From the NCBI RefSeq assembly GCF_022662575.1, contig NZ_JALBFU010000003.1, forward strand, positions 186,879 through 250,878: a stretch of 64,000 nucleotides of DNA, read 5' to 3'. The stretch comes from Luteimonas aquatica (lineage in GTDB: Bacteria > Pseudomonadota > Gammaproteobacteria > Xanthomonadales > Xanthomonadaceae). The notes below the pieces were generated by a model. That model did not search any database. It saw only the letters and a list, made by a program, of their open reading frames with translations, and was not told where the DNA came from. Below, piece after piece: positions 1 through 64,000 of the stretch (positions are counted from its first letter, which is position 1; every line of letters starts with the position of its first letter). A program made the translations under genes and the position numbers.

Positions 1-43
1 CGAACGTGGCCAGGGCTTCGGCGTGGAGATCGGGGTCTGTCAT
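1..43 (-). CDS. pdxH: Pyridoxamine 5'-phosphate oxidase, N-terminal fragment (probable)
   Basis: Only the first 14 codons lie in the window, read leftwards from an ATG at 43-41. The peptide begins M-T-D-P-D-L-H-A-E-A-L-A-T-F. From memory this closely resembles the start of Xanthomonas PdxH (…YAEALATF…), the FMN enzyme that makes pyridoxal 5'-phosphate. The start codon is 17 nt from the divergently read kinase ATG at 61, so the two genes share a very short promoter region. The identification rests on a short match and needs the sequence to the left of the window. Confidence 0.5.
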   Translation of the reverse strand, partial: MTDPDLHAEALATF

Positions 44-60
44 TGCGCTATTGTGGCCCG

Positions 61-867
61 ATGCAGGCCCCCGTGCATCCCGACGGCTATCCGGAACACG
101 TCGTTTCCGGCGTTCTTGACGACATCTTGACGCTTCCGCCCGGCGCCGTTTACGGCATCGTCGGCCTGCAGGGCAGCGGCAAGTCGACGCTGGCCGCGCA
201 GGTCGCGGCCCTGGCCCGCGCCCGCGGCCGGCGCGCGGCCGTGCTGTCGGTGGACGATGTCTACCTCGACCGCGACGCGCGCGAGCGGCTGGGGCGCGAG
301 GTCCACCCGTTGCTGGCCACGCGCGGCCCGCCTGGCACGCACGATCTCGCCCTGGCCCTGGACACCCTGGACGCCCTGCGCGCGGGCCGGCCCGCGCCGC
401 TGCCGCAGTTCGACAAGCTCGCCGACCGCCGCCTGCCGGCTTCGCAATGGCCGCGCGCCGAAGGCGCGGACCTGGTCCTCTTCGAAGGCTGGTTCCTGAA
501 GACGCCGCCGCAGGCCGAGGCCGAACTGGCGGCTCCGCTCAACGCCCTCGAACGCGAGGAGGACCGCGACGGACGCTGGCGGCGGTACTGCAACCGGGTC
601 CTCGGCCGCGACTATCCGCCGCTGTGGGCGCGCATCGACCGCCTGCTGTTCCTGCAGGGGCCGGGGTTCGAGGTGGTGCCGGAGTGGCGCTGGCAGCAGG
701 AACAGGCACTGCAGGCCGCGCGGCCCGAGCGCGCGGCGATGTCGCGCGCGCAGGTGGAACGGTTCGTGCAGTTCTTCGAGCGCACCAGCCGCCAGGCGCT
801 GCGCGCGCTGCCGGAGATCGCGGACCGGGTGCTGCGCCTCGACGGCGGGCGCCGGATCGTGCCGTGA
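61..867 (+). CDS. P-loop kinase, D-glycerate 3-kinase-like
   Basis: A 268-residue cytoplasmic protein with a Walker A motif G-L-Q-G-S-G-K-S-T near residues 35-43, followed by V-L-S-V-D-D-V-Y-L, the Walker-B/substrate segment seen in uridine kinase, phosphoribulokinase and glycerate kinase relatives. A later L-V-L-F-E-G-W-F segment is typical of the glycerate 3-kinase-like group. The actual substrate cannot be told from sequence. I chose the ATG at 61 because the in-frame TTG at 43 would overlap the divergent pdxH start. A TATTGT -10-like box at 49-54 ends 6 nt before the ATG and no Shine-Dalgarno is present, so the mRNA may be leaderless. Confidence 0.75.
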   Translation: MQAPVHPDGYPEHVVSGVLDDILTLPPGAVYGIVGLQGSGKSTLAAQVAALARARGRRAAVLSVDDVYLDRDARERLGREVHPLLATRGPPGTHDLALALDTLDALRAGRPAPLPQFDKLADRRLPASQWPRAEGADLVLFEGWFLKTPPQAEAELAAPLNALEREEDRDGRWRRYCNRVLGRDYPPLWARIDRLLFLQGPGFEVVPEWRWQQEQALQAARPERAAMSRAQVERFVQFFERTSRQALRALPEIADRVLRLDGGRRIVP

Positions 868-912
868 GCGCGCAGGCGCCCACGGCACGCGGTTCGCTCA
901 CCGCACGGTCGA

Positions 913-1116
913 TCACTGCACGATGAAGGTGATGCGCAGGTTGACGCGCCATTCGGTGATGTTGCCGACATCGTCGGTGACCGCCTTGATCTCGTTCACC
1001 CACACGCCCTTGATGCCCTTGACGGTTTCCGATGCCTTCTTCAGGCCGTGCCTGACCGCGTCTTCGATGCTGGTGGCGGAGGATGCGTTGAGTTCGATGA
1101 CCTTGGCGACGGACAT
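913..1116 (-). CDS. Dodecin family flavin-binding protein
   Basis: A 67-residue protein of exactly dodecin length, starting M-S-V-A-K-V-I-E-L and containing S-S-x-S-I-E-D-A-V and the I-K-G-V-W-V-N-E segment. In dodecins the tryptophan stacks on the bound flavin. Dodecins form hollow 12-subunit spheres that store or buffer flavins in the cytoplasm. An AGGAG Shine-Dalgarno precedes the ATG at 1116. The gene is divergent from aroK, with about 100 bp between them. Flavin (rather than coenzyme A) as ligand follows from the family, not from direct evidence here. Confidence 0.9.
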   Translation of the reverse strand: MSVAKVIELNASSATSIEDAVRHGLKKASETVKGIKGVWVNEIKAVTDDVGNITEWRVNLRITFIVQ

Positions 1117-1214
1117 GGGGAGTCTCCTGTCTGGACGGCACGATGCCGGGGACGCCTACCCTAAGCCGGCATGCGTTAAAAGAACGCTCGCCGCCGCTGT
1201 GGGCTGCTAGTAGC

Positions 1215-1859
1215 ATGCGGGGCATGTGCCCCGAGACCGATCCCGACCTCGACTTCGAGCGCGAGGCCGCCCACCCGGCAGCCGCCGGGCGCGCGACCTC
1301 GCCCAATCTGGTGCTGGTCGGTCCGATGGGATCGGGCAAGACCTCGATCGGCCGACGCCTGGCCGACCGCTTCGGCCTGGCCTTCGTCGACGTCGACCGC
1401 GAGATCGAGGCGCGCACCGGCGCCAGCATCAACACCATCTTCGAGTGCGAGGGCGAGGCCGGCTTTCGCGCGCGCGAGCGCGCCACCCTGGCCGAGCTGT
1501 TCGACGGCGGCCGCACCACCGTGATCGCCACCGGCGGCGGCGCCGTGCTCGATGCCGCCACGCGCGCGCTGCTGCACGCGCGCGGGTTCGTCGTGCACCT
1601 GCACGTGAGCGTCGAGCAGCAGCTGGCGCGGCTGGCGCGCGACCGCACCCGACCGCTGCTGGCCGGCCCGGACCGCGAGGCCGTGCTGCGGCGCCTGGCG
1701 GTCGCGCGCGAACCGCTGTACGTGGAGGCCTCGCACCTGCGCTTCGACACCGACGCGCTGACCACCGCCGAGGCCGCCGCCAGGCTCGGATCCCTTCTGG
1801 ACATCCGCTGGCGCCAGGCTCCCGGCCAGGGCCCGGCGCCGCACGAGACACCGGCATGA
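1215..1859 (+). CDS. aroK: Shikimate kinase
   Basis: Phosphorylates shikimate at the 3-OH using ATP, the fifth step of chorismate synthesis. The Walker A motif [12 protein letters not shown] and the D-V-D-x-E-I-E shikimate-contact segment are clear. They are followed by the F-x-x-x-E-G-E-x-x-F-R-x-R-E segment and the substrate-binding A-T-G-G-G-A-V loop; the lid R-D-R-T-R-P-L-L is also present. The protein is about 214 residues, longer than the usual ~175, because of an N-terminal extension of some 34 residues and a short tail. ATGs at 1215 and 1224 are both possible and neither has a good ribosome site. The stop codon overlaps the aroB start (ATGA), so the two are translationally coupled. 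Confidence 0.93.
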
Positions 1860-3004
1860 CCAACGCTTCCTCCACCGACGCTTCCTCCACCGATCTGCGC
1901 ACCGTGGCAGTCGGCGGCGCGCAGCCCTATGCGATCTCGATCGCGCCGGACCTGTTGTCCAGCGACGCCGTCGCCGCGCCGCTGCGCGGACGGCACGCGC
2001 TGCTGGTCAGCGACGGCCACGTCGCGCCGCTGTACGCGCAGCGCGTGCAGGACGCGCTGCGGCGCGCCCGCCCGGAGGCGTGCGTGGCCCTGCACGTCAT
2101 CCCGCCGGGCGAGGCGGCGAAAACGCTGGCGCACTTCGCCGGCGCCGTCGATGCCCTCGCCGCGCTCGGCGCCACGCGCGACGCCTGCGTGTACGCGCTC
2201 GGCGGCGGCGTGGTCGGCGACCTGGCCGGATTCGCCGCCGCCTGCTGGATGCGCGGCATCGATTGCGTGCAGTTGCCCACGACGCTGCTGGCGATGGTGG
2301 ACTCCTCCGTCGGCGGCAAGACCGCGGTCGACCTGCCGCAGGGCAAGAACCTGGTCGGCGCCTTCCACCCGCCGCGCGCGGTGCTCGCCGACACGACTGC
2401 CCTGCGCACGTTGCCGGCGCGCGAGCTGCGCGCCGGTTTCGCCGAGGTGATCAAGTACGGCGCGATCGCCGACGCGCCGTTCCTGGACTGGCTGGACGCC
2501 AACGCCGACGCCCTGCTGTCCGGCGACGACGCCGCGCTGTCCGAGGCGATCGCGCGCAGCTGCGCGCACAAGGCGTCGATCGTGGAGCGCGACCCCTACG
2601 AGCACGGCGATCGCGCCCTGCTCAACCTCGGCCATACCTTCGGCCACGCCATCGAAACGGAGCAGGCCGCCAACAGCGGCGGCTACAGCGCGCCCGACAA
2701 CGACAGCTTCAACCATGGCGAGGCGGTCGCGATCGGCATGGTGCTGGCCGCGCGCCTGTCGAAGGCGCTCGGCCTGGCCTCGGACACCGACGTGGAAATC
2801 CTGCGCGCGCTGCTGCAGCGCTTCGGCCTGCCGGTCTCGCTGCCGCCGTCGCTCGACGCGCAGGCCCTGCTCGCGCACATGCGCCTGGACAAGAAGGCGC
2901 AGGCCAGCGGCCTGCGCTTCGTGCTCTGGGACGGCATCGGCCGCGCGCGCGTGGTCGCGGACGTGGCCGAGGACGCGGTGCTGGCGGCGCTGCGCGCGGC
3001 CTGA
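1856..3004 (+). CDS. aroB: 3-dehydroquinate synthase
   Basis: A 382-residue NAD-dependent synthase that converts DAHP to 3-dehydroquinate in the shikimate pathway. Family landmarks are [12 protein letters not shown] (NAD loop), [22 protein letters not shown], and the metal-ligand stretch [12 protein letters not shown] followed by [10 protein letters not shown]. The extra residues between the two histidine motifs ([13 protein letters not shown]) make that loop slightly longer than in E. coli. It overlaps aroK by 4 nt, giving the common aroKB operon. Confidence 0.96.
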
Positions 3005-3017
3005 CGCCGGCCCGGCG

Positions 3018-3329
3018 CTAGACGCTGCCCTCGGTCTCGATCACCAGCACCCGCGCCGCGCCGCGCGGATGCGCGGCATGCTCGGTGCCGACGCCGGCGT
3101 GGAAGATGTCGCCGGCATGCAGGACGGCAGCGTGCTCGCGGCCGTCCTCGCGGTAGCGCATCTCCACCACCCCGTCGAGGACCACGAACACTTCCTCGCC
3201 GTCGTTGACGTGCCAGCGGTAGGGCCGGTCGGTCCAGTGCAGCCGCGTGGTGATGCCGCGCATGCGCGCGATCGGCAGCGCGCCCCAGGCGCGGTCGGCG
3301 ACGAACTCGCGGCCGCGGACGATCCTCAT
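3018..3329 (-). CDS. Small cupin-domain protein
   Basis: A 103-residue single-domain cupin. The first cupin motif is visible around W-H-V-N-D-G-E-E-V-F-V-V-L-D-G, and the second around L-H-A-G-D-I-F-H-A-G-V-G-T-E-H. The histidines and glutamate would bind a divalent metal. I chose the ATG at 3329 because upstream codons would run into the isochorismatase gene, which ends 7 nt away on the same strand; the pair is probably one operon. Single-domain cupins range from enzymes to small-molecule binders, so no reaction is assigned. Confidence 0.82.
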   Translation of the reverse strand: MRIVRGREFVADRAWGALPIARMRGITTRLHWTDRPYRWHVNDGEEVFVVLDGVVEMRYREDGREHAAVLHAGDIFHAGVGTEHAAHPRGAARVLVIETEGSV

Positions 3330-3336
3330 CGCGGCC

Positions 3337-3969
3337 TCAGGCGGCCTGACGGCGCCGAGCCAGCGCGCGCTGGTTGGAAGCGTACGGTCCCTCCGGACCG
3401 GACTCGGCGCCGGAGGCGAGCGCATCGATCCATTCGTCCGTGCCCATCACCACCGCGAACGCGCTGTGGAACACCACGCTGAAGACGCGGTGGATCTCCT
3501 CGGCGCTGGCGGCGCCGGCGGCGTTCTCGTACGGCAGCGCGCCGGTGGCATCGCCGAGGAACTCGACATGCAGGCCGGCGTGGGCGGCGTGATAGACCGT
3601 GGAGGCGTCGCAGTTGTGGGTCATGTAGCCGGCGATGGCGAGCGTGTCGATGCCGTTGCGCGCGATCCAGTCGGCGAAGTCGGTGCCGGCGAAGACGCTG
3701 GCCATATGCTTCTCGATGTAGTGGTCGCGCGGCCGCGAGGCGATCTCCGGGTGCAGCGCCCAGTTCGGCGTGTCGCGCAGGAAGATCGGCGCCTGCGGCG
3801 GCGCGGTGTGCTGCACCACCACCACCGGCACTCCGGCCGCGCGCGCCGCGTCCATGGCGCGGGCGATGTTGGGCAGGGTCTGCTCCACCGGCGGGTATTC
3901 GATCGGCAGGCCGCCGCCGAAGTATTCGTTCTGCACATCGATGACGACGAGGGCGCGCTTGCGGGCCAT
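3337..3969 (-). CDS. Isochorismatase-family cysteine hydrolase
   Basis: A 210-residue cytoplasmic hydrolase of the isochorismatase/nicotinamidase fold. The catalytic triad can be seen as Asp in V-V-I-D-V-Q-N near residue 10, Lys in I-E-K-H-M-A-S-V-F-A-G-T-D, and Cys in G-Y-M-T-H-N-C-D-A-S-T. The start at 3969 is supported by a GGAGCAGG ribosome site. It lies directly upstream of the cupin gene and divergent from a GlxA-type regulator 94 bp away, an arrangement that suggests the regulator controls it. The substrate is unknown; relatives hydrolyse amides or vinyl ethers. Confidence 0.88.
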   Translation of the reverse strand: MARKRALVVIDVQNEYFGGGLPIEYPPVEQTLPNIARAMDAARAAGVPVVVVQHTAPPQAPIFLRDTPNWALHPEIASRPRDHYIEKHMASVFAGTDFADWIARNGIDTLAIAGYMTHNCDASTVYHAAHAGLHVEFLGDATGALPYENAAGAASAEEIHRVFSVVFHSAFAVVMGTDEWIDALASGAESGPEGPYASNQRALARRRQAA

Positions 3970-4051
3970 GTCCTGCTCCTGGAAGTGTGGGGTGGCGCCA
4001 TTGTTGGCCGTCGCCGCCCGCCCCGACAGTGGCCCGGATGCCAATACTCGC

Positions 4052-4057
4052 TAGAAT
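4052..4057 (+). promoter_or_regulatory. -10 element abutting the GlxA-type regulator start
   Basis: TAGAAT ends 6 nt before the ATG at 4064, with no Shine-Dalgarno in between. Transcription would begin at or next to the start codon, so the mRNA is a leaderless candidate. The -35 region is not recognisable. Confidence 0.5.
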
Positions 4058-4063
4058 CGGGCC

Positions 4064-5062
4064 ATGCCTGCCCTCGCCCCCGACCGCATCCGCCCTCCCG
4101 CCGCATCGCGCGCCGCTCCGCGCATCGCCGTGGTCGCCTTCGACCGCATCAGTCCCTTCCACCTGTCCGTGCCCTGCCTGGTGTTCGAGAACCGGGGCGG
4201 CGCGGACCTGCCGCGCTTCGACCTGCGCGTGTGCGCGGCCGAGCCGGGACCGCAGCGCACCGAGGCCGGCTTCAGCATCCAGGCCCGTCACGGCCTGGCC
4301 GGGCTGCGCACGGCCGACACGATCATCGTGCCGTCCTGGCGCGATGCCGACGAGCGGCCGCCTGAGCCGCTGCTGCGTGCGCTGCGCCGCGCGCATCAGC
4401 GCGGCGCGCGCATCGTCGGCCTGTGCCTGGGCAGCTACGTGCTGGCCGAGGCTGGCCTGCTCGACGAGCGTCCCGCCACCACGCACTGGTACTGGAGCGC
4501 GCATTTCGCCGCGCGCTATCCGCGCGTCCGCCTGCAGCGCGACGTGCTCTACGTCGACGACGGCGAGGTGGTCACCTCGGCCGGCACCGCCGCCGCGCTC
4601 GACTGCTGCCTGCACCTGATGCGCCGCGACCACGGCGCCGACGTCGCCAACCGCATCGCGCGCAGCCTGGTGGTCGCGCCGCACCGGCGCGGCAACCAGG
4701 CGCAGTACATCGACCAGCCGCTGCCGGCCTCGCCCGGCGACGAACGCCTCGACGCGACGCTGGCCTGGGCGCTGGCGCACCTGGATCAGCCGCACGATCT
4801 CGACAGCCTGGCCGCGCGCGCGCTGATGAGCCGGCGCACCTTCACCCGCCGCTTCCGCCAGGCCACCGGCACCACGGTCGGGCAATGGCTGTCGGGGCAG
4901 CGGCTGACGCGCGCGCAGCGCCTGCTGGAAACCTCGCGGCTGCCGCTGGAGGAGATCGCCGCCCAGGCCGGCTTCGGCTCGGCGGCGACCTTGCGCCAGC
5001 GCTTCGCCGCGGCGCTGAAGACCTCGCCGTCGGTCTATCGGCGCGAATTCCGCGCGGGCTGA
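4064..5062 (+). CDS. GlxA-family transcriptional regulator (DJ-1/PfpI plus AraC DNA-binding domain)
   Basis: A 332-residue regulator. Residues about 20-205 form a DJ-1/PfpI-like domain, with the nucleophile-elbow-like G-L-C-L-G-S-Y-V-L-A-E-A-G-L-L and the D-G-x-x-x-T-S-A-G-T-A-A-A-L-D segment; this domain normally senses a metabolite. Residues about 225-325 are a two-helix-turn-helix AraC domain (S-R-R-T-F-T-R-R-F and the second recognition region I-A-A-Q-A-G-F-G-S-A-A-T-L-R-Q-R-F). It is divergent from the isochorismatase/cupin pair, the most likely target. The effector is unknown. Confidence 0.88.
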   Translation: MPALAPDRIRPPAASRAAPRIAVVAFDRISPFHLSVPCLVFENRGGADLPRFDLRVCAAEPGPQRTEAGFSIQARHGLAGLRTADTIIVPSWRDADERPPEPLLRALRRAHQRGARIVGLCLGSYVLAEAGLLDERPATTHWYWSAHFAARYPRVRLQRDVLYVDDGEVVTSAGTAAALDCCLHLMRRDHGADVANRIARSLVVAPHRRGNQAQYIDQPLPASPGDERLDATLAWALAHLDQPHDLDSLAARALMSRRTFTRRFRQATGTTVGQWLSGQRLTRAQRLLETSRLPLEEIAAQAGFGSAATLRQRFAAALKTSPSVYRREFRAG

Positions 5063-5107
5063 TCCGCGCGCCGATCGCCATGCCGGCCGGCGCGTGACGA
5101 CGCCGGA

Positions 5108-5842
5108 CTAGGGCGCGTTGCCACCGACGGACTGGGCGTCGTGCGATTCCTCGCCGCCGAGGTGCGCGCCGGCGCCGACGGCCACGCCGCCACCGAGGCC
5201 GGCGCCGAGACCGCCGGCACCACCACCTCCGCCGCCTCCACCCCCGCGTCCGCCGCCGCCTTCGTTGCCGGCGCGCTTGCCGCCTCCCGCGCCGCCGCCG
5301 GTGCGCAGCGGCCCCTGGTCGGGAATCGCCAGACCGGCGGGGACCGGCTCCAGGTCCAGGGCCTGGCGGATGAAGGTGCGCAGCGAGACCACCAGCGCGG
5401 CGGTGCGGATCGCGCGGCCTTCGGCCATGTCGGCGGCGGCCTGGGCTGCCAGGCGCACCTGCTCCTCGGTGCCGAGCAGGATCACGTCGGACAGGGCGGC
5501 CTCCACGGCGTCGCGGATCCGCCGCCGGCGGTCGCTGCCGCCGGCGGCGTCCTCCGCGCTCGCGGCATCCGGGTCCGCCGCGGGCGGCGGCACGGCGCGG
5601 CGCAGATCGCGCAGGTGCGCGGGATCCACCGCCAGTTCGCCGGTGAACGAGCCGCCCAGCACCTTGTAGGCCGCGATCAGCGTCTTCAGGCGCTCGTTGA
5701 TCTGGCGGTTCTCGCGCTCGCGCCGACGCTGCAGGGTCTGCATGAAGACCAGGCGGATGCCCACCGCCACCAGCGAGACCGCCACCAGCCCCAGCAGCGT
5801 GGTGAGCAGGCCGTTCCAGGAACTGAAATCGAGATTGCGCAT
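5108..5842 (-). CDS. Membrane-anchored protein with a glycine-rich tail, unknown function
   Basis: A 244-residue protein not recognised as a named family. One membrane segment (G-L-L-T-T-L-L-G-L-V-A-V-S-L-V-A-V-G-I) lies at residues ~11-30. A charged stretch (R-R-R-E-R-E-N-R-Q-I-N-E-R-L-K-T-L) and a soluble part resembling a conserved proteobacterial 'A-Y-K-V-L-G-G-S-F' hypothetical protein follow. Residues ~183-235 are almost all Gly with Ala, Arg and Asn. The tail is low-complexity and may be unstructured. The ATG at 5842 is the natural start. It converges on the GlxA-type gene. Confidence 0.7.
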   Translation of the reverse strand: MRNLDFSSWNGLLTTLLGLVAVSLVAVGIRLVFMQTLQRRRERENRQINERLKTLIAAYKVLGGSFTGELAVDPAHLRDLRRAVPPPAADPDAASAEDAAGGSDRRRRIRDAVEAALSDVILLGTEEQVRLAAQAAADMAEGRAIRTAALVVSLRTFIRQALDLEPVPAGLAIPDQGPLRTGGGAGGGKRAGNEGGGGRGGGGGGGGGAGGLGAGLGGGVAVGAGAHLGGEESHDAQSVGGNAP

Positions 5843-5939
5843 CGGCGGCCGCGGGATGGGATGCCGCCAAGCCTAGCAACGATCGCCCGGGGCGGGCCAC
5901 GGGACGGCCCGCCCCCGGCGAACCGCGCGCCGGCTCGCG

Positions 5940-5945
5940 TAAAAT
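5940..5945 (+). promoter_or_regulatory. -10 element abutting the WGR gene start
   Basis: TAAAAT (5 of 6 matches to TATAAT) ends 7 nt before the ATG at 5953 and the gap has no ribosome-binding site. This is the spacing expected for a leaderless transcript starting at the A of the ATG. Confidence 0.55.
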
Positions 5946-5952
5946 CGCCGCC

Positions 5953-6207
5953 ATGCGCCTGCTCCTGCAACAACGGCCCGACGGCCGCGAAGCGCCTCGC
6001 TTCGTGCAACTGATGCTGCAGCCCGACCTGCTGGGCGGATGGACGCTGCTGCGCGAGTCCGGCCAGATCGGCGGCCGCAGCCAGGTCCGCCGCGAACAGC
6101 ATCTCGACCAGGCCGCCGCGGTCGCCGCGCTCGAGCAGGCCCGCGACCAGCTGATCAAACGCGGCTTCCAGCTGATGTTCGCCAAGGGCGAAGCGGCGCG
6201 CCCATGA
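5953..6207 (+). CDS. Single-domain WGR protein
   Basis: An 84-residue protein made of one WGR-type domain: residues ~24-73 contain [20 protein letters not shown] with the W and the G-R pair that define the domain, followed by an alpha-helical [19 protein letters not shown] domains bind nucleic acid in PARPs and occur alone or fused to other domains in bacteria; the role of stand-alone bacterial versions is not established. The stop codon lies inside the left arm of a perfect 11-bp hairpin (6203-6229). Confidence 0.82.
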
Positions 6208-6305
6208 GTTGCCCTATCGGCAACTCATGCGCCGCCGAGCGCCCGGCCAGGGATGGCCGGGCCGGACAATCCGAAGCCGATGGCTTCCCGCCATGGATGG
6301 CGACC
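6203..6305 (+). repeat. Dispersed structured repeat, hemE-upstream copy
   Basis: A solitary copy of the element that forms the array at 35.7-36.4 kb, here in the opposite orientation. In order: hairpin I (arms CATGAGTTGCC and GGCAACTCATG, loop CTATC, 6203-6229), a 10-nt spacer, hairpin II (GCCCGGCC, 6 nt, GGCCGGGC), then CGGACAATCCGAAG and a CCATGGATGG core. The arm of hairpin I includes the WGR stop codon, so it may also end that transcript. The element ends about 40 nt before hemE. Confidence 0.85.
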
Positions 6306-6346
6306 TCGCTCCTTCCCGGCATTGTCGGCTTTTCTCCGGAACATCC

Positions 6347-7453
6347 ATGACCTTGAAGAACGATCGTTTCCTGCGCGCGCTGCGGCGCGAGCCCGTCGAC
6401 CGCACGCCGGTCTGGCTGATGCGGCAGGCCGGGCGCTACCTGCCCGAGTACCGCGCCACCCGCCAGCGCGCCGGCAGCTTCCTGGCGATGGCCAAGAATC
6501 CGGAGATCGCCTGCGAGGTCACGCTGCAGCCGCTGGCCCGCTTCGACCTCGACGCGGCGATCCTGTTCTCCGACATCCTCACCGTGCCCGACGCCATGGG
6601 CCTGGGCCTGTATTTCGTCGAGGGCGAGGGGCCGAAGTTCCGCTCGCCGGTGCGCGATGCCGCCGCCATCGCGCGGCTGTCGGTGCCGGACATGGAGACC
6701 GAGCTGCGCTACGTGATGGACGCGGTGCGCCTGATCCGCCGCGAGCTCGACAACATGCCCGACGGTCGCGGCGTCCCGCTGATCGGCTTCTCCGGCAGCC
6801 CGTGGACCCTGGCCTGCTACATGGTCGAGGGCGGCGGCAGCGACAACTTCGCGCGCATCAAGGCGATGGCCTTGAACGATCCGGCGGCGCTGCACGCGCT
6901 GCTGGCGGTGAACACCGACGCGGTGATCGCCTATCTCGCCGCGCAGCGCGCGGCCGGCGCGCAGGCGCTGCAGGTGTTCGACACCTGGGGCGGCGCGCTG
7001 AGTCCGGCGATGTACCGCGAATTCTCGCTGCCCTATCTCGCGCGCATCGCCCGCGAACTGCCGCGCGGCATCGAGCCGCCTCGCCAAGGCGGCGAAGGCG
7101 AGGCGCGCACGCCGCTGATCGTCTTCGGCAAGGGCAACGCGCCCTACCTCGAGGAACTCGCCGGCAGCGGCGCGGACGCGATCGGCGTGGACTGGCTGGT
7201 GGAACTCTCCGAGGCCGCGCGCCGCACGCAGGGCAAGGTCGCGCTGCAGGGCAATCTCGATCCGGCCGTGCTCTACGGCACGCCCGCGGCGATCCGCGCG
7301 CAGGCGCGCGCCGCGCTCGACAGCTACGCCGCGGGCAACGGCGGCTCGCGCGAGGGACACGTCTTCAATCTCGGCCACGGCATGTCGCCGGACATGGATC
7401 CCGGGCACGTCGCCGTGCTGGTGGAGGAAGTGCACGCCTACAGCGCGCGTTGA
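6347..7453 (+). CDS. hemE: Uroporphyrinogen decarboxylase
   Basis: Decarboxylates the four acetate chains of uroporphyrinogen III to give coproporphyrinogen III in haem synthesis. The N-terminal signature [16 protein letters not shown] is intact, as are [12 protein letters not shown] (catalytic Asp region), [10 protein letters not shown] and the C-terminal F-N-L-G-H-G. At 368 residues it is about 14 longer than usual; the excess maps to a Gly/Glu/Arg-rich insert around residues 243-258, where the DNA carries a 9-bp inverted repeat (7077-7085 / 7097-7105). The ATG at 6347 aligns with the family start. The upstream 140 bp carry a dispersed repeat. Confidence 0.97.
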
Positions 7454-7487
7454 GCGCGCGCGGGCGATCGCGCGAGGTGATCGGGCC

Positions 7488-10400
7488 TCAGCCGCGCGGC
7501 CGCGACAGCGCGGCGTCGATCGCCTCGGCCAGCATGCCGCCGGTCACCGGCTTGCGCAGGAAATCGTCGAAGCCGGCCGCGCGCGCCGCCGGCTCGGCGT
7601 CGGCGTCGGCGCGCGCGGTCACCGCGATCATCGGCTGCGCGAAGCCCTGCGCGCGCAGTTGCTGCGCCAGCGCCAGGCCATCGATGCCCGGCAGGTCCAG
7701 ATCGAGCAGGGCCAGATCGAAACGCCGGCTGGCGACCTCGGTCAGCGCCGCCAGGCCGTGCGCGACATGCACCACGCGGTGCCCCTGTGCGCGCAGCAGC
7801 TCGGCCATCACCTGGGCGATGGTCGGATCGTCCTCCACCAGCAGCAGGTCGCAGCGCTCGCAGGTGCGCTCGCCCTCGCCCGCCGGCGCCTGCCCGCTGG
7901 GCGCGGCCGGCGCGGCCACCGCCGCCAGCGGCAGCTCGACGGCGAAGCGCGTGCCCTGCCCGAGCGTGCTCTCCACCTCGATCCCGCCGCCCATCGCCGC
8001 CGCGAGTTCCTGGCAGATCGCCAGCCCCAGGCCGCTGCCGCCGTAGCGCGAGGCGGTGCGCACGCCCTCGGCCTGCTCGAAGCGGCGGAACAGGCGGCCG
8101 CGCTGTTCCTCGCTCATGCCAGGCCCGGTGTCGCTGACCACGAAGCGCACGCCCTGCGCGGTGGTTTCCGCGCGCAGGGCGACCTCGCCGCGCTCGGTGA
8201 ACTTGATCGCGTTGCCGAGCAGGTTGAGCAGGATCTGCCGCAGCCTGCCCGAGTCGCCCCGCACCCAGGCCGGCACGTCCGGCGCGATGGCGGTGTGGAA
8301 AGCGAGTCCGCGCTGGCGCGCCATCGGCGCCATCAGCCCGATCACGTCCTCCAGCATCGCGCGCAGCTCGACCGGCTGCGGATCCAGATCGAGCCTGCCG
8401 GCCTCGATGCGCGCCAGGTCGAGCGCGTCGTTGACCAGGCGCATGAGGTGGTCGCCGGCGCGGCGGATCGATTCGGTATAGCCGCGCTGGCGCGCGTCCA
8501 GGTCGGTGGCCAGCAGCAGTTCGCTCATGCCGAGCACGCCGGTCATCGGCGTGCGCACCTCGTGCCCGAGCGTGGCCAGGAAGCGCGTCTTGGCCTCGGA
8601 GGCCTGCTCGGCCAGCTCGCGCTTCTTCTGGTGCAGCTGCCAGTCGCTCCTGCGCCGCAGCCGCCGCTGGTACAGCCGCGCGAGGATCCAGAACGCGAGC
8701 AGCAGCGCGAGGCCGTAGGCCAGGTAGGCCCACGAGGTGCGCCACCACGGATAGGGCACGTCGAGGGCGAAGCTGCGCGGGCGCGACCAGATGCCGTCCG
8801 CCCCCGCCGCCTGCACCAGCAGGCGGTACTGCCCGGGCTCCAGGTGCGAGAACACGCGCTCGCCGTTGCCCGGCTGCAGGATCCAGTCCGGATCGTAGCC
8901 GTCCAGCTTGAAGCGGTAGACGTGGGAACGCGGATCGACGAACGACAGCAGGCGCGCCACGATGCGCAGGTCGCGGTCGTCGGGCAGCAGCTCGATCAGG
9001 CTGGAGGCCGGATCCAGCGGCCACTCGTCCTCCTCGCGGCGCACGCTCACGCTTTCCAGCGACAGCCGCGGCGGGTCGGTCTTGGGCATCGGCATGCGGG
9101 TGTCGAACAGCGCGAGGCCGTTGTTGGCGAGCACGGCCGCGGTCGAATCCGCGCCGGGCTGCATGATGGTCAGCATCAGGTTGGGATCCGACAGGCCGCT
9201 CTCGGTCCCGAACGCGCGCATGCTGGCGTGCTCGGGCGAATACAGCCACAGGCCTCGCGCGCTGGCCAGCCAGGCGGTGCCCCTGTCGCTGACCAGCAGA
9301 TCGCCGACTTCCGCATCCGGCAGTCCGTCGGCATGGCTGAAGCGATGCTCGAGCTGGAGCTTGCCCTCGCGTACGCGGAAATTCTCCACCGCGCCGGTAC
9401 GCACCACCCACATGCGGTCGGGCGCGCCGAAGCGGAACACGCGGATGCCGGGCAGATTGCCGCCCTGCACCGGCACGAAACGGCCGTTCTCGCGGCGATA
9501 GATGCCGCTGGAATCGGCGAACCACAGCGCGCCGTCCGAGGTCTGGGCGAAGCTCGTCTCGATCACGCCCTGGCTGCCGATGCGCTGCTCCAGCTCCCCG
9601 GAGGGGATCGGCTTGCCGTCGGGCGAATAGCGCCGGGTGGTGCCATCGGAGAACGACAGCCAGAGCGTGCCGTCCGCCTCCTGGAACAGATACCACAGCG
9701 AGCCGTCCGGTCTCGGGCCGGCGGCGGGCCAGGACGCGACCGATCGCCTGTCCGGGTCGTACACCGACAGGCCGCGCGTGTGGCAGACCCACAGCTTGCC
9801 GTCCTTGCGGTGATAGATCGAGTTGATGACGTCCACGCCGAGCTCGCGCCGGCTGGCGACGTGGCGCAGCTCCCGGCTGCCGCGTTCCAGGCGGTAGAGG
9901 TCGTAGATCGAGGCCACCCAGAAACCGCCTTCGCCGTCGGGGGCGAGGTCGCGCACGTCGAGCTTCTCCAGCGGAACGCCGCCGGCGAAGGTGATCGAGG
10001 CGAAGCGGTTCCAGCCCGGCGGCAAATAGATCAGCCCCTGCGAGGAGGTGGTGAACCAGATGCCGCCCTCGATGTCCTGGCGCATTTCCAGCACGCTGCT
10101 GGCACGGTCCCAGATGCCGTCGCCGAGATCGCCGGACAGCAGTTGCGTGCGCCCCGTGCCGTCGACGCGGTACAGGCCCTCGTCGGTGCCGATCCAGTAG
10201 CCGCCGTTGCGGTCGCGCAGCACCTGCGCATCGGTCGCGCCAGGCGGCAGCGTCCACGGCGACGGCCGCACCTCGTCGCCGCCGCCCAACCGGTACAGGC
10301 CGCGATCGCTGCCGATCCAGACCGTGCCGTTGGCTTCCTTCGACAGCGCGCCCACGCGCACGCCCGCCAGCAGGTCGGCGCCGACGCGCCTGAAGCTGCC

Positions 10401-11012
10401 GTTCTCGTAGCGCGCCAGGCCCTTGCTGGTGCCGACCAGCAGGCGGCCCTTCCCGTCCACCAGCAAGGCGGTGATCGCGCCTCCCGGCAGGCGCGCGCCC
10501 ACGCCCTGTCCGGTGCGGATGCGCTGCACGGCGCCGGACACGTCGACGCGCTGCAGGTCCCCGTTGGTGGTGCCGATCCACATCGCGCCGTCGGGCGTGG
10601 CGGCCATCGGCATGCCCTTGATGGCGCAGGCGCTGTCGGTGAAGGACAGGCTGGTGCGCATGAAGGTCTCGCGGTCGCGCCCCAGCCAGCTCAGGCTGTT
10701 GCAGGTCGCCACCCAGACCCGGTCGAAACCGTCCACCGTCACCGTCACCGTGCCGTTCTCCGGCAGCGAGCCGGTCTGGCTGATGCGGTGCCGCCACAGC
10801 TTGAAGTTGACGCCGTCGTAGCGGGCCAGGCCGTCGCCGGTGGCGATCCACAGATAGCCCTGGCGATCCAGGGCGATGCTCCAGGTCGGCCAGGGCAGGC
10901 CCTGCTCGGGCCCGAAGCGGCGGAAGCGCGGCGTCTCGGGCATCGCCGCCCACACCTGCCCGATCGTCGCCAGGACGAGCAGCAGCACACCGGTCGCAAC
11001 GCGCAACTTCAT
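7488..11012 (-). CDS. Hybrid sensor histidine kinase with beta-propeller periplasmic sensor
   Basis: A 1174-residue inner-membrane kinase. A signal peptide/anchor (M-K-L-R-V-A-T-G-V-L-L-L-V-L-A) is followed by about 650 residues of two-component propeller repeats (L-W-I-A-T-x-x-G-L-x-R-Y type) and a Y_Y_Y-type domain. A membrane segment (A-Y-L-A-Y-G-L-A-L-L-L-A-F-W-I-L) comes next, then a HisKA domain with H817 in L-G-H-E-V-R-T-P-M. The HATPase domain has N-A-I-K-F, D-T-G-P-G-M and G-G-S-G-L-G-L. A C-terminal receiver has phosphoacceptor D1104 and the conserved K in F-L-R-K-P-V. No DNA-binding domain is present, so a separate regulator must be the output. GAGGGGAA precedes the ATG at 11012. 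The ligand is unknown; this architecture often senses polysaccharide breakdown products. Confidence 0.93.
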   Translation of the reverse strand: MKLRVATGVLLLVLATIGQVWAAMPETPRFRRFGPEQGLPWPTWSIALDRQGYLWIATGDGLARYDGVNFKLWRHRISQTGSLPENGTVTVTVDGFDRVWVATCNSLSWLGRDRETFMRTSLSFTDSACAIKGMPMAATPDGAMWIGTTNGDLQRVDVSGAVQRIRTGQGVGARLPGGAITALLVDGKGRLLVGTSKGLARYENGSFRRVGADLLAGVRVGALSKEANGTVWIGSDRGLYRLGGGDEVRPSPWTLPPGATDAQVLRDRNGGYWIGTDEGLYRVDGTGRTQLLSGDLGDGIWDRASSVLEMRQDIEGGIWFTTSSQGLIYLPPGWNRFASITFAGGVPLEKLDVRDLAPDGEGGFWVASIYDLYRLERGSRELRHVASRRELGVDVINSIYHRKDGKLWVCHTRGLSVYDPDRRSVASWPAAGPRPDGSLWYLFQEADGTLWLSFSDGTTRRYSPDGKPIPSGELEQRIGSQGVIETSFAQTSDGALWFADSSGIYRRENGRFVPVQGGNLPGIRVFRFGAPDRMWVVRTGAVENFRVREGKLQLEHRFSHADGLPDAEVGDLLVSDRGTAWLASARGLWLYSPEHASMRAFGTESGLSDPNLMLTIMQPGADSTAAVLANNGLALFDTRMPMPKTDPPRLSLESVSVRREEDEWPLDPASSLIELLPDDRDLRIVARLLSFVDPRSHVYRFKLDGYDPDWILQPGNGERVFSHLEPGQYRLLVQAAGADGIWSRPRSFALDVPYPWWRTSWAYLAYGLALLLAFWILARLYQRRLRRRSDWQLHQKKRELAEQASEAKTRFLATLGHEVRTPMTGVLGMSELLLATDLDARQRGYTESIRRAGDHLMRLVNDALDLARIEAGRLDLDPQPVELRAMLEDVIGLMAPMARQRGLAFHTAIAPDVPAWVRGDSGRLRQILLNLLGNAIKFTERGEVALRAETTAQGVRFVVSDTGPGMSEEQRGRLFRRFEQAEGVRTASRYGGSGLGLAICQELAAAMGGGIEVESTLGQGTRFAVELPLAAVAAPAAPSGQAPAGEGERTCERCDLLLVEDDPTIAQVMAELLRAQGHRVVHVAHGLAALTEVASRRFDLALLDLDLPGIDGLALAQQLRAQGFAQPMIAVTARADADAEPAARAAGFDDFLRKPVTGGMLAEAIDAALSRPRG

Positions 11013-11275
11013 TCGTTCCCCTCGCCTGGCCGGGATCATGCCGGATCCGGAACGGAGGCCTGTCCGGCCGTCGGCCCTGCGCGCTGCGCGGCGTCCCTGT
11101 TCCGAATCCGGCATCCCCGGATCCGGCATCCTGTCGAAACGGCCATCCGCGCCACATGCTCGCAACACGGCGCTGCCGGCGCAACCGTCCATCGCCACCC
11201 GCGCCCACCGGCGCCGGCGCGTTCATGCCGCACGCACTAGACTCGGACGCTCGTCCACTTCATCAGGCATTCACC

Positions 11276-12025
11276 ATGCGCCGACGCCTGCCCGGCACGC
11301 ACTGCCTGCTCGTCCTGCTGGCGCTCGGCGGCCTGCGCGCGGCCGGCGCGGCGGAGGCCCAGGCCCCGCATTACCGCCTGGATCCCGTGCATACCCGCGT
11401 CATGTTCGCCATTTCCCATGCCGGTTTCTCCAATGCGATCGGCACCGTCTCGGGCAGCAGCGGCACCCTGGCCTTCGACCCGGACGACTGGCGCGGCGCA
11501 AAACTCGAAGTCAGCGTTCCATTGGACCGGGTCGATCTGGGCGACGAAAAATGGAACCGTGCAGCCCTTGCCTCGAACCTGCTGGACGCCAGGGCGCATC
11601 CGCGGGCGACGTTCGTCTCCACCCGGATCGAACCGAAAGCCGCCGATGCCGCCTCTGTCTGTGGCAACCTGCAGTTGCGCGGCGTCACCCGGGAGGTCTG
11701 TCTGGACGTGAAGCTCAACGCCCTGAAGCGGCACCCGCTGCCGCCGTTCCGCCGTACCGTCGGCTTCTCGGCGACGGCGACGCTCAGCCGCAAGGCGTTC
11801 GGCATCGACGCCTGGCCGAACGTGATCGGCGACACGGTCGAGCTGCGGATCGAGGCCGAGGCTACGCGCAGCCGCGGCGCGCGGCTGGGCGCGATCGATG
11901 CCACCGACGACGCCGGCGCCGCCGACGATGCGCCTGACAGCGCGCCCGACGGCGCCTCCCCCACCGAACGCACCGACCCGCCACCGATGCAGGACAGCGA
12001 CACGCCGCCGGAACCGACACCATGA
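11276..12025 (+). CDS. YceI family periplasmic protein (first copy)
   Basis: A 249-residue secreted lipocalin-like protein. Signal peptide residues ~1-26 end in G-A-A-E-A; the YceI domain follows with Y-R-L-D-P-V-H-T-R-V-M-F-A-I-S-H and V-S-V-P-L-D-R-V-D-L-G-D-E-K-W-N. YceI proteins bind polyisoprenoid-like lipids in the periplasm. After the domain, residues ~213-249 are a low-complexity tail rich in Asp, Pro, Ala and Thr, absent from the second copy. The ATG at 11276 sits just before the signal peptide. The stop overlaps the cytochrome b561 start by 4 nt. Confidence 0.9.
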   Translation: MRRRLPGTHCLLVLLALGGLRAAGAAEAQAPHYRLDPVHTRVMFAISHAGFSNAIGTVSGSSGTLAFDPDDWRGAKLEVSVPLDRVDLGDEKWNRAALASNLLDARAHPRATFVSTRIEPKAADAASVCGNLQLRGVTREVCLDVKLNALKRHPLPPFRRTVGFSATATLSRKAFGIDAWPNVIGDTVELRIEAEATRSRGARLGAIDATDDAGAADDAPDSAPDGASPTERTDPPPMQDSDTPPEPTP

Positions 12026-12621
12026 CGCTCAAGAATCCTCCCGACCGCTGGGGCCCGGTCAGCCAGGCGCTGCACTGGCTGATCGTGCTGCTGATCCTCG
12101 CCCTGGCCGTCGTCGGCCTGACCATGGGCGACCTGCCGAAGACGCCCAAGTACTTCTGGGTGTTCACGCTGCACAAGTCGCTCGGCATCACCGTGCTGGC
12201 GCTGGTGCTGGCGCGCCTGGCCTGGCGTCTGTACGCCGGCGCGCCGCGGCCGGTCGCCGGCACGCCGCCGTGGCAGGCGCGCGTCGCCTCGCTCGCCCAC
12301 TGGGTCCTGTACGCGCTGATCCTGGCCATGCCGATCTCCGGCTGGCTGTACGACTCCTCCAGCGGACTGCGGCCGTTCAAGCTGTTCGGGCTGGTCACCA
12401 TGCCCAAGCTGTCGCCGCCGAACGAATCGCTGCGCGCGCTGTCTCACGATGCGCACGCCTGGCTGTTCTGGGTGCTGGTCGCGCTGGTCGCCCTGCACGC
12501 GGGCGCGGCCTTCTACCACCACCTGTTCCAGAGAGACGACACCCTGGCGCGGATGCTGCCGCGCGGCCTGCTCAAGCCCTCCCCGCAACCCCTTCCCCAG
12601 GAACCCGATCATGTCCCGTAA
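12022..12621 (+). CDS. Cytochrome b561 family inner-membrane protein
   Basis: A 199-residue four-helix membrane cytochrome. The N-terminal D-R-W-G-P-V-S-Q-A-L-H-W-L-I-V and the later L-H-K-S-L-G-I-T-V-L, S-L-A-H-W-V-L-Y-A and A-L-V-A-L-H-A-G-A-A-F-Y-H-H segments supply the histidines that hold two b haems. It probably passes electrons between the quinone pool and a periplasmic partner. It is coupled by overlaps to the YceI genes on both sides (4 nt upstream, 11 nt downstream), which fits the frequent YceI/b561 partnership. Confidence 0.93.
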   Translation: MTLKNPPDRWGPVSQALHWLIVLLILALAVVGLTMGDLPKTPKYFWVFTLHKSLGITVLALVLARLAWRLYAGAPRPVAGTPPWQARVASLAHWVLYALILAMPISGWLYDSSSGLRPFKLFGLVTMPKLSPPNESLRALSHDAHAWLFWVLVALVALHAGAAFYHHLFQRDDTLARMLPRGLLKPSPQPLPQEPDHVP

Positions 12622-13177
12622 CTTCCAGACGCCCCTGGCCGTGGCCACCACCCTGGTCGCGATGATGTCCGCGCCGGCGCGCGCGGCCGACTACGTGCAG
12701 GCGCCCGGCTCCACGCTCGCCTTCGCCAGCAAGTACGACGGCGAGGTGTTCAGCGGCACCTTCCCCGGCTTCGCCACCAAGCTCAGCTTCGACCCGGCCA
12801 ACCTGGCCGCGGCCAAGCTCGACGTGACCATTCCCCTGGCCGGCGCCAAGTCCGGCAACAACGACCGCGACAGCACCCTGCAGGGCGCCGACTTCTTCAA
12901 CGTCGCCAAGTTCGCGCAGGCCCGCTACAGCGCCAGCAAGTTCCGCAGCCTCGGCGGCAACCAGTACGCCGCCGACGGCACCTTGAACCTGCGCGGCGTG
13001 AGCAAGCCGGTCACCCTCACCTTCACCTGGACGCCCGGCGACAAGCCCGCGCTCAGCGGCAAGGCCGTGGTCAAGCGCCTGGACTTCGGCGTGGGCGGCG
13101 GCGACTGGGCCGATACCGCCACCATTCCCAACGAGGTGGCGATCAGCACCAAGGTGCTGTTCACGCCGGCCAAGTGA
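12611..13177 (+). CDS. YceI family periplasmic protein (second copy)
   Basis: A 188-residue YceI protein with a signal peptide ending A-R-A-A (~residue 26), then the domain: [31 protein letters not shown] and [14 protein letters not shown]. Unlike the first copy it ends with the domain. The ATG at 12611 overlaps the end of the cytochrome gene. A polyisoprenoid or quinone-like ligand is known for the fold, inferred here. Confidence 0.92.
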
Positions 13178-13217
13178 ACCGGCGCGCGGGACGGAGCGCC
13201 GGCCGCTCCGTCCGCGC

Positions 13218-13451
13218 TCAGCCGGCGGCGGCGAGGAACTCGCGCAGCCGGCCAGCGTCGAACGGCCAGTCCAGCTCCCGGTCGCCGTCCGTTTCCCGCA
13301 GCACCGGCACGCGCGTCCCGTAGCGCGCCTCCAGCCCGGCGTCGCCGTCGATGAACACGCTCTCGAACTCCGGCGCCCGCGCGCCGGCCAGCACCTCCAG
13401 CGCCAGGTCGCACAGGTGGCAGTCGTCGCGCTGATACAGGACCAGGGGCAT
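13218..13451 (-). CDS. Glutaredoxin-like small thiol protein
   Basis: A 77-residue protein starting [15 protein letters not shown] with a redox C-x-x-C (residues 11 and 14), then a thioredoxin-like beta strand and the cis-proline segment R-V-P-V-L-R. It matches the small glutaredoxin/DUF836 group in length and layout. It converges on the YceI operon and is divergent from sdaA. The redox partner is unknown. Confidence 0.87.
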
Positions 13452-13521
13452 GCGTATGTTCGGTGGCGGAGGAAAGATGCGGCTCGGCGCGATGGAACGC
13501 CGCGCGCCGGACGCGTCGGAT

Positions 13522-13527
13522 TAGAAT
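13522..13527 (+). promoter_or_regulatory. -10 element abutting sdaA
   Basis: TAGAAT ends 5 nt before the sdaA ATG at 13533, with no Shine-Dalgarno; a leaderless mRNA is likely. The same hexamer occupies the same place before the GlxA-type and LysR genes. Confidence 0.5.
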
Positions 13528-13532
13528 ATGCC

Positions 13533-14915
13533 ATGGCCGTCAGCACCTTCGACCTCTACAAGATCGGCATCGGGCCGAGTTCCTCGCACACCGTCGGGCC
13601 GATGCGCGCCGCCGCGCGCTTCGTCGAGCGCTGGCTGGCCGAGCCGGGCCGCCTGCAGGACGTCACCCGCGTGCGCGCCGAGGTCTTCGGCTCGCTCGCC
13701 CTCACCGGCCGCGGCCACGGCACCGACAAGGCGGTGCTGATGGGCCTGGAAGGCCACCTGCCGAACGAGATCGACCCGGACATCATCCCCGACGCGCTCG
13801 AGCGCATCCGCGGCCAGAAGCGCATCCAGCTCGCCGGCACGCATGCGGTGGCCTTCGACGAGAAGCGCGACCTGGTGATGAACAAGCGCCAGAAGCTGCC
13901 CTACCACACCAACGGCATGCGCTTCTCCGCCTTCGACGCCAACGACGAGCTGATCGCCACGCGCGACTACTACTCCGTCGGCGGCGGCTTCGTCGTCAAC
14001 CAGGACGAGGCGGCCGAGGACCGCATCGTCGCCGACACCACGCCGCTGCCGCATCCCTTCTCCACCGGCGAGGAACTGCTCAGGCAGGCGCGCGAGAGCG
14101 GTCTGGGCATCGCGCAAATGATGTTCGAGAACGAGAAGTCCTGGCGCTCGGAAGCCGAGATCGTGGCCGGCCTGCGCGAGCTGTGGGCGGCGATGCAGAG
14201 CTGCGTGGCGCGCGGCACCCGCCAGACCGGCACCCTGCCCGGCGGCCTGCACGTCTCGCGGCGCGCCCCGACGCTGCACGCCGAGCTGTCGGCGCGCCCG
14301 GAAGCGGCGATGCGCGATCCGCTCACCGTGCTCGACTGGGTCAACCTCTACGCCCTGGCGGTGAACGAGGAGAACGCCGCCGGCGGCCGCGTCGTCACCG
14401 CGCCCACCAACGGCGCGGCCGGCATCCTGCCCGCGGTGCTGCACTACTACGACCGCTTCTGCCCGGGCGCCAGCGAGAAGGGCGTGTTCGACTTCCTGCT
14501 CACCGCCGCCGCGGTGGGCATCCTCTACAAGGAGAACGCCTCGATCAGCGGCGCCGAGGTCGGCTGCCAGGGCGAGGTGGGCGTGGCCTGCTCGATGGCC
14601 GCCGCCGGCCTCACCGCCGCGCTGGGCGGCACGTCGAGCCAGATCGAGAACGCCGCCGAGATCGGCATGGAACACAACCTCGGCCTGACCTGCGATCCGA
14701 TCGGCGGCCTGGTGCAGATCCCCTGCATCGAGCGCAACGCGATGGGCGCGGTGAAGGCGATCAACGCCTCGCGCATGGCGCTGCGCGGCGACGGCAAGCA
14801 CAAGGTCAGCCTGGACAAGGTCATCAAGACCATGCGCGACACCGGCCGCGACATGCAGGACAAGTACAAGGAAACCAGCCGCGGCGGCCTGGCGGTGAAC
14901 GTCATCGAGTGCTGA
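13533..14915 (+). CDS. sdaA: L-serine ammonia-lyase, iron-sulfur type
   Basis: A 460-residue single-chain L-serine deaminase that converts serine to pyruvate and ammonia. The N-terminal beta domain has [21 protein letters not shown]. The C-terminal alpha domain has [15 protein letters not shown] and the cluster cysteines in [14 protein letters not shown] and [13 protein letters not shown]. Length is as usual for SdaA. The ATG at 13533 matches the family N-terminus. Confidence 0.97.
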
Positions 14916-15054
14916 GGCGGCGTGCACGCCTTGCACGATCGCCTGCACTCCATGCCATCCAACGGCAACCCCGATCGGGCCATCCGCGCACTGATCCTGC
15001 CGGACATGGACGACAGCGGCGCGCTGCTGCGGGATTCGCCGCCGCGCCCGCTCC

Positions 15055-15429
15055 TCAATGCGTCAGGTAATAGAGCAGCTTGCCGATTTCGTGCCCGGCA
15101 CCATAGGTGACGCAGACCGCCGCGAGCACGCACAGCACCAGCAGGAGCTTCGAGCTGTCCAGGCCGGGCCGCTGCGCGGCGGGCAAGGCGGCGACTGTCG
15201 CGGTCGCGGCCGGGGGCGAAGCAGCCTCGCCCCGCGCCTCCGCGACCAGGCGCGCCGGCTCGATGCCGAAGGCGGCCGCCAGCGCCAGCCGCGATTCGTG
15301 CGAGGCCTTGCCCTCGGCCTCCAGCCGCTGGATGGTGCGCGCGCTCAGTCCCGAGACCATGGCCAGGTGCTCCTGCGACCAGGCGCGTTCCTCGCGCAGG
15401 CGCTTGATCAGCGCGGTATCGACGTTCAT
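15055..15429 (-). CDS. Membrane-anchored XRE-type regulator
   Basis: A 124-residue protein. Residues ~5-60 are a Cro/C1-type helix-turn-helix (I-K-R-L-R-E-E-R-A-W-S-Q-E-H-L-A-M-V-S-G-L-S-A-R-T-I-Q-R-L-E), followed by an Ala/Pro linker. A C-terminal membrane helix (S-K-L-L-L-V-L-C-V-L-A-A-V-C-V-T-Y-G) lies near residues 93-110. An HTH domain with a tail anchor suggests a regulator held at the inner membrane. It is divergent from the MFS exporter 228 bp away, which it might control. Confidence 0.83.
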   Translation of the reverse strand: MNVDTALIKRLREERAWSQEHLAMVSGLSARTIQRLEAEGKASHESRLALAAAFGIEPARLVAEARGEAASPPAATATVAALPAAQRPGLDSSKLLLVLCVLAAVCVTYGAGHEIGKLLYYLTH

Positions 15430-15657
15430 GTCCTGGATCAAGGTGATGGCTCCGCTTCGATGGTAAGAAGGCTGCGACCCTAAGTCCATGCGAGGGCGGC
15501 GGCCACGACAGCCGCACGACAAGGCCGCGACATCCGGCCGCAGCGCGTCCGCGCGTGCCGGCGCCGTGAAGGACCACCGCCATCGACGGAAATCTGCATC
15601 GCGCCGGCGCATACGTATTCGCCGTGCATGGAAGCGTTTTCCAGGTAACATGTTGCA

Positions 15658-16881
15658 ATGCAGCAAAACCCGCTCCTGCAACGTCCCCTGCTCTCGCTCT
15701 CGGCCGCCGCCTTCGGCATCGGCACGACCGAGTTCGTGATCATGGGCCTGCTGCCGGACGTGGCCACCGACCTGCACGTGAGCGCGCAGCAGGCCGGCAT
15801 GCTGGTGTCCGGCTACGCCCTGGGCGTGGCGGTGGGCGCGCCGATCCTGGCCATCCTCACCGCACGCTGGCCGCGCCGCGCCGCGCTGCTGGCGCTGATC
15901 TCGCTGTTCACCCTCGGCAACATCCTCTGCGCGCTGGCGCCGGGCTACAACACACTGATGGTGGCGCGGGTGATCACCGCCTTCTGCCATGCCGCCTTCT
16001 TCGGCATCGGCGCGGTGGTCGCCGCGCAGCTGGTGCCGCCCAACCGGCGCGCGCAGGCGGTGGCGATCATGTTCACCGGCCTGACCCTGGCCAACGTGCT
16101 CGGCGTGCCGTTCGGCACCGCGCTCGGGCAGTGGCTGGGCTGGCGCGCGACGTTCTGGGCGGTGGTGCTGATCGGCCTGGCCGCGCTCACCGCGTTGTGG
16201 CACTGGCTGCCGCGCACGATCCCGATGACCGCCTCCGGCGGACTGGTGCGCGAGTTCCGCAGCCTGGCGCGGCCGCAGGTGCAGCTGGCGCTGCTGATCA
16301 GCACGCTGTGCTCGGTGAGCCTGTTCAGCGTCTTCACCTACATCGCCTACATCCTGCGCGACGTCAGCGGCTGGCCGACCGGCGACCACAGCTGGATCCT
16401 GCTGATCTTCGGCGTCGGCATCACCGTCGGCGGCCTGCTCGGCGGCCGCCTGGCCGACTGGCGCCTGCTGCCGGCGATCGGCCTCTCGCTGGCCGCGGTG
16501 ATCGTGGTGCTGGTCCTGTTCGCCTGGACCAGCCGTATGGCCATCCCCACGCTGATCACGCTGTTCGTCTGGGGCGTGGCGACCTTCTCGGTCGGGCCGG
16601 GCACGCAGACGCGGGTGATCGACACCGCGCGCGAGGCGCCGAACGTGGCCTCGACCATCAACCAGGGCGCGTTCAACCTCGGCAACGCCACCGGCGCCTG
16701 GCTCGGCGGCCTGATGATCGGCGCCGGCGTCTCGCTCACGCGCCTGCCGCTGCTCGGCGCCGCGGTCGCGGCGCTTGCATTGATGGCGCTGCTGCTGTCG
16801 ATGTACCTGGAACGCCGCGAAACCCGCGCGGCGGCCAAGGCATGCGACACGCTCGCACAGGGCGAATGCGCCTCCGGTTGA
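15658..16881 (+). CDS. MFS efflux transporter, DHA1/AraJ-like
   Basis: A 407-residue, 12-helix exporter. Early A-F-G-I-G-T-T-E-F-V-I-M-G-L-L-P-D-V-A is the signature of the AraJ/YdhP/SotB group of the DHA1 family; the G-A-P-I-L-A-I-L-T-A-R-W-P-R-R and G-x-L-x-G-G-R-L-A-D-W motifs fall in loops 2-3 and 8-9. Members export arabinose-like sugars, purine ribonucleosides or drugs; the substrate here cannot be named. Start ATG 15658 begins M-Q-Q-N-P-L-L-Q-R. Confidence 0.9.
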   Translation: MQQNPLLQRPLLSLSAAAFGIGTTEFVIMGLLPDVATDLHVSAQQAGMLVSGYALGVAVGAPILAILTARWPRRAALLALISLFTLGNILCALAPGYNTLMVARVITAFCHAAFFGIGAVVAAQLVPPNRRAQAVAIMFTGLTLANVLGVPFGTALGQWLGWRATFWAVVLIGLAALTALWHWLPRTIPMTASGGLVREFRSLARPQVQLALLISTLCSVSLFSVFTYIAYILRDVSGWPTGDHSWILLIFGVGITVGGLLGGRLADWRLLPAIGLSLAAVIVVLVLFAWTSRMAIPTLITLFVWGVATFSVGPGTQTRVIDTAREAPNVASTINQGAFNLGNATGAWLGGLMIGAGVSLTRLPLLGAAVAALALMALLLSMYLERRETRAAAKACDTLAQGECASG

Positions 16882-16896
16882 CCGCGCTCCGGATTG

Positions 16897-16944
16897 CTCG
16901 CCCTGGTTGACCTCGCTCTTGGTTAACATCGCTCTTGGTTAACA
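16897..16944 (+). repeat. Three tandem 16-nt direct repeats upstream of a hydrolase gene
   Basis: The unit TCGCTCTTGGTTAACA occurs exactly twice (16913-16928 and 16929-16944) after a degenerate copy around 16897-16912. Each exact copy holds the palindrome GTTAAC. The array lies 28 nt before the hydrolase ATG, so it is a candidate operator or a slipped-strand variable tract in the promoter. Confidence 0.7.
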
Positions 16945-16972
16945 TCAGGCTCCCTTCCGCACGGAGCCCGCG

Positions 16973-17983
16973 ATGGCCGCTCTTTCGCGTCTTGCGCTCG
17001 CCGCGCTGCTCGCCCTGTCCTGCGGCGCCAACGCCGCCGACACCACGCCACGCTATGGCCCGCAGCTGGAAGGCTTCGACTATCCCTACCAGGTGAAGCG
17101 CTACGCCTTCCAGTCGCAGCGCCAGCCGCTGTCGATGGCCTACCTGGACGTCGCACCGCGCGAACCCAACGGGCGCGTGGTGGTGCTGCTGCACGGCAAG
17201 AACTTCTGCGCCGCCACCTGGGAGGCGAACATCCAGGCGCTCGCCGGCGCCGGCTACCGCGTGATCGCGCCCGACCAGGTCGGCTTCTGCAAGTCGAGCA
17301 AGCCCGAGCGCTACCAGTTCTCGCTGGCGCAGCTGGCGCAGAACACGCATGCGCTGCTGGCCTCGCTGGGCATCGAGCGCGCGGCCGTGCTCGGCCATTC
17401 CATGGGCGGCATGCTGGCGATCCGCTATGCCCTGCTCTATCCGCAGGCGGTGGAGCAGCTGCTGCTGGTCAACCCGATCGGCCTGGAAGACTGGAAGACG
17501 CTCGGCGTGCCCTGGCGCGACGTCGACGCCTGGTACGCGCGCGAGCTGAAGACCGATGCCGACAGCATCCGGGCCTATCAGCGCGACACCTACTACGGCG
17601 GCCGCTGGAAAACGGACTACGACCGCTGGGTGCGCATGCTCGCCGGCCTCTACGCCGGTCCCGGCCGCGAACGCGTGGCCTGGAACCAGGCGCTGACCTC
17701 GGACATGGTCTTCAACCAACCGGTCGTCTACGAACTGCCCAAGCTGGCGGTGCCGACCACGCTGTTCATCGGACAGCGCGACCGCACCGCGATCGGCAAG
17801 GATCTGGCGCCGCCGGAACTGCGCGCCAGCCTCGGCGACTATCCGGCGCTGGGCAAGCGCGCCGCCGCGGCGATTCCCGGCGCGCGGCTGGTCGAATTCG
17901 ACGATCTCGGCCATTCGCCGCAGGTCGAGGCGCCCGCGCGCTTCGACGCGGCCTTGCTGGAACGCCTGCGCGGGACACCCTAG
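16973..17983 (+). CDS. Secreted alpha/beta hydrolase
   Basis: A 336-residue hydrolase with a signal peptide (cleavage probably after A-N-A, residue ~21). The oxyanion segment V-V-L-L-H-G-K-N-F-C-A-A-T-W and the nucleophile elbow L-G-H-S-M-G-G-M-L identify the fold. The acid is probably in F-I-G-Q-R-D-R-T and the histidine in D-L-G-H-S-P-Q-V-E. It likely acts in the periplasm on an ester, epoxide or haloalkane; the substrate is unknown. The cap insert is rich in Tyr and Trp (W-K-T-D-Y-D-R-W). Confidence 0.88.
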   Translation: MAALSRLALAALLALSCGANAADTTPRYGPQLEGFDYPYQVKRYAFQSQRQPLSMAYLDVAPREPNGRVVVLLHGKNFCAATWEANIQALAGAGYRVIAPDQVGFCKSSKPERYQFSLAQLAQNTHALLASLGIERAAVLGHSMGGMLAIRYALLYPQAVEQLLLVNPIGLEDWKTLGVPWRDVDAWYARELKTDADSIRAYQRDTYYGGRWKTDYDRWVRMLAGLYAGPGRERVAWNQALTSDMVFNQPVVYELPKLAVPTTLFIGQRDRTAIGKDLAPPELRASLGDYPALGKRAAAAIPGARLVEFDDLGHSPQVEAPARFDAALLERLRGTP

Positions 17984-18060
17984 CCGCGCGGCGGCGCCCG
18001 CATTCCGCGTTCACGGGACACCGGCGTACTATTCCGGCGAGCCAGCCGGAGCATGTCGCC

Positions 18061-20922
18061 ATGACCGCCAGCCTCAATCGCCGCGCATTCCTCAAATGCA
18101 GCGTCATCGCCGGCATCGCGGTCTATGTCGCCGAGCCGGGCAGTGCCGCGCTGGCGGCCCTGTTCGAGCGCGAACGGCAGCGCCCGCTGCCCTGGGACGC
18201 GCGCAGCGGCAGGATCCGCTATCGCAACGACGCCACCGCCAAGGTCACCGGCGAAAAGGTGTTCGCCTTCGACATGCGCGCCCGCGACCTGCCGGGTTGG
18301 CCCGAGCGGCAGGCGCACGCCATGCTGCTGCGCGTCACCCGGGCCGACCGCGCGTATGCCGGCTTCGATCTCGCCGCGCTCGGCGCCGAGCTGCGGCCCG
18401 ACCGCGTGGTCACCGCCGCCGACCTGCAGCGCGACGGCGTCGCCTTTCCGCCCTTCTACGGCGCCGACCTGCTGCTGCCCGAGGGCGCCACGCCGGCCTA
18501 TCTCGGCCAGGCCGTGGCCATCCTGATCTGGCACGACTTCGCGCGCTTTCGCGCCGCCAAGACGCGGCTGAAATTCCGCGACGACGTCATCCGCTGGGGC
18601 GCGGCCGGCGGCGCGCCCGAGCGGCCGCCCTGGGGCAGCTTCCGCTACGTGCGCGTGGGCGGCGCCACGCCGTTCGACGACGACGTCTATTCCAGCCTGA
18701 AAGACACCCCGCTGTTTCCCGCAGGCTACCGCAAGCAGGTGCCGCAGTGGCCGCAGGCGAACGCGACCGGCGCGCTGGACGCGCAGGGCATGGCGCATGC
18801 GGAGGCGATCGCCGCCGCGCTCGAGCGCAGCCGCGAAAGCGGCAGCGGCGGCGGCAAGCTGGTGCTCGAACGCGATTACTTCTCGCAGTCCATCGACACC
18901 GCCGCGCTCGAACCCGACAACGGCAATGGCTGGTACGACGCCGCCGAGGCGACGCTGCATCTGGTCGTAGCCTCGCAATCGCCGCAGGAAATCGCCGGCG
19001 ACGGCGCCCGGCTGCTGGCCGCCAGCACGCTGGGGGTGAAGCGGCTGGTGCTGCATCCCTGCTACACCGTCGGCTACGGCTCCAAGGACCACGCGCCCTT
19101 CCCCTACTACGCGCTGGCCGCCAGCCTGTACGGGGACGGCCTGCCGGTGCGGCTGGCCAACGACCGCTACGAGCAGTTCCAGTCCTCGCTCAAGCGCCAC
19201 AGCTTCCGCATGACATACCGGATCGCGGTGGATCGCGACAGCGGCAAGTTCGAGATCTTCCAGGGCGAGCTGCTCGGCGACGGCGGCGGCCGCTGCAACT
19301 TCTCGCCGTCGGTGTGCCTGGTCGCGGCGACCGCGGCGCAGTCGATCTACTACTTCCCGCGCAGCGACATCGCCAGCACCGTGACCGCCTCGCGCGCGCT
19401 CGACGCCGGCTCCGCGCGCGGCTACGGCACGCTGCAGAGCATGGGCGCGACCGAGATGCTGATCGACGAGGTCGCCGCGGAGCTGGGGCTGGACGCGATC
19501 GAGTTGCGGCAGCGCAACGTGTTGCGCAGCGGCATGAAGAACACCCAAGGCGCCATCCCGGGCGGCGCGCAGCGCGCCGAGGAGATCCTCGCCGAGGCGC
19601 GCGCGCATCCGCTCTGGCGCGAACGCGCGCGGCGCAAGCGCGAGTACGAGGCCACCCATCCGAGCAAGCGCTACGGCGTCGGCTTCGGCTGCGTGCAGAA
19701 GGACTTCGGCACCGGCGCGGAGGCCGCGTTCGCCGAGGTCTCGCTTTCGCCGCAGGGGCGCATCGTGCTGCGGCAGACCGCGGTCGAGATCGGCACGGGC
19801 ATGGCCACCAGCCAGGCGGCCCTGTGCGTGCAATGGCTGGGACGGCCGGCCGACGAGGTGCGCACCGCGCAGATCGACTGGCCCGAGCTGCCGATGGTCG
19901 CCACCGGCGATCCCTGGCTGATGCAGCAGGCCGAGCAGGACCGCCAGCAGGGCGACCCGCGCTGGACGCCGAACCTGGCCATTCCCACCAGCGCCAGCAA
20001 TTCCGCCTATTTCTTCGGCCACGCCACGCGCGAGGCGGCGCGGCTGCTGTTCACCGAAGGCTTGTGGCCGGCGGCGCTGGCGTTGTGGGGACAGGGCTTC
20101 GGCGGCGGCCAGCTGTCGCCGCTGGCGGTGCGGCGCGAGGACGCGCGCTGGGTGGAAGGCAGGCTGACCGCCGGCGGACTGGCGCCATTGACGCTGGAGC
20201 AGCTGGCCGAGAAAGCCTATGCGCTGCGTCTTGCGACCGGCGCGGTCGTGCACAGCTTCAACCGCTGGCAGTGGGCCGAGGCCGATTTTCCGCTGCGCGC
20301 GGGCAGCGAGCGCCTGCCGCTCGACGGCATCGCGCTGCGCTGGGGCGACGGCGGCGATGCCGGCGCGGGCGCGGCCACCGCCAACGGCTATCGCATGATC
20401 GCGCGCAGCCGCGCCTACTATCCGCCGACCCAGCGCAACAACGCCGGCGTGGTCTACTACAGCGCCATCGGCACGCTGGCCGAGGTGGCGGTGGATACCG
20501 CCACCGGCGAGGTCGCGCTGCTCGACCACCATTCGCTGCTGGAATGCGGCAACCAGATCGTGCCGGAACTGGTCTCCGGACAGCTGCAGGGCGGCCTGGC
20601 CATGGGCATCGGGCATGCGCTGCACGAATACCTGCCGCTGTACGAGGACGGCCCGGGCGACGGCACCTGGAACTTCAATCGCTACACGCTGCCGCGCGCG
20701 CGCGATGTCGCGGTCTGGACGCAAAGCGCGCAAGTGCTGCCGGCGCTGTCGCAGACCGATCCGCCCAAGGGCATGGCCGAGGTGGTGATGATCGCAGTGG
20801 TGCCCGCGATCGCCAACGCCGTCGCCCACGCCACCGGCCTGCGCCTGCGCGAGCTGCCGCTGACGCCCGACAAGGTCCTCGCCGCGCTGCAGCAGGCGGC
20901 GGGCAAGGAGCAGGCGGCATGA
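18061..20922 (+). CDS. Tat-exported molybdopterin large subunit, xanthine dehydrogenase/aldehyde oxidase family
   Basis: A 953-residue catalytic subunit. The N-terminal N-R-R-A-F-L-K plus a hydrophobic stretch is a twin-arginine signal. The body has the two ab-hammerhead/molybdopterin-binding domains of the family: F-D-M-R-A-R-D near the start, V-E-I-G-T-G-M-A-T-S-Q, and near the C-terminus D-P-P-K-G-M-A-E-V-V-M-I-A-V-V-P-A-I-A-N-A, where the Glu of G-M-A-E aligns with the catalytic base. With the next two genes it makes a periplasmic hydroxylase or dehydrogenase that passes electrons to a cytochrome c. Aldehyde or N-heterocycle oxidation is typical; the substrate is inferred only by family. 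No cofactor maturation gene is adjacent. Confidence 0.9.
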   Translation: MTASLNRRAFLKCSVIAGIAVYVAEPGSAALAALFERERQRPLPWDARSGRIRYRNDATAKVTGEKVFAFDMRARDLPGWPERQAHAMLLRVTRADRAYAGFDLAALGAELRPDRVVTAADLQRDGVAFPPFYGADLLLPEGATPAYLGQAVAILIWHDFARFRAAKTRLKFRDDVIRWGAAGGAPERPPWGSFRYVRVGGATPFDDDVYSSLKDTPLFPAGYRKQVPQWPQANATGALDAQGMAHAEAIAAALERSRESGSGGGKLVLERDYFSQSIDTAALEPDNGNGWYDAAEATLHLVVASQSPQEIAGDGARLLAASTLGVKRLVLHPCYTVGYGSKDHAPFPYYALAASLYGDGLPVRLANDRYEQFQSSLKRHSFRMTYRIAVDRDSGKFEIFQGELLGDGGGRCNFSPSVCLVAATAAQSIYYFPRSDIASTVTASRALDAGSARGYGTLQSMGATEMLIDEVAAELGLDAIELRQRNVLRSGMKNTQGAIPGGAQRAEEILAEARAHPLWRERARRKREYEATHPSKRYGVGFGCVQKDFGTGAEAAFAEVSLSPQGRIVLRQTAVEIGTGMATSQAALCVQWLGRPADEVRTAQIDWPELPMVATGDPWLMQQAEQDRQQGDPRWTPNLAIPTSASNSAYFFGHATREAARLLFTEGLWPAALALWGQGFGGGQLSPLAVRREDARWVEGRLTAGGLAPLTLEQLAEKAYALRLATGAVVHSFNRWQWAEADFPLRAGSERLPLDGIALRWGDGGDAGAGAATANGYRMIARSRAYYPPTQRNNAGVVYYSAIGTLAEVAVDTATGEVALLDHHSLLECGNQIVPELVSGQLQGGLAMGIGHALHEYLPLYEDGPGDGTWNFNRYTLPRARDVAVWTQSAQVLPALSQTDPPKGMAEVVMIAVVPAIANAVAHATGLRLRELPLTPDKVLAALQQAAGKEQAA

Positions 20923-21467
20923 GCGCGTCCCGCCCGCTCACCTTGCGCATCAACGGCCGCGACTACGGGCCGCTCGAGGTGCCCGAGGAGATGATGCTGA
21001 TCGACGTGCTGCACGAATACCTCGGCCTGACCGGCACGCGCTTCGGCTGCGGCCAGGGCGAGTGCCGCGCCTGCACTGTGATCGTCGACGACGCGCGCGG
21101 CCCGCGCGAAATGCGCAGCTGCATCACCGGCGCGCACTACTTCCAGGGCAAGCCCATCCGCACCGTCGAGGGGCACGCCCGCCGCGACGACGCCGGCGCC
21201 ATCGTCGCGCTCTCGCCGGTGCAGCAGGCCTTCCTCGACCACTTCAGCTTCCAGTGCGGCTACTGCACGCCGGGTTTCGTCAACGCGGCCACGGTCCTGC
21301 TGGAGCGACTCAAGAAGGCGCCGGTGGCGCGTGCCAGGCTCGAGGACACGATCACCGCCGCGCTCGATCCGCACCTGTGCCGTTGCACCGGCTACGTGCG
21401 CTACTACCAGGCGGTCAAGGCCCTGGCGCTGGCGACGCCGGGCCTGGTCGAGGAGGACGCGCCATGA
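20919..21467 (+). CDS. 2Fe-2S subunit of the molybdo-enzyme
   Basis: A 182-residue electron-transfer subunit with two 2Fe-2S centres. The plant-type ferredoxin centre is F-G-C-G-Q-G-E-C-R-A-C plus a downstream Cys in M-R-S-C-I. The second, helical centre is Q-C-G-Y-C-T-P-G-F and L-C-R-C-T-G-Y. It passes electrons from the molybdenum centre towards the cytochrome c encoded next. It has no signal peptide and would travel with the Tat-bearing large subunit. The ATG overlaps the large-subunit stop (ATGA). Confidence 0.95.
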   Translation: MSASRPLTLRINGRDYGPLEVPEEMMLIDVLHEYLGLTGTRFGCGQGECRACTVIVDDARGPREMRSCITGAHYFQGKPIRTVEGHARRDDAGAIVALSPVQQAFLDHFSFQCGYCTPGFVNAATVLLERLKKAPVARARLEDTITAALDPHLCRCTGYVRYYQAVKALALATPGLVEEDAP

Positions 21468-22747
21468 CGCGCCGCGCACGCCCGCGCTGGGGCAGACGAC
21501 TGGCCTGGCTGCTGCTCATCGTGCTGCTGTGGCTGCTGGTGCTGGCGTCGATGCGTTTCTTCGCCGCGCGCGGACCGGTGCAACGGGTGAGCGCGACGCC
21601 GGCGCAGATCGCGCACGGCCGCTACCTGGCCGATGCCGCCGACTGCGCCGCCTGCCATACCGCGCCCGGCGGCGCGCCGTTCGCCGGCGGCCTGCCGCTG
21701 GCCTCGCCCTTCGGCACCATCTACGCCACCAACATCACGCCCGATCCCGAACACGGCATCGGCCGCTACACCGCCGAAGATTTCTATCGTGCCCTGGCCG
21801 AAGGCGAGGCGCGCGACGGCCATCAGCTGTATCCGGCCATGCCCTACGCCTCCTATCGCCAGATCGCGCGCGCCGACAGCGACGCCATCTACGCCTACCT
21901 GATGCAACAGCCACCGGTGGCGCGGCCCAACAGCGACAACGACCTCGCCTTCCCCTTCAACATCCGTCCCGGCATCCATGCCTGGAACCTGCTGTTCGCC
22001 AACCGCCAAGCGCCCGCCACCTCACAGGGCGCTTCGTCGGCATGGCAGCGCGGACGCTATCTGAGCGAGGCGCTCGGGCACTGCGGCGAATGCCACAGCC
22101 CGCGCGGCTGGCTGGGACAAGTGGACGTCGCGCGCCCGCTGGCCGGCAACGACAAGCTCGGCCGCTTCGCCAGCCCGGACATCACGCCGCAGGGCCTGGC
22201 CTCCCGGGGCTGGGACTCGGCGCAACTGCGCGCTTACCTGCGCACCGGCGTCGCCGATCACGCGGTGGCCTCGGACGAGATGCTGCGCGTGGTCACGCTC
22301 TCCACCAGCCGGTTGAACGAGGCGGACCTGGCGGCGATGACGACCTACCTGCTCGGCGATCACCCGCCTGCGCCGCTCGCCCCGCCCTCTCCGGCCGCGA
22401 CGCCGGCCGCGCTGGAACCCGGGCGCAGGCACTACCTGAACCTGTGCGCGGGCTGCCACGGCGGCGACGGCCAGGGCGTGCCGCACGTCGCACCGGCGAT
22501 GCGCGGCAACAGCGGCCTGCGCGATCGCGACCCGCACAACCTGGTCGTCGCCATCCTCGATGGCCTGCCCGCGCATCGCTTCGTCGGCCTGCAGCGGATG
22601 CAGGACATGCCCGGCTTCTCCGCGGAACTGGACGATGCCGACATCGCCGTGCTCGCGAGCTGGCTGCGCCAGCGCTACGGCGGACAAGCGGCGGTCGAGG
22701 AAGCGGCGGTCGCGCGCCTGCGCCAGGACAACGACGGACAACGCTAG
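21464..22747 (+). CDS. Membrane-anchored triheme cytochrome c
   Basis: A 427-residue protein with an N-terminal membrane helix (residues ~12-31) and three C-x-x-C-H haem sites: C61-A-A-C-H65, C207-G-E-C-H211 and C328-A-G-C-H332. The domain order matches the cytochrome subunits of membrane-bound aldehyde, alcohol and isoquinoline dehydrogenases. It should carry electrons from the molybdo-enzyme to the quinone pool or a terminal oxidase. It overlaps the 2Fe-2S subunit gene by 4 nt, completing a three-gene operon. Confidence 0.93.
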   Translation: MTRRARPRWGRRLAWLLLIVLLWLLVLASMRFFAARGPVQRVSATPAQIAHGRYLADAADCAACHTAPGGAPFAGGLPLASPFGTIYATNITPDPEHGIGRYTAEDFYRALAEGEARDGHQLYPAMPYASYRQIARADSDAIYAYLMQQPPVARPNSDNDLAFPFNIRPGIHAWNLLFANRQAPATSQGASSAWQRGRYLSEALGHCGECHSPRGWLGQVDVARPLAGNDKLGRFASPDITPQGLASRGWDSAQLRAYLRTGVADHAVASDEMLRVVTLSTSRLNEADLAAMTTYLLGDHPPAPLAPPSPAATPAALEPGRRHYLNLCAGCHGGDGQGVPHVAPAMRGNSGLRDRDPHNLVVAILDGLPAHRFVGLQRMQDMPGFSAELDDADIAVLASWLRQRYGGQAAVEEAAVARLRQDNDGQR

Positions 22748-22901
22748 GGACAGCCGCGAGGACACACCGCCTCGCGTCGCGCAAACCGCGACAGCCATCG
22801 CCGTCCGCGAATGACGGACGGCGCATCCACGCCGTTTCGTCACGCCGGCATCACGCATTCGAGCCGCGGCGCCGGCCATGTCCGCATTCATCGTGAAGTA
22901 T

Positions 22902-22966
22902 CGTTGTCATCGCGAATTTGAGCGGACTATCGCAATTCTCGTGCAGATGATCTGACAACGTTGTCA
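22902..22966 (+). promoter_or_regulatory. Palindromic operator and half-site upstream of the chitinase gene
   Basis: TGACAACGTTGTCA at 22953-22966 is a perfect 14-bp palindrome with a central CG, the form of LacI-family operators. A matching half-site CGTTGTCA occurs at 22902-22909, 57 bp upstream. Both are in the 332-bp gap (22748-23079) before the chitinase. From memory, the NagR box of GlcNAc-using gammaproteobacteria is very similar, which would fit chitin control. The rest of the gap holds no gene that I can see. Confidence 0.65.
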
Positions 22967-23079
22967 CGCGCGAGCGTGCATGCCGCCGCGCACTTCGCGG
23001 GGATGCATTCGCCACCGACGAAGCCATCGCTCCCCGATCGACACCCACGCGTTCGTGAACTTGCACGGGAGGAAAGCTC

Positions 23080-25140
23080 ATGAAGTACGCATTTCGCCGC
23101 ACGTCGCTGTTGTCCAGGATCGGCATCCTCGGCCTGCTCGCCGCCATCCCCATCGCGCAGGCGCAGGCCGCGTCCTGCAGCGGCGTGCCGGCCTGGAACG
23201 CCTCGACCGTCTACAACCCGGGCGACCGGCTGGTCTACGAGAACCGCCTGTACGAGGCCAAGGTCCAGATCTGGAACGCCGCGCCGACCTATTGCACGAC
23301 CTGCGGCTGGTACCTGGACCTCGGCGCCTGCGGCACGGGCGGCAACCAGCCGCCGACCGTCTCGCTGACCGCGCCGGCCAACGGCTCCACGCATGCCTCC
23401 GGCAGCAACATCGCCGTCAGCGCCAATGCCGCCGACAGCGACGGCAGCATCAGCCGCGTGGAATTCTTCCGCGACGGCGTTTCGCTCGGCGTCGACACCA
23501 GCGCGCCCTACGCCGTCACCTGGAACAACGCCGCCGCCGGCGGCCACAGCTTGACCGCCGTGGCTACCGACAACCAGGGCGCGACCGCGACCTCGGCCGC
23601 GGTGAGCATCACCGTCAACGCGCCGTCCAACGACACCACCGCGCCCGGCGTGCCCGCGGGCCTGGCCTCGCCCTCGCAGACCACCAGCAGCATCAGCCTG
23701 AGCTGGAGCGCTTCCGCCGACAACGCCGGCGGCAGCGGCATGGCCGGCTACGACGTGTACCGCAACGGCAGCCTGGTCGGCTCGCCCGGCTCCACCAGCT
23801 ACACGGACTCGGGACTGGCCGCGAGCACCAGCTACAGCTACCGCGTGCGTGCGCGCGACAACGCCGGCAACGCCTCCGCGCAGAGCGCGCAGATCAGCGC
23901 CAGCACGAAGAGCGGCGGCGGTGGCGGCGGCAAGCGCGTGATCGGCTACTTCACCCAGTGGGGCATCTACGGCCGCAACTACCGGGTGAAGAACATCGAC
24001 ACGAGCGGCTCTGCGGCGAAGCTCACGCACATCAACTACGCCTTCGGCAACGTGCGCAACAACCGCTGCGAGGTCGGCGTGACGCAACCCTCCGATCCCA
24101 ATACCGGCGCCGGCGGCGACGCTTTCGCCGACTACAGCAAGGCCTTCCAGGCCGGCGAAAGCGTCAGCGGCGCGGCCGACACCTGGGACCAGCCGCTGCG
24201 CGGCAACTGGAACCAGCTCAAGCAGCTCAAGGCCAAGTACCCGGGCCTGAAGGTGCTGATCTCGCTGGGCGGCTGGACCTGGTCGCGCGGCTTCTCCAGC
24301 GCGGCGCGCCCGGAGAACCGCCAGGCCTTCGTGGCCTCCTGTGTCGACGCCTACATCCGCGGCAACCTGCCCGTCACCGACGGCGCCGGCGGCACGGGCG
24401 CGGCGGCCGGCGTGTTCGACGGCATCGACATCGACTGGGAGTATCCGGCCGCCTGCGGCCTGAGCTGCGGCACGCCCGAGGACAACACCAACTACACCGC
24501 CCTGCTCGCCGAGTTCCGCCGCCAGCTCGACGCGGTACGGCCCGGCCTGCTGCTCACCGTGGCGGTCGGCGCCGGCATCGACAAGATCCGCGTCACCGAT
24601 CCGGCGGCGTACCAGACCTCGCTCGACTACATCAACGTGATGACCTACGACTTCCACGGCGCCTGGGATCCGCAGACCAACCACCATTCGGCGCTGTTCG
24701 ATTCGCCGAGCGACCCCTCCACCGGCGACCAGCGCCAGTACAACTCCAACGATGCCATCGAGGCCTTCATCGCGCGCGGCGTGCCGGCGGCCAAGCTCAA
24801 CCTCGGCATCGGCTACTACGGACGGGGCTGGGCCAACGTCAGCAGCGCCAACAACGGCCTGTACCAGAACGGCAGCGCGGCGCCGGGCACCTACGAGGCG
24901 GGCATCGAGGACTACAAGGTGCTCAAGAACGTGGCCGGCACGATCTACACCGATGCCAATGCGCGGGCCACCTGGAAGTACAACGGCAGCACCTTCTGGA
25001 GCTACGACACGCCGGAGATGATCGCCGAGAAGATGGCCTACGTGAAGGCGCAGGGCCTGGGCGGCGCCTTCGTCTGGGAGTTCAGCGGCGACGACGCCCA
25101 GGGCAGCCTGACCTCGGCGGTGAGCAACGGCCTGAAGTAG
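23080..25140 (+). CDS. Secreted modular chitinase, GH18
   Basis: A 686-residue extracellular enzyme. In order: a signal peptide (~1-30), a CBM5/12-type chitin-binding module (residues ~31-85, W-N-A-S-T-V-Y-N-P-G-D-R-L-V-Y), an Ig-like domain (~90-185) and a fibronectin type III domain (~190-280). A Gly linker then leads to the GH18 catalytic domain (~285-685). The catalytic D-G-I-D-I-D-W-E motif spans residues 447-454 with E454 as acid; M-T-Y-D-F-H-G and the terminal F-V-W-E-F-S-G-D-D also fit. It hydrolyses chitin by substrate-assisted catalysis. GGAGGAAA precedes the ATG. A hairpin terminator follows. Confidence 0.97.
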   Translation: MKYAFRRTSLLSRIGILGLLAAIPIAQAQAASCSGVPAWNASTVYNPGDRLVYENRLYEAKVQIWNAAPTYCTTCGWYLDLGACGTGGNQPPTVSLTAPANGSTHASGSNIAVSANAADSDGSISRVEFFRDGVSLGVDTSAPYAVTWNNAAAGGHSLTAVATDNQGATATSAAVSITVNAPSNDTTAPGVPAGLASPSQTTSSISLSWSASADNAGGSGMAGYDVYRNGSLVGSPGSTSYTDSGLAASTSYSYRVRARDNAGNASAQSAQISASTKSGGGGGGKRVIGYFTQWGIYGRNYRVKNIDTSGSAAKLTHINYAFGNVRNNRCEVGVTQPSDPNTGAGGDAFADYSKAFQAGESVSGAADTWDQPLRGNWNQLKQLKAKYPGLKVLISLGGWTWSRGFSSAARPENRQAFVASCVDAYIRGNLPVTDGAGGTGAAAGVFDGIDIDWEYPAACGLSCGTPEDNTNYTALLAEFRRQLDAVRPGLLLTVAVGAGIDKIRVTDPAAYQTSLDYINVMTYDFHGAWDPQTNHHSALFDSPSDPSTGDQRQYNSNDAIEAFIARGVPAAKLNLGIGYYGRGWANVSSANNGLYQNGSAAPGTYEAGIEDYKVLKNVAGTIYTDANARATWKYNGSTFWSYDTPEMIAEKMAYVKAQGLGGAFVWEFSGDDAQGSLTSAVSNGLK

Positions 25141-25168
25141 GCATCGATGCGATCGCTTGCGCACCAGG

Positions 25169-25201
25169 GACGCCGGCCTCGCGCCGGCGTCTTCATTTCA
25201 T
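25169..25201 (+). terminator. Rho-independent terminator after the chitinase gene
   Basis: The arms GACGCCGGC and GCCGGCGTC (25169-25177 and 25183-25191) pair perfectly around a 5-nt loop and are followed by the T-rich TTCATTTCATT. Confidence 0.8.
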
Positions 25202-25230
25202 TCGCCGTCGCCGGCGTTCCTTCGACCGAT

Positions 25231-25252
25231 CATTCCTGCGAAAGCAGGAATG
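25231..25252. repeat. REP-like hairpin
   Basis: CATTCCTGC and GCAGGAATG pair perfectly around a GAAA tetraloop in the gap between the convergent chitinase and hom genes. The hairpin resembles the widespread CATTCCCGCGAAAGCGGGAATG repeat of many proteobacterial genomes (from memory), with one compensated base pair. Confidence 0.7.
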
Positions 25253-25265
25253 ACGGGGCGCGGGG

Positions 25266-26345
25266 TCAGGAAAGAATCCGCAACACATCGTCGATCAGCG
25301 CCGCCGCGGTGACCTCGGCGCCGGCGCCCGGCCCCTGGATCACCAGCGGCTGTTCCCGGTAGCGGTCGCTGCGGATCGCCACGCGGTTGTCGGTGCCGCT
25401 GCCGGCGCACAGCGGATGATCGGCCGGCAATGCCTGCAGGCCGACCTCGGCCCCGTCCGCGTCGAAGCGGCCGACGAAGCGCAGCTTCGCGCCCGCGCGC
25501 CGCGCCTCGAGCAGGCGGCGCTGCAGCGGATCGTCCAGCGCCTGCAGATTCGCGTCCACGCCATCCGCGGCGGCCTGCGCCAGCAAGGCCGGCACCAGCG
25601 AATCCACGCGCACCTCGTGCCCCTCCAGCGCGAAGCCGGCCGCGCGCGCCAGGATCAGCAGCTTGCGGCGCACATCCTCGCCGGACAGGTCCTGGCGCGG
25701 ATCGGGTTCGGTATAGCCGGCATCGCGCGCCTCGCGCACCAGCGCCGAGAACGGGCGATCGCCGTCGTAGCGGTCGAACAGCCAGGCCAGCGAACCCGAC
25801 AGTACGCCTTCCACGGCGTGGATGCGGTCGCCGCCGGCGACCAGTTCGCGGATCGAGCGCAGCAGCGGCAGCCCGGCGCCCACGGTGGCGGCATCGCCGT
25901 AGCGGGCGGCGCCCGCGCGCGCCGCGCGCACGATCGCCTGCGCGCGCAGCAGGTCGGCGCCGTTGCCGAGCTTGTTGGCGGTGACCACGTGCACGCCGTG
26001 CGCGACCCATTCGGCATGGCGGGCGGCGACCGCCTCGCTGGCGGTGGCGTCGACCACCACGTCGCCGCGCAGCAGGTGCGCATCGCGCACGGTCTGCGGA
26101 TCGCGGCCGGCCTCGGCGGCGTCGCCGGCCTGGCGCAGGGCATGGCCGGGATCCCCATTGCATGCGAACGCACCGCGCGAATTGGCCAGCAGCGCCAGCC
26201 GCGGCAAGGCCAGGCCGCGTTCGGCCAGGCGCTGCCAGCGCGAGACGAAGGCCGCGCCGACCGTGCCGGTGCCGATCAGCGTCAGGCTGGGCAGCGGCGC
26301 GGCGGTGGCCGCGCCGGATTCGCTGCGCGCGCCGAGCGTGCTCAT
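25266..26345 (-). CDS. hom: Homoserine dehydrogenase
   Basis: A 359-residue enzyme reducing aspartate semialdehyde to homoserine with NAD(P)H. The Rossmann motif L-I-G-T-G-T-V-G-A-A-F lies near residues 23-33. N-K-L-G-N-G-A-D, A-T-V-G-A-G-L-P-L-L and G-V-L-S-G-S-L-A-W-L with D-P-R-x-D-L-S-G-E-D-V-x-R-K form the substrate and catalytic regions. There is no ACT domain or aspartokinase, so it is a short, stand-alone form like the C-terminal half of ThrA/MetL. It is the last gene of the metX-metB-hom operon; its ATG overlaps the metB stop by 4 nt, and S-box control would extend to it. Confidence 0.93.
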   Translation of the reverse strand: MSTLGARSESGAATAAPLPSLTLIGTGTVGAAFVSRWQRLAERGLALPRLALLANSRGAFACNGDPGHALRQAGDAAEAGRDPQTVRDAHLLRGDVVVDATASEAVAARHAEWVAHGVHVVTANKLGNGADLLRAQAIVRAARAGAARYGDAATVGAGLPLLRSIRELVAGGDRIHAVEGVLSGSLAWLFDRYDGDRPFSALVREARDAGYTEPDPRQDLSGEDVRRKLLILARAAGFALEGHEVRVDSLVPALLAQAAADGVDANLQALDDPLQRRLLEARRAGAKLRFVGRFDADGAEVGLQALPADHPLCAGSGTDNRVAIRSDRYREQPLVIQGPGAGAEVTAAALIDDVLRILS

Positions 26346-27586
26346 GCGTCCACTCGTTTGCGCTGCTTGGCCTCGATCACCGCCTGCGCGCGCTCCAGCG
26401 CGGCAGCCAGGTCCGCCTGCAGGTCGTCCAGCGCCTCGATGCCCACCGACAGGCGCAGCAGGCCGTCGGAAATGCCCGCCTGCGCACGCGCCTCCGGCGA
26501 CATCGCGGCATGCGTCATGGTCGCAGGATGCGCGATCAGGCTCTCCACGCCGCCCAGCGATTCGGCCAGGGTGAAGCACTGCAGGCCTTCGAGGAAGGCG
26601 CATACCGTCGCCTCGTCGCCGTCCAGCTCCACCGACAGCATCGCGCCGAAGCCCTTCTGCTGGCGCGCGGCCAGCGCATGGCCCTGATGGTCGGCCAGGC
26701 CGGGGAAATAGACGCGGGCCACCGCCGGATGCGCATCGAGCTGCGCGGCGATCGCGGCCGCGTTCTCCTGGTGCACGCGCAGGCGGGCGTCGAGCGTGCG
26801 CAGCCCGCGCAGGGTGAGGAAGCTGTCGAACGGCGAGCCGGTGATGCCGAGCGCATTGGCCCACCACACGAACTGCTCGTGCACCGCCGGGTCCTTCGCC
26901 ACCACCGCGCCACCGACCACGTCGCTGTGGCCGTTGATGTACTTGGTGGTCGAGTGCACCACCACGTCGGCGCCGAAATCGGCGATCGGCCGCTGCAGCG
27001 CCGGCGACAGGAAGGTGTTGTCGACCACGGCCTGCGCGCCGGCCTTGTGCGCGGCGTCGATCACGAAGCGCAGGTCGGTGATGCGCAGCAGGGGGTTGGA
27101 CGGCGTCTCGATCAGCACCAGCGTCGGCGACTGCGCCAGCGCCTCGGCCAGCGAGCGCGGATCGGTGAGGTCGGCGGTAATCAGCTCGAAATGCCCCTTC
27201 TTCGCCAATGCGTTGAACAGCCGCCAGCTGCCGCCGTAGGCGTCGTGCGGCACCACCAGGCGGTCGCCCGGCTTGAGCAGCGCGTGCAGCACCAGCGTGA
27301 TCGCGCCCATGCCGGTCGCGGTGACCACGCCGCCGGCGCCGCCTTCCAGTTCGGCCAGCGCCTCGCCCAGCAGGTCGCGCGTGGGATTGCCGCTGCGCGT
27401 GTAGTCGTACTGGCGCTTCTGGTTGAAGCCGGTGAAGCTGAAGTTGGACGACAGCACCAGCGGCGGGGTGACCGCGCCGAAGGCGGTGTCGCGGTCGATT
27501 CCGGCGCGCACGGCACGGGTGGCGGAGGCGAAGCCGTCGCCGGGACAGCCGTCGATGCCGGCGCCGCTGTGGTGGGGGTGGGTCAT
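26342..27586 (-). CDS. metB: Cystathionine gamma-synthase (O-succinylhomoserine thiol-lyase)
   Basis: A 414-residue PLP enzyme of the Cys/Met metabolism family. It joins acylhomoserine and cysteine, or possibly sulfide, on the way to methionine. Y-D-Y-T-R-S-G-N-P-T-R is the phosphate-binding signature, V-V-D-N-T-F holds the PLP-ring Asp, and K215 in H-S-T-T-K-Y-I-N-G-H is the Schiff-base lysine. The N-terminus is extended by about 25 residues. It is coupled by 4-nt overlaps to metX upstream and hom downstream. MetB and MetZ activities cannot be separated from sequence alone. Confidence 0.92.
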   Translation of the reverse strand: MTHPHHSGAGIDGCPGDGFASATRAVRAGIDRDTAFGAVTPPLVLSSNFSFTGFNQKRQYDYTRSGNPTRDLLGEALAELEGGAGGVVTATGMGAITLVLHALLKPGDRLVVPHDAYGGSWRLFNALAKKGHFELITADLTDPRSLAEALAQSPTLVLIETPSNPLLRITDLRFVIDAAHKAGAQAVVDNTFLSPALQRPIADFGADVVVHSTTKYINGHSDVVGGAVVAKDPAVHEQFVWWANALGITGSPFDSFLTLRGLRTLDARLRVHQENAAAIAAQLDAHPAVARVYFPGLADHQGHALAARQQKGFGAMLSVELDGDEATVCAFLEGLQCFTLAESLGGVESLIAHPATMTHAAMSPEARAQAGISDGLLRLSVGIEALDDLQADLAAALERAQAVIEAKQRKRVDA

Positions 27587-28647
27587 GCCGCTTCTCCTTG
27601 GTTCTGGTTGCGCAGCGCAGCGGCCAGGATGGCGTCGATGCGGTCGGTTTCTTTGAGGAAGGCGTCGTGGCCGTAGGGCGAGCGCAGCACGCGCAGCTGC
27701 CCGCGGGTGCCCAGGCCCTCGACCAGGGCGACGGAGTCGCTCAGCGGGACCAGACGGTCGCCCTCGACGGCCACCACGGTGGTGGGCACGCGCACGGCCG
27801 CCGGATCGACGCGGTGCAGATCGATCGACTCCGACAGCCGCAGCCACGCCGTCACCGGCGTGCGCGCCACGTACTGCGCGCCGGCCGCGTCGAGGTAGTC
27901 CTCGGCGGCCACGCGCACGCGGCCGTTGACCACGGCGGGCGGCGCGTCGAAGCGCTCGGAGAATTCCTCGGGCGTGCGGTAGCTGAGCATCGCGAACTGG
28001 CGCGCCAGCGACAGCCCCTGCGAGTCGGCGCACTGCAGCTGGCCCAGCGCCACCGCCTTGCGCTGCAGCGCGCGCCAGGCGGCCGCATAGGGATGGGCGC
28101 GGTGCGCGCCGCTCACCGCCACCAGCTTGCGCAGCCGCCGGGCGTGGCGCACGGCCAGCTGCAGGCCGACCAGCGCGCCGTACGAATAGCCGACGAAGGC
28201 GCGCAGCGTGTCGATGCCGAGCGCGTCGAGCAGCGCCGCGATCGCGTCGGCCTGGTCGGCGCAGTCGATCGGCGCGTCGAGGCGGCCGTCGGCGCCGACG
28301 TAGTCGAAGGCGAGGATGCGCGTGCGCGACGGATCGAGCGCGCGCTCCGCGCCCACCAGGCCCTCGGCCCAGCCCTTCTCGGCGAAGACCGCGTTGGCCG
28401 AGACGTGCTTGTGCGCGGAAATGCCGCCGGCGACGAACACCACCGGCGCGCCCGCGGCGCCGACCAGTTCGTAGGACAGCCGCAGGCGACGCGTGCCGGC
28501 GTGACGCATCGCCAGCTCCACCTCGACGTGGCCGCGCACGGCCTGCGCGCCGATGCCGGCGGCGTAGGAGATCGCGTGCAGCGGCAGCGACGGCGAATCG
28601 AAGGAGGCGGCGGAGGCGGCGGAGGCGGCGACGTCGACGAAACTCAT
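27583..28647 (-). CDS. metX: Homoserine O-acyltransferase, MetX type
   Basis: A 354-residue alpha/beta-fold acyltransferase that activates homoserine. The nucleophile S155 is in F-V-G-Y-S-Y-G-A-L-V; the acid is probably in V-E-G-D-R-L-V-P-L-S-D and the base in S-P-Y-G-H-D-A-F-L. It is shorter than MetX of other groups. In Xanthomonadaceae this branch is reported to use succinyl-CoA (from memory), but specificity is not visible directly. The ATG at 28647 begins M-S-F-V-D-V; it is the first gene of the operon behind a 330-nt leader that contains the SAM riboswitch. Confidence 0.9.
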   Translation of the reverse strand: MSFVDVAASAASAASFDSPSLPLHAISYAAGIGAQAVRGHVEVELAMRHAGTRRLRLSYELVGAAGAPVVFVAGGISAHKHVSANAVFAEKGWAEGLVGAERALDPSRTRILAFDYVGADGRLDAPIDCADQADAIAALLDALGIDTLRAFVGYSYGALVGLQLAVRHARRLRKLVAVSGAHRAHPYAAAWRALQRKAVALGQLQCADSQGLSLARQFAMLSYRTPEEFSERFDAPPAVVNGRVRVAAEDYLDAAGAQYVARTPVTAWLRLSESIDLHRVDPAAVRVPTTVVAVEGDRLVPLSDSVALVEGLGTRGQLRVLRSPYGHDAFLKETDRIDAILAAALRNQNQGEAA

Positions 28648-28763
28648 GGACTTCTTTCCCGATGCTTGTTGGAAAGTCCGCGCATCGAACCGCGCCGTCG
28701 GCGCGGTGAGGCGTGCGGGCCTTGCGGAAACATCCGCAACGCCATCGATGCCCATGGGGATAC

Positions 28764-28790
28764 CGGAAGAAGCCGACGGCGGGCGTCGGC
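28764..28790 (-). terminator. Intrinsic terminator of the SAM riboswitch leader
   Basis: Arms GCCGACG and CGTCGGC pair perfectly around a 5-nt loop and are followed by TTCTTCC. It lies about 35 nt after the aptamer and 117 nt before metX, the place for an expression-platform terminator. The T-tract is modest. Confidence 0.55.
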
Positions 28791-28823
28791 GGATGCGGCG
28801 ACCGCGCCTGTCGTGGCGGTCGC

Positions 28824-28984
28824 GCAACCATCTTCCGGTGGACGCTCAGGTCCCCGCAGGACTTGGCACCGCGACGGGGCGGCAGGCGGTCGACAGGCCC
28901 GAACGGCGCAGTCGAACGTCTTGCTTCCCCATCAGGTTGCCCCGGCGTCTTCGGGCCTGTCCCTCAGCCGGTCTCGATGGATGC
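28824..28984 (-). promoter_or_regulatory. SAM-I (S-box) riboswitch of the metX-metB-hom operon
   Basis: Read on the minus strand, the leader has the S-box signatures in order. These are GAGGGACAGGCCCGAAGA, CCGGGGCAACCTG (K-turn and P2/P3 strands), GGTGCCAAGTCCTGC, a P4 hairpin GGAC-CTGAGC-GTCC, and GGAAGATGG. P1 forms between CCATC (28976-28980) and GATGG (28828-28832) and extends outward by three more pairs past one mismatch. P3 carries an insert of about 60 nt compared with the classic form. When S-adenosylmethionine binds, expression of the downstream genes should fall. Confidence 0.87.
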
Positions 28985-28989
28985 CGCAT

Positions 28990-29018
28990 AGGTTGCCAGC
29001 GCTTTCGAGCACTGTCAA
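28990..29018 (-). promoter_or_regulatory. Promoter of the met operon leader
   Basis: On the minus strand a perfect TTGACA (29018-29013) is followed after 17 nt by CAACCT, a poor -10 box (28995-28990). The predicted start, near 28983, is at the first base of riboswitch helix P1, which supports the assignment. Confidence 0.5.
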
Positions 29019-29198
29019 TCGCTTCATCGGCATGAAGCGATACGATTTCTCGTGAAACCACCCGCCCGGCGCCGCCCGGCAGCCATCCGCGATGTCGGGA
29101 ACCGGCCTGCCAATCCGTTGAGTTTCAATGGGTTCCGGCCAATCCGGCATCGCCTCGCCGCGATCCGGCCCGTACACGCGAATTCCCCACGACTCCCG

Positions 29199-29204
29199 CA
29201 TAAT
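29199..29204 (+). promoter_or_regulatory. -10 element abutting the lipoprotein gene start
   Basis: CATAAT (5 of 6 matches) ends 7 nt before the ATG at 29212 with no ribosome-binding site between, again suggesting a leaderless mRNA. Confidence 0.5.
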
Positions 29205-29211
29205 CCGCGCC

Positions 29212-30225
29212 ATGCCGCTTCGACTCCCACGCCCCGCCTGGCGCGCCGCCGCCGGACTCCGCCGCGCTGCGGCCGCGCCGCGGCCGGGAAACGGCGCGCG
29301 GCGCCTGGCCTGGCTGCTGGCCACGGCCACGCTCGCGGGCTGCACCACGGTCGAGGTGACGCGGCCGCTGCCGCCCTTGCTGCCGGCCGCCTCCGGCCCC
29401 GTGGTCCCCGAGCGCTACCTGGCCGCCGGCCCCGCCGGCATCCGCTTCAACGCCCTCGCCACCTGGCCGACCGAAAGCGGCGGCGCCTGGCTGATCGCCG
29501 GATCGGCCGCCGGGCATGCGCTGACGGTGTTCGACGCCGACAGCGGCGCGCAGGTGCGCGAGATCGACGGCCGCACCGCGACACCCGGCCCGATGCTCGA
29601 GCCGACCGCGCTCGCGGTGTTCGGCGACCGCCTGTTCGTCGCCGAGGCCGGCGCCAATCGCGTGGAAGTGCTGTCGTTGCCGGACTTCGCCCGCCTCGGC
29701 GCGTTCGGCGCCGGCGAGCTGCGCGCGCCCGGCGGCTTGTGGATCCGCGAACGCGGTCCCGAGGAGCTGGCGGTCTACGTCGCCGACGCCTCCCGCGGCA
29801 AGGCCGGCGGCTACCGCTACCGCGTCGAATTCGACGAGGAAGGCCGCCTGCGCGCGCAGGCGGAAACGCCCTTCGAGCATCTGGGCGAACCCGATACCGG
29901 CGATGGCCTGCCGCCCGACAGCTATCACGACACCGCTACCGGCATCGCCTGGTGGTCCTGCGGCACCGATGCCGGCTACTGGGTGGCGATCGACTCCGGC
30001 ACCGCGCCCACGCGCTTCCAGGTGTTCGACCGCGCTCTGGCGCCGCGCGGCGCCTTCCGCGGCGCGACCGTCGACGGCAGCCGGGCCATCGCCGTGTATG
30101 CGCCGGGCACCGCGCAGTTCCCGTTCGGCGCCCTGTTCGCCCTGCATGGCGACGGATCGGTGGCGGCCTTCGACCTGGGCGACGTCGTGCGCGCGCTGCA
30201 GCTCGATCCGGCGTGCACGCAATGA
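29212..30225 (+). CDS. Putative lipoprotein, beta-propeller-like
   Basis: A 337-residue protein with an Arg-rich start, a hydrophobic stretch and a lipobox L-A-G-C (Cys ~43), so it is probably an outer- or inner-membrane lipoprotein. Repeated blocks such as L-T-V-F-D-A-D-S-G-A-Q-V-R-E-I-D-G, D-R-L-F-V-A-E-A-G-A-N-R-V-E-V and Y-V-A-D-A-S-R-G suggest a beta-propeller, perhaps phytase-like or NHL-like. I do not see phytase catalytic residues clearly enough to assign activity. It is coupled by a 4-nt overlap to the M23 peptidase gene. Confidence 0.75.
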   Translation: MPLRLPRPAWRAAAGLRRAAAAPRPGNGARRLAWLLATATLAGCTTVEVTRPLPPLLPAASGPVVPERYLAAGPAGIRFNALATWPTESGGAWLIAGSAAGHALTVFDADSGAQVREIDGRTATPGPMLEPTALAVFGDRLFVAEAGANRVEVLSLPDFARLGAFGAGELRAPGGLWIRERGPEELAVYVADASRGKAGGYRYRVEFDEEGRLRAQAETPFEHLGEPDTGDGLPPDSYHDTATGIAWWSCGTDAGYWVAIDSGTAPTRFQVFDRALAPRGAFRGATVDGSRAIAVYAPGTAQFPFGALFALHGDGSVAAFDLGDVVRALQLDPACTQ

Positions 30226-31268
30226 GCGCCGTGCGCGCGGCATGGCTCGCGGCCGCGAGCCTGGCGGCCGCCGCGTTGGCCCTGCCGGCCGTCGCCGGAC
30301 AGGTGTATCGCTGGACCGACAGCAAGGGCATCGTGCACTACGACGGCGACCGCCCTGCGGCGGCGGACGGGGACGTCACCGCGCTGCCGTTCCTCGCCGA
30401 GCCCGAGGCCATCGCCCGCCTGCGGCTCGAACAGGGCGACGGCGTCTATCTCGCCTACGTCGACAACACCCTGGCCGGTCCGATCGAAGTGATGCTGCAT
30501 GCCGACGGCGACGCCGTGGTCGGCGAGCCCGCCCTGCCGGCGCGCGCCAGCGTGCCCGCGCGCGCCGGCACGCTCGTGGCGCGGCTGCACTCCACCGGCC
30601 GCGGCGGCAACGCCCGCTTGCGCCTGGCGGCCGTGCCCGGCACGCCCAACGCGCGGCCGCAGGACTACGAATACGCCTACCCGCTGCAAAGCGCCTCGGT
30701 GCGCGTGGGCCAGGGCTACGGCGGCGGCTTCAGCCACCAGAGCGCGGAGAACCACTACGCGGTCGATCTGGCCGCCGACACCGGCACCACCGTGCTGGCC
30801 GCGCGCGAAGGCACGGTGATGCAGATCGCCTCGGACTTCGACAAGGCCAGCCTCGACGCCGAGCGCTTCGGCGGGCGCGCCAACTTCGTGCGCATCCTGC
30901 ACGACGACGGCACGATGGCGGTCTATGCGCACCTGGCCACCGACGGCGTGCTGGTGCGCCTGGGCCAGCGCGTGCGGCGCGGCCAGCCCATCGGCCTGTC
31001 CGGCAACACCGGCTTCAGCACCGGGCCGCACCTGCACTTCGTGGTCCAGGTCAACCGCGGCATGCGCCTGGAGTCGATCCCCTTCCGCATGTTCGGGCCG
31101 GGCGGCATCCTGCGCTTTAGCGAAGCACGTCCCAGCGAGGCACGTCCCGGCGAAGCGCGTCCCGGCGAGGCACGTCTTGGGGAAGCGCGCCCCGGCGAGG
31201 CGCCGCCGCGGCCCTCCGCCGAGACCGGCCGGGCGCCGGCGCCGCCGGCCCGCCCCGTGGGCCGTTAG
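30222..31268 (+). CDS. Secreted M23 family peptidase with DUF4124 and a repetitive tail
   Basis: A 348-residue cell-wall endopeptidase. A signal peptide (~1-25) is followed by a DUF4124 segment (Q-V-Y-R-W-T-D-S-K-G-I-V-H-Y) and then an M23 (LytM) domain. The zinc ligands are in N-H-Y-A-V-D-L-A and T-G-P-H-L-H-F-V-V-Q, with Y-A-H-L-A-T-D between. It should cleave peptidoglycan cross-bridges or activate an amidase. After residue ~299 come tandem G/S-E-A-R-P repeats and a Pro/Ala tail. It overlaps the lipoprotein gene by 4 nt. Confidence 0.9.
   Translation: MSAVRAAWLAAASLAAAALALPAVAGQVYRWTDSKGIVHYDGDRPAAADGDVTALPFLAEPEAIARLRLEQGDGVYLAYVDNTLAGPIEVMLHADGDAVVGEPALPARASVPARAGTLVARLHSTGRGGNARLRLAAVPGTPNARPQDYEYAYPLQSASVRVGQGYGGGFSHQSAENHYAVDLAADTGTTVLAAREGTVMQIASDFDKASLDAERFGGRANFVRILHDDGTMAVYAHLATDGVLVRLGQRVRRGQPIGLSGNTGFSTGPHLHFVVQVNRGMRLESIPFRMFGPGGILRFSEARPSEARPGEARPGEARLGEARPGEAPPRPSAETGRAPAPPARPVGR
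31119..31208 (+). repeat. 15-bp coding tandem repeat (E-A-R-P)
   Basis: Five full 15-bp units and a partial sixth encode [S/G]-E-A-R-[P/L]. The DNA alternates GAAGC and GAGGC in successive units, so the true duplication unit looks like 30 bp. It lies in the tail of the M23 peptidase. Confidence 0.85.
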
Positions 31269-31283
31269 CCGACGCGCTGCGCG

Positions 31284-31289
31284 TATAAT
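31284..31289 (+). promoter_or_regulatory. -10 element of the prfC promoter
   Basis: A perfect TATAAT lies 47 nt before the prfC ATG. No convincing -35 is found at 16-18 nt upstream. Confidence 0.5.
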
Positions 31290-31336
31290 CCGCCTCCTTC
31301 CCGCCATCGAATCGCGCCAGCACGGCGCTCCTCGCC

Positions 31337-32938
31337 ATGTCTGACGTTTCCCTCGAGGCCCTGCGCCGCCGCACCTTCGCGATCATCTCGCACCCGGACG
31401 CCGGCAAGACCACGCTGACCGAGAAGCTGCTGCTGTTCGGCGGCGCCATCCAGATGGCCGGCAGCGTCAAGGGGCGCAAGGCCGCGCGCCACGCCACCTC
31501 CGACTGGATGGCGCTGGAGAAGGAGCGCGGCATCTCGGTGACCAGCTCGGTGATGCAGTTCCCCTACGAGGGCCGCATCGTCAACCTGCTCGATACGCCC
31601 GGCCACGCCGACTTCGGCGAGGACACCTACCGCGTGCTCACCGCGGTCGATTCCGCACTGATGGTCATCGACGTCGCCAAGGGCGTGGAGGAGCGCACCA
31701 TCAAGCTGATGGAGGTGTGCCGCATGCGCGACACGCCGATCATGACCTTCATCAACAAGCTCGACCGCGAGGGCCGCGAGCCGATCGAGCTGCTCGACGA
31801 AGTGGAGCGCGTGCTCGGCATCCAGTGCGCCCCGGTGACCTGGCCGATCGGCATGGGCCAGCGCCTGAAGGGCGTCGTCCACCTGGTCAGCGGCGAGGTG
31901 CACCTGTACGAGCCGGGCCGCAACTTCACCCGCCAGGACTCCACCATCTTCGGCTCGATCGACGATCCGCAGCTGGAGGCGCGCATCGGCGCCGACATGC
32001 TGCGCGACCTGCGCGACGAGCTGGAACTGGTGCAGGGCGCCTCGCATCCCTTCGACGCCGAGGCCTACCTCGCCGGCATGCAGACGCCGGTGTTCTTCGG
32101 CTCGGCGGTGAACAACTTCGGCGTGCAGCCGCTGCTGGATTTCTTCGTGCGGCACGCGCCGCCGCCGCGCCCGCGCGAGACCACCTCGCGCGACGTGCGC
32201 CCGGACGAGGACAAGCTCTCCGGCTTCGTCTTCAAGATCCAGGCCAACATGGACCCGCAGCACCGCGACCGCGTCGCCTTCATGCGCGTGTGCTCGGGCC
32301 GCTTCAGCGCCGGCATGAAGGCCTTCCACGTGCGCAGCGGCAAGGAGACCAAGCTCGCCAATGCGCTCACCTTCATGGCCAGCGACCGCGAGATCGCCGC
32401 CGAGGCCTGGCCGGGCGACGTGATCGGCATCCACAACCACGGCACGATCTCCATCGGCGACACCTTCACCGAGGGCGAGGCGCTGGCCTTCACCGGCATT
32501 CCCAACTTCGCGCCCGAGCTGTTCCGCCGCGCACGGCTGCGCGATCCGCTCAAGCTCAAGCAGCTGCAGAAGGGCCTGGCGCAGCTGTCCGAGGAAGGCG
32601 CCACCCAGTTCTTCCGCCCGCTGATGAGCAACGACCTGATCCTGGGCGCGGTGGGCGTGCTGCAGTTCGACGTCGTCGCCTACCGGCTCAAGGACGAATA
32701 CGGCGTGGACGCCAGCTTCGAGCAGGTCTCGGTCGCCACCGCGCGCTGGATCCGCTGCGACGACGCCAGGAAGCTGGAGGAGTTCCGCGACAAGAACGCG
32801 CTGAACCTGGCCATCGACGCGGCCGGCGAGCTGGTCTACCTGGCGCCCACCCGCGTCAACCTGCAGCTGGCGCAGGAGCGCGCGCCCGGCGTGCAGTTCA
32901 ACGCCACCCGCGAGCACGCGCAGTCGGTGGCCGACTGA
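31337..32938 (+). CDS. prfC: Peptide chain release factor 3
   Basis: A 533-residue GTPase that removes RF1/RF2 from the ribosome after termination. G1 is [11 protein letters not shown], followed by [13 protein letters not shown] and [11 protein letters not shown] (switch I), [11 protein letters not shown] (G3) and F-I-N-K-L-D-R-E (G4). Length and motifs match RF3 rather than EF-G. It is a single gene with its own TATAAT promoter. Confidence 0.97.
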
Positions 32939-32994
32939 GGCGAGCAGCGCCGCTTTCGCGTCGCCGCGCGCCGGAATCGAGTATTTACTCGAAA

Positions 32995-33675
32995 ATGGCA
33001 CGGCATGGTACCGGTATGCGCACCGCGGCTTCGCCCCCCGCTCGCGGAGAATTCTCCCGCGAGGAATTCGCCAGCGCGCTGACGCACGGCGTCGGCGCCA
33101 CCCTGGCCCTGGGCGCGGGCGCGGTGCTGATCACCCTGGCTGCGCGCGAGGGCAATGCCTGGCAGCTCTCGGCGGCGATCGTCTTCAGCGTGTCGCTGCT
33201 GCTGCTCTACGTGGCCTCCACCCTCTATCACGCCACGCCCTTCCCGACCGCGAAAGCGCGGCTGAAGGTCTTCGACCACTGCGCGATCTACCTGCTGATC
33301 GCCGGCACCTACACGCCCTTCACCCTGATCGGCCTGCGCGGCACGATCGGCTGGAGCCTGTTCGCGGCGATCTGGGCCCTGGCACTGGCCGGCGTGGTGT
33401 TCAAGCTGTTCTTCACCGGCCGCTTCAAGCGGCTGTCGACGCTGATCTACGTGGCCATGGGCTGGCTGGTGCTGCTGGCGATCAAGCCGGTGATCGCCGC
33501 GCTCGATGCCTGGACGTTCGGCTGGCTGCTCGCCGGCGGCGTGTTCTACACGCTGGGCACCGTGTTCTACCACCGCGAATCGCTGCCCTACTCGCACGCG
33601 GTGTGGCACCTGTTCTGCATCGCCGGCAGCGTCTGCCACTACATCGCGGTGATGGCGCAGGTGCTGTCCGACTGA
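32995..33675 (+). CDS. Hemolysin III/YqfA family membrane protein
   Basis: A 226-residue, seven-helix membrane protein of the HlyIII (PAQR-like) family. It has the N-terminal E-F-A-S-A-L-T-H-G-V-G-A segment, S-T-L-Y-H-A-T in helix 2, F-D-H-C-A-I-Y-L-L-I-A-G-T-Y-T-P-F and the C-terminal H-A-V-W-H-L-F-C-I-A-G-S-V-C-H-Y. The conserved His and Asp residues would bind zinc, by analogy with PAQR hydrolases. In E. coli the relative TrhA affects membrane energetics. ATGs at 32995 and 33016 are both possible. A GAGTATTTACTC dyad lies just before the first. Confidence 0.88.
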   Translation: MARHGTGMRTAASPPARGEFSREEFASALTHGVGATLALGAGAVLITLAAREGNAWQLSAAIVFSVSLLLLYVASTLYHATPFPTAKARLKVFDHCAIYLLIAGTYTPFTLIGLRGTIGWSLFAAIWALALAGVVFKLFFTGRFKRLSTLIYVAMGWLVLLAIKPVIAALDAWTFGWLLAGGVFYTLGTVFYHRESLPYSHAVWHLFCIAGSVCHYIAVMAQVLSD

Positions 33676-33749
33676 ACCGCCGGCAACGCGCTTCACCTCA
33701 GGTTTACCCGGCGCCGGGGATGGTGTCCCTGAACACTGCAGGGAGCCGC

Positions 33750-35711
33750 ATGTCCACGCCATCACCATCGCCGCAGCGCCACGTCATCGCCCGGCATCCG
33801 TGGTGGACGGCCTTCGGCCTGCTGCTGTGCGCCATCGCCGCGTTGCTGCTGCTGTGGGACTGGAACTGGTTCAAGGGCCCGGTCGAGCGGCGCGTGCAGG
33901 CCGCCACCGGGCGCGCCTTCGCCATCGGCGGCGATCTCGACGTGGACCTGGGCCGCGTCACCACCATCCGCGCCGACCGCCTGCGCCTGGCCAACGTGCC
34001 CTGGTCGAAGCAGCCGGACATGGCCACGCTCGACCGGCTGGAGCTGCGCATCGAGCCCTGGCCGCTGATCAGCCGCCGCGAGGTGCGCATCCCCGAGATC
34101 CGCCTGGTGCGGCCGCGCGTGGTGCTCGAATCCGGCGCCAAGGGCGCGAACAACTGGACCTTCCCCGGCAGCGGCGACGGCCAGACGCCGCGCCTCAAGC
34201 GCATCTGGATCGATGACGGCCAGCTGCGCTACCTCGATCCGGGGCGCAAGACCGACATCGACATCAAGATCGCCAGCGTCCAGCCGCGCCGCGATCCGGC
34301 TGCCGCGAAGCAGGCGGCCCCGCCCATCGCGGTGGAGGGCGGCGGCAAGTGGAGCAACAACCGCTTCACCCTCAGCGGTCGCGCCGAATCGCCGCTGGAA
34401 CTGCAGAACACCGACCAGCCCTATTCGATCAACCTGCACGCGGCCGCCGGCGCCACCCGCGCGCAGGCGCGCGGCAAGCTGATCAACCCGTTCCAGCTGG
34501 AGGGCTTCGACCTGCGCTTCGCGCTCTCGGGCAAGAACCTGGCCGATCTGTATCCGCTGATCGGCGTGGCCATTCCGCCCACGCCGCCCTATGCGCTCGA
34601 CGGACGGCTGCGCCACGAGAAGAAGCTGTGGAAGTACGAGGGTTTCACCGGCAAGGTCGGCGACAGCGATCTGTCCGGCTCGGCCAGCGTGGCCACCGGC
34701 GGCGCGCGTCCGTTCCTGCGCGCGAACCTGCTGTCCAGGCGGCTGGACTTCGACGACCTGGCCGGCTTCGTCGGCGGCGCGCCACAGGCCAAGGGCACGG
34801 AATCGACCAATCCCGAACTGCAGGCGCTGGCCAGCAAGCAGGCCGCCTCGCCGCGCCTGCTGCCCGACACGCCCTACGCGCTCGACAAGCTGCGCGCGAT
34901 GGACGCTGACGTGACCCTGAAGGCGCAGCGCATCAACGCGCCGTCGCTGCCCATCGACGACATGGACGCGCACCTGTTCCTCGCCGACGGCGTGCTGCGC
35001 CTGGATCCCCTGAATTTCGGCGTCGCCGACGGCGAGATCCGCTCCAGGATCCGCATGAACGCCCGCGAGGCCGCGATCCGCACCCGCGCCGACATCAGCG
35101 CACGCGGCCTGAACCTGTCCAAACTGATGCCCGACGCCAAGCTCGCCGAGGACGCCATCGGCAAGATCGGCGGCAAGATCGCGGTGGACACCCGCGGCAA
35201 TTCGATCGCCAAGATGCTGGGCAGCGCCGACGGCGACATCAGCGTCGGCATGGGCAAGGGACAGATCAGCAAGCTGCTGATGAAGCTGGCCGGCCTGAAC
35301 CTGGGCGGCGCGCTGCGCACCAAGCTGGTCGGCGACAAGCCCATTCCGATCCGCTGCGCCTACGGCGACTTCGCGGTGCGCAACGGCGTGATGAACACCC
35401 GCGCGCTCGCCTTCGACACCACCGATACGGTGGTCACCGGCACCGGCACGATCAGCCTGCGCGAGGAAACCCTGGACCTGACCATGCGGCCCAAGCCCAA
35501 GGTGCGCAGCCTGCTGTCGCTGCGCGCGCCGCTGTACGTCGGCGGCACCTTCAAGAACCCCACCTTCAAGCCGGACTACGTGCGCATCGGCCTGCGCGGC
35601 GCCGCGGCGGTGGCCCTGGGCGTGATCGCGCCGCCGGCGGCGCTGCTGGCGACGACCGAGCTGGGCGGCGGCAAGGACGTGGATTGCGGGGACAAGGCGG
35701 TGACGCGGTGA
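33750..35711 (+). CDS. AsmA family inner-membrane-anchored protein
   Basis: A 653-residue protein with one N-terminal membrane helix (A-F-G-L-L-L-C-A-I-A-A-L-L-L-L-W-D-W) and a large periplasmic part with the AsmA-N and AsmA-C patterns: V-E-R-R-V-Q-A-A-T-G-R-A-F-A-I-G-G-D-L-D-V near the start, and D-G-V-L-R-L-D-P-L-N-F and G-T-G-T-I-S-L-R-E-E-T-L-D-L near the end. AsmA-like proteins are thought to bridge the periplasm and move phospholipids to the outer membrane. GCAGGGAGC precedes the ATG at 33750. A tandem repeat array follows 22 bp after the stop. Confidence 0.9.
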   Translation: MSTPSPSPQRHVIARHPWWTAFGLLLCAIAALLLLWDWNWFKGPVERRVQAATGRAFAIGGDLDVDLGRVTTIRADRLRLANVPWSKQPDMATLDRLELRIEPWPLISRREVRIPEIRLVRPRVVLESGAKGANNWTFPGSGDGQTPRLKRIWIDDGQLRYLDPGRKTDIDIKIASVQPRRDPAAAKQAAPPIAVEGGGKWSNNRFTLSGRAESPLELQNTDQPYSINLHAAAGATRAQARGKLINPFQLEGFDLRFALSGKNLADLYPLIGVAIPPTPPYALDGRLRHEKKLWKYEGFTGKVGDSDLSGSASVATGGARPFLRANLLSRRLDFDDLAGFVGGAPQAKGTESTNPELQALASKQAASPRLLPDTPYALDKLRAMDADVTLKAQRINAPSLPIDDMDAHLFLADGVLRLDPLNFGVADGEIRSRIRMNAREAAIRTRADISARGLNLSKLMPDAKLAEDAIGKIGGKIAVDTRGNSIAKMLGSADGDISVGMGKGQISKLLMKLAGLNLGGALRTKLVGDKPIPIRCAYGDFAVRNGVMNTRALAFDTTDTVVTGTGTISLREETLDLTMRPKPKVRSLLSLRAPLYVGGTFKNPTFKPDYVRIGLRGAAAVALGVIAPPAALLATTELGGGKDVDCGDKAVTR

Positions 35712-35733
35712 TGCCGGTAACGCGGCGTCCGTT

Positions 35734-36373
35734 CTGGCCGGGCGTTCGACGCCGCAGCCGATGCCGATAGGGCATCGATAGACTTCGGTCGCATTGCCGC
35801 TGCCATCCATGGCGACGCAGGACCGACTTCGGATCGTCCGGCCCGGCCGCCCCTGGCCGGGCGTTCGACACCGCAGCCGATGCCGATAGGCATCGATAGA
35901 CTTCGGTCGCATTGCCGCTGCCATCCATGGCGACGCAGTACCGACTTCGGATCGTCCGGCCCGGCCGCCCATGGCCGGGCGTTCGACACCGCAGCCGATG
36001 CCGATAGGCATCGATAGACTTCGGTCGCATTGCCGCTGCCATCCATGGCGACGCAGGACCGACTTCGGATCGTCCGGCCCGGCCGCCCCTGGCCGGGCGG
36101 TCGACACCGCAGCCGATGCCGCTAGAGCATCGATAGACTTCGTTCGCATTGCCGCTGCCATCCATGGCGACGCAGTACGGACTTCGGATCGTCCGGCCCG
36201 GCCGCCCATGGCCGGACGTTCGACACCGCAGCCGATGCCGATAGAGCATCGATAGACTTCGATCGCATTCCCGCTGCCATCTATGGCGACGCAGTACGGG
36301 CTTCGGATCGTCCGGCCCGGCCATCAATGGCCGGGCGTTCGACACCGCAGCCGATGCCGATAGGGCATCGGCT
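35734..36373. repeat. Tandem array of a 118/119-bp structured repeat
   Basis: Five full units start at 35734, 35853, 35971, 36089 and 36208, with spacings of 119, 118, 118, 119 and 119 bp. A partial sixth runs from 36327 to about 36373. Units are roughly 90-98% identical. Each has the hairpin GCCCGGCC/GGCCGGGC, a second hairpin CGATGCC/GGCATCG around a GATAG-like loop, the CGGA-CGA-TCCG dyad and a CCATCCATGG core. It fills the gap between asmA-like and CBS genes, which converge. The last hairpin (36350-36372, 9-bp perfect stem) sits 13 nt past the CBS stop and could end that transcript. Confidence 0.95.
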
Positions 36374-36385
36374 GAGCGCGGTGTC

Positions 36386-36814
36386 TCACCCCGCGATGTA
36401 GCGTTGCAGTTGGTCCAGTTGCAGCTGCTGATCCTCGATCACCGCCTTGACCAGGTCGCCGATCGAGATCACCCCGAGCACCTGTCCGTCCTCCACCACC
36501 GGCAGATGGCGGATGCGCTTCTCGGTCACCAGGCGCATGCAGAAGTCGGCGCTGTCGCCGGGGCCGACGCTGACCACGTCCGCGGTCATGATCTCGCGCA
36601 CCGGCGTGTCGGACGAGGAGCGGCCCTGCAGCACCACCTTGCGCGCGTAGTCGCGCTCGGACAGGATGCCGGCCAGTCTGCCCTGCCGCAGCACCAGCAG
36701 CGCGCCGATGCGCTTCTCGGCCATCAAGCGGATCGCGTCGATGACCGGCGCGTCCGGATCGATCGCGAAGACGTCAGGCGCCTTCGCCTCCAACAGCTGA
36801 CGCACGGTATGCAT
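36386..36814 (-). CDS. Two-CBS-domain protein
   Basis: A 142-residue stand-alone Bateman module. CBS1 covers residues ~8-62 (A-P-V-I-D-A-I-R-L-M-A-E-K-R-I-G-A-L-L-V, then I-L-S-E-R-D-Y-A-R-K-V). CBS2 covers ~76-135 (T-E-K-R-I-R-H-L-P-V-V-E-D-G-Q-V-L-G-V-I-S-I-G-D-L-V). CBS pairs bind AMP/ATP-like nucleotides. The partner is unknown. The ATG at 36814 has a GGAG site and lies 41 nt inside the upstream glycosyltransferase gene, so expression is coupled. Confidence 0.92.
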   Translation of the reverse strand: MHTVRQLLEAKAPDVFAIDPDAPVIDAIRLMAEKRIGALLVLRQGRLAGILSERDYARKVVLQGRSSSDTPVREIMTADVVSVGPGDSADFCMRLVTEKRIRHLPVVEDGQVLGVISIGDLVKAVIEDQQLQLDQLQRYIAG

Positions 36815-37793
36815 GGGATCGCTCCTCCACCGATGGCCCTGTCCGCGAAGAGTCTCCCGCCGCCGGGTGCCAGCGGTCAACCAGGTACAGCGGGCGCTGC
36901 TTGGATTCCTCGTAGAGCCTGCCGAGATATTCGCCGATCATGCCCAGGGCGACCAGTTGCACGCCGCCCAGGAACAGGATCACCGCCATCATCGTCGGCC
37001 AGCCCGCCACGCGATCGCCCCACAGCAGCGCCTTGACCACGATCCACAGGCCGTAGGCGAAGGCGACCAGCGCCGTTGCCACGCCAAGATACGTCGCCAG
37101 GCGTAACGGCGCGGTGGAGAAGCTGGTGACGCCCTCCAGCGCGAAGTTCCACAGCCGCCACAGGTTGAACTTGCTGCGCCCGGCCACGCGTGCCTCGCGC
37201 TGGTAGGGGATGGACGCCTGCTCGAAACCGATCCAGCCGAACAGGCCCTTCATGAAGCGATGCCGCTCGCGCAGCTGCCGCAGCGCCGCCAGCGCGCGCG
37301 GCGAGAGCAGGCGGAAATCGCCGGTGTCGGTGGGAATCGGCGTCTTCGACAGCCGCCCCATCACGCGGTAGAACCCGTAGGCGGTGAAGCGCCGCAGCCA
37401 GCCCTCGCCCTCGCGCCCGGTGCGCGTGCCATGCACGTCGTCGAAGCCCTCGCGCCACTTGGCGACGAACTGCGGGATCAGCTCGGGCGGGTCCTGGCCG
37501 TCGGCGTCGAGAATGAGCGCGGCGCCCTCGGCGACGCGATCGAGGCCGGCGGTCAGCGCCGCCTCCTTGCCGAAGTTGCGCGACAGCCGCAGCAGGCTCA
37601 CGCGCGCGTCGCCGTTGGCGATCCCCTGCAGCACCGCCCAGGTGCCGTCGCGGCTGCCGTCGTCGACGTACAGCACGCGTCCGTCCACGCCGTCGAGCGC
37701 ATCGAACGCGGCGGCGATGCGCGGATGCAGCGCCGGAAGCGCATCGGCCTCGTTGAAGGCGGCGACGACGACGGTGAGCAGGTCGCGGGACAT
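36774..37793 (-). CDS. Membrane glycosyltransferase family 2, GtrB/ArnC-like
   Basis: A 339-residue polyprenyl-phosphate glycosyltransferase. V-V-V-A-A-F-N-E-A-D-A-L and V-D-D-G-S-R-D-G-T open the GT-A fold; the metal motif is L-D-A-D-G-Q-D-P-P-E; the acceptor-side S-R-N-F-G-K-E-A-A-L-T-A-G-L is typical of DPM1/GtrB. Two membrane helices (residues ~225-300) end the enzyme. It probably loads undecaprenyl phosphate with a sugar for envelope glycan modification. ATG 37793 was chosen; 37802 is also in frame. It overlaps the CBS gene by 41 nt. Confidence 0.9.
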   Translation of the reverse strand: MSRDLLTVVVAAFNEADALPALHPRIAAAFDALDGVDGRVLYVDDGSRDGTWAVLQGIANGDARVSLLRLSRNFGKEAALTAGLDRVAEGAALILDADGQDPPELIPQFVAKWREGFDDVHGTRTGREGEGWLRRFTAYGFYRVMGRLSKTPIPTDTGDFRLLSPRALAALRQLRERHRFMKGLFGWIGFEQASIPYQREARVAGRSKFNLWRLWNFALEGVTSFSTAPLRLATYLGVATALVAFAYGLWIVVKALLWGDRVAGWPTMMAVILFLGGVQLVALGMIGEYLGRLYEESKQRPLYLVDRWHPAAGDSSRTGPSVEERSHAYRASAVGGEGA

Positions 37794-37912
37794 GGCCGCC
37801 ATCCTACAAGCAGGCCCGCCGCCGACCAATCGGCGGACCGACCGCTGGCCCGGCCCGGCGCCTGGCAGGCCGTCGAAGACGGCCCGCTGGCGCGGCCGAG
37901 GGTGGCCGCATC

Positions 37913-38647
37913 CTAGTCCAGCCCCTCCAGGTAGCCGTTACCGCCGATGCGCTGCACGTTGCGCTGGATCCAGGCCGCGCGCCGCTGTACGTAGGGACCG
38001 GGCCGGGCGGCGCTGTAGGACTTGGGCTTGGGCAGCACCGCCGCCAGGCGCGCGCTCTCGGCCGGGGACAGCCGCGCCGCGTCCTTGCCCCAGAAGCTGC
38101 GCGCGGCCGCCTGCGCGCCGTAGACGCCGTCGCCGAACTCGGCGACGTTGGCGTAGACCTCCAGGATGCGGCGCTTCGGCCACAGGGTCTCGATCAGCAC
38201 CGTGTACCAGGCCTCCACGCCCTTGCGCACCCAGCTGCGCCCGCTCCACAGGAACAGGTTCTTGGCCACCTGCTGGCTGATGGTGCTGGCGCCGCGCACC
38301 TTACGGCCGCGGGCGTTGTTGGCGCGCGCCTTCTCGATCGCCTTGAAGTCGAAGCCGCCGTGGACGGCGAAGTTCTGGTCCTCGGCCGCGACCATCGAGA
38401 CCGGCAGGCTGGGCGCGATCTCCTCCAGGTCGCGCCAGTCGTAGGCCACGCCGAAGCGGAAATCCCCCTGGCCCCAGGCCTGCAGCTGGCGCGCGGCCAT
38501 GAACATCGAGAACGGCGGATCGATGAAGCGCAGCGCCAGCACCTGCAGCATGCTGATCAGCAGCAGCAGCAACGGCAGCTTCCACAGCCAGTGCAGCCAA
38601 CGGCGCGACCTGCCGGGCGCCGGAACGGCGTTTACGTTTGCGTTCAC
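37913..38647 (-). CDS. mtgA: Monofunctional biosynthetic peptidoglycan transglycosylase
   Basis: A 244-residue GT51 enzyme that polymerises lipid II glycan strands. One N-terminal membrane anchor ([13 protein letters not shown]) precedes the catalytic domain. The catalytic Glu is in A-A-E-D-Q-N-F, and motif 2 is [35 protein letters not shown] is also conserved. Start: GTG at 38647 with GAGCGAGGA before it, because no ATG lies close. It is divergent from hslO. Confidence 0.95.
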
Positions 38648-38815
38648 GTCCTCGCTCCGTTCGCATCCATCGCCCGCGCCTTGCCCATCGGCCACACCAT
38701 CCCCATGCTTGCCCTCATCCCGTCGGTTGCCAACGCCGTCCCGGCGCAGCATAACGGCTTCGGCCGCACCGCCTGGCACGAACCTCCGACGCCCGCCCCA
38801 GAGACACGTCCCCGA

Positions 38816-39739
38816 ATGTCCGAACTTCCCGATCCCTCCATCGCCACGGCCGACGACGACCGGCTGAGCCGCTTCCTGCTCGAACACGCCGGCATCCGCG
38901 GCGTGCACGTCTCGCTGGCCGATACCTGGGCGCAGATCCGCGGCCGCGACGACTATCCGCTCGCCGTCGCCGAACTGCTCGGCGAGGCGGCGGCGGCGGC
39001 GGCGCTGTTCACCGGCCACGCCAAGATCGACGGGCGCCTGTCGGTGCAACTGCGCGGCGACGGCGCGCTGCGCACCCTGTTCGCCGAGTGCACCGCCGCC
39101 GGCACCCTGCGCGGCATCGCGCAGATGGCCGAGGGCGTCGAGGCACCGGTCTCGCGCGACCTGCGCGCGCTCGGCCCGGAGGCGATGCTGGCGATCACCA
39201 TCGAGAACCCCGGCATCGCCGGGCGCGAGCCGATGCGCTACCAGGGCATCGTGGCGCTGTCCACGGACAGCCTGTCGGGCGCCTTCGAGCAGTATTTCGC
39301 CCAATCCGAGCAGCTGCCCACGCGCCTGCTGCTGGCCGCCGACGGCCACCGGGCCGCCGGCCTGATGCTGCAGAAGCTGCCGGGCGACGCCGGCGACGAC
39401 GACGGATGGACCCGGGCCGGGGCCCTGTTCGACACCCTCGGCCCGGCCGAGCTGCTCGCCACCCCGGCCCAGACCCTGCTGCGTCGCCTGTTCCACGAGG
39501 AGGCCCCTACCCTGCTCGGCGCCAGGCCGCTGCGCTTCGCCTGCTCCTGCTCGCGCGAGCGGGTCGCCTCGATGCTGCAGTCGCTGGGCCCGGAGGAGGC
39601 CCGGGCGGCCGTGATCGGGGGCAGCGCCCGGATCCGCTGCGAGTTCTGCGGCCAGGAGTACCGGTTCAGCCCCGCCGACATCGACGCCCTGTTCACAGGC
39701 CACGAGCGTCCAATGGAGGCGCCGGAACGGTGGCAATAG
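38816..39739 (+). CDS. hslO: Redox-regulated chaperone Hsp33
   Basis: A 307-residue cytoplasmic holdase activated by oxidation. The N-terminal domain has [14 protein letters not shown] and G[10 protein letters not shown]. The C-terminal zinc switch has C-S-C-S-R-E-R and R-C-E-F-C-G-Q-E-Y, i.e. C-x-C and C-x-x-C. Zinc loss and disulfide formation would unfold this region and switch on substrate binding. The ATG at 38816 matches the family start. Confidence 0.95.
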
Positions 39740-39836
39740 GCCGGCCAGGGGATTGTTAAAGAACCATAAACCGGATAGAGTCCAGGCCTACCCCAATGGG
39801 GGAACTTCGGGCCCGGGAGAGGGGTCGTTTCCAGCC

Positions 39837-40703
39837 ATGCGTCGCCACTTCGCTCGACTGTCGTGTGCCCTGCTGCTCGCCCTAGGCGCGGCAACGGGCG
39901 CGCATGCCCAGGAGAAGGCGGCCGACAAGCGCAACGACAACAGCGCCGTGCTGCCGATCTGGGACAACACCAGCGGCAAGCTGCAGGCCTATCTGCTGCT
40001 GGAACCCACCAGCAAGTCGCAGACCGGCGCGCGCTGGCATTTCGGCGGCAATACGCTGGATGCGGCGATCGGCCTGGATGCCGGCGATTCGCTGGGCCTG
40101 CTCTGCGACCGCCGCAACGGCCTCACCTCGGCGGTCGGCAGCCTTGCCGCCAGCAACTGCATGCTGGCCACGCTCAACGACGACGGCAGCCGCCGCACCA
40201 GCGCCACCGCCGCGATCGGCCGTGACGGCGGCCGCCTCGGCCTGACCGCCGGCACCGGCCGCGACACCCTGCCCGCCTGGCTGTCCGGCGGACGCGGCGC
40301 CGCGCAGGTCGACGTCAACGACCTGACCGTGTTCGCGCAGAAGAACATCGGCAGCGAGACCGTGGTGCAGATCGCCGGCACGATCGCCAAGGCGCGCATC
40401 CTCTCGCCCGCCGAAGCCTCCAACTTCGGCATCTCCGACCAGTGGAGCACCCGCACCCTGTCGATCGGCGGCGGCTACGGCGCCTTCAGCGCCAACATCA
40501 TCGGCCGCGTCGTGGATACGCCCGGGCAGCCGAAGTTCGAAGGCCTGGGCCTCGGCCTGACCTGGCGCACGCCCTGGAGCGGTCAGCTGACCGTCGGCGC
40601 GGACAATCTCGTCACCCGCGGCAAGAATCCGTTCTCGCCCAGCACCGACAGCAAGCAGGACGAAGGCGCCGTTCCCTACGTGCGCTACGAGCAGGACCTC
40701 TAA
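39837..40703 (+). CDS. Secreted protein, probably outer-membrane beta-barrel, unknown function
   Basis: A 288-residue protein with a signal peptide ending A-H-A-Q (~residue 22). The rest is Gly/Ser/Thr/Asn-rich with alternating patterns (L-S-I-G-G-G-Y-G-A-F-S-A-N-I-I-G-R-V, G-L-G-L-G-L-T-W-R-T-P-W-S-G-Q-L-T-V-G-A-D-N) expected of a small beta-barrel or beta-rich periplasmic protein. I do not recognise the family. It lies between hslO and a TonB receptor and is read in the same direction as both. Confidence 0.72.
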   Translation: MRRHFARLSCALLLALGAATGAHAQEKAADKRNDNSAVLPIWDNTSGKLQAYLLLEPTSKSQTGARWHFGGNTLDAAIGLDAGDSLGLLCDRRNGLTSAVGSLAASNCMLATLNDDGSRRTSATAAIGRDGGRLGLTAGTGRDTLPAWLSGGRGAAQVDVNDLTVFAQKNIGSETVVQIAGTIAKARILSPAEASNFGISDQWSTRTLSIGGGYGAFSANIIGRVVDTPGQPKFEGLGLGLTWRTPWSGQLTVGADNLVTRGKNPFSPSTDSKQDEGAVPYVRYEQDL

Positions 40704-40895
40704 GCGATTCCGTCCTGCCGGATCGATCCGGCGTCGTCTCCGCGGCGGTTCTCGCGCCCGCACTCCTCCATCGAGATACGAATCCGCGTCCATCGATGCG
40801 GCGCGGTTCTGCGCACGCCAGCCCGCCGTTTGCGGCGAGTGCAGCATGCGTTTTTGCCGAATTGCCCTCTCGCCGCGGCGATTTTCCGCCTGGTT

Positions 40896-40953
40896 TTGCA
40901 TTTCGCCCCCCGGCTTCTACTATCGGGACACCCTTCCTCGCATAGGTGTCCCG
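40896..40953 (+). promoter_or_regulatory. Promoter and overlapping inverted repeat of the TonB receptor gene
   Basis: A -35 TTGCAT (40896-40901) and -10 TACTAT (40918-40923) are separated by 16 nt; transcription should start near 40930. The inverted repeat CGGGACACC (40924-40932) and GGTGTCCCG (40945-40953) straddles that start with arm centres 21 bp apart, i.e. on one face of the helix. This suggests a repressor operator, or a 5'-end hairpin of the mRNA. The rest of the 293-bp gap shows no gene. Confidence 0.6.
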
Positions 40954-40996
40954 CATCCGAGGATTGGGTGTCATTGGATTCCCACCGGAGAGAGAG

Positions 40997-43960
40997 ATGA
41001 CCTTAAGAAAACACAGGCTCTGCGGAGCGATCGCTTCCGCCTTGATCATGGGCACCGTCGGATTCGCCGGCACCGCCGCCGCGCAGGACAGCGCATCCCC
41101 CGCGCCACAGCAGCAGCCCACCGAACTCGACCGCGTCGAGGTGACGGGCTCGCGCATCCGCCAGGCCAGCATCGAGACTTCCAACCCGGTCATCGTGATG
41201 AGCCGGGAACAGATCCAGAAGCAGGGCTTCACCAGCGTCGGCGACATCCTGCAGAACATCACCACCACCGGCTCGCCGGCCATCAGCCGCGCCAACGCAT
41301 TGTCCTCGGGCGAGGAGGTCGGCGGCCAGTACGTCGATCTGCGCAATCTCGGCCCGCAGCGCACGCTGGTGCTGCTCGACGGCAAACGCCTGGGCATCGC
41401 CTCCAACGGCTATGCCGACCTGGCCTCGATTCCCACCGTGTCGGTGGAACGCATCGAAGTGCTCACCGACGGCGCCTCGGCGATCTACGGCTCCGACGCC
41501 ATCGCCGGCGTGATCAACATCATCACCCGGAAGAACTTCGACGGCCTGGAGGCCAGCGGCTACGTCGGCCAGTACGGCCAGGGCGACGGGCAGGTGCAGA
41601 CCTACAACTTCCTGCTCGGTTCCACCGGCGAGCGCAGCGCCATCACTTTCGGCGCCGAATACACCAAGGAAAAACCCGTCTACGCGCGCGATCGCGACTT
41701 CTCCTTCTCGGGCGGCGGCCCCTGGCATCCCTATCCGGACCTCGACCCGATCACCGGCGAGATCCGGGCCAACGGATGGAGCGGCAACACCGACGTCGGC
41801 CGGATCCGCACCAGCACGGGCGACTGGTCGCTCAATCCTGGCGCCGACCCGGGCAGCCTGGCCAACTACCACGCCTATGGCACCGGGGCGAATTTCGACC
41901 TGGCCAACCCGAACCAGCAGATGTTCCTGCGCACCGGCATCGAGCGCCGTTCGGTGTTCGCCACCGGCAGCTTCGATTTCACCGACAAGCTGCGCCTGAA
42001 CGTCGACGGCCTGTATACCCACCGCGAAACGCTGCAGCAGATCGCCGGCTATCCCTTCAGCTCCGACAGCTATAACGACGGCGGCCGCATCCTGTGGTCG
42101 GCCGACAACGTGTACAACCCGTTCGGCGAGGACGCCAGGTTCTGGCGCCGCACCTCCGAAGTCCCGCGCCAGACCAACAACGAGCTGACCACCTACCGCT
42201 TCAGCGCGAGCCTGGAGGGCGCGTTCGACATCGGCGAGAAGTCGTGGAACTGGGATGTCGGCTACGTCTACAACCAGAACAAGGGCGCGCAGAACGGCAC
42301 CGGCAACCTGTTCATCCCCAACGCCAGGAACGCCCTGGGCGCCAGCTTCATCGATGCTGACGGCGTCGCGCGCTGCGGCACGCCGGATGCGGTCATCAGC
42401 GGGTGCATCCCGTGGAATCCGGCGCTGCCCTTCGGCCAGGCCGGCGCCGGCGGTCTCACCGGGAACGGCGCGCTGCAGGACTACCTGTTCCTGCCCACGC
42501 ACGACACCTCCGAAACCACCACGCACATCTACAGCCTCAATCTCAGCGGCGCGCTGTGGAAGCTGCCGGCGGGCGACCTGACGATGGCGATCGGCTACGA
42601 ACACCGCAAGGAAGAGGCGCGTTTCGAGCCCGACGCGCTCAAGCAGTCCGGACTGAGCACCGACCTCGCGGGCGGCGTCACCGCCGGCGGCTATTCGCTC
42701 GATGAGTTCTATCTGGAATTCAACGTGCCGATCCTGGCCGACAAGCCCTTCGCCAAGGAGCTCACCGTCGACGTGGCCGGCCGCTACTCCGACTACGACA
42801 CCTTCGGCGATACGACCAAGAGCAAGGTCGGCCTGAAGTGGCGGCCGATCGAGGACCTGCTGGTGCGCGGCACCTACGCCACCGGCTTCCGCGCCCCGAC
42901 CCTGGGCGATCTCTACGGCGGCAGCTCGCAGAGCTTCGAGTTCTATACCGACCCGTGCGATACCAGCTTCGGCTCGGCCGCCCTCAACCCCGCGGTCGCG
43001 GCCCGCTGCGCGGCCGACAACGTACCGACCGACTTCCGCCAGATCGCTTCGGGCGGCACGGTCGCCTCCGGCCCGAACTCGCAGTCGGACTGGCCTTTCG
43101 TGGTCACCTCGAACGCCGATCTCAAGCCGGAAACCTCGAAGTCGACCACCTTGGGCGTGGTCTACAGCCCGAGCTTCGTCGAGGGTCTCGACATCAGCCT
43201 GGACTGGTGGAAGATCAAGATCGAGGACGTGATCGCGGCCGAGACCATGACTTCGATCCTCAACCGCTGCTACGTCCTCGGCATCGCCTCCTCGTGCGGC
43301 AGCTTCACCCGCGATACCGACGGCAGCGTCGGCACCAGCCAGGGTGAAATCTACGATGCGACCGTATCGCTGGTGAACGGCGGCTACCAGGAAACGGCCG
43401 GCTACGACTTCAACGTGCGCTACCGCCTTCCCGAAACCTCATTCGGCAACCTGACCATCGACTGGAAGACCACCTACGTGGACTACTGGGAATACAAGCG
43501 CGACAACGAGGCGGTCACGCCGGTGGAGCAGAAGAACGGCTGGAGCGTGGACGGCAACGCCTATTTCCGCACCCGCTCGAACCTGAGCCTGGACTGGGAA
43601 TACCAGGACTTCGGCGCCACGTGGGGCGTGCGCTACTACTCGGGCCTCAAGGAAGCCTGCGCCTACGACGTCGGAAACGCCGAATACGGCGTCCCGCCCG
43701 GCGGCCCGGAGTGCAACAAGCCGAACTTCTCGTCCCCGTACACCAACATCCAGCCGTCGGACGAAAGCGGCTCGAACACCTTCCACGACGTGCAGGTCCG
43801 TTACAACGCGCCCTGGAACGCCACGATCGCCATCGGCGCCAACAACCTGTTCGACCACGAGGGCAATTACCTGTACACCAGCCCGAACTCCGACTTCGGC
43901 ATGTACGGCGGCTTCGACATCGGCCGTTTTGTCTACATGAAGTACAGCCAGCGTTTCTGA
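40997..43960 (+). CDS. TonB-dependent outer-membrane receptor
   Basis: A 987-residue receptor. A signal peptide ends A-A-A-Q-D (~residue 30). The TonB-box-like D-R-V-E-V-T-G-S-R is followed by a plug domain (~60-190; L-V-L-L-D-G-K-R-L, V-E-R-I-E-V-L-T-D-G-A-S-A-I-Y-G-S-D-A-I-A-G-V-I-N-I-I) and a 22-strand barrel ending in a C-terminal Phe (Y-S-Q-R-F). This V-E-R-I-E-V-L-T-D-G-A-S plug type is common among oligosaccharide or peptide receptors of Xanthomonadales; the ligand is not known. GGAGAGAGAG precedes the ATG. Confidence 0.95.
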   Translation: MTLRKHRLCGAIASALIMGTVGFAGTAAAQDSASPAPQQQPTELDRVEVTGSRIRQASIETSNPVIVMSREQIQKQGFTSVGDILQNITTTGSPAISRANALSSGEEVGGQYVDLRNLGPQRTLVLLDGKRLGIASNGYADLASIPTVSVERIEVLTDGASAIYGSDAIAGVINIITRKNFDGLEASGYVGQYGQGDGQVQTYNFLLGSTGERSAITFGAEYTKEKPVYARDRDFSFSGGGPWHPYPDLDPITGEIRANGWSGNTDVGRIRTSTGDWSLNPGADPGSLANYHAYGTGANFDLANPNQQMFLRTGIERRSVFATGSFDFTDKLRLNVDGLYTHRETLQQIAGYPFSSDSYNDGGRILWSADNVYNPFGEDARFWRRTSEVPRQTNNELTTYRFSASLEGAFDIGEKSWNWDVGYVYNQNKGAQNGTGNLFIPNARNALGASFIDADGVARCGTPDAVISGCIPWNPALPFGQAGAGGLTGNGALQDYLFLPTHDTSETTTHIYSLNLSGALWKLPAGDLTMAIGYEHRKEEARFEPDALKQSGLSTDLAGGVTAGGYSLDEFYLEFNVPILADKPFAKELTVDVAGRYSDYDTFGDTTKSKVGLKWRPIEDLLVRGTYATGFRAPTLGDLYGGSSQSFEFYTDPCDTSFGSAALNPAVAARCAADNVPTDFRQIASGGTVASGPNSQSDWPFVVTSNADLKPETSKSTTLGVVYSPSFVEGLDISLDWWKIKIEDVIAAETMTSILNRCYVLGIASSCGSFTRDTDGSVGTSQGEIYDATVSLVNGGYQETAGYDFNVRYRLPETSFGNLTIDWKTTYVDYWEYKRDNEAVTPVEQKNGWSVDGNAYFRTRSNLSLDWEYQDFGATWGVRYYSGLKEACAYDVGNAEYGVPPGGPECNKPNFSSPYTNIQPSDESGSNTFHDVQVRYNAPWNATIAIGANNLFDHEGNYLYTSPNSDFGMYGGFDIGRFVYMKYSQRF

Positions 43961-43984
43961 TCCACGGGCGCAGGCGACAAAGCA

Positions 43985-44012
43985 CTACGGCCCCGAACGG
44001 GGCCGTAGTTTC
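43985..44012. terminator. Terminator between TonB receptor and pckG
   Basis: CTACGGCCCC and GGGGCCGTAG pair over 10 bp around a GAAC loop and are followed by TTTCAT on the plus strand. The genes on either side converge, so it may serve both. Confidence 0.85.
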
Positions 44013-44057
44013 ATGCGGACCTGGCAATCGCGCGGCGCGTCCGCGGACCGCGGCACC

Positions 44058-45854
44058 TCAGTAGAGCAGGTTCTTCGCGATGCGCGACTGCTCGGCCTTC
44101 AGCGCCTCGGGCACGCGCGCGCCGTACTCGTCCAGGTACGAGCCGATGCTCGCCACCTCGTCGCGCCAGCCCTGGCGGTCGACCGACAGCAGGATCTGCC
44201 GGGCCTCCGGACTCAGGTCGAGGCCGTCGAGATTCAGATCCGTGGTCCTGGGCAAGGCGCCGATCGGCGTGTCGACCGCGCCCGCCTCGCCCTTGACGCG
44301 CCCGATCATCCATTCCAGCACGCGCAGGTTGTCGCCGAAGCCCGGCCACAGGAACTTGCCGTCCTCGCCCTTGCGGAACCAGTTGACGTGGAAGATCTTC
44401 GGCAGCTTCGCGCCGGGCTTGTCGAACGACAGCCAGTGGGCGAAGTAGTCGGCGAAGTTGTAGCCGCAGAAAGGCTTCATCGCCATCGGGTCGCGGCGCA
44501 TCACGCCGACCTTGCCGGTGGCCGCGGCGGTGGTCTCCGAGCCCATCGCGGCGCCGACCAGCACGCCGTGGGTCCAGTCGTTGGCCTCGAACACCAGCGG
44601 CACCAGGGAGGCGCGGCGGCCGCCGAAGACGATCGCCGAGATCGGCACGCCCTGCGCGTCCTCGGCGTGCGGCGAATAGGACGGGCATTGCTTGGCGCTG
44701 ACGGTGAAGCGCGAATTGGGATGCGCGGCCGGGCCGTTGCCGGCGGCATGCTCGCGGCCCTGCCAGTCCTTGCTCGGCGCGCGGTCGTCGAGGCCTTCCC
44801 ACCAGGGCTGGTTGTCGGCGGTGACGGCGACGTTGGTGAAGATGGTGTCGCGCTGGATGCTGGCCAGCGCGTTGGGATTGGAATTGGCGCCGGTGCCCGG
44901 CGCCACGCCGAAGTAGCCGGCCTCCGGATTGATGGCGTACAGGCGGCCGTCCTTGCCGGGACGCATCCAGCAGATGTCGTCGCCGACGGTCCAGACCTTC
45001 CAGCCCTGGGCGCGATAGCTTTCCGGCGGGATCAGCATCGCCAGGTTGGTCTTGCCGCAGGCGCTGGGAAAGGCGGCGGCGATGTAATGGGTCTCGCCCT
45101 GCGGATTCTCCACGCCGACGATGAGCATGTGCTCGGCCAGCCAGCCCTCGTTGCGGGCCTGGTGCGAGGCGATGCGCAGCGCATGGCATTTCTTGCCGAG
45201 CAGGGCGTTGCCGCCGTAGCCCGAGCCGTAGGACTTGATGGTCAGCTCTTCCGGGAAATGCATGATGTAGCGACGCTCGGGGTCGAGCTCGCCGATCGAA
45301 TGCAGGCCGCGCACGAAGCCACCCGCGTCGCCTTCCGCGCCCTCGCGCTCGATCCGCGCCAGCGCCGCGGCGCCCATGCGGGTCATGATGCGCATGTTGG
45401 CGACCACGTAGGGCGAGTCGGTGATCTCCACTCCGCAGCGCGCCAGCGGCGAATCGATCGGCCCCATGCAGTACGGGATCACGTACATGGTGCGGCCGCG
45501 CATGCAGCCGTCGAACAGCGCGTCGATCTTGGCGTGGGCCTCGGCCGGCGCCATCCAGTGGTTGTTGGGGCCGGCGTCTTCCTGGTTGGCGTGGCAGACG
45601 AAGGTCAGGTGCTCCACGCGCGCCACGTCGTCGGGATGGGAGCGGTGCAGCCAGCTGCCCGGATGGGTGTCGGCGTTGAGCGGCAGCAGGGTGCCGTCGG
45701 CCTGCATCTGCGCCAGCAGCGCCTGGTATTCGGCGTCGCTGCCGTCGCACCAGTGGATGCGGTCGGGGCGGGTCAGTTCGGCGACCGAACGGACCCAGTC
45801 GTTGAGGGCCTCAAGAGAACTGGGGGTCGGAGTCGGGGCGATCGCGGCATTCAT
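44058..45854 (-). CDS. pckG: Phosphoenolpyruvate carboxykinase (GTP)
   Basis: A 598-residue gluconeogenic enzyme converting oxaloacetate and GTP to phosphoenolpyruvate, CO2 and GDP. The kinase P-loop is A-A-F-P-S-A-C-G-K-T-N-L-A-M with the reactive Cys. The V-G-D-D-I-C-W metal site, F-G-V-A-P-G-T-G and the nucleotide-side F-C-G-Y-N-F-A-D-Y are also present. Size and motifs place it in the GTP class, not the ATP (PckA) class. It lies 48 nt downstream of a TetR gene on the same strand. Confidence 0.97.
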   Translation of the reverse strand: MNAAIAPTPTPSSLEALNDWVRSVAELTRPDRIHWCDGSDAEYQALLAQMQADGTLLPLNADTHPGSWLHRSHPDDVARVEHLTFVCHANQEDAGPNNHWMAPAEAHAKIDALFDGCMRGRTMYVIPYCMGPIDSPLARCGVEITDSPYVVANMRIMTRMGAAALARIEREGAEGDAGGFVRGLHSIGELDPERRYIMHFPEELTIKSYGSGYGGNALLGKKCHALRIASHQARNEGWLAEHMLIVGVENPQGETHYIAAAFPSACGKTNLAMLIPPESYRAQGWKVWTVGDDICWMRPGKDGRLYAINPEAGYFGVAPGTGANSNPNALASIQRDTIFTNVAVTADNQPWWEGLDDRAPSKDWQGREHAAGNGPAAHPNSRFTVSAKQCPSYSPHAEDAQGVPISAIVFGGRRASLVPLVFEANDWTHGVLVGAAMGSETTAAATGKVGVMRRDPMAMKPFCGYNFADYFAHWLSFDKPGAKLPKIFHVNWFRKGEDGKFLWPGFGDNLRVLEWMIGRVKGEAGAVDTPIGALPRTTDLNLDGLDLSPEARQILLSVDRQGWRDEVASIGSYLDEYGARVPEALKAEQSRIAKNLLY

Positions 45855-45902
45855 CGCAGGGCTCTCGTGGTTGCGGGCGGGCGGCGCGAGGCGCGGCCGG
45901 CC

Positions 45903-46511
45903 TCAGGGTTTCGGGGGAATGACGACCGCCATCATGTGTTCGACATAGGCTTCCAGTTCCTCGCGCGGCGGCTTGGCCGGCTCCAACTGTAGCTGCAGCT
46001 GCAGAAAGCCCACGTATGCGGCGTAGACCAGGCGCGCGCGGTGCTGGGCGTCGCTGCGGCCGAGGCCGGCCTGGCGGAAGGAGGCGGTGAGATAGTCCAG
46101 CCGGCGCTGCGAGACGCGCTCCATGACCGGGCGCACGATGGGATGGTCCATCGCCTTGAGCAACGCACCGAAGATGATGTGCGAGGTCACCTCGTGGGCG
46201 ACCATCCTGAACAGGTCGCGCAGGCGCTGGCGCGGATCGGGAACGGCTTCGAGCATGCCGAACACCGATTCCTGCTCGATGCTTTCCCAGCGCTCCAGGG
46301 CCGCCTGCAGCAAGGCGTCGCGGGAGGGGAAATGCCAGTAGAAGCTGCCCTTGGTCACGCCCAGGCGCCGCGCCAGCGGTTCCACCGCCACGGCCGACAC
46401 GCCCTGCTCGGCGATCAGGTGAAGGGCGGCCTGCGCCCAGTCCTCGGCGCTCAGGCGCCCCTTGCGTTCCGGTTTTTCGGCGGCCGGCGCCGGTGCGGTG
46501 GCAGTGGTCAT
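45903..46511 (-). CDS. TetR family transcriptional regulator
   Basis: A 202-residue repressor. The N-terminal HTH is W-A-Q-A-A-L-H-L-I-A-E-Q-G-V-S-A-V-A-V-E-P-L-A-R-R-L-G-V-T-K-G-S-F-Y-W-H-F (residues ~22-60), and the rest is the all-helical ligand domain. It is divergent from fadE, with two CCATAC-containing dyads in the 247-bp gap, so it probably represses fadE in response to an acyl-CoA. The link to fatty acids is inference from position. The ATG at 46511 was chosen at the start of the Ala/Thr-rich lead-in. Confidence 0.9.
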   Translation of the reverse strand: MTTATAPAPAAEKPERKGRLSAEDWAQAALHLIAEQGVSAVAVEPLARRLGVTKGSFYWHFPSRDALLQAALERWESIEQESVFGMLEAVPDPRQRLRDLFRMVAHEVTSHIIFGALLKAMDHPIVRPVMERVSQRRLDYLTASFRQAGLGRSDAQHRARLVYAAYVGFLQLQLQLEPAKPPREELEAYVEHMMAVVIPPKP

Positions 46512-46521
46512 CGGGGCCAGT

Positions 46522-46649
46522 GTATTCCATACGCAAAGGCACGGGACAGTATCGTTTCTGAACTGCCGTTCATCCGTGGCGCATTCATTTCGTGCCCCCG
46601 GGGATCGGATTGACAATGCCGGAAGGGCTACCCATACTGATGCGTATGG
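46522..46649 (+). promoter_or_regulatory. fadE promoter and candidate TetR operators
   Basis: TTGACA (46610-46615), a 17-nt spacer and CATACT (46633-46638) form a good sigma-70 promoter for fadE. The inverted repeat CCATAC...GTATGG (46632-46637 and 46644-46649, 6-nt spacer) covers its -10 box. A second dyad GTAT-TCC-ATAC (46522-46532) lies just upstream of the TetR start and shares CCATAC. The two dyads suggest one repressor controlling both genes. Confidence 0.65.
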
Positions 46650-46758
46650 TTTAGGCCCGTGGTCGCGCAGCGATCAGCCCGCGCGTCCTGAGTGTCCAGC
46701 CTCAGCGAAATCTCCGCTTTGTAGAGAACACATTCATGCCGCTCGCCGGAGTGTCCAG

Positions 46759-49233
46759 ATGAGCATCGCGCTTCCCTTCCTCGCCTTCCTTCTCGCCGGC
46801 GCCTTCGCCGCCTACCACCGCCTGCGGCTGGCGTACTGGGCCGCCATCACCGCCACCTTGCTGGTGGCCTGCTGGCTGCTCGGCGCCAATCGGACGGCGG
46901 TGATCGTGGCCGCGGCCCTGGTCGCCGTGATCGCGGTGCCGCTGCTGCTGCCGCCGTTGCGCAAGGCGCTGGTGACCTCGCCGGCGCTGAGGTTCTACCG
47001 CAAGATCCTGCCGCCGCTGTCGCAGACCGAGCGCATCGCGCTGGAATCGGGCTCGGTCGGTTTCGAGGGCGAACTGTTTTCCGGCGATCCCGACTGGAAG
47101 CAGCTGCTGGCCCAGCCCAAGGCGCAGCTCACCGCCGAGGAGCAGGCCTTCCTCGACGGCCCGGTGGAAGAGCTGTGCCGACGCACCAACGACTGGGAGA
47201 TCACCCACGTCCTGGCCGACCTGCCGCCGGAGACCTGGGAGTTCATCAAGAAGAACAAGTTCTTCGGCATGATCATCCCGAAGGAGTACGGCGGCCTCGG
47301 CTTCTCGGCGCTGGCCCACCACAAGGTGATCCAGAAGCTGGCCTCGGTCTCCAGCGTGCTCAGCTCCACCGTCGGCGTGCCCAACTCGCTCGGCCCGGGC
47401 GAGCTGCTGATGCACTACGGCACCCAGGAGCAGAAGGACCACTACCTGCCGCGCCTGGCCGACGGCCGCGAGGTGCCCTGCTTCGGCCTGACCGGCCCCT
47501 TCGCCGGCTCCGACGCCACCTCGATCCCCGACTACGGCATCGTCTGCAGCGGCGAGTGGAACGGCGCCCAGGTGCTGGGCGTGAAGCTCACCTTCGACAA
47601 GCGCTACATCACCCTGGCCCCGGTGGCGACGCTGATCGGCCTGGCCTTCCGCATGTACGATCCGGACGGCCTGCTCGGCGACAAGCGCGACATCGGCATC
47701 ACCCTGGCGCTGGTGCCGCGCGACACCCCCGGCGTGGAGATTGGCCGCCGTCACTTCCCGCTCAACTCGACCTTCCAGAACGGCCCGATCCGCGGCCGCG
47801 AGATCTTCGTGCCGCTGTCGCAGCTGATCGGCGGCGAGGAGTTCGCCGGCAAGGGCTGGTTGATGCTCAACGAGTGCCTGTCGATCGGCCGCTCGATCAC
47901 CCTGCCCTCCACCGCCAGCGGCGGCGGCAAGATCGGCGCGGTGGTCACCGGCGCCTACGCGCGCATCCGCAAGCAGTTCGGCCTGTCGGTGGGCCGCTTC
48001 GAGGGCGTGGAGGAAGCGCTCTCGCGCATCGCCGGCAAGGCCTACGCCACCAGCGCGCTGTCGCAGGCCACGGCCATGGCGGTGGACCGCGGCGAGAAGC
48101 CGGCGGTGCCCTCGGCGATCGCCAAGTACCACTGCACCACCATGGGCCGGGAGATCTCCGGCGACGTGATGGACGTGCTCGGCGGCAAGGGCATCATCCT
48201 CGGCCCGCGCAACTTCGCCGGCCGCAGCTGGCAGGCCTCGCCGATCGCGATCACGGTGGAAGGCGCCAACATCATGACGCGCAGCCTGCTGATCTTCGGC
48301 CAGGGCGCGATCCTCTGCCACCCCTGGGTGCTGAAGGAAATGAAGGCGGCGCAGAATCCCGACCTGAAGGCCGGCGTCGCCGAGTTCGACCGCCCGCTGT
48401 TCGGCCACATCGGCTTCGCGATCTCCAACGCGGTGCGCTCGTTCTGGTTCGGCCTGACCGCAGCCAGGATCGGCTCGGCGCCGGGCGACGCCTACACCCG
48501 CCGCTTCTTCCGCAAGCTGGACCGCTACTCGGCCAACCTGGCACTGATCGCCGACGTGTCGATGCTGATGCTCGGCGGCAAGCTGAAGTTCAAGGAATCG
48601 CTGTCCGGGCGCCTGGGCGACGTGCTCAGCAACCTGTACATCGTCAGCGCCATGCTCAAGCGCTACCACGACGAGGGCGCGCCGGCCTCCGACCAGCCGC
48701 TGCTGGCCTGGGCGATCCATGACGCCGTGCACAAGATCGAGCTGGCGCTGTCGGCGGCGCTGCGCAACTTCCCGATCCGTCCGGTCGGCTGGCTGCTGTG
48801 GGCGCTGGTGTTCCCGTGGGGCCGCCGCGCCGAGGCGCCGGGCGACCGCCTCAGCCACCGCGTCGCCGCGCTGCTGATGACCCCCAACGAGGCGCGCGAC
48901 CGCCTGGCGCAGGGCGTGTTCACCACGCCGTGCGAGAACAACCCGGCCGGCCGCATCGACAGCTACCTGTCCAAGGCCGTGCTGGCCGAGCCGGTGGAGC
49001 GCAAGTTCCTCAAGGCGCTGAAGAACAGCGACATCGAGGCGCTGGAGTTCACCCAGCAGCTCGACGAGGGCGTGCGCGAGGGCTGGATCACCGCCGAGGA
49101 ACGCAAGCAGCTGGAAGAGCTGCGCGCGATCACGCTCGACACGATCACCGTCGACGACTTCGATCCGCACGAGCTGCGCGCGGCCACCTACTACGACCGC
49201 AAGCAGCCGGCGCACTCGCGCGAAGCCGCCTGA
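46759..49233 (+). CDS. fadE: Acyl-CoA dehydrogenase, FadE type
   Basis: An 824-residue membrane-associated dehydrogenase for the first step of fatty acid beta-oxidation. Two N-terminal membrane helices (residues ~3-65) precede the flavoprotein core: P-K-E-Y-G-G-L-G-F-S-A-L-A-H, C-F-G-L-T-G-P-F-A-G-S-D-A and I-T-V-E-G-A-N-I-M-T-R. The long C-terminal DUF1974 region is typical of FadE (814 residues in E. coli). The ATG at 46759 begins M-S-I-A-L-P-F. Regulation is probably by the divergent TetR protein. Confidence 0.96.
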   Translation: MSIALPFLAFLLAGAFAAYHRLRLAYWAAITATLLVACWLLGANRTAVIVAAALVAVIAVPLLLPPLRKALVTSPALRFYRKILPPLSQTERIALESGSVGFEGELFSGDPDWKQLLAQPKAQLTAEEQAFLDGPVEELCRRTNDWEITHVLADLPPETWEFIKKNKFFGMIIPKEYGGLGFSALAHHKVIQKLASVSSVLSSTVGVPNSLGPGELLMHYGTQEQKDHYLPRLADGREVPCFGLTGPFAGSDATSIPDYGIVCSGEWNGAQVLGVKLTFDKRYITLAPVATLIGLAFRMYDPDGLLGDKRDIGITLALVPRDTPGVEIGRRHFPLNSTFQNGPIRGREIFVPLSQLIGGEEFAGKGWLMLNECLSIGRSITLPSTASGGGKIGAVVTGAYARIRKQFGLSVGRFEGVEEALSRIAGKAYATSALSQATAMAVDRGEKPAVPSAIAKYHCTTMGREISGDVMDVLGGKGIILGPRNFAGRSWQASPIAITVEGANIMTRSLLIFGQGAILCHPWVLKEMKAAQNPDLKAGVAEFDRPLFGHIGFAISNAVRSFWFGLTAARIGSAPGDAYTRRFFRKLDRYSANLALIADVSMLMLGGKLKFKESLSGRLGDVLSNLYIVSAMLKRYHDEGAPASDQPLLAWAIHDAVHKIELALSAALRNFPIRPVGWLLWALVFPWGRRAEAPGDRLSHRVAALLMTPNEARDRLAQGVFTTPCENNPAGRIDSYLSKAVLAEPVERKFLKALKNSDIEALEFTQQLDEGVREGWITAEERKQLEELRAITLDTITVDDFDPHELRAATYYDRKQPAHSREAA

Positions 49234-49262
49234 GTCGCGGCCGCGGCACGACCAGCCCCCAA

Positions 49263-49290
49263 GACGGCGAGCCTCGGCTCGCCGTCGTTC
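49263..49290 (+). terminator. Hairpin terminator after fadE
   Basis: GACGGCGAGC and GCTCGCCGTC pair over 10 bp around CTCG, followed by GTTCTT. The T-tract is weak and some read-through into the DUF4442 gene is likely. Confidence 0.6.
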
Positions 49291-49305
49291 TTCGAGGACC
49301 CGCGC

Positions 49306-49782
49306 ATGGCCGCTCCCGTGCTCTCGCTCTACCGCCGCGTCACCCGCTGGCCCGCCGGCCACTGGCTGTTCTCGCGCCTGGTGTGCCTGAAGGCGCCCTA
49401 CTTCGGCAGCATCTCGCCGCGCATGACCGTGCTCGAGCCGGGCCGCGCCGAGGCCTGGATCGCCCATCGCCGCCGCGTCACCAACCACATCGGCACGGTG
49501 CATGCCATCGCCCTGTGCAACCTCGCCGAATTCACCGGCGGCCTGGCCACCGACGTCAGCATCCCCGCCTCGATGCGCTGGATTCCCAAGGGCATGCGCG
49601 TGGAATACCTGAAGAAGGCGGTCGGCCGGCAGCATGCGGTGGCCACGCCGGAATTCCCGCCGCACGAGGCGACGCAGGGCTACGAGCTGCCGATGCAGGT
49701 CGTGGTCTCCGATCCGCAGGGCGATGTGGTGTTCAAGGCGTGCATCAGCATGTGGGTGTCGCCGAAGCCGGCGCGCGGCTGA
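49306..49782 (+). CDS. DUF4442 hot-dog-fold protein
   Basis: A 158-residue protein of the DUF4442 group, related to hot-dog thioesterases. R-V-T-N-H-I-G-T-V-H-A-I-A-L-C-N-L-A-E-F holds the central hot-dog helix with the conserved N-H and E, and M-R-W-I-P-K-G-M-R-V-E-Y-L-K-K-A follows. It may hydrolyse an acyl-CoA. Its place directly after fadE supports a role in fatty acid breakdown. A GAGGAC ribosome site precedes the ATG at 49306. Confidence 0.85.
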   Translation: MAAPVLSLYRRVTRWPAGHWLFSRLVCLKAPYFGSISPRMTVLEPGRAEAWIAHRRRVTNHIGTVHAIALCNLAEFTGGLATDVSIPASMRWIPKGMRVEYLKKAVGRQHAVATPEFPPHEATQGYELPMQVVVSDPQGDVVFKACISMWVSPKPARG

Positions 49783-49835
49783 CGCCGCTCCCGCTGAAGC
49801 CGGGCAGGCATCCGACCATCTCCGGAGTCACGCAA

Positions 49836-50213
49836 ATGTCGCCAGACCTGCTGGTCCAGCTATGCGGCGTGCACAGCCTCGCCTTCGCGGCGTTCCACCT
49901 GGCGTTCTGGAAGCTGTTCGGCTGGAAGGACGAGCTGCGGCGCGTCGGCCTGGCCACGCGCGCGGTCACGCAGATCCTCAACCTGCGGCTGACCTACGTG
50001 TTCCTGGGCATCGGCGTGCTCTGCTTCGCCTTCCCCCGCGACCTGCATGCCACGCCGCTCGGCCGCGCGCTGCTCGTGTTCATGGCGCTGTTCTGGGTGG
50101 GCCGCACCATCGAGCAGTGCGTGTTCCTGCGCGTGAACCGGCCGCTGGTGCACGTGCTCACGGCCTTGTTCGTGCTCGGCGCCGCGCTGTTCGCCGCGCC
50201 GCTGTTCGCCTGA
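49836..50213 (+). CDS. Small four-helix membrane protein, unknown function
   Basis: A 125-residue protein with four predicted membrane segments (e.g. S-L-A-F-A-A-F-H-L-A-F-W-K-L, L-R-L-T-Y-V-F-L-G-I-G-V-L-C-F-A, G-R-A-L-L-V-F-M-A-L-F-W-V, V-L-T-A-L-F-V-L-G-A-A-L-F). I recognise no family. It follows the DUF4442 gene by 53 bp and ends 10 bp from a convergent DUF1304 gene. Confidence 0.75.
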   Translation: MSPDLLVQLCGVHSLAFAAFHLAFWKLFGWKDELRRVGLATRAVTQILNLRLTYVFLGIGVLCFAFPRDLHATPLGRALLVFMALFWVGRTIEQCVFLRVNRPLVHVLTALFVLGAALFAAPLFA

Positions 50214-50223
50214 TCCGTCCGGA

Positions 50224-50580
50224 CTAGGCGCCGGCGGCCAGCAGCGCGGCGATCGCCAGCAATGCCGGCAGCGCCTGCACGTAGAGGATGCGCCGGCTGA
50301 CGCTGTAGGCGCCGTACAGGCCGGCCACCACCACGCAGCCGAGGAAGAACAGCTGCACCTCGCGCTGGTCGCCGGCCAGCCCCCACAGCAGTCCGGCGGC
50401 CAGGAAGCCGTTGTACAGCCCCTGGTTGGCGGCCAGCACGCGGGTGAGCTCGGCCTTCTCCGGCGTGTTGCGGAACACCTTCAGCCCGAGCGGGCGGGTC
50501 CACAGGAACATCTCCAGCACCAGGAAATACAGGTGCAGCAAGGCGACCAGCACGACCAGCGCGGCGGCGATTCCCGACAT
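50224..50580 (-). CDS. DUF1304 family membrane protein
   Basis: A 118-residue, four-helix protein matching DUF1304: H-L-Y-F-L-V-L-E-M-F-L-W-T-R-P-L-G-L-K-V-F, N-Q-G-L-Y-N-G-F-L-A-A-G-L and V-V-V-A-G-L-Y-G-A-Y-S-V-S-R. The function of the family is not known to me. The ATG at 50580 is the natural start; 30 bp separate it from the metallophosphoesterase stop. Confidence 0.88.
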   Translation of the reverse strand: MSGIAAALVVLVALLHLYFLVLEMFLWTRPLGLKVFRNTPEKAELTRVLAANQGLYNGFLAAGLLWGLAGDQREVQLFFLGCVVVAGLYGAYSVSRRILYVQALPALLAIAALLAAGA

Positions 50581-50610
50581 GGCGACTTCTCCCCGATCGA
50601 AGCCGACAGC

Positions 50611-51477
50611 TTACGGCGAAGCGGCCCCGCCCTGCAGGGTCAGGCGCGAGATTTCCGGCGGCACGCCCAGGCGCACCGGCATGATGCTGGTGCCGATGCC
50701 GGTGCTGACGAACAGGTGGCGGCCGTGCTCGTCGATCGGACCGGCGACGTAGCGGTGGCTGGCCGGCACCAGCAGCGCGCCGAGCAGCGGCAAGCGCACC
50801 TGTCCGCCGTGGGTATGGCCGGCGATGGTCAGCGCGGCGCGCGGCGGGATCGCCGGGAAGATGTCGGGGTTGTGGGTCAGCGCGATCACCGGCGCGTCGT
50901 CGCCGACGGCGGCGAAGGTGCGCGCGACCTGCGGATGGCCTTCCCAGAAATCGCCGATGCCCGCCAGCCAGAACCGGCATCGGCCCAATTGCAGCTCGCG
51001 CGCCTGGTTCTCCAGCACCACCACGCCCGCCGACTCCAGCGCGCGGCGCACCCGGCCGCCGTCCTTCCACCAGTCGTGGTTACCGAGCACCGCATAGACC
51101 GGTTTGCGCGCGGTCAGCGGCTTCAGGTGCGCGGCGATCTCCTCCGGCGGCACGTAGGTGCCCAGGAACACGCTGAGAATCACGTAGTCGCCGGCCATCA
51201 GCACGGCCTTCGAATCGCTGTCGACCAGGCGCCGCACGACGCGGTCGAGGTTGTCCACGCCGTTGCGCGGCGAACCGGTATGCGTGTCGGCGATCACGTC
51301 CAGGCGCAGGCCGTCGCAGGCCGCCGGCCAGTTCGGCAGCGCCATCGCGTAGTCGCGCTCGACCAGGCGGCCCGGCTCGATCACGAAGCCCCACACCGCC
51401 AACCCCAGCAGCACCAGGCCCAGCAAGGACAACGGCAGGCGCCAGCGGCGCAGGAAGCGCGACAGCCTGCGTCTCAT
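50611..51477 (-). CDS. Membrane-anchored metallophosphoesterase, YaeI-like
   Basis: A 288-residue phosphodiesterase with an N-terminal membrane helix (L-P-L-S-L-L-G-L-V-L-L-G-L-A-V-W). All five metal-site blocks are present: D-V-I-A-D-T-H-T-G, M-A-G-D-Y-V, L-G-N-H-D-W-W, L-T-H-N-P-D and A-G-H-T-H-G-G-Q. It resembles the YaeI/YkuE group of surface-facing or cytoplasmic phosphodiesterases; the substrate is unknown. The ATG overlaps the stop of the MFS gene by 4 nt, so the two are co-translated. Confidence 0.92.
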   Translation of the reverse strand: MRRRLSRFLRRWRLPLSLLGLVLLGLAVWGFVIEPGRLVERDYAMALPNWPAACDGLRLDVIADTHTGSPRNGVDNLDRVVRRLVDSDSKAVLMAGDYVILSVFLGTYVPPEEIAAHLKPLTARKPVYAVLGNHDWWKDGGRVRRALESAGVVVLENQARELQLGRCRFWLAGIGDFWEGHPQVARTFAAVGDDAPVIALTHNPDIFPAIPPRAALTIAGHTHGGQVRLPLLGALLVPASHRYVAGPIDEHGRHLFVSTGIGTSIMPVRLGVPPEISRLTLQGGAASP

Positions 51478-52826
51478 GCCGGATCGGCACCCGCGGCGGC
51501 ACGCTCGGACGGCAGCCTGGCTTCCTCGCGCAGCAGCCGCCAGGCGCCGAAGGTCATGGCGCCGGCCACCAGCAGGCCCGCGCCGAACACCACGCTGGAG
51601 CCGAACGCGGACAGCGCCTTGTGCACCCAGACGAAGGTGAGATCGCCGCCGCGATAGACCACCGTGTCGATGGCCGCGCCCGCCTTGTAGCGCCATTCGC
51701 GCCCCACCCGCGTATAGATGGTCTCGCGCGCCGGCTTGGCCAGCGAGAATTCGCTGGCGCGGGTCACGATCTGCACGATGGCCACCAGCATCGGGAACGG
51801 CGAGGCGGCCAGCGCCGCGAAGCCGAGCATGATCGCGAAACCCGGGATCAGCAGCGCCGGCCGGATGCCGAAGCGCGAGAGCAGCCAGCGCGTGACCAGC
51901 AGCTGCACCGCCAGCGTGAGTCCGTTCACGGCCAGGTCGATCCTGGCGTAGTAGGCCGTGCTCTGCGCCGGATCGGTGAACAGGCGGCGCACGATCGCCG
52001 CCTGCTCGTTGTACAGCAGCGTGCCCACGCCCACGCCGAAGATGGTCAGCACCGCCAGCCAGCGCAGCAGCGGCTCGCGCGCGATCAGTTTCAGGCCGGC
52101 GAAGACGCCGCCGCCCATCGGCACCTCACCGCTGGCTAGGTTGCGCTCGCGCTCGCGGGCGACGGCGACCCGGCGCAGGCGCAGCACGCATATCACGCAC
52201 ACGAGCAGGAAACCGGCCGAGACCAGCATCAGGTTGGCGATGCCCACGCGCTCGACCAGGCTGCTGGTCAGGATCGGCCCCGCGAAGGCACCGACCGTCC
52301 CGGCCGCGCCGATGTAGCCGTAGTAGCTGCGCGCCTCGGCATTGCTGAACACGTCGGCCATGAAGCTCCAGAACACCGCCACCGCGAACAGGTTGAACAC
52401 GGTGATCCAGAGGAAGAAGGCCATGCCCCGCCCAGGCATGCCGCTGTCGAAGGCCAGGTAGAACAGCAGCAGGGTGACGATGAAGAAGCCGTACACCACC
52501 GGCAGGAACACGCGCCGCGGGAAGCGGCTCACCAGCGCGCCGTAGGCCGGCTGCAGCAGCAGCATGATCAGGAAGGTGCAGGTGAACAGCACCTGCAGGG
52601 TGAATTCCTTCAACGGCATGCCGCGCTCGGCGAAGAACGCGATCATCCACGGCGGAAAGATCGCCTGCACGTCGTTGGAGGCGCCCATGGCCTCGCGCAC
52701 CGGACGCAGCACGTAATAGCCGCTGAGCAGGCAGAAGAAATACAGAAAGGCCCACATCAGCGGCGGCGAGGCCGCCAATGCCGCGCGGAGGCGTCCGATT
52801 CGTTGGCTGGCACTGGTGGCGTTCAA
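51474..52826 (-). CDS. MFS transporter, NTP/NDP-exchanger-like group
   Basis: A 450-residue, ~12-helix transporter. The N-terminal L-M-W-A-F-L-Y-F-F-C-L-L-S-G-Y-Y-V-L-R-P-V-R-E-A-M-G is the signature of an MFS branch annotated as ADP/ATP- or NTP/NDP-translocase-like. The substrate is unknown and nucleotide exchange is only a family label. No ATG lies before the conserved start; a TTG at 52826 gives the best N-terminus, but the ribosome site is weak. It precedes the metallophosphoesterase gene with a 4-nt overlap. Confidence 0.85.
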   Translation of the reverse strand: MNATSASQRIGRLRAALAASPPLMWAFLYFFCLLSGYYVLRPVREAMGASNDVQAIFPPWMIAFFAERGMPLKEFTLQVLFTCTFLIMLLLQPAYGALVSRFPRRVFLPVVYGFFIVTLLLFYLAFDSGMPGRGMAFFLWITVFNLFAVAVFWSFMADVFSNAEARSYYGYIGAAGTVGAFAGPILTSSLVERVGIANLMLVSAGFLLVCVICVLRLRRVAVARERERNLASGEVPMGGGVFAGLKLIAREPLLRWLAVLTIFGVGVGTLLYNEQAAIVRRLFTDPAQSTAYYARIDLAVNGLTLAVQLLVTRWLLSRFGIRPALLIPGFAIMLGFAALAASPFPMLVAIVQIVTRASEFSLAKPARETIYTRVGREWRYKAGAAIDTVVYRGGDLTFVWVHKALSAFGSSVVFGAGLLVAGAMTFGAWRLLREEARLPSERAAAGADPA

Positions 52827-52969
52827 GCAGGCACCGGGTTCGTGGAGGGCATGCTGCGCCGCGGCACGTTAGCCGATGTCGTCGATCATTGCCATGTCCG
52901 GCCGGCTCCTTCCATGCATGACAGAGTCCTGAGGTTGCCATGCTTGGCGAACCGTCACCACGCCAGGCC

Positions 52970-53037
52970 GTCCAGCCCGGTCATCCCTGGCCGGGCGTTC
53001 GCATCGATGCGCGCCAGTGGCGCGCAAGCATCGATGC
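52970..53037 (+). repeat. Shortened copy of the dispersed structured repeat
   Basis: Positions 52970-53001 match the GC-rich core of the 119-bp unit in 28 of 32 bases, keeping the GCCCGG/CCGGGC arms. The adjoining hairpin is different: GCATCGATGC-GCGCC and GGCGC...GCATCGATGC (53001-53037) form a long stem with a 4-nt bulge. It lies 63 bp before the GMC oxidoreductase gene. Confidence 0.75.
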
Positions 53038-53061
53038 CCACCCCGATTGTGCGTCGCAACA

Positions 53062-53075
53062 AGAGCATATGCTCT
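53062..53075 (+). promoter_or_regulatory. Perfect 14-bp palindrome upstream of the GMC oxidoreductase gene
   Basis: AGAGCATATGCTCT is self-complementary and lies 24 nt before the ATG at 53100, about where a promoter would be. It is a candidate operator; no regulator is encoded next to it. Confidence 0.5.
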
Positions 53076-53099
53076 ACACCCCCGGCCTACTTTCGGTCG

Positions 53100-54764
53100 A
53101 TGCCAGAGACCCCCGCCCCTTACGACTACATCATCGTCGGCGCCGGTTCGGCCGGCTGCGTGCTGGCCAACCGCCTCACCGAGGATCCGGCGGTGCGCGT
53201 GCTGTTGTTGGAGGCCGGCCCGCGCGACTGGAATCCCTTCATCCACATGCCGGCCGGCCTGGCCAAGCTGGTCGGTCGCAAGGGCATCAACTGGAACTAC
53301 GACACCGCGCCCGAGCCGCAGCTGGACAACCGCCGCCTGTGGTGGCCGCGCGGCAAGGTGCTGGGCGGTTCCAGCTCGATCAACGCGATGTGCTACATCC
53401 GCGGCGCGCAGGCCGACTACGACGAGTGGGCGGCGCTGGGCGCCGAGGGCTGGGACTGGCAGGCGGTGCTGCCCTACTTCAAGCGCAGCGAGGGCAATAC
53501 CCGCGGCGCGGACGCGCTGCACGGCGGCGACGGCCCGCTGACGGTCTCCGACCTGCGCTACGTCAACCCGCTGTCGCAGGTGTTCATCGACGCCGCGCAG
53601 CAGACCGGCCTGCCGCACAACCGCGACTTCAACGGCGCCGAGCAGCTCGGCGCCGGCCTGTACCAGGTCACCCAGCGCGAGGGCGCGCGCTGTTCCTCGG
53701 CGCTGGCCTACCTGGAGCCGGCCAGGGCACGGCTCAACCTGCACGTGGAGACCGGCGCGCTGGTGCAGCGCGTGCTGATCGAGGGCGGCCGCGCCACGGG
53801 CGTGGCCTACCGCCTGCGCGGCCGCGCGCTGCAGGCGCATGCCGGCCGCGAGGTGCTGCTGTGCGGCGGCGCGATCAACTCGCCGCAATTGCTGATGCTC
53901 TCGGGCATCGGTCCGGCGGGGGACCTGCGCCGCCACGGCATCGACGTGCGCGTCGACGCGCCCGGCGTCGGCGCCAACCTGCAGGACCACCTCGATGTCT
54001 GCACCCTGCGCCACTGCACCCAGCCGCACCTGAGCTACGACCGTGCCGGCGACCTCGGGGTGGCCTACCGCTACTACCTGCACGGCCATTCCGGCCCCGG
54101 CAGCAGCAATATCGCCGAGGCCGGCGGCTTCGTGCGCTCGTCCCTGGCCACCGACGCCCGTCCCGACATCCAGCTGCACTTCGTTCCGGCGATGCTCGAC
54201 GACCACGGCCGCCACCGCCTCAAGGGCGACGGCTTCACCGTGCATGCCTGCTACCTGCGCCCGCGCAGCCGCGGCCGCATCGCCCTGGCCAGCGCGGATC
54301 CGGGCGAGCCGGCGCGCATCGAGGCCAACTATCTCAGCGACCCGGACGGCTTCGACCTGAAGATGATGCTCGAATGCGCCAAGCTCTCGCGCGCGCTGTT
54401 CGCGCAGAAGGCCTTCGATCCCTACCGCGGCGCGCCGATCTTCCCGGCCCGCGACGACCTCGACGACGCCCAGCTGGTCGCCTTCATCCGCGCCAAGGCC
54501 GAGACCATCTACCACCCGGTCGGCACCTGCCGCATGGGCGGGGACGCGGCCTCGGTCGTCGACCCGGAACTGCGGGTGCGCGGCGTGGAGGCGCTGCGCG
54601 TGATCGATGCCTCCGTGATGCCGACCCTGATCGGCGGCAACACCAACGCGCCGACCATGATGATCGCCGAGCGCGCCTCGGACCTGATCCGCGGCAAGAT
54701 CGCGCGGCGGGCCGCGCCGGCCGCCGCGGCCGGACACGACGCCCGGCTCGCGGTCACCGCCTGA
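53100..54764 (+). CDS. GMC family FAD-dependent alcohol/choline dehydrogenase
   Basis: A 554-residue flavoenzyme of the glucose-methanol-choline family. The FAD motif Y-D-Y-I-I-V-G-A-G-S-A-G-C-V-L-A-N-R-L lies at residues ~8-26. The first GMC signature is W-P-R-G-K-V-L-G-G-S-S-S-I-N-A-M-C-Y-I-R, the second G-G-A-I-N-S-P-Q-L-L-M-L-S-G-I-G. The catalytic His is in Y-H-P-V-G-T-C-R-M-G, and the C-terminal Asn in G-G-N-T-N-A-P-T-M-M-I-A-E. Overall it is closest to choline dehydrogenase/AlkJ-like alcohol dehydrogenases; no betaine genes are nearby, so the substrate is open. Confidence 0.93.
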   Translation: MPETPAPYDYIIVGAGSAGCVLANRLTEDPAVRVLLLEAGPRDWNPFIHMPAGLAKLVGRKGINWNYDTAPEPQLDNRRLWWPRGKVLGGSSSINAMCYIRGAQADYDEWAALGAEGWDWQAVLPYFKRSEGNTRGADALHGGDGPLTVSDLRYVNPLSQVFIDAAQQTGLPHNRDFNGAEQLGAGLYQVTQREGARCSSALAYLEPARARLNLHVETGALVQRVLIEGGRATGVAYRLRGRALQAHAGREVLLCGGAINSPQLLMLSGIGPAGDLRRHGIDVRVDAPGVGANLQDHLDVCTLRHCTQPHLSYDRAGDLGVAYRYYLHGHSGPGSSNIAEAGGFVRSSLATDARPDIQLHFVPAMLDDHGRHRLKGDGFTVHACYLRPRSRGRIALASADPGEPARIEANYLSDPDGFDLKMMLECAKLSRALFAQKAFDPYRGAPIFPARDDLDDAQLVAFIRAKAETIYHPVGTCRMGGDAASVVDPELRVRGVEALRVIDASVMPTLIGGNTNAPTMMIAERASDLIRGKIARRAAPAAAAGHDARLAVTA

Positions 54765-54782
54765 GGCGGTACCGCCGCCGTC

Positions 54783-55445
54783 TCAGGGCGCCGACAGGTA
54801 GCGCTCGGCCCAGTATTCCTTCAGGAACCGCTCGAACTGCGCGTCGGACATCGCGTCCTTCTTGCGCCGGTTGTCCGCGACCTGCTTCTTGAACTCGTCG
54901 GTGCGCCTGTACCGCTCGAACCGCTCGTCGCGGAAGCGCTCGAACTCCGCCAGGGAGAGGTTGCGCCGGTCGGTCTGGATGCCTTCCTTGACGGTCGCCA
55001 CGATGTAGCGCTCGTAGGTGGTGGCGTACCCCATGTGCACGTACTCGGCCTGCTCGCCGTCGGGCACGATCAGGGTGCCGGTGTACCAGTCGGCGACGAC
55101 GTCCTGCCGGCCCGGGAACAGTTCCTGCATGCCGTCGACGGCGAGCTCCTCCTCGTCCTCGACCTCGGGGCGCCCCTGCTGCCGGTAGCCCTTGACCTTC
55201 CTGAGGTAGAGCTTCCCCTGCACCAGCTCCCACGTGGCGACGTAGCCGCGCCACAGGGCCGTATGCGGCGCATCGAAGCGCGGCGCCTTGTCGCCGAGCG
55301 TTTCCAGATAGCGGTCGAGGGGATTGGTATTGAGCGCGTACTGCTTGCCGTCGATCAGGATGACGTCGGGCATCTGCGCCGTGGCATGCGCCTGGGAAAG
55401 CACGCCCACCAGGGCGAACAGCAGCACCAGCAATGCCTGTCTCAC
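54783..55445 (-). CDS. Secreted protein of unknown function
   Basis: A 220-residue protein with a signal peptide (M-R-Q-A-L-L-V-L-L-F-A-L-V-G-V-L to A-H-A, ~22 residues). The mature part is charged, with D-R-Y-L-E-T-L-G-D, L-W-R-G-Y-V-A-T-W-E-L and a Lys/Arg/Glu-rich helical C-terminus (F-K-K-Q-V-A-D-N-R-R-K-K-D). I do not recognise the family. The GTG at 55445 with a GAGGGGGGA site was chosen as the start because it places the signal peptide correctly. Confidence 0.75.
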   Translation of the reverse strand: MRQALLVLLFALVGVLSQAHATAQMPDVILIDGKQYALNTNPLDRYLETLGDKAPRFDAPHTALWRGYVATWELVQGKLYLRKVKGYRQQGRPEVEDEEELAVDGMQELFPGRQDVVADWYTGTLIVPDGEQAEYVHMGYATTYERYIVATVKEGIQTDRRNLSLAEFERFRDERFERYRRTDEFKKQVADNRRKKDAMSDAQFERFLKEYWAERYLSAP

Positions 55446-55519
55446 GAATCCCCCCTCGCGTCCGTTTGCGAGCGTCCAGGGTACAACGCCCGGCGAGCCG
55501 CGGACGTCCGCGGGCGCGC

Positions 55520-56269
55520 CTATCGTTGCGGGATCAGGCTCAGGTCCTCGCGGTAGCTCCAGGTCTCGGCGCTGGCCTCGGCCACCGACGCCGCCAGGTC
55601 GTCCTGCAGTGCCGGCGTGGCGGCCAGCCGCTCCAGCCCGCCGTCGTGCGCGTCGTAGCTCTTCCAGTCCTCGCGCGCCACCATCAGCATGTACTGCGGC
55701 ACGGCGCCCCCCACCACCTTCTCGTACCAGGTGTAGGGCGGCGCGGCGCGGTCGGCCAGCAGCGCCTGGCGCGCGGCCTGCACGGCGCGTTCGAAGCGCG
55801 CGCGGCTGCCCGGCCGCAGCGTGTAGTGGAAGACCTGGACGCGCTTGCTCGGCGTCCACCGTTCCAGCGGAAACCCCGTGCTCAGCTCGCGCCGCAGGCG
55901 ATAGCTGGCGCGATCGGCGGTGTCGGCGTAGGGCGTGACGTTGCGCCCGGCATCGGCGCCGTCGCCGGCCGGATCGACGCGGCGGTCGAACGCGGCGAAG
56001 GGCGCGCCGAAACTGCCGTCAACGAACAGCCCCGCGCGCGCGCCGTCGCCGACGTACCAGCCGTACCAGACCAGCGGATCGCGCTTGTCGCGGTGCCAGG
56101 CCAGGTGCCGGCGATAGCCGGCGTCGAAGCGCGCCTCCATTCCGGGTTTGAGGGTGTAGGCGAACAGGTGCGCGGCATCGCCGCTGTCGCGCAGCGACTG
56201 CGCGCGGGCGCCGCCCGCCATCGCCAGGCAGCCGGCCAATGCGGCCAGCAGGCTCGTCCAACCACGCAT
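55520..56269 (-). CDS. Secreted protein of unknown function, possible duplicated alpha-beta-barrel fold
   Basis: A 249-residue protein with a signal peptide ending G-A-R-A-Q (~24). Two similar blocks, L-F-A-Y-T-L-K-P-G-M-E-A-R-F-D-A-G and V-F-H-Y-T-L-R-P-G-S-R-A-R-F-E-R-A, suggest an internal duplication like that of dimeric alpha-beta barrels. Each is followed by a W-Y segment (P-L-V-W-Y-G-W-Y-V-G-D, P-Y-T-W-Y-E-K-V). It is divergent from a LysR regulator 100 bp away. Function is not assigned. Confidence 0.78.
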   Translation of the reverse strand: MRGWTSLLAALAGCLAMAGGARAQSLRDSGDAAHLFAYTLKPGMEARFDAGYRRHLAWHRDKRDPLVWYGWYVGDGARAGLFVDGSFGAPFAAFDRRVDPAGDGADAGRNVTPYADTADRASYRLRRELSTGFPLERWTPSKRVQVFHYTLRPGSRARFERAVQAARQALLADRAAPPYTWYEKVVGGAVPQYMLMVAREDWKSYDAHDGGLERLAATPALQDDLAASVAEASAETWSYREDLSLIPQR

Positions 56270-56357
56270 GTGCGTCTCCCGTCACGATGTCGGCGGCAGC
56301 TTAGGCGCCGTGGCGGGCGGCGACTATTTCAAATCCGCGCGCGAGCGTTCAAGCCCC

Positions 56358-56363
56358 TAGAAT
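56358..56363 (+). promoter_or_regulatory. -10 element abutting the LysR gene start
   Basis: TAGAAT ends 6 nt before the ATG at 56370. GGAG lies in the gap but only 2 nt from the ATG, too close for a normal ribosome site, so a leaderless mRNA is possible. Confidence 0.45.
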
Positions 56364-56369
56364 GGAGCG

Positions 56370-57233
56370 ATGCCGCCCGACTTCAGACGCCTGTCGGTGT
56401 TCCGCGCCGTGGTCAACCACGGCGGCGTGATCGCGGCCGCGCGGGTGCTGCACAAGTCGCCGTCGGCGGTGACCTACGACCTGCAGCAGCTCGAGCGCGC
56501 GCTCGGCGCGCGGCTGTTCCGCAAGGCCGGCCGGCGCCTGGCGCTGACCGCGCAAGGACGCACGCTGGCCGCCTCCATCGAGCGCGCCTACCTCGACCTG
56601 CAGCATGCCTGGGACGGCGCGGCCGGCGGCGCCGAAACCCCGGAGCCGCTGCGCATCGCCTGCGTCTCCGGCTACGGCCGCTACCGCCTGCTGCCGGGCC
56701 TGCTGGCGCGACTGCCGCGCGAGCGCCCGCTCGAGGTGCTGTTCCGCACCGCCAACGAAGTGCTCGCGCTGCTGGAGAGCGGCCGCGTCGGCCTGGGCGT
56801 CAGCTATCGCCCGCTGGTCACCGCCGGCATCGCCTCGGCGCCGCTGGCCGAGGAGACCTTGGTGCTGGTGGGCCCGAAGGCCGCGCGGCGCGCGCCCGCG
56901 CCGCAGGAGATCGCCGCCCTGCCCTTCGTCACCTACGAGGAATTCGACTACGTCTTCTTCCGCTGGTTCGAGGCCCACGATCTCGCCCTCCCGCAGCCGT
57001 GGCGGCGCGTGGACCATTTCGACGAGCTGGAGGAAGCCCTGGAAAGCGTGGCCTGCGGGCGCGGCTGGTCGGTGGTGCCGTTCGACGCGGCCAACGGACG
57101 CGCCTACCGCACGCGGGTGCGCATCCACCACCTGCAGCGGCGCGTGTGCCACAACCAGATCCACCTGGTCGGCAGCACGCAGGCGCTGCAGGGCGAGGAC
57201 GCGGCGCTGGTGCGGCAGGCGGCCTCGGCCTAG
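56370..57233 (+). CDS. LysR family transcriptional regulator
   Basis: A 287-residue regulator. The winged HTH is R-L-S-V-F-R-A-V-V-N-H-G-G-V-I-A-A-A-R-V-L-H-K-S-P-S-A-V-T-Y-D-L-Q-Q-L-E (residues ~7-42), followed by R-L-F-R-K-A-G-R-R-L-A-L-T. The effector domain starts near residue 90. It is divergent from the secreted protein at 55520-56269, the likely target. The effector is unknown. Confidence 0.92.
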   Translation: MPPDFRRLSVFRAVVNHGGVIAAARVLHKSPSAVTYDLQQLERALGARLFRKAGRRLALTAQGRTLAASIERAYLDLQHAWDGAAGGAETPEPLRIACVSGYGRYRLLPGLLARLPRERPLEVLFRTANEVLALLESGRVGLGVSYRPLVTAGIASAPLAEETLVLVGPKAARRAPAPQEIAALPFVTYEEFDYVFFRWFEAHDLALPQPWRRVDHFDELEEALESVACGRGWSVVPFDAANGRAYRTRVRIHHLQRRVCHNQIHLVGSTQALQGEDAALVRQAASA

Positions 57234-57267
57234 CTTCCGGTCTCCAATCGCGCCTGCCGCGCCGGCG

Positions 57268-59193
57268 CTAGGCGCGGACCGGCTCGCCGAGCATCGGCGG
57301 CAGCGGGCAATGCAGGACCGCGCAGATCGTGCGCAGCAACTCGGCCTCGGCCACGCAGACGCGTCCGTCGTGGCCGATGGTGGCGGTGACCGACTCCACC
57401 ATCGCCTGCTTGGCCAGCGGATCGAGCGCGTCCAGCGCCTCCCAGACCGGATCGAGCGCGCGCACGCCCTCGGCCGAGGGCGCGTACGGCACGTGATCGC
57501 GCGGCAGCACGCGCTGCATGCCGGCCAGATAGGCGCGCTGCGCGGCGGCGGCATCGGCATTGCCGGCCCGCGCCACCACCGCCAGCAGGGCGGCGAACTC
57601 CTGCTTCACGCCGCCGGGCTTGCGGCGCCCGAAGCGGACGTAGCGCGCGGGATCGAGCGCCTCGCGCACCTGCACCTGCAGCAGCCGGCCCAGGCAGTAC
57701 TCGAACAGCGAGACCTCACCGTCGGTGTTGACCGCGGCATGCACCGTGTCCAGGAACGCGTCCAGCTCCGGGCGCGGGCGCTGGCGCAGCAGCGGAAAGG
57801 TCAGCGACGCCAGCGGCAGACGCTGCGCCGGATGCAGGCCGGCGACATGCTCGCGCCGCAGCGCGCGCGCGGCCTCGGCGGCCTCCGCGCCCATGCGCGA
57901 GGCGATCTCGCCGAACTGCTTCCCGGCGATGGCGGCGTCCTCATCGAGCAGCAGCGCCAGCAGCAGCGGCATGGCCGACGCGCGCTGCCGGGCCAGCGCA
58001 TGCAGCGCGGCGGGCAGCGCGGAGACGATGGCGTCGGCCAGGCGGTAGTCGTCCGCCTGCGGCTGCGCCACCTGCGCCACCACCATCGGCGGCGTCACGT
58101 CCAGGCGCGCGTCCGCCGGCGGCAGCGGCGGCGGAATCGCGGCCTGGGCGCCGACCAGCCCCAGGCGCACGTCCTCCTCCAGGCCGTGCGGCGGCTGCGC
58201 CGTCCATCGCGCCTGCAGCGCGGCCAGATGTTCGGAACGGAAGCCGGGTTCCAGCGCCCGGATGCGCTGCAGGATCGGCGGGTGCGTGGCGAACAGTTTG
58301 CTGAAGGCGTGGCCGCCGAAGCCCACGCCGTCGCCGAACAGCATGTGGCTGACCTCCTCGGCGTTGCCGCGATCGGACAGCTTCGAGCCCTCGTGCAGCC
58401 CAGCGATCTTCTTCAGGGCGCCGGCCAGGCCGGCGGTCTGGCGGGTGAACTGCACGGCCGAGGCATCGGCCAGGCTCTCGCGCGAGCGGCTGACGCCGGC
58501 CTTGATCATGCGGCCGAAGAACAGGCCGATGTAGCCGATGGCCATCGCCGCCAGCGCCGCCAGCAGCAGCGGCCCGACGCCGCGCCCCCGTCCGCCGCTG
58601 CCATGCTGGAGCACCTTGCGGCCGATCAGGCCGAGCATCAGGATGCCGAACAGCACGCCCATCAGGCGGATGCCCAGGCGCATGTCGCCGTTGAGGATGT
58701 GGCTGAACTCGTGGGCGATCACGCCCTGCAGCTCGTCGCGGTTGAGCCGCTCCAGCGCGCCGCGGGTGACGGCGATGGCCGCGTCGGAAGGCGAATAGCC
58801 GGCGGCGAAGGCATTGATCGCCGCCTCCTCCTCCAGCACGAAGAGCTTGGGCACCGCCACGCCCGAGGCGATGGCGATTTCCTCGACCACGTTGCGCAGG
58901 CGGCGCAACTGCGGGTCGACGGTGTTCTCCGGCACCGCCACGCCGCCGAACTGCGCGGCCAGGACCGCGCCGCCGCCACGCAGCGAGGCGATGCGGTACA
59001 GCGAGCCGAAGCCGATCACCGCCAGCGTCAGCACCGTGCAGACGGCGATCACGCCGCCAGCGTGGCCGGCGCCGAGCAGCACCAGCGCCACCGCGTTGAC
59101 CGCCGCGACGATGCCCAGGATCGCCAGCGCGAACAGCGCTATCAGGCGCATGGAGCTGCGCCGGGCGGCGGCCTGTTGTTCGAAGAAGTTCAT
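57268..59193 (-). CDS. Membrane M48 family metallopeptidase with a long C-terminal region
   Basis: A 641-residue inner-membrane protease. Two N-terminal helices (~17-65) and a third/fourth pair (~180-215) flank the zinc site H161-E162-F-S-H165, with the third ligand in the following E-S-L-A-D-A-S-A-V-Q-F region. The HtpX-like core ends near residue 330. The remaining ~310 residues hold two D-G-[E/R]-V-x-x-x-E-x-x-L-L segments resembling TerB-type domains; this is an inference. It follows a LemA gene, a pairing often seen with M48 proteases and proposed to serve envelope quality control. Confidence 0.9.
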   Translation of the reverse strand: MNFFEQQAAARRSSMRLIALFALAILGIVAAVNAVALVLLGAGHAGGVIAVCTVLTLAVIGFGSLYRIASLRGGGAVLAAQFGGVAVPENTVDPQLRRLRNVVEEIAIASGVAVPKLFVLEEEAAINAFAAGYSPSDAAIAVTRGALERLNRDELQGVIAHEFSHILNGDMRLGIRLMGVLFGILMLGLIGRKVLQHGSGGRGRGVGPLLLAALAAMAIGYIGLFFGRMIKAGVSRSRESLADASAVQFTRQTAGLAGALKKIAGLHEGSKLSDRGNAEEVSHMLFGDGVGFGGHAFSKLFATHPPILQRIRALEPGFRSEHLAALQARWTAQPPHGLEEDVRLGLVGAQAAIPPPLPPADARLDVTPPMVVAQVAQPQADDYRLADAIVSALPAALHALARQRASAMPLLLALLLDEDAAIAGKQFGEIASRMGAEAAEAARALRREHVAGLHPAQRLPLASLTFPLLRQRPRPELDAFLDTVHAAVNTDGEVSLFEYCLGRLLQVQVREALDPARYVRFGRRKPGGVKQEFAALLAVVARAGNADAAAAQRAYLAGMQRVLPRDHVPYAPSAEGVRALDPVWEALDALDPLAKQAMVESVTATIGHDGRVCVAEAELLRTICAVLHCPLPPMLGEPVRA

Positions 59194-59257
59194 GGCGGCC
59201 GGCTGGGGACGAAGCGGCGTGCGGCGGCGTTGCGGCCGCCGCTCGCGATCGCGCCTG

Positions 59258-59854
59258 TCAGAACTGGACCTTGGGCGCCTCGCGCACCTGCGCCTGCCGC
59301 TCGGCCGGGATCTCCAGCGCCGCCGCCGGCGCGAAGCCGAACATGCCCGCGACCACGCTGGAGGGGAAGACCTCGCGTTTGTTGTTGTAGGCCATCGTGG
59401 CGTCGTTGTAGGCCTGGCGGGCGAAGGCGACCTTGTTCTCGGTGCTGGTCAGCTCCTCGGTGAGCTGCATCATGTTCTGGTTGGCCTTCAGGTCCGGATA
59501 GGCCTCCGAGACCGCCAGCAGCCGGCCGAGCGCCCCGTTGAGCGCGCCCTGCGCGGCCGCCAGCTCGGACATGGCCGCCGGATCGCCGGGGCTGGCCTTG
59601 GCCGCCGACAGGCCGGCGACGGCGGCGCCGCGGGCGGCGATCACCGCCTCCAGCGTTTCGCGCTCGTGCTGGAGGTAGCCCTTGGCGGTCTCGACCAGGT
59701 TGGGGATCAGGTCGAAGCGTCGCTGCAGCTGCACGTCGATCTGCGCGAAGGCGTTCCTGTAGCCGTTGCGGGAGGTGATCAGGCCGTTGTAGATCCCCAC
59801 CGCCCAGACGCCGAGTCCGATCACAATCACCAGCAGGATCAATGCCGTAATCAT
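59258..59854 (-). CDS. LemA family protein
   Basis: A 198-residue protein with one N-terminal helix (M-I-T-A-L-I-L-L-V-I-V-I-G-L-G-V-W) and the LemA core: Y-N-G-L-I-T-S-R-N-G-Y-R-N-A-F-A-Q-I-D-V-Q-L-Q-R-R-F-D-L-I-P-N-L-V-E, then Y-P-D-L-K-A-N and R-Q-A-Y-N-D-A. It forms a helical bundle at the membrane. AAGGGGAGG precedes the ATG at 59854. It is the first gene of a pair with the M48 protease. Confidence 0.95.
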   Translation of the reverse strand: MITALILLVIVIGLGVWAVGIYNGLITSRNGYRNAFAQIDVQLQRRFDLIPNLVETAKGYLQHERETLEAVIAARGAAVAGLSAAKASPGDPAAMSELAAAQGALNGALGRLLAVSEAYPDLKANQNMMQLTEELTSTENKVAFARQAYNDATMAYNNKREVFPSSVVAGMFGFAPAAALEIPAERQAQVREAPKVQF

Positions 59855-59936
59855 CAAACCTCCCCTTGTTCATGCAATTTTGAAATCAGGCGTTATGATC
59901 GCCTGCAGCAGAGCATATGTCAGGGGAGGCCTCCCG

Positions 59937-61349
59937 ATGAAAGACCCCAACAGCCGGCGTCGCCGGCGGACGATGCGCCTCGGCCTGGTTGGACTGCTGC
60001 TGCCGATCACCCTCGGCACCGCCGCGCAGACCCCGCAACGACTCAACACACAGCCGGTCGCCTCCACCGCCCTCGCGCCCGCCCAGGCCGCCGCCGGCGC
60101 CGCCTATCAGCCGCCTCCCGAGTACCGCATGCCACCGGCCGCCGGTTTCGACGCGCGCGTGTTCGAGGCGATGGCGCAGGAACTGGTCGCCAACCAGCGC
60201 GTGCCAGGCATGGCGCTGGCGATCGTGCAGGGCGGACGCATCCTCACCGCGCGCGGCTACGGCATCACCGACGTGCGCAACGCCGAGCCCATCGACAGCC
60301 ACACCGTCTTCCGCCTGGCCTCGCTGTCGAAGGCCTTCGCCGGCACCGTCACCGGCCTGCTGGTCAACGAGGGCGCGCTGCGCTGGGACACGCGGGTGGC
60401 CGACTACATGCCCGCGCTGCAGTTCTCCAATCCCGACGCCGCCCGCCAGCTCACCGTGGCCGAGGTGCTCAGCCACCGCGTCGGCCTCACCCACAACACC
60501 TACGACCGCGACCTGGAAGGCAACGCCGACTACAACTCGCTGGTGCAGCGCCTGGCCTATGCGCCGATGAACTGCGCGCCCGGCGAATGCTACGGCTACC
60601 AGAATATCGCCTTCAGCCTGATCGGCGACGTGGTCTTCGGCGCCAGCGGCCAGTTCTACAGCGAGGCGGTCAGTCGCCGCATCTTCAAGCCGCTGGGCAT
60701 GAACGACGCCAGCTACGGCCTGGAAGGCATCGAGGCCAGCCCGCGCTGGGCCAGGCCGCACGTACGCGCCGGCGGCGGCTGGATGTCGCTCACGCCCAAG
60801 CCGAGCTACTACCGCGTCGCGCCGGCGGCCGGCGTCAATGCCAGCATCAGCGACATGGCGCAATGGCTGCTGGCCCAGGGCGGCCATCGTCCCGACGTGC
60901 TGCCCGCGCCGCTGCTGGCCACCCTGCACGCGCCGCTGGTCTCCACGCCGACCGAAATGCGCGGCGGCGCCAGCTCCTGGCGGCGTCAGCGCCTGTACGA
61001 CGCCGGCTACGCCATCGGCTGGCGCGTGTACGACTACGCCGGCCATCGCCTGGTGTTCCATGCCGGCGCGGTGCAGGGATACCGCGGCATGGCGGCGCTG
61101 CTGCCCGAGCGCGACCTCGGCGTGGTGATCCTGTGGAACAGCGAGAGCAGCCTGCCTTCCGGCCTGCTGCCGACCATCCTCGACCGCGCCATCGGCCTGC
61201 CGGCGCAACGCTGGCTCGACGTCGACCCCTCGTACGAACTGCTCTATGCCAACGGCGCGCAACCGGCCGCGCCCGGCACCACCGACCTGCGCCAGGCGCC
61301 CGTCCAGGGCGGACCGGAAGCCACCTCGGCCAACGCGCAGCCGGACTGA
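59937..61349 (+). CDS. Serine hydrolase of the class C beta-lactamase/esterase family
   Basis: A 470-residue periplasmic hydrolase. After an Arg-rich start and a hydrophobic signal or anchor (~13-30), the catalytic S129-L-S-K132, Y221-Q-N223 and H-A-G motifs of the penicillin-binding/beta-lactamase fold are present. Relatives are esterases, D-aminopeptidases or AmpC-like enzymes; G-A-V-Q-G-Y after the H-A-G suggests esterase/peptidase rather than a true beta-lactamase. GGGGAGG precedes the ATG at 59937. It converges on the histone-like gene. Confidence 0.88.
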   Translation: MKDPNSRRRRRTMRLGLVGLLLPITLGTAAQTPQRLNTQPVASTALAPAQAAAGAAYQPPPEYRMPPAAGFDARVFEAMAQELVANQRVPGMALAIVQGGRILTARGYGITDVRNAEPIDSHTVFRLASLSKAFAGTVTGLLVNEGALRWDTRVADYMPALQFSNPDAARQLTVAEVLSHRVGLTHNTYDRDLEGNADYNSLVQRLAYAPMNCAPGECYGYQNIAFSLIGDVVFGASGQFYSEAVSRRIFKPLGMNDASYGLEGIEASPRWARPHVRAGGGWMSLTPKPSYYRVAPAAGVNASISDMAQWLLAQGGHRPDVLPAPLLATLHAPLVSTPTEMRGGASSWRRQRLYDAGYAIGWRVYDYAGHRLVFHAGAVQGYRGMAALLPERDLGVVILWNSESSLPSGLLPTILDRAIGLPAQRWLDVDPSYELLYANGAQPAAPGTTDLRQAPVQGGPEATSANAQPD

Positions 61350-61444
61350 CGGCGTCGCGGCCGCGTGCCGCGCCGCCCGCCCCTTCCCGTCCCTTCCGCC
61401 CGGTCCCCTCCTCCGAGAGCGGCGCCCGGGCCTTTGCGCGGGCA

Positions 61445-61486
61445 ATAAAAAACTCCCTCTCCGCCTGGGCTTGCGGAGAGAGAGTT
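61445..61486 (-). terminator. Terminator of the histone H1-like gene
   Basis: On the minus strand, AACTCTCTCTCCGC and GCGGAGAGGGAGTT pair (one mismatch) and are followed by TTTTTTATTGC; an excellent intrinsic terminator. The same TTTTTTATTGC tail ends the hairpin at 62061-62096. Confidence 0.9.
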
Positions 61487-61512
61487 CCTGATTACGACTA
61501 ATCGGGTCTGGC

Positions 61513-61917
61513 TTACATCAGCGGGGCCGGCGCAGCGGGGATCGCTACGGACGCGGCTCGCTTGGCCTTCTTTTTGGCAGCCTTTTTCGGGGCCTTCTTC
61601 TTGGCGGCCTTCTTCTTGGCAGTCTTTTTCTTGGCGGCCTTCTTGGTGGCCTTCTTGGCGACCTTCTTCTTGGCTACCTTCTTCTTGGCAGCTTTCTTGG
61701 CGGTCTTCTTGGCAGCCTTCTTGGCGGGACGCTTCGCGGCCTTCTTGGCGGCCTTCTTCACGGTCCTCTTCTTGGCAGCCTTCTTGGTGGTCTTCTTGGC
61801 GGCCTTGCGGGTAGCCTTCTTGGCGACCTTCTTCACTGCCTTCTTGACGGCTTTCTTAGCGGCTTTCTTCGCCGGTTTCTTGGCGGCGGACTTCTTCTTT
61901 GCGGCTTTCTTGGCCAT
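61513..61917 (-). CDS. Histone H1-like, Lys/Ala-rich DNA-binding protein
   Basis: A 134-residue protein in which K and A make up most residues, in K-K-A-A-K-K and A-A-K-K-x-x-A-K-K repeats, ending S-V-A-I-P-A-A-P-A-P-L-M. It resembles the C-terminal tail of eukaryotic H1 and bacterial AlgP/HctB-like proteins and should bind DNA without sequence preference. Codon use is dominated by AAG and GCC/GCT. GAGGAGAG precedes the ATG at 61917. It has its own strong terminator and lies downstream of a possible attenuated leader. Confidence 0.92.
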   Translation of the reverse strand: MAKKAAKKKSAAKKPAKKAAKKAVKKAVKKVAKKATRKAAKKTTKKAAKKRTVKKAAKKAAKRPAKKAAKKTAKKAAKKKVAKKKVAKKATKKAAKKKTAKKKAAKKKAPKKAAKKKAKRAASVAIPAAPAPLM

Positions 61918-62060
61918 GTGATGGCTCTCCTCGTCAGTGGAACTATCGGGTACTGCAGCCCAGAGTGAAACAGCGCCACGGGTATCGGACCCGCGACCAA
62001 CCGCCAACGCGCCAGGCGCGCCGGAACGGATTCCTGCCACCGCCCGCGACGGCGGGCGGC

Positions 62061-62096
62061 AATAAAAAACCTGCGGCGCCGGACAGCGCCGCAGGT
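62061..62096 (-). terminator. Intrinsic terminator upstream of the histone-like gene
   Basis: CCTGCGGCGC and GCGCCGCAGG pair over 10 bp (plus an A-T pair) around a 6-nt loop. On the minus strand the stem is followed by TTTTTTATTGC. No protein gene ends nearby; it lies 144 bp before the histone-like ATG. Confidence 0.88.
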
Positions 62097-62236
62097 ACTG
62101 GATTGGGGTGACGTCGCGTTTTCGCAGGGGAGACGACGCCTGATTCCACCGTGATGAAATGCCGGGCAGAGGTCTGTTTTGTACTGCGCGTTTGCGTTGT
62201 AGTTTGACTCACTCGCTTCGGCGGCAACGTCTGTTG
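62061..62236 (-). ncRNA. Candidate small RNA or attenuated leader, ~176 nt
   Basis: Defined by the promoter at 62243-62271 and the terminator at 62061-62096 on the minus strand. An open frame (GTG at ~62209 reading M-S-Q-T-T-T-Q-T) crosses the interval but continues through the terminator hairpin and has no recognisable motif, so I do not call it. The transcript could be a stand-alone sRNA, or the 5' leader of the histone-like mRNA with termination/read-through control. Confidence 0.55.
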
Positions 62237-62242
62237 TGGCGA

Positions 62243-62271
62243 AACCTAATCACGGTTTTTTCCACTGTCAA
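62243..62271 (-). promoter_or_regulatory. Sigma-70 promoter of the candidate small RNA
   Basis: On the minus strand TTGACA (62271-62266) is followed by exactly 17 nt and TAGGTT (62248-62243); the predicted start is near 62236. The -35 is perfect; the -10 keeps TA and the final T. Confidence 0.6.
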
Positions 62272-62289
62272 CACCCCCGCGTAAATTTT

Positions 62290-62779
62290 TTCGCGGGCGA
62301 CTCGCGGCCGCCGCCCGACTCGGAAGCGTCTTCGCCGCGCCGGGATCGCGCACCGACATGCCGACGACGCGTCCGCGTCGTCGAGGCGTTTTCGCGAAAC
62401 TACTTTTTTTCAGAGGTTTCCTGCGCGATGCATCGCGCGCGGCAAGGTCGCGGCGCATCCGCGCCGTCGCGTCGACGAAGCGCCGCCGGCGATGCGAACA
62501 AGGTGTATCGGACCTGTCCGTGGCCGTGCCGACGACGGCGCGTTTCCGGCACCGCAACAGCCCATTTGCGCAAAACTGCGCAAACTTCCGGCGCCTCCCG
62601 CCCCCTGCGCGAAGGGTGCGCGCACCCGTTTCGCGAAGCGCGTCGGCGTCGCGCGCGACCGGCGTCGGCGAGATCGAGCGACGGTTTCCGGTAGCGGCGA
62701 TCGCGGCCGGACACGACGTCGATGCGTCCCTCGCGCGAGCTTGCGCCGCGCGTTCGGACGGCGGCGCGGCGCCGGAAAC
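62290..62779. other. Gene-free stretch rich in dyads
   Basis: About 490 bp with no frame that looks coding on either strand. It holds the hairpin GACGACGCG/CGCGTCGTC (62363-62382), the palindrome TTTCGCGAAA (62390-62399) followed by a T7 tract, the palindrome TTTGCGCAAA (62565-62574), and a 10-bp-spaced direct repeat TGCGCAAA (62567-62574 and 62577-62584). Base composition is unusually rich in CG steps. Confidence 0.55.
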
Positions 62780-62808
62780 GACACCGGCCGCACATGGCGG
62801 CCGGTGTC
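62780..62808 (-). terminator. Hairpin downstream of gcvH
   Basis: GACACCGGCCGC and GCGGCCGGTGTC pair perfectly over 12 bp around a 5-nt loop, 38 bp after the gcvH stop. The following T-tract on the minus strand is short (GTTTCC), so it may need Rho or act as an mRNA stabiliser. Confidence 0.65.
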
Positions 62809-62845
62809 GGGAAGCTGCCGGGCGCCAGGCCCGGTGCGCAGGACG

Positions 62846-63241
62846 TCAGTGCTCGTCGTCCTCGATCAGCTCGGCGTAGTCGTCCGGGTTCAACAGCTCG
62901 TTGAGCTGGTCGGGCTCGCTCGCCTCGACCACGAACAGCCAGCCCTCGCCGTAGGCGTCCTCGTTGATGGTCTCCGGCTTGTCGGCCAGCGCCGAGTTCA
63001 CCGCGGTGACCGTGCCGGAGACCGGCGAGTAGACATCGGAAGCGGCCTTGACCGACTCCACGACCGCGCAGGCGGTGCCCGCCTCGACGCTGTCGCCGAC
63101 GCCCGGCAGGTCGACGTAGACCAGGTCGCCCAGCAGGCCTTGCGCATGATCGGAAATGCCGATGGTGACTTTGCCATCGCCCTCCACGCGGGCCCACTCG
63201 TGGGATTTCATGAACTTCAGGTCGCCTGGGATCTCGCTCAT
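62846..63241 (-). CDS. gcvH: Glycine cleavage system H protein
   Basis: A 131-residue lipoyl carrier that shuttles the methylamine group from the P to the T protein. The lipoylation site is K65 in [13 protein letters not shown]. The start [16 protein letters not shown] and the [11 protein letters not shown] segment are typical. The ATG at 63241 fits. It lies 121 bp downstream of gcvT on the same strand. Confidence 0.97.
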
Positions 63242-63362
63242 CGGGGGCTCCGGAAACGGGGAGTCTGGGGGAAGGTGGTCGGTAGTTTAAGCGAAGGGAA
63301 TCGGCGCTGTCAGACGCGGCGTGAAGCCGGTCGGCCGGCGCGGCGCCGGCGACAGCCGCGCG

Positions 63363-64000
63363 CTAGCCGGCCACGGCCTGCCCGTCGCGCACGAACGGAA
63401 ACTTCACCACCCGCACCGGCACTTCCTTGCCGCGGATGTCCACGCGCACCTCGCCCGTCTCGCCGGCGGGGACGCGCGCGAAGGCGATCGCCTTGCCCAG
63501 GGTCGGCGAGAAGGTGCCGGACAGGATCTCGCCCTCGCCGCCGGCGGTGAGCACCTTCTGGCCATGGCGCAGCACGCCCTTCTCGTCCATCACCAGGCCG
63601 ATCATCTGCCGCGGCACGCCGCCGGCCTTCTGCTTCTCCAGCGCCTCGCGCCCGGTGAAGGCGCGCGGCGTGCCGGGTTCGACCTCGTCGAGCGCGATCG
63701 TCCATGCCAGCGCCGCCTCGTAGGGCGACACGCTCTCGTCCATGTCCTGGCCGTAGAGGTTCATGCCCGCCTCCAGGCGCAGCGTATCGCGCGCGCCGAG
63801 TCCGGCCGGCTTCACGCCCGCCGCCAGCAGCGCATCCCACAAGGCGACGGCCTGCTGTTCCGGCACGATGATCTCGAACCCGTCCTCGCCGGTGTAGCCG
63901 GTGCGGGCGACGAAGACCTCGATGCCCTCGCGCGTCTTCGCTTCCCCGGCGGCGAACTTGCCGAGCTTGCCGATGCGCTCGCCGTCGGCCTCGGCGATCA
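63363..64000 (-). CDS. gcvT: Glycine cleavage system T protein (aminomethyltransferase), 3' part
   Basis: About 212 C-terminal residues are in the window; the 5' end lies beyond 64000. The piece contains [35 protein letters not shown] and the C-terminal barrel domain ([24 protein letters not shown]). It transfers the one-carbon unit from the H protein to tetrahydrofolate. The stop is TAG at 63363-63365. Confidence 0.96.

Follow-up and report, generated by a model that had tools for sequence, protein, structure and literature searches.

The 64,000-nt stretch of DNA analysed here (the window) carries, in the leader of metX-metB-hom, an S-box (SAM-I) riboswitch whose P3 arm is enlarged and contains a perfect 12-nt complement to part of the aptamer core. 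This raises the question of whether the RNA has a second switch, in which the insert pairs with the core and dismantles P2 and P3, as was proposed in an initial annotation of the locus. The data presented below point to a simpler answer, which we hold to be very probably correct: a standard translational SAM-I riboswitch of a Xanthomonadaceae met operon with a private elongation of P3, in which the 12-nt complement plays no part in regulation and would pair, if at all, only briefly while the RNA is being transcribed. All window features described lie on the minus strand.

A single SAM-I aptamer upstream of metX-metB-hom

A covariance model search (cmscan) of the minus strand returned a match to RF00162 at 28825-28983, covering the complete model (positions 1-108) from P1 to P1' with a score of 65.1 bits (E 7.1e-13; the gathering score is 44.4 bits). 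The S-box core that had been noted in the metX leader is thus a full-length SAM-I aptamer, and it is the only SAM-I copy in the 3.8 Mb genome. Its letters fit the RF00162 consensus for a four-helix core (P1-P4) with a kink-turn in P2 and a pseudoknot between the P2b loop and J3-4, and the core letters are invariant across 49 homologues. In the cmscan alignment P2a, the kink-turn and P2b with its pseudoknot loop ACAGG occupy 28942-28971, the P2a and P2b pairs being almost invariant in the 49 sequences. The P4 hairpin CGGGGACCUGAGCGUCCACCG was placed at 28836-28856 by the same alignment and by covariation analysis.

The S-box lies upstream of metX-metB-hom, a methionine/SAM gene setting. Profile matches agree with the gene order given by the initial annotation: metX (27583-28647) encodes homoserine O-succinyltransferase MetX (NF006449, 556 bits, above cut-off), metB (26342-27590, start approximate) encodes cystathionine gamma-synthase (NF006450, 771 bits; TIGR02080, 577 bits; both above cut-offs) and hom (25266-26340, start approximate) encodes a homoserine dehydrogenase domain (homoserine dehydrogenase part of PRK09436, 307.8 bits, below the equivalog cut-off). 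Upstream of P1 a putative promoter spans 28990-29018, with a -35 box TTGACA (29013-29018), a 17-nt spacer and a -10 box CAACCT (28990-28995). The motif ATTGACA is present in 106/121 leaders, and the -10 box was placed by its spacing and by the likeness of GGCAACCT/GGCATCGT in homologues; a strict promoter scanner did not report this predicted -35/-10 promoter. The transcript would accordingly be expected to start at or near P1. Abutting the -35 box is a 24-bp palindrome, ATCGCTTCATGCCGATGAAGCGAT (29018-29041), and a palindrome-like motif was seen in 108/121 leaders. SamR sites are 24-bp palindromes of the form ATC...GAT (Leyn et al. 2014, PMC4239095), a description that ATCGCTTCATGCCGATGAAGCGAT fits, making it a candidate operator to which SamR may bind. 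If so, the operon would be under DNA-level plus RNA-level control.

P3 is a variable arm that is selected to form

P3 (28865-28941) was resolved by cmscan and folding into a conserved GGCAACC/GGUGCC base, an outer stem formed by UGAUGGGG (28927-28934) and CCCCGUCG (28872-28879), which is kept in the window, and a private apical extension. The interior, measured from GGCAACC to GGTGCCAA, is 64 nt long, and cmscan scores 57 nt as an insertion relative to the Rfam model. The enlargement of P3 is therefore real. However, the figure of about 60 extra nucleotides that had been put on it holds only when the Rfam consensus is the yardstick; the P3 interiors of genus mates are mostly 29-37 nt long, with one of 48, leaving a private excess of ~27-35 nt. 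The apical segment of 47 nt (28880-28926), predicted to prolong the P3 hairpin by imperfect pairing, has no counterpart in any relative examined. An origin of the insert as a dispersed repeat was considered and rejected, the genome yielding weak partial matches alone (best 96% over 23 nt).

SAM-I riboswitches were found in 364/395 family genomes and in 44/52 genus genomes, with rare exceptions as a single copy, with match lengths across the genus of 118-142 nt in other members and 159 in the window. One record titled Bacillus subtilis SK7B5 has a Stenotrophomonas-like metX with a SAM-I leader, and is probably contaminated or mislabelled. Selection of leaders by regular expressions, which miss some divergent ones, gave 137 loci including that of the window, and these reduce to 94 distinct core and P3 sequences. 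P3 interiors range from 12 to 48 nt in the other 93. An exact pattern, GGCAACC N50-80 GGTGCCAA, was also searched for in the 395 family genomes; among the matches listed the window has the sole S-box with a truly long P3, and the others are seemingly unrelated sequence or start at a GGCAACC just upstream of P1. A different 48-nt P3, a nearly perfect pyrimidine/purine hairpin (TCCCCCTCCCTTCCC...GGGAAGGGAGGGGGA), was observed in a further genome of the genus (L085:1500-1645). Given that another long P3 exists, the length of this arm is simply variable.

The consensus fold of 49 aptamers yields P1-P4, with compensatory changes at seven pairs of the distal P3 stem. Cells changed on both sides of this stem number 83 compared with 34.5 in shuffles, and 95% of cells are paired compared with 34-48% when the stem is slid. 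These compensatory changes show that P3 is selected to form. P3 is best read as a tolerant side hairpin that has grown to 64 nt in the lineage of the window.

The 12-nt complement is private to the window

As the initial annotation had it, TTCGGGCCTGTC (28892-28903), within the insert, and GACAGGCCCGAA (28950-28961) are perfect reverse complements of each other. A search of the 3.8 Mb genome found the 12-mer at two places only, one per strand, which are this pair. The core partner had been described as the 5' strand of P2. A closer inspection reveals that it runs from the last G of the P2b 5' strand through the ACAGG loop of the pseudoknot and the CCC of the P2b 3' strand into the GAA of the kink-turn. 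All 49 aligned leaders share the core strand GACAGGCCC without variation, whereas its partner strand occurs in the window alone. In all 93 other distinct sequences P3 lacks the complementarity to P2, the longest perfect complement between the P3 interior and the P2 region being 3-7 nt compared with 12 in the window. This is the outcome that the initial annotation had named as refuting its proposal. Two Luteimonas-group relatives have a 7-nt GACAGGC/GCCTGTC match within P3. The nearest relative found by metX, L. panaciterrae (87% identity), which places the window in Luteimonas or close to that genus, shares an identical AGACC-GGCAACC core with the window and has a 37-nt P3 interior without the complement. 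No conserved or covarying complement between the P3 insert and P2 emerged from these comparisons, in which the covariation counts for this pairing rest on almost no cells.

Folding of transcripts of rising length, under an energy model without the pseudoknot, the kink-turn or SAM, gave the alternative 12-bp helix a probability of ~0.98 at 95-108 nt, 0.37 at 112 nt and <0.02 from 120 nt, so that the alternative fold is negligible once P3 is complete. For the complete aptamer, the energies were -69.6 kcal/mol for the alternative fold, -76.0 kcal/mol for the canonical fold and -79.5 kcal/mol for the unconstrained minimum; the alternative helix lies 6-10 kcal/mol above competing folds and has a probability of 0.00. 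In transcripts of at least 250 nt the forced canonical fold was slightly worse than the forced alternative, yet the ensemble probability of the alternative was still 0.00. Moreover, P2 is predicted to form ahead of synthesis of the insert. To reach the alternative helix from P2, the RNA would have to cross a barrier of 23-25 kcal/mol at the relevant lengths; this is a direct-path estimate by a method that overestimates, although the value is still very large.

These results bear on what, if anything, the complement does. Were the insert an anti-core strand, with the RNA toggling between a SAM-binding fold and one in which P2 and P3 are rewired, it would add a second layer of control, and the exact match to an essential P2b/pseudoknot/kink-turn segment, its rarity in shuffled inserts (p ~7e-4, below) and the preference of truncated transcripts for the alternative helix all speak for such a switch. 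However, every relative examined lacks the complement, the predicted probability of the helix is 0.00 at full length, the toggle would have to melt a P3 stem that compensatory changes maintain, and P2 is predicted to precede the insert and to be protected by the large, if overestimated, barrier. The second switch claimed by the initial annotation is thus unsupported by homologues, energetics or P3 covariation, and we regard it as very improbable. An equally slight chance is given to a co-transcriptional checkpoint, in which the 12-bp helix would exist briefly in nascent RNA, delay aptamer folding and tune the SAM response until the 3' strand of P3 emerges; if true, this would be a natural case of a peripheral helix slowing aptamer folding. 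The reading of an ordinary riboswitch with a private P3 elongation has points against it as well: a 12-nt match is improbable at this spot and neither of its strands recurs elsewhere in the genome, nascent RNA of ~95-108 nt is predicted to favour the helix, the expression platform departs from that of relatives, and the energy model takes no account of the pseudoknot, the kink-turn or SAM.

Under this reading of an ordinary riboswitch the complement would be a by-product of the growth of P3, arising by chance or by a local inverted-duplication mutation. Dinucleotide-preserving shuffles of the insert reached a complement of at least 12 nt to the 49-nt 5' core in 14/20,000 cases (~7e-4), which counts against chance. 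Yet in this GC-rich window of 64 kb, perfect inverted repeats of 12 bp or longer that span no more than 120 nt were counted at 10 separate places; the match is therefore locally unlikely and at the same time unremarkable for a reader of the whole window. Plain chance in GC-rich sequence seems the somewhat better account of its origin. A neutral template switch (inverted duplication) within the loop of P3, which may have lengthened an already existing short GCCTGTC match to 12 nt, is possible but less likely. Consistent with it are the presence of GCCTGTC in some Luteimonas P3 stems, the 7-nt match in the two Luteimonas-group relatives, the uniqueness of the 12-mer apart from the pair, and a nearest relative that has the identical core without the complement. 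On the other hand, the match ends abruptly at 12 nt, the remaining extra sequence is left unexplained, and GCCTGTC in the window sits elsewhere than the P3 stem strand of the relatives.

The expression platform

Downstream of the aptamer lies a P6-like hairpin, GCCGACG-CCCGC-CGUCGGC (28772-28790), and several Luteimonas leaders have a hairpin like it. It is followed by UUCUUCC without a U-run, and a terminator scanner found no intrinsic terminator in 28600-29400, so that the terminator previously annotated at 28764-28790 is not upheld. Firmicutes S-boxes of the terminating type have an intrinsic terminator with a U-run in the expression platform. The locus does not fit this type, no intrinsic terminator having been found in 28600-29400.

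Two other elements are likelier switching helices. UCUUCCGGU (28762-28770) is a 9-nt complement of ACCGGAAGA (28831-28839) at the P4/P1' junction; shorter versions of this complement are visible in several Luteimonas leaders, and the pair may form an alternative helix when SAM is absent. CAUCGAUGGC (28741-28750) is a putative anti-P1/anti-AUG element, in which UCGAUGG complements CCAUCGA of the P1 5' strand. GAUGG follows P1 in 90/121 leaders, and 67/121 have GAUGGC with GCC[AG]UG further downstream, around the start codon. GAUGGC is present in the window together with a predicted Shine-Dalgarno hairpin, but the start-codon partner GCCAUG reads UCCAUG. The hairpin, GGACUUUCC/GGGAAAGAAGUCC (28648-28679; base-pair probabilities 0.4-0.8), encloses the Shine-Dalgarno region immediately upstream of the metX AUG, and among the genomes compared (L. 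panaciterrae and others) its form is private to the window, where it stands in for the AUGGC/GCCAUG arrangement of the family. The distance from the P4 side to the AUG is ~209 nt compared with a median of 112 in leaders.

Binding of SAM by the P1-P4 core would close P1 and thereby set free the anti-AUG GAUGGC further downstream, along with elements next to it. With P1 closed, the ribosome-binding region of metX would be held in hairpins and metX-metB-hom repressed. Without SAM, CCAUCGA of P1 would pair with UCGAUGG, and ACCGGAAGA with UCUUCCGGU, freeing translation. We infer this translational mode and the helices assigned to it; translational control by SAM has been shown for the X. campestris homologue (PMC7270179).

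A hairpin resembling a terminator, CCGCACA-TCCC-TGTGCGG ACTTTTC, lies between the anti-AUG and the start codon of L. panaciterrae (L002:2458-2475), and 28671-28723 is its degenerate, longer counterpart in the window. A lineage-specific addition of transcriptional control is possible.

Comparison with known systems

The SAM-I riboswitch of the X. campestris met operon (SAM-IXcc) has been studied experimentally, and SAM binding has been shown (Tang et al. 2020, PMC7270179). SAM-IXcc lacks a rho-independent terminator and acts mainly on translation. Uncharged tRNAfMet binds to its platform in a mode that is not simple base pairing; the anti-AUG of SAM-IXcc, AUGGC, is the counterpart of the 28741-28750 element (PMC7270179). 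The window resembles SAM-IXcc in operon type, aptamer core, a leader in which no intrinsic terminator was found and the putative anti-AUG GAUGGC, and by analogy its aptamer would be expected to bind SAM. It differs in its Shine-Dalgarno hairpin and spacing to the AUG, and in its 64-nt P3 interior, those of Xanthomonas being ~24-26 nt. Since the platform of the window differs from that of relatives in both length and its private hairpin, details from X. campestris are not simply transferable.

Relative to the RF00162 SAM riboswitch (S box leader), the window matches the complete model with all helices, the 57-nt insertion in the P3 arm being the difference. Unlike the terminating S-boxes of Firmicutes, no rho-independent terminator was found in its leader. 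L. panaciterrae differs in having the terminator-like hairpin, the usual GCCAUG start context, which the window lacks, and the shorter P3 without the complement. The two leaders nevertheless have in common the identical core, the same P6-like hairpin and an enlarged expression platform.
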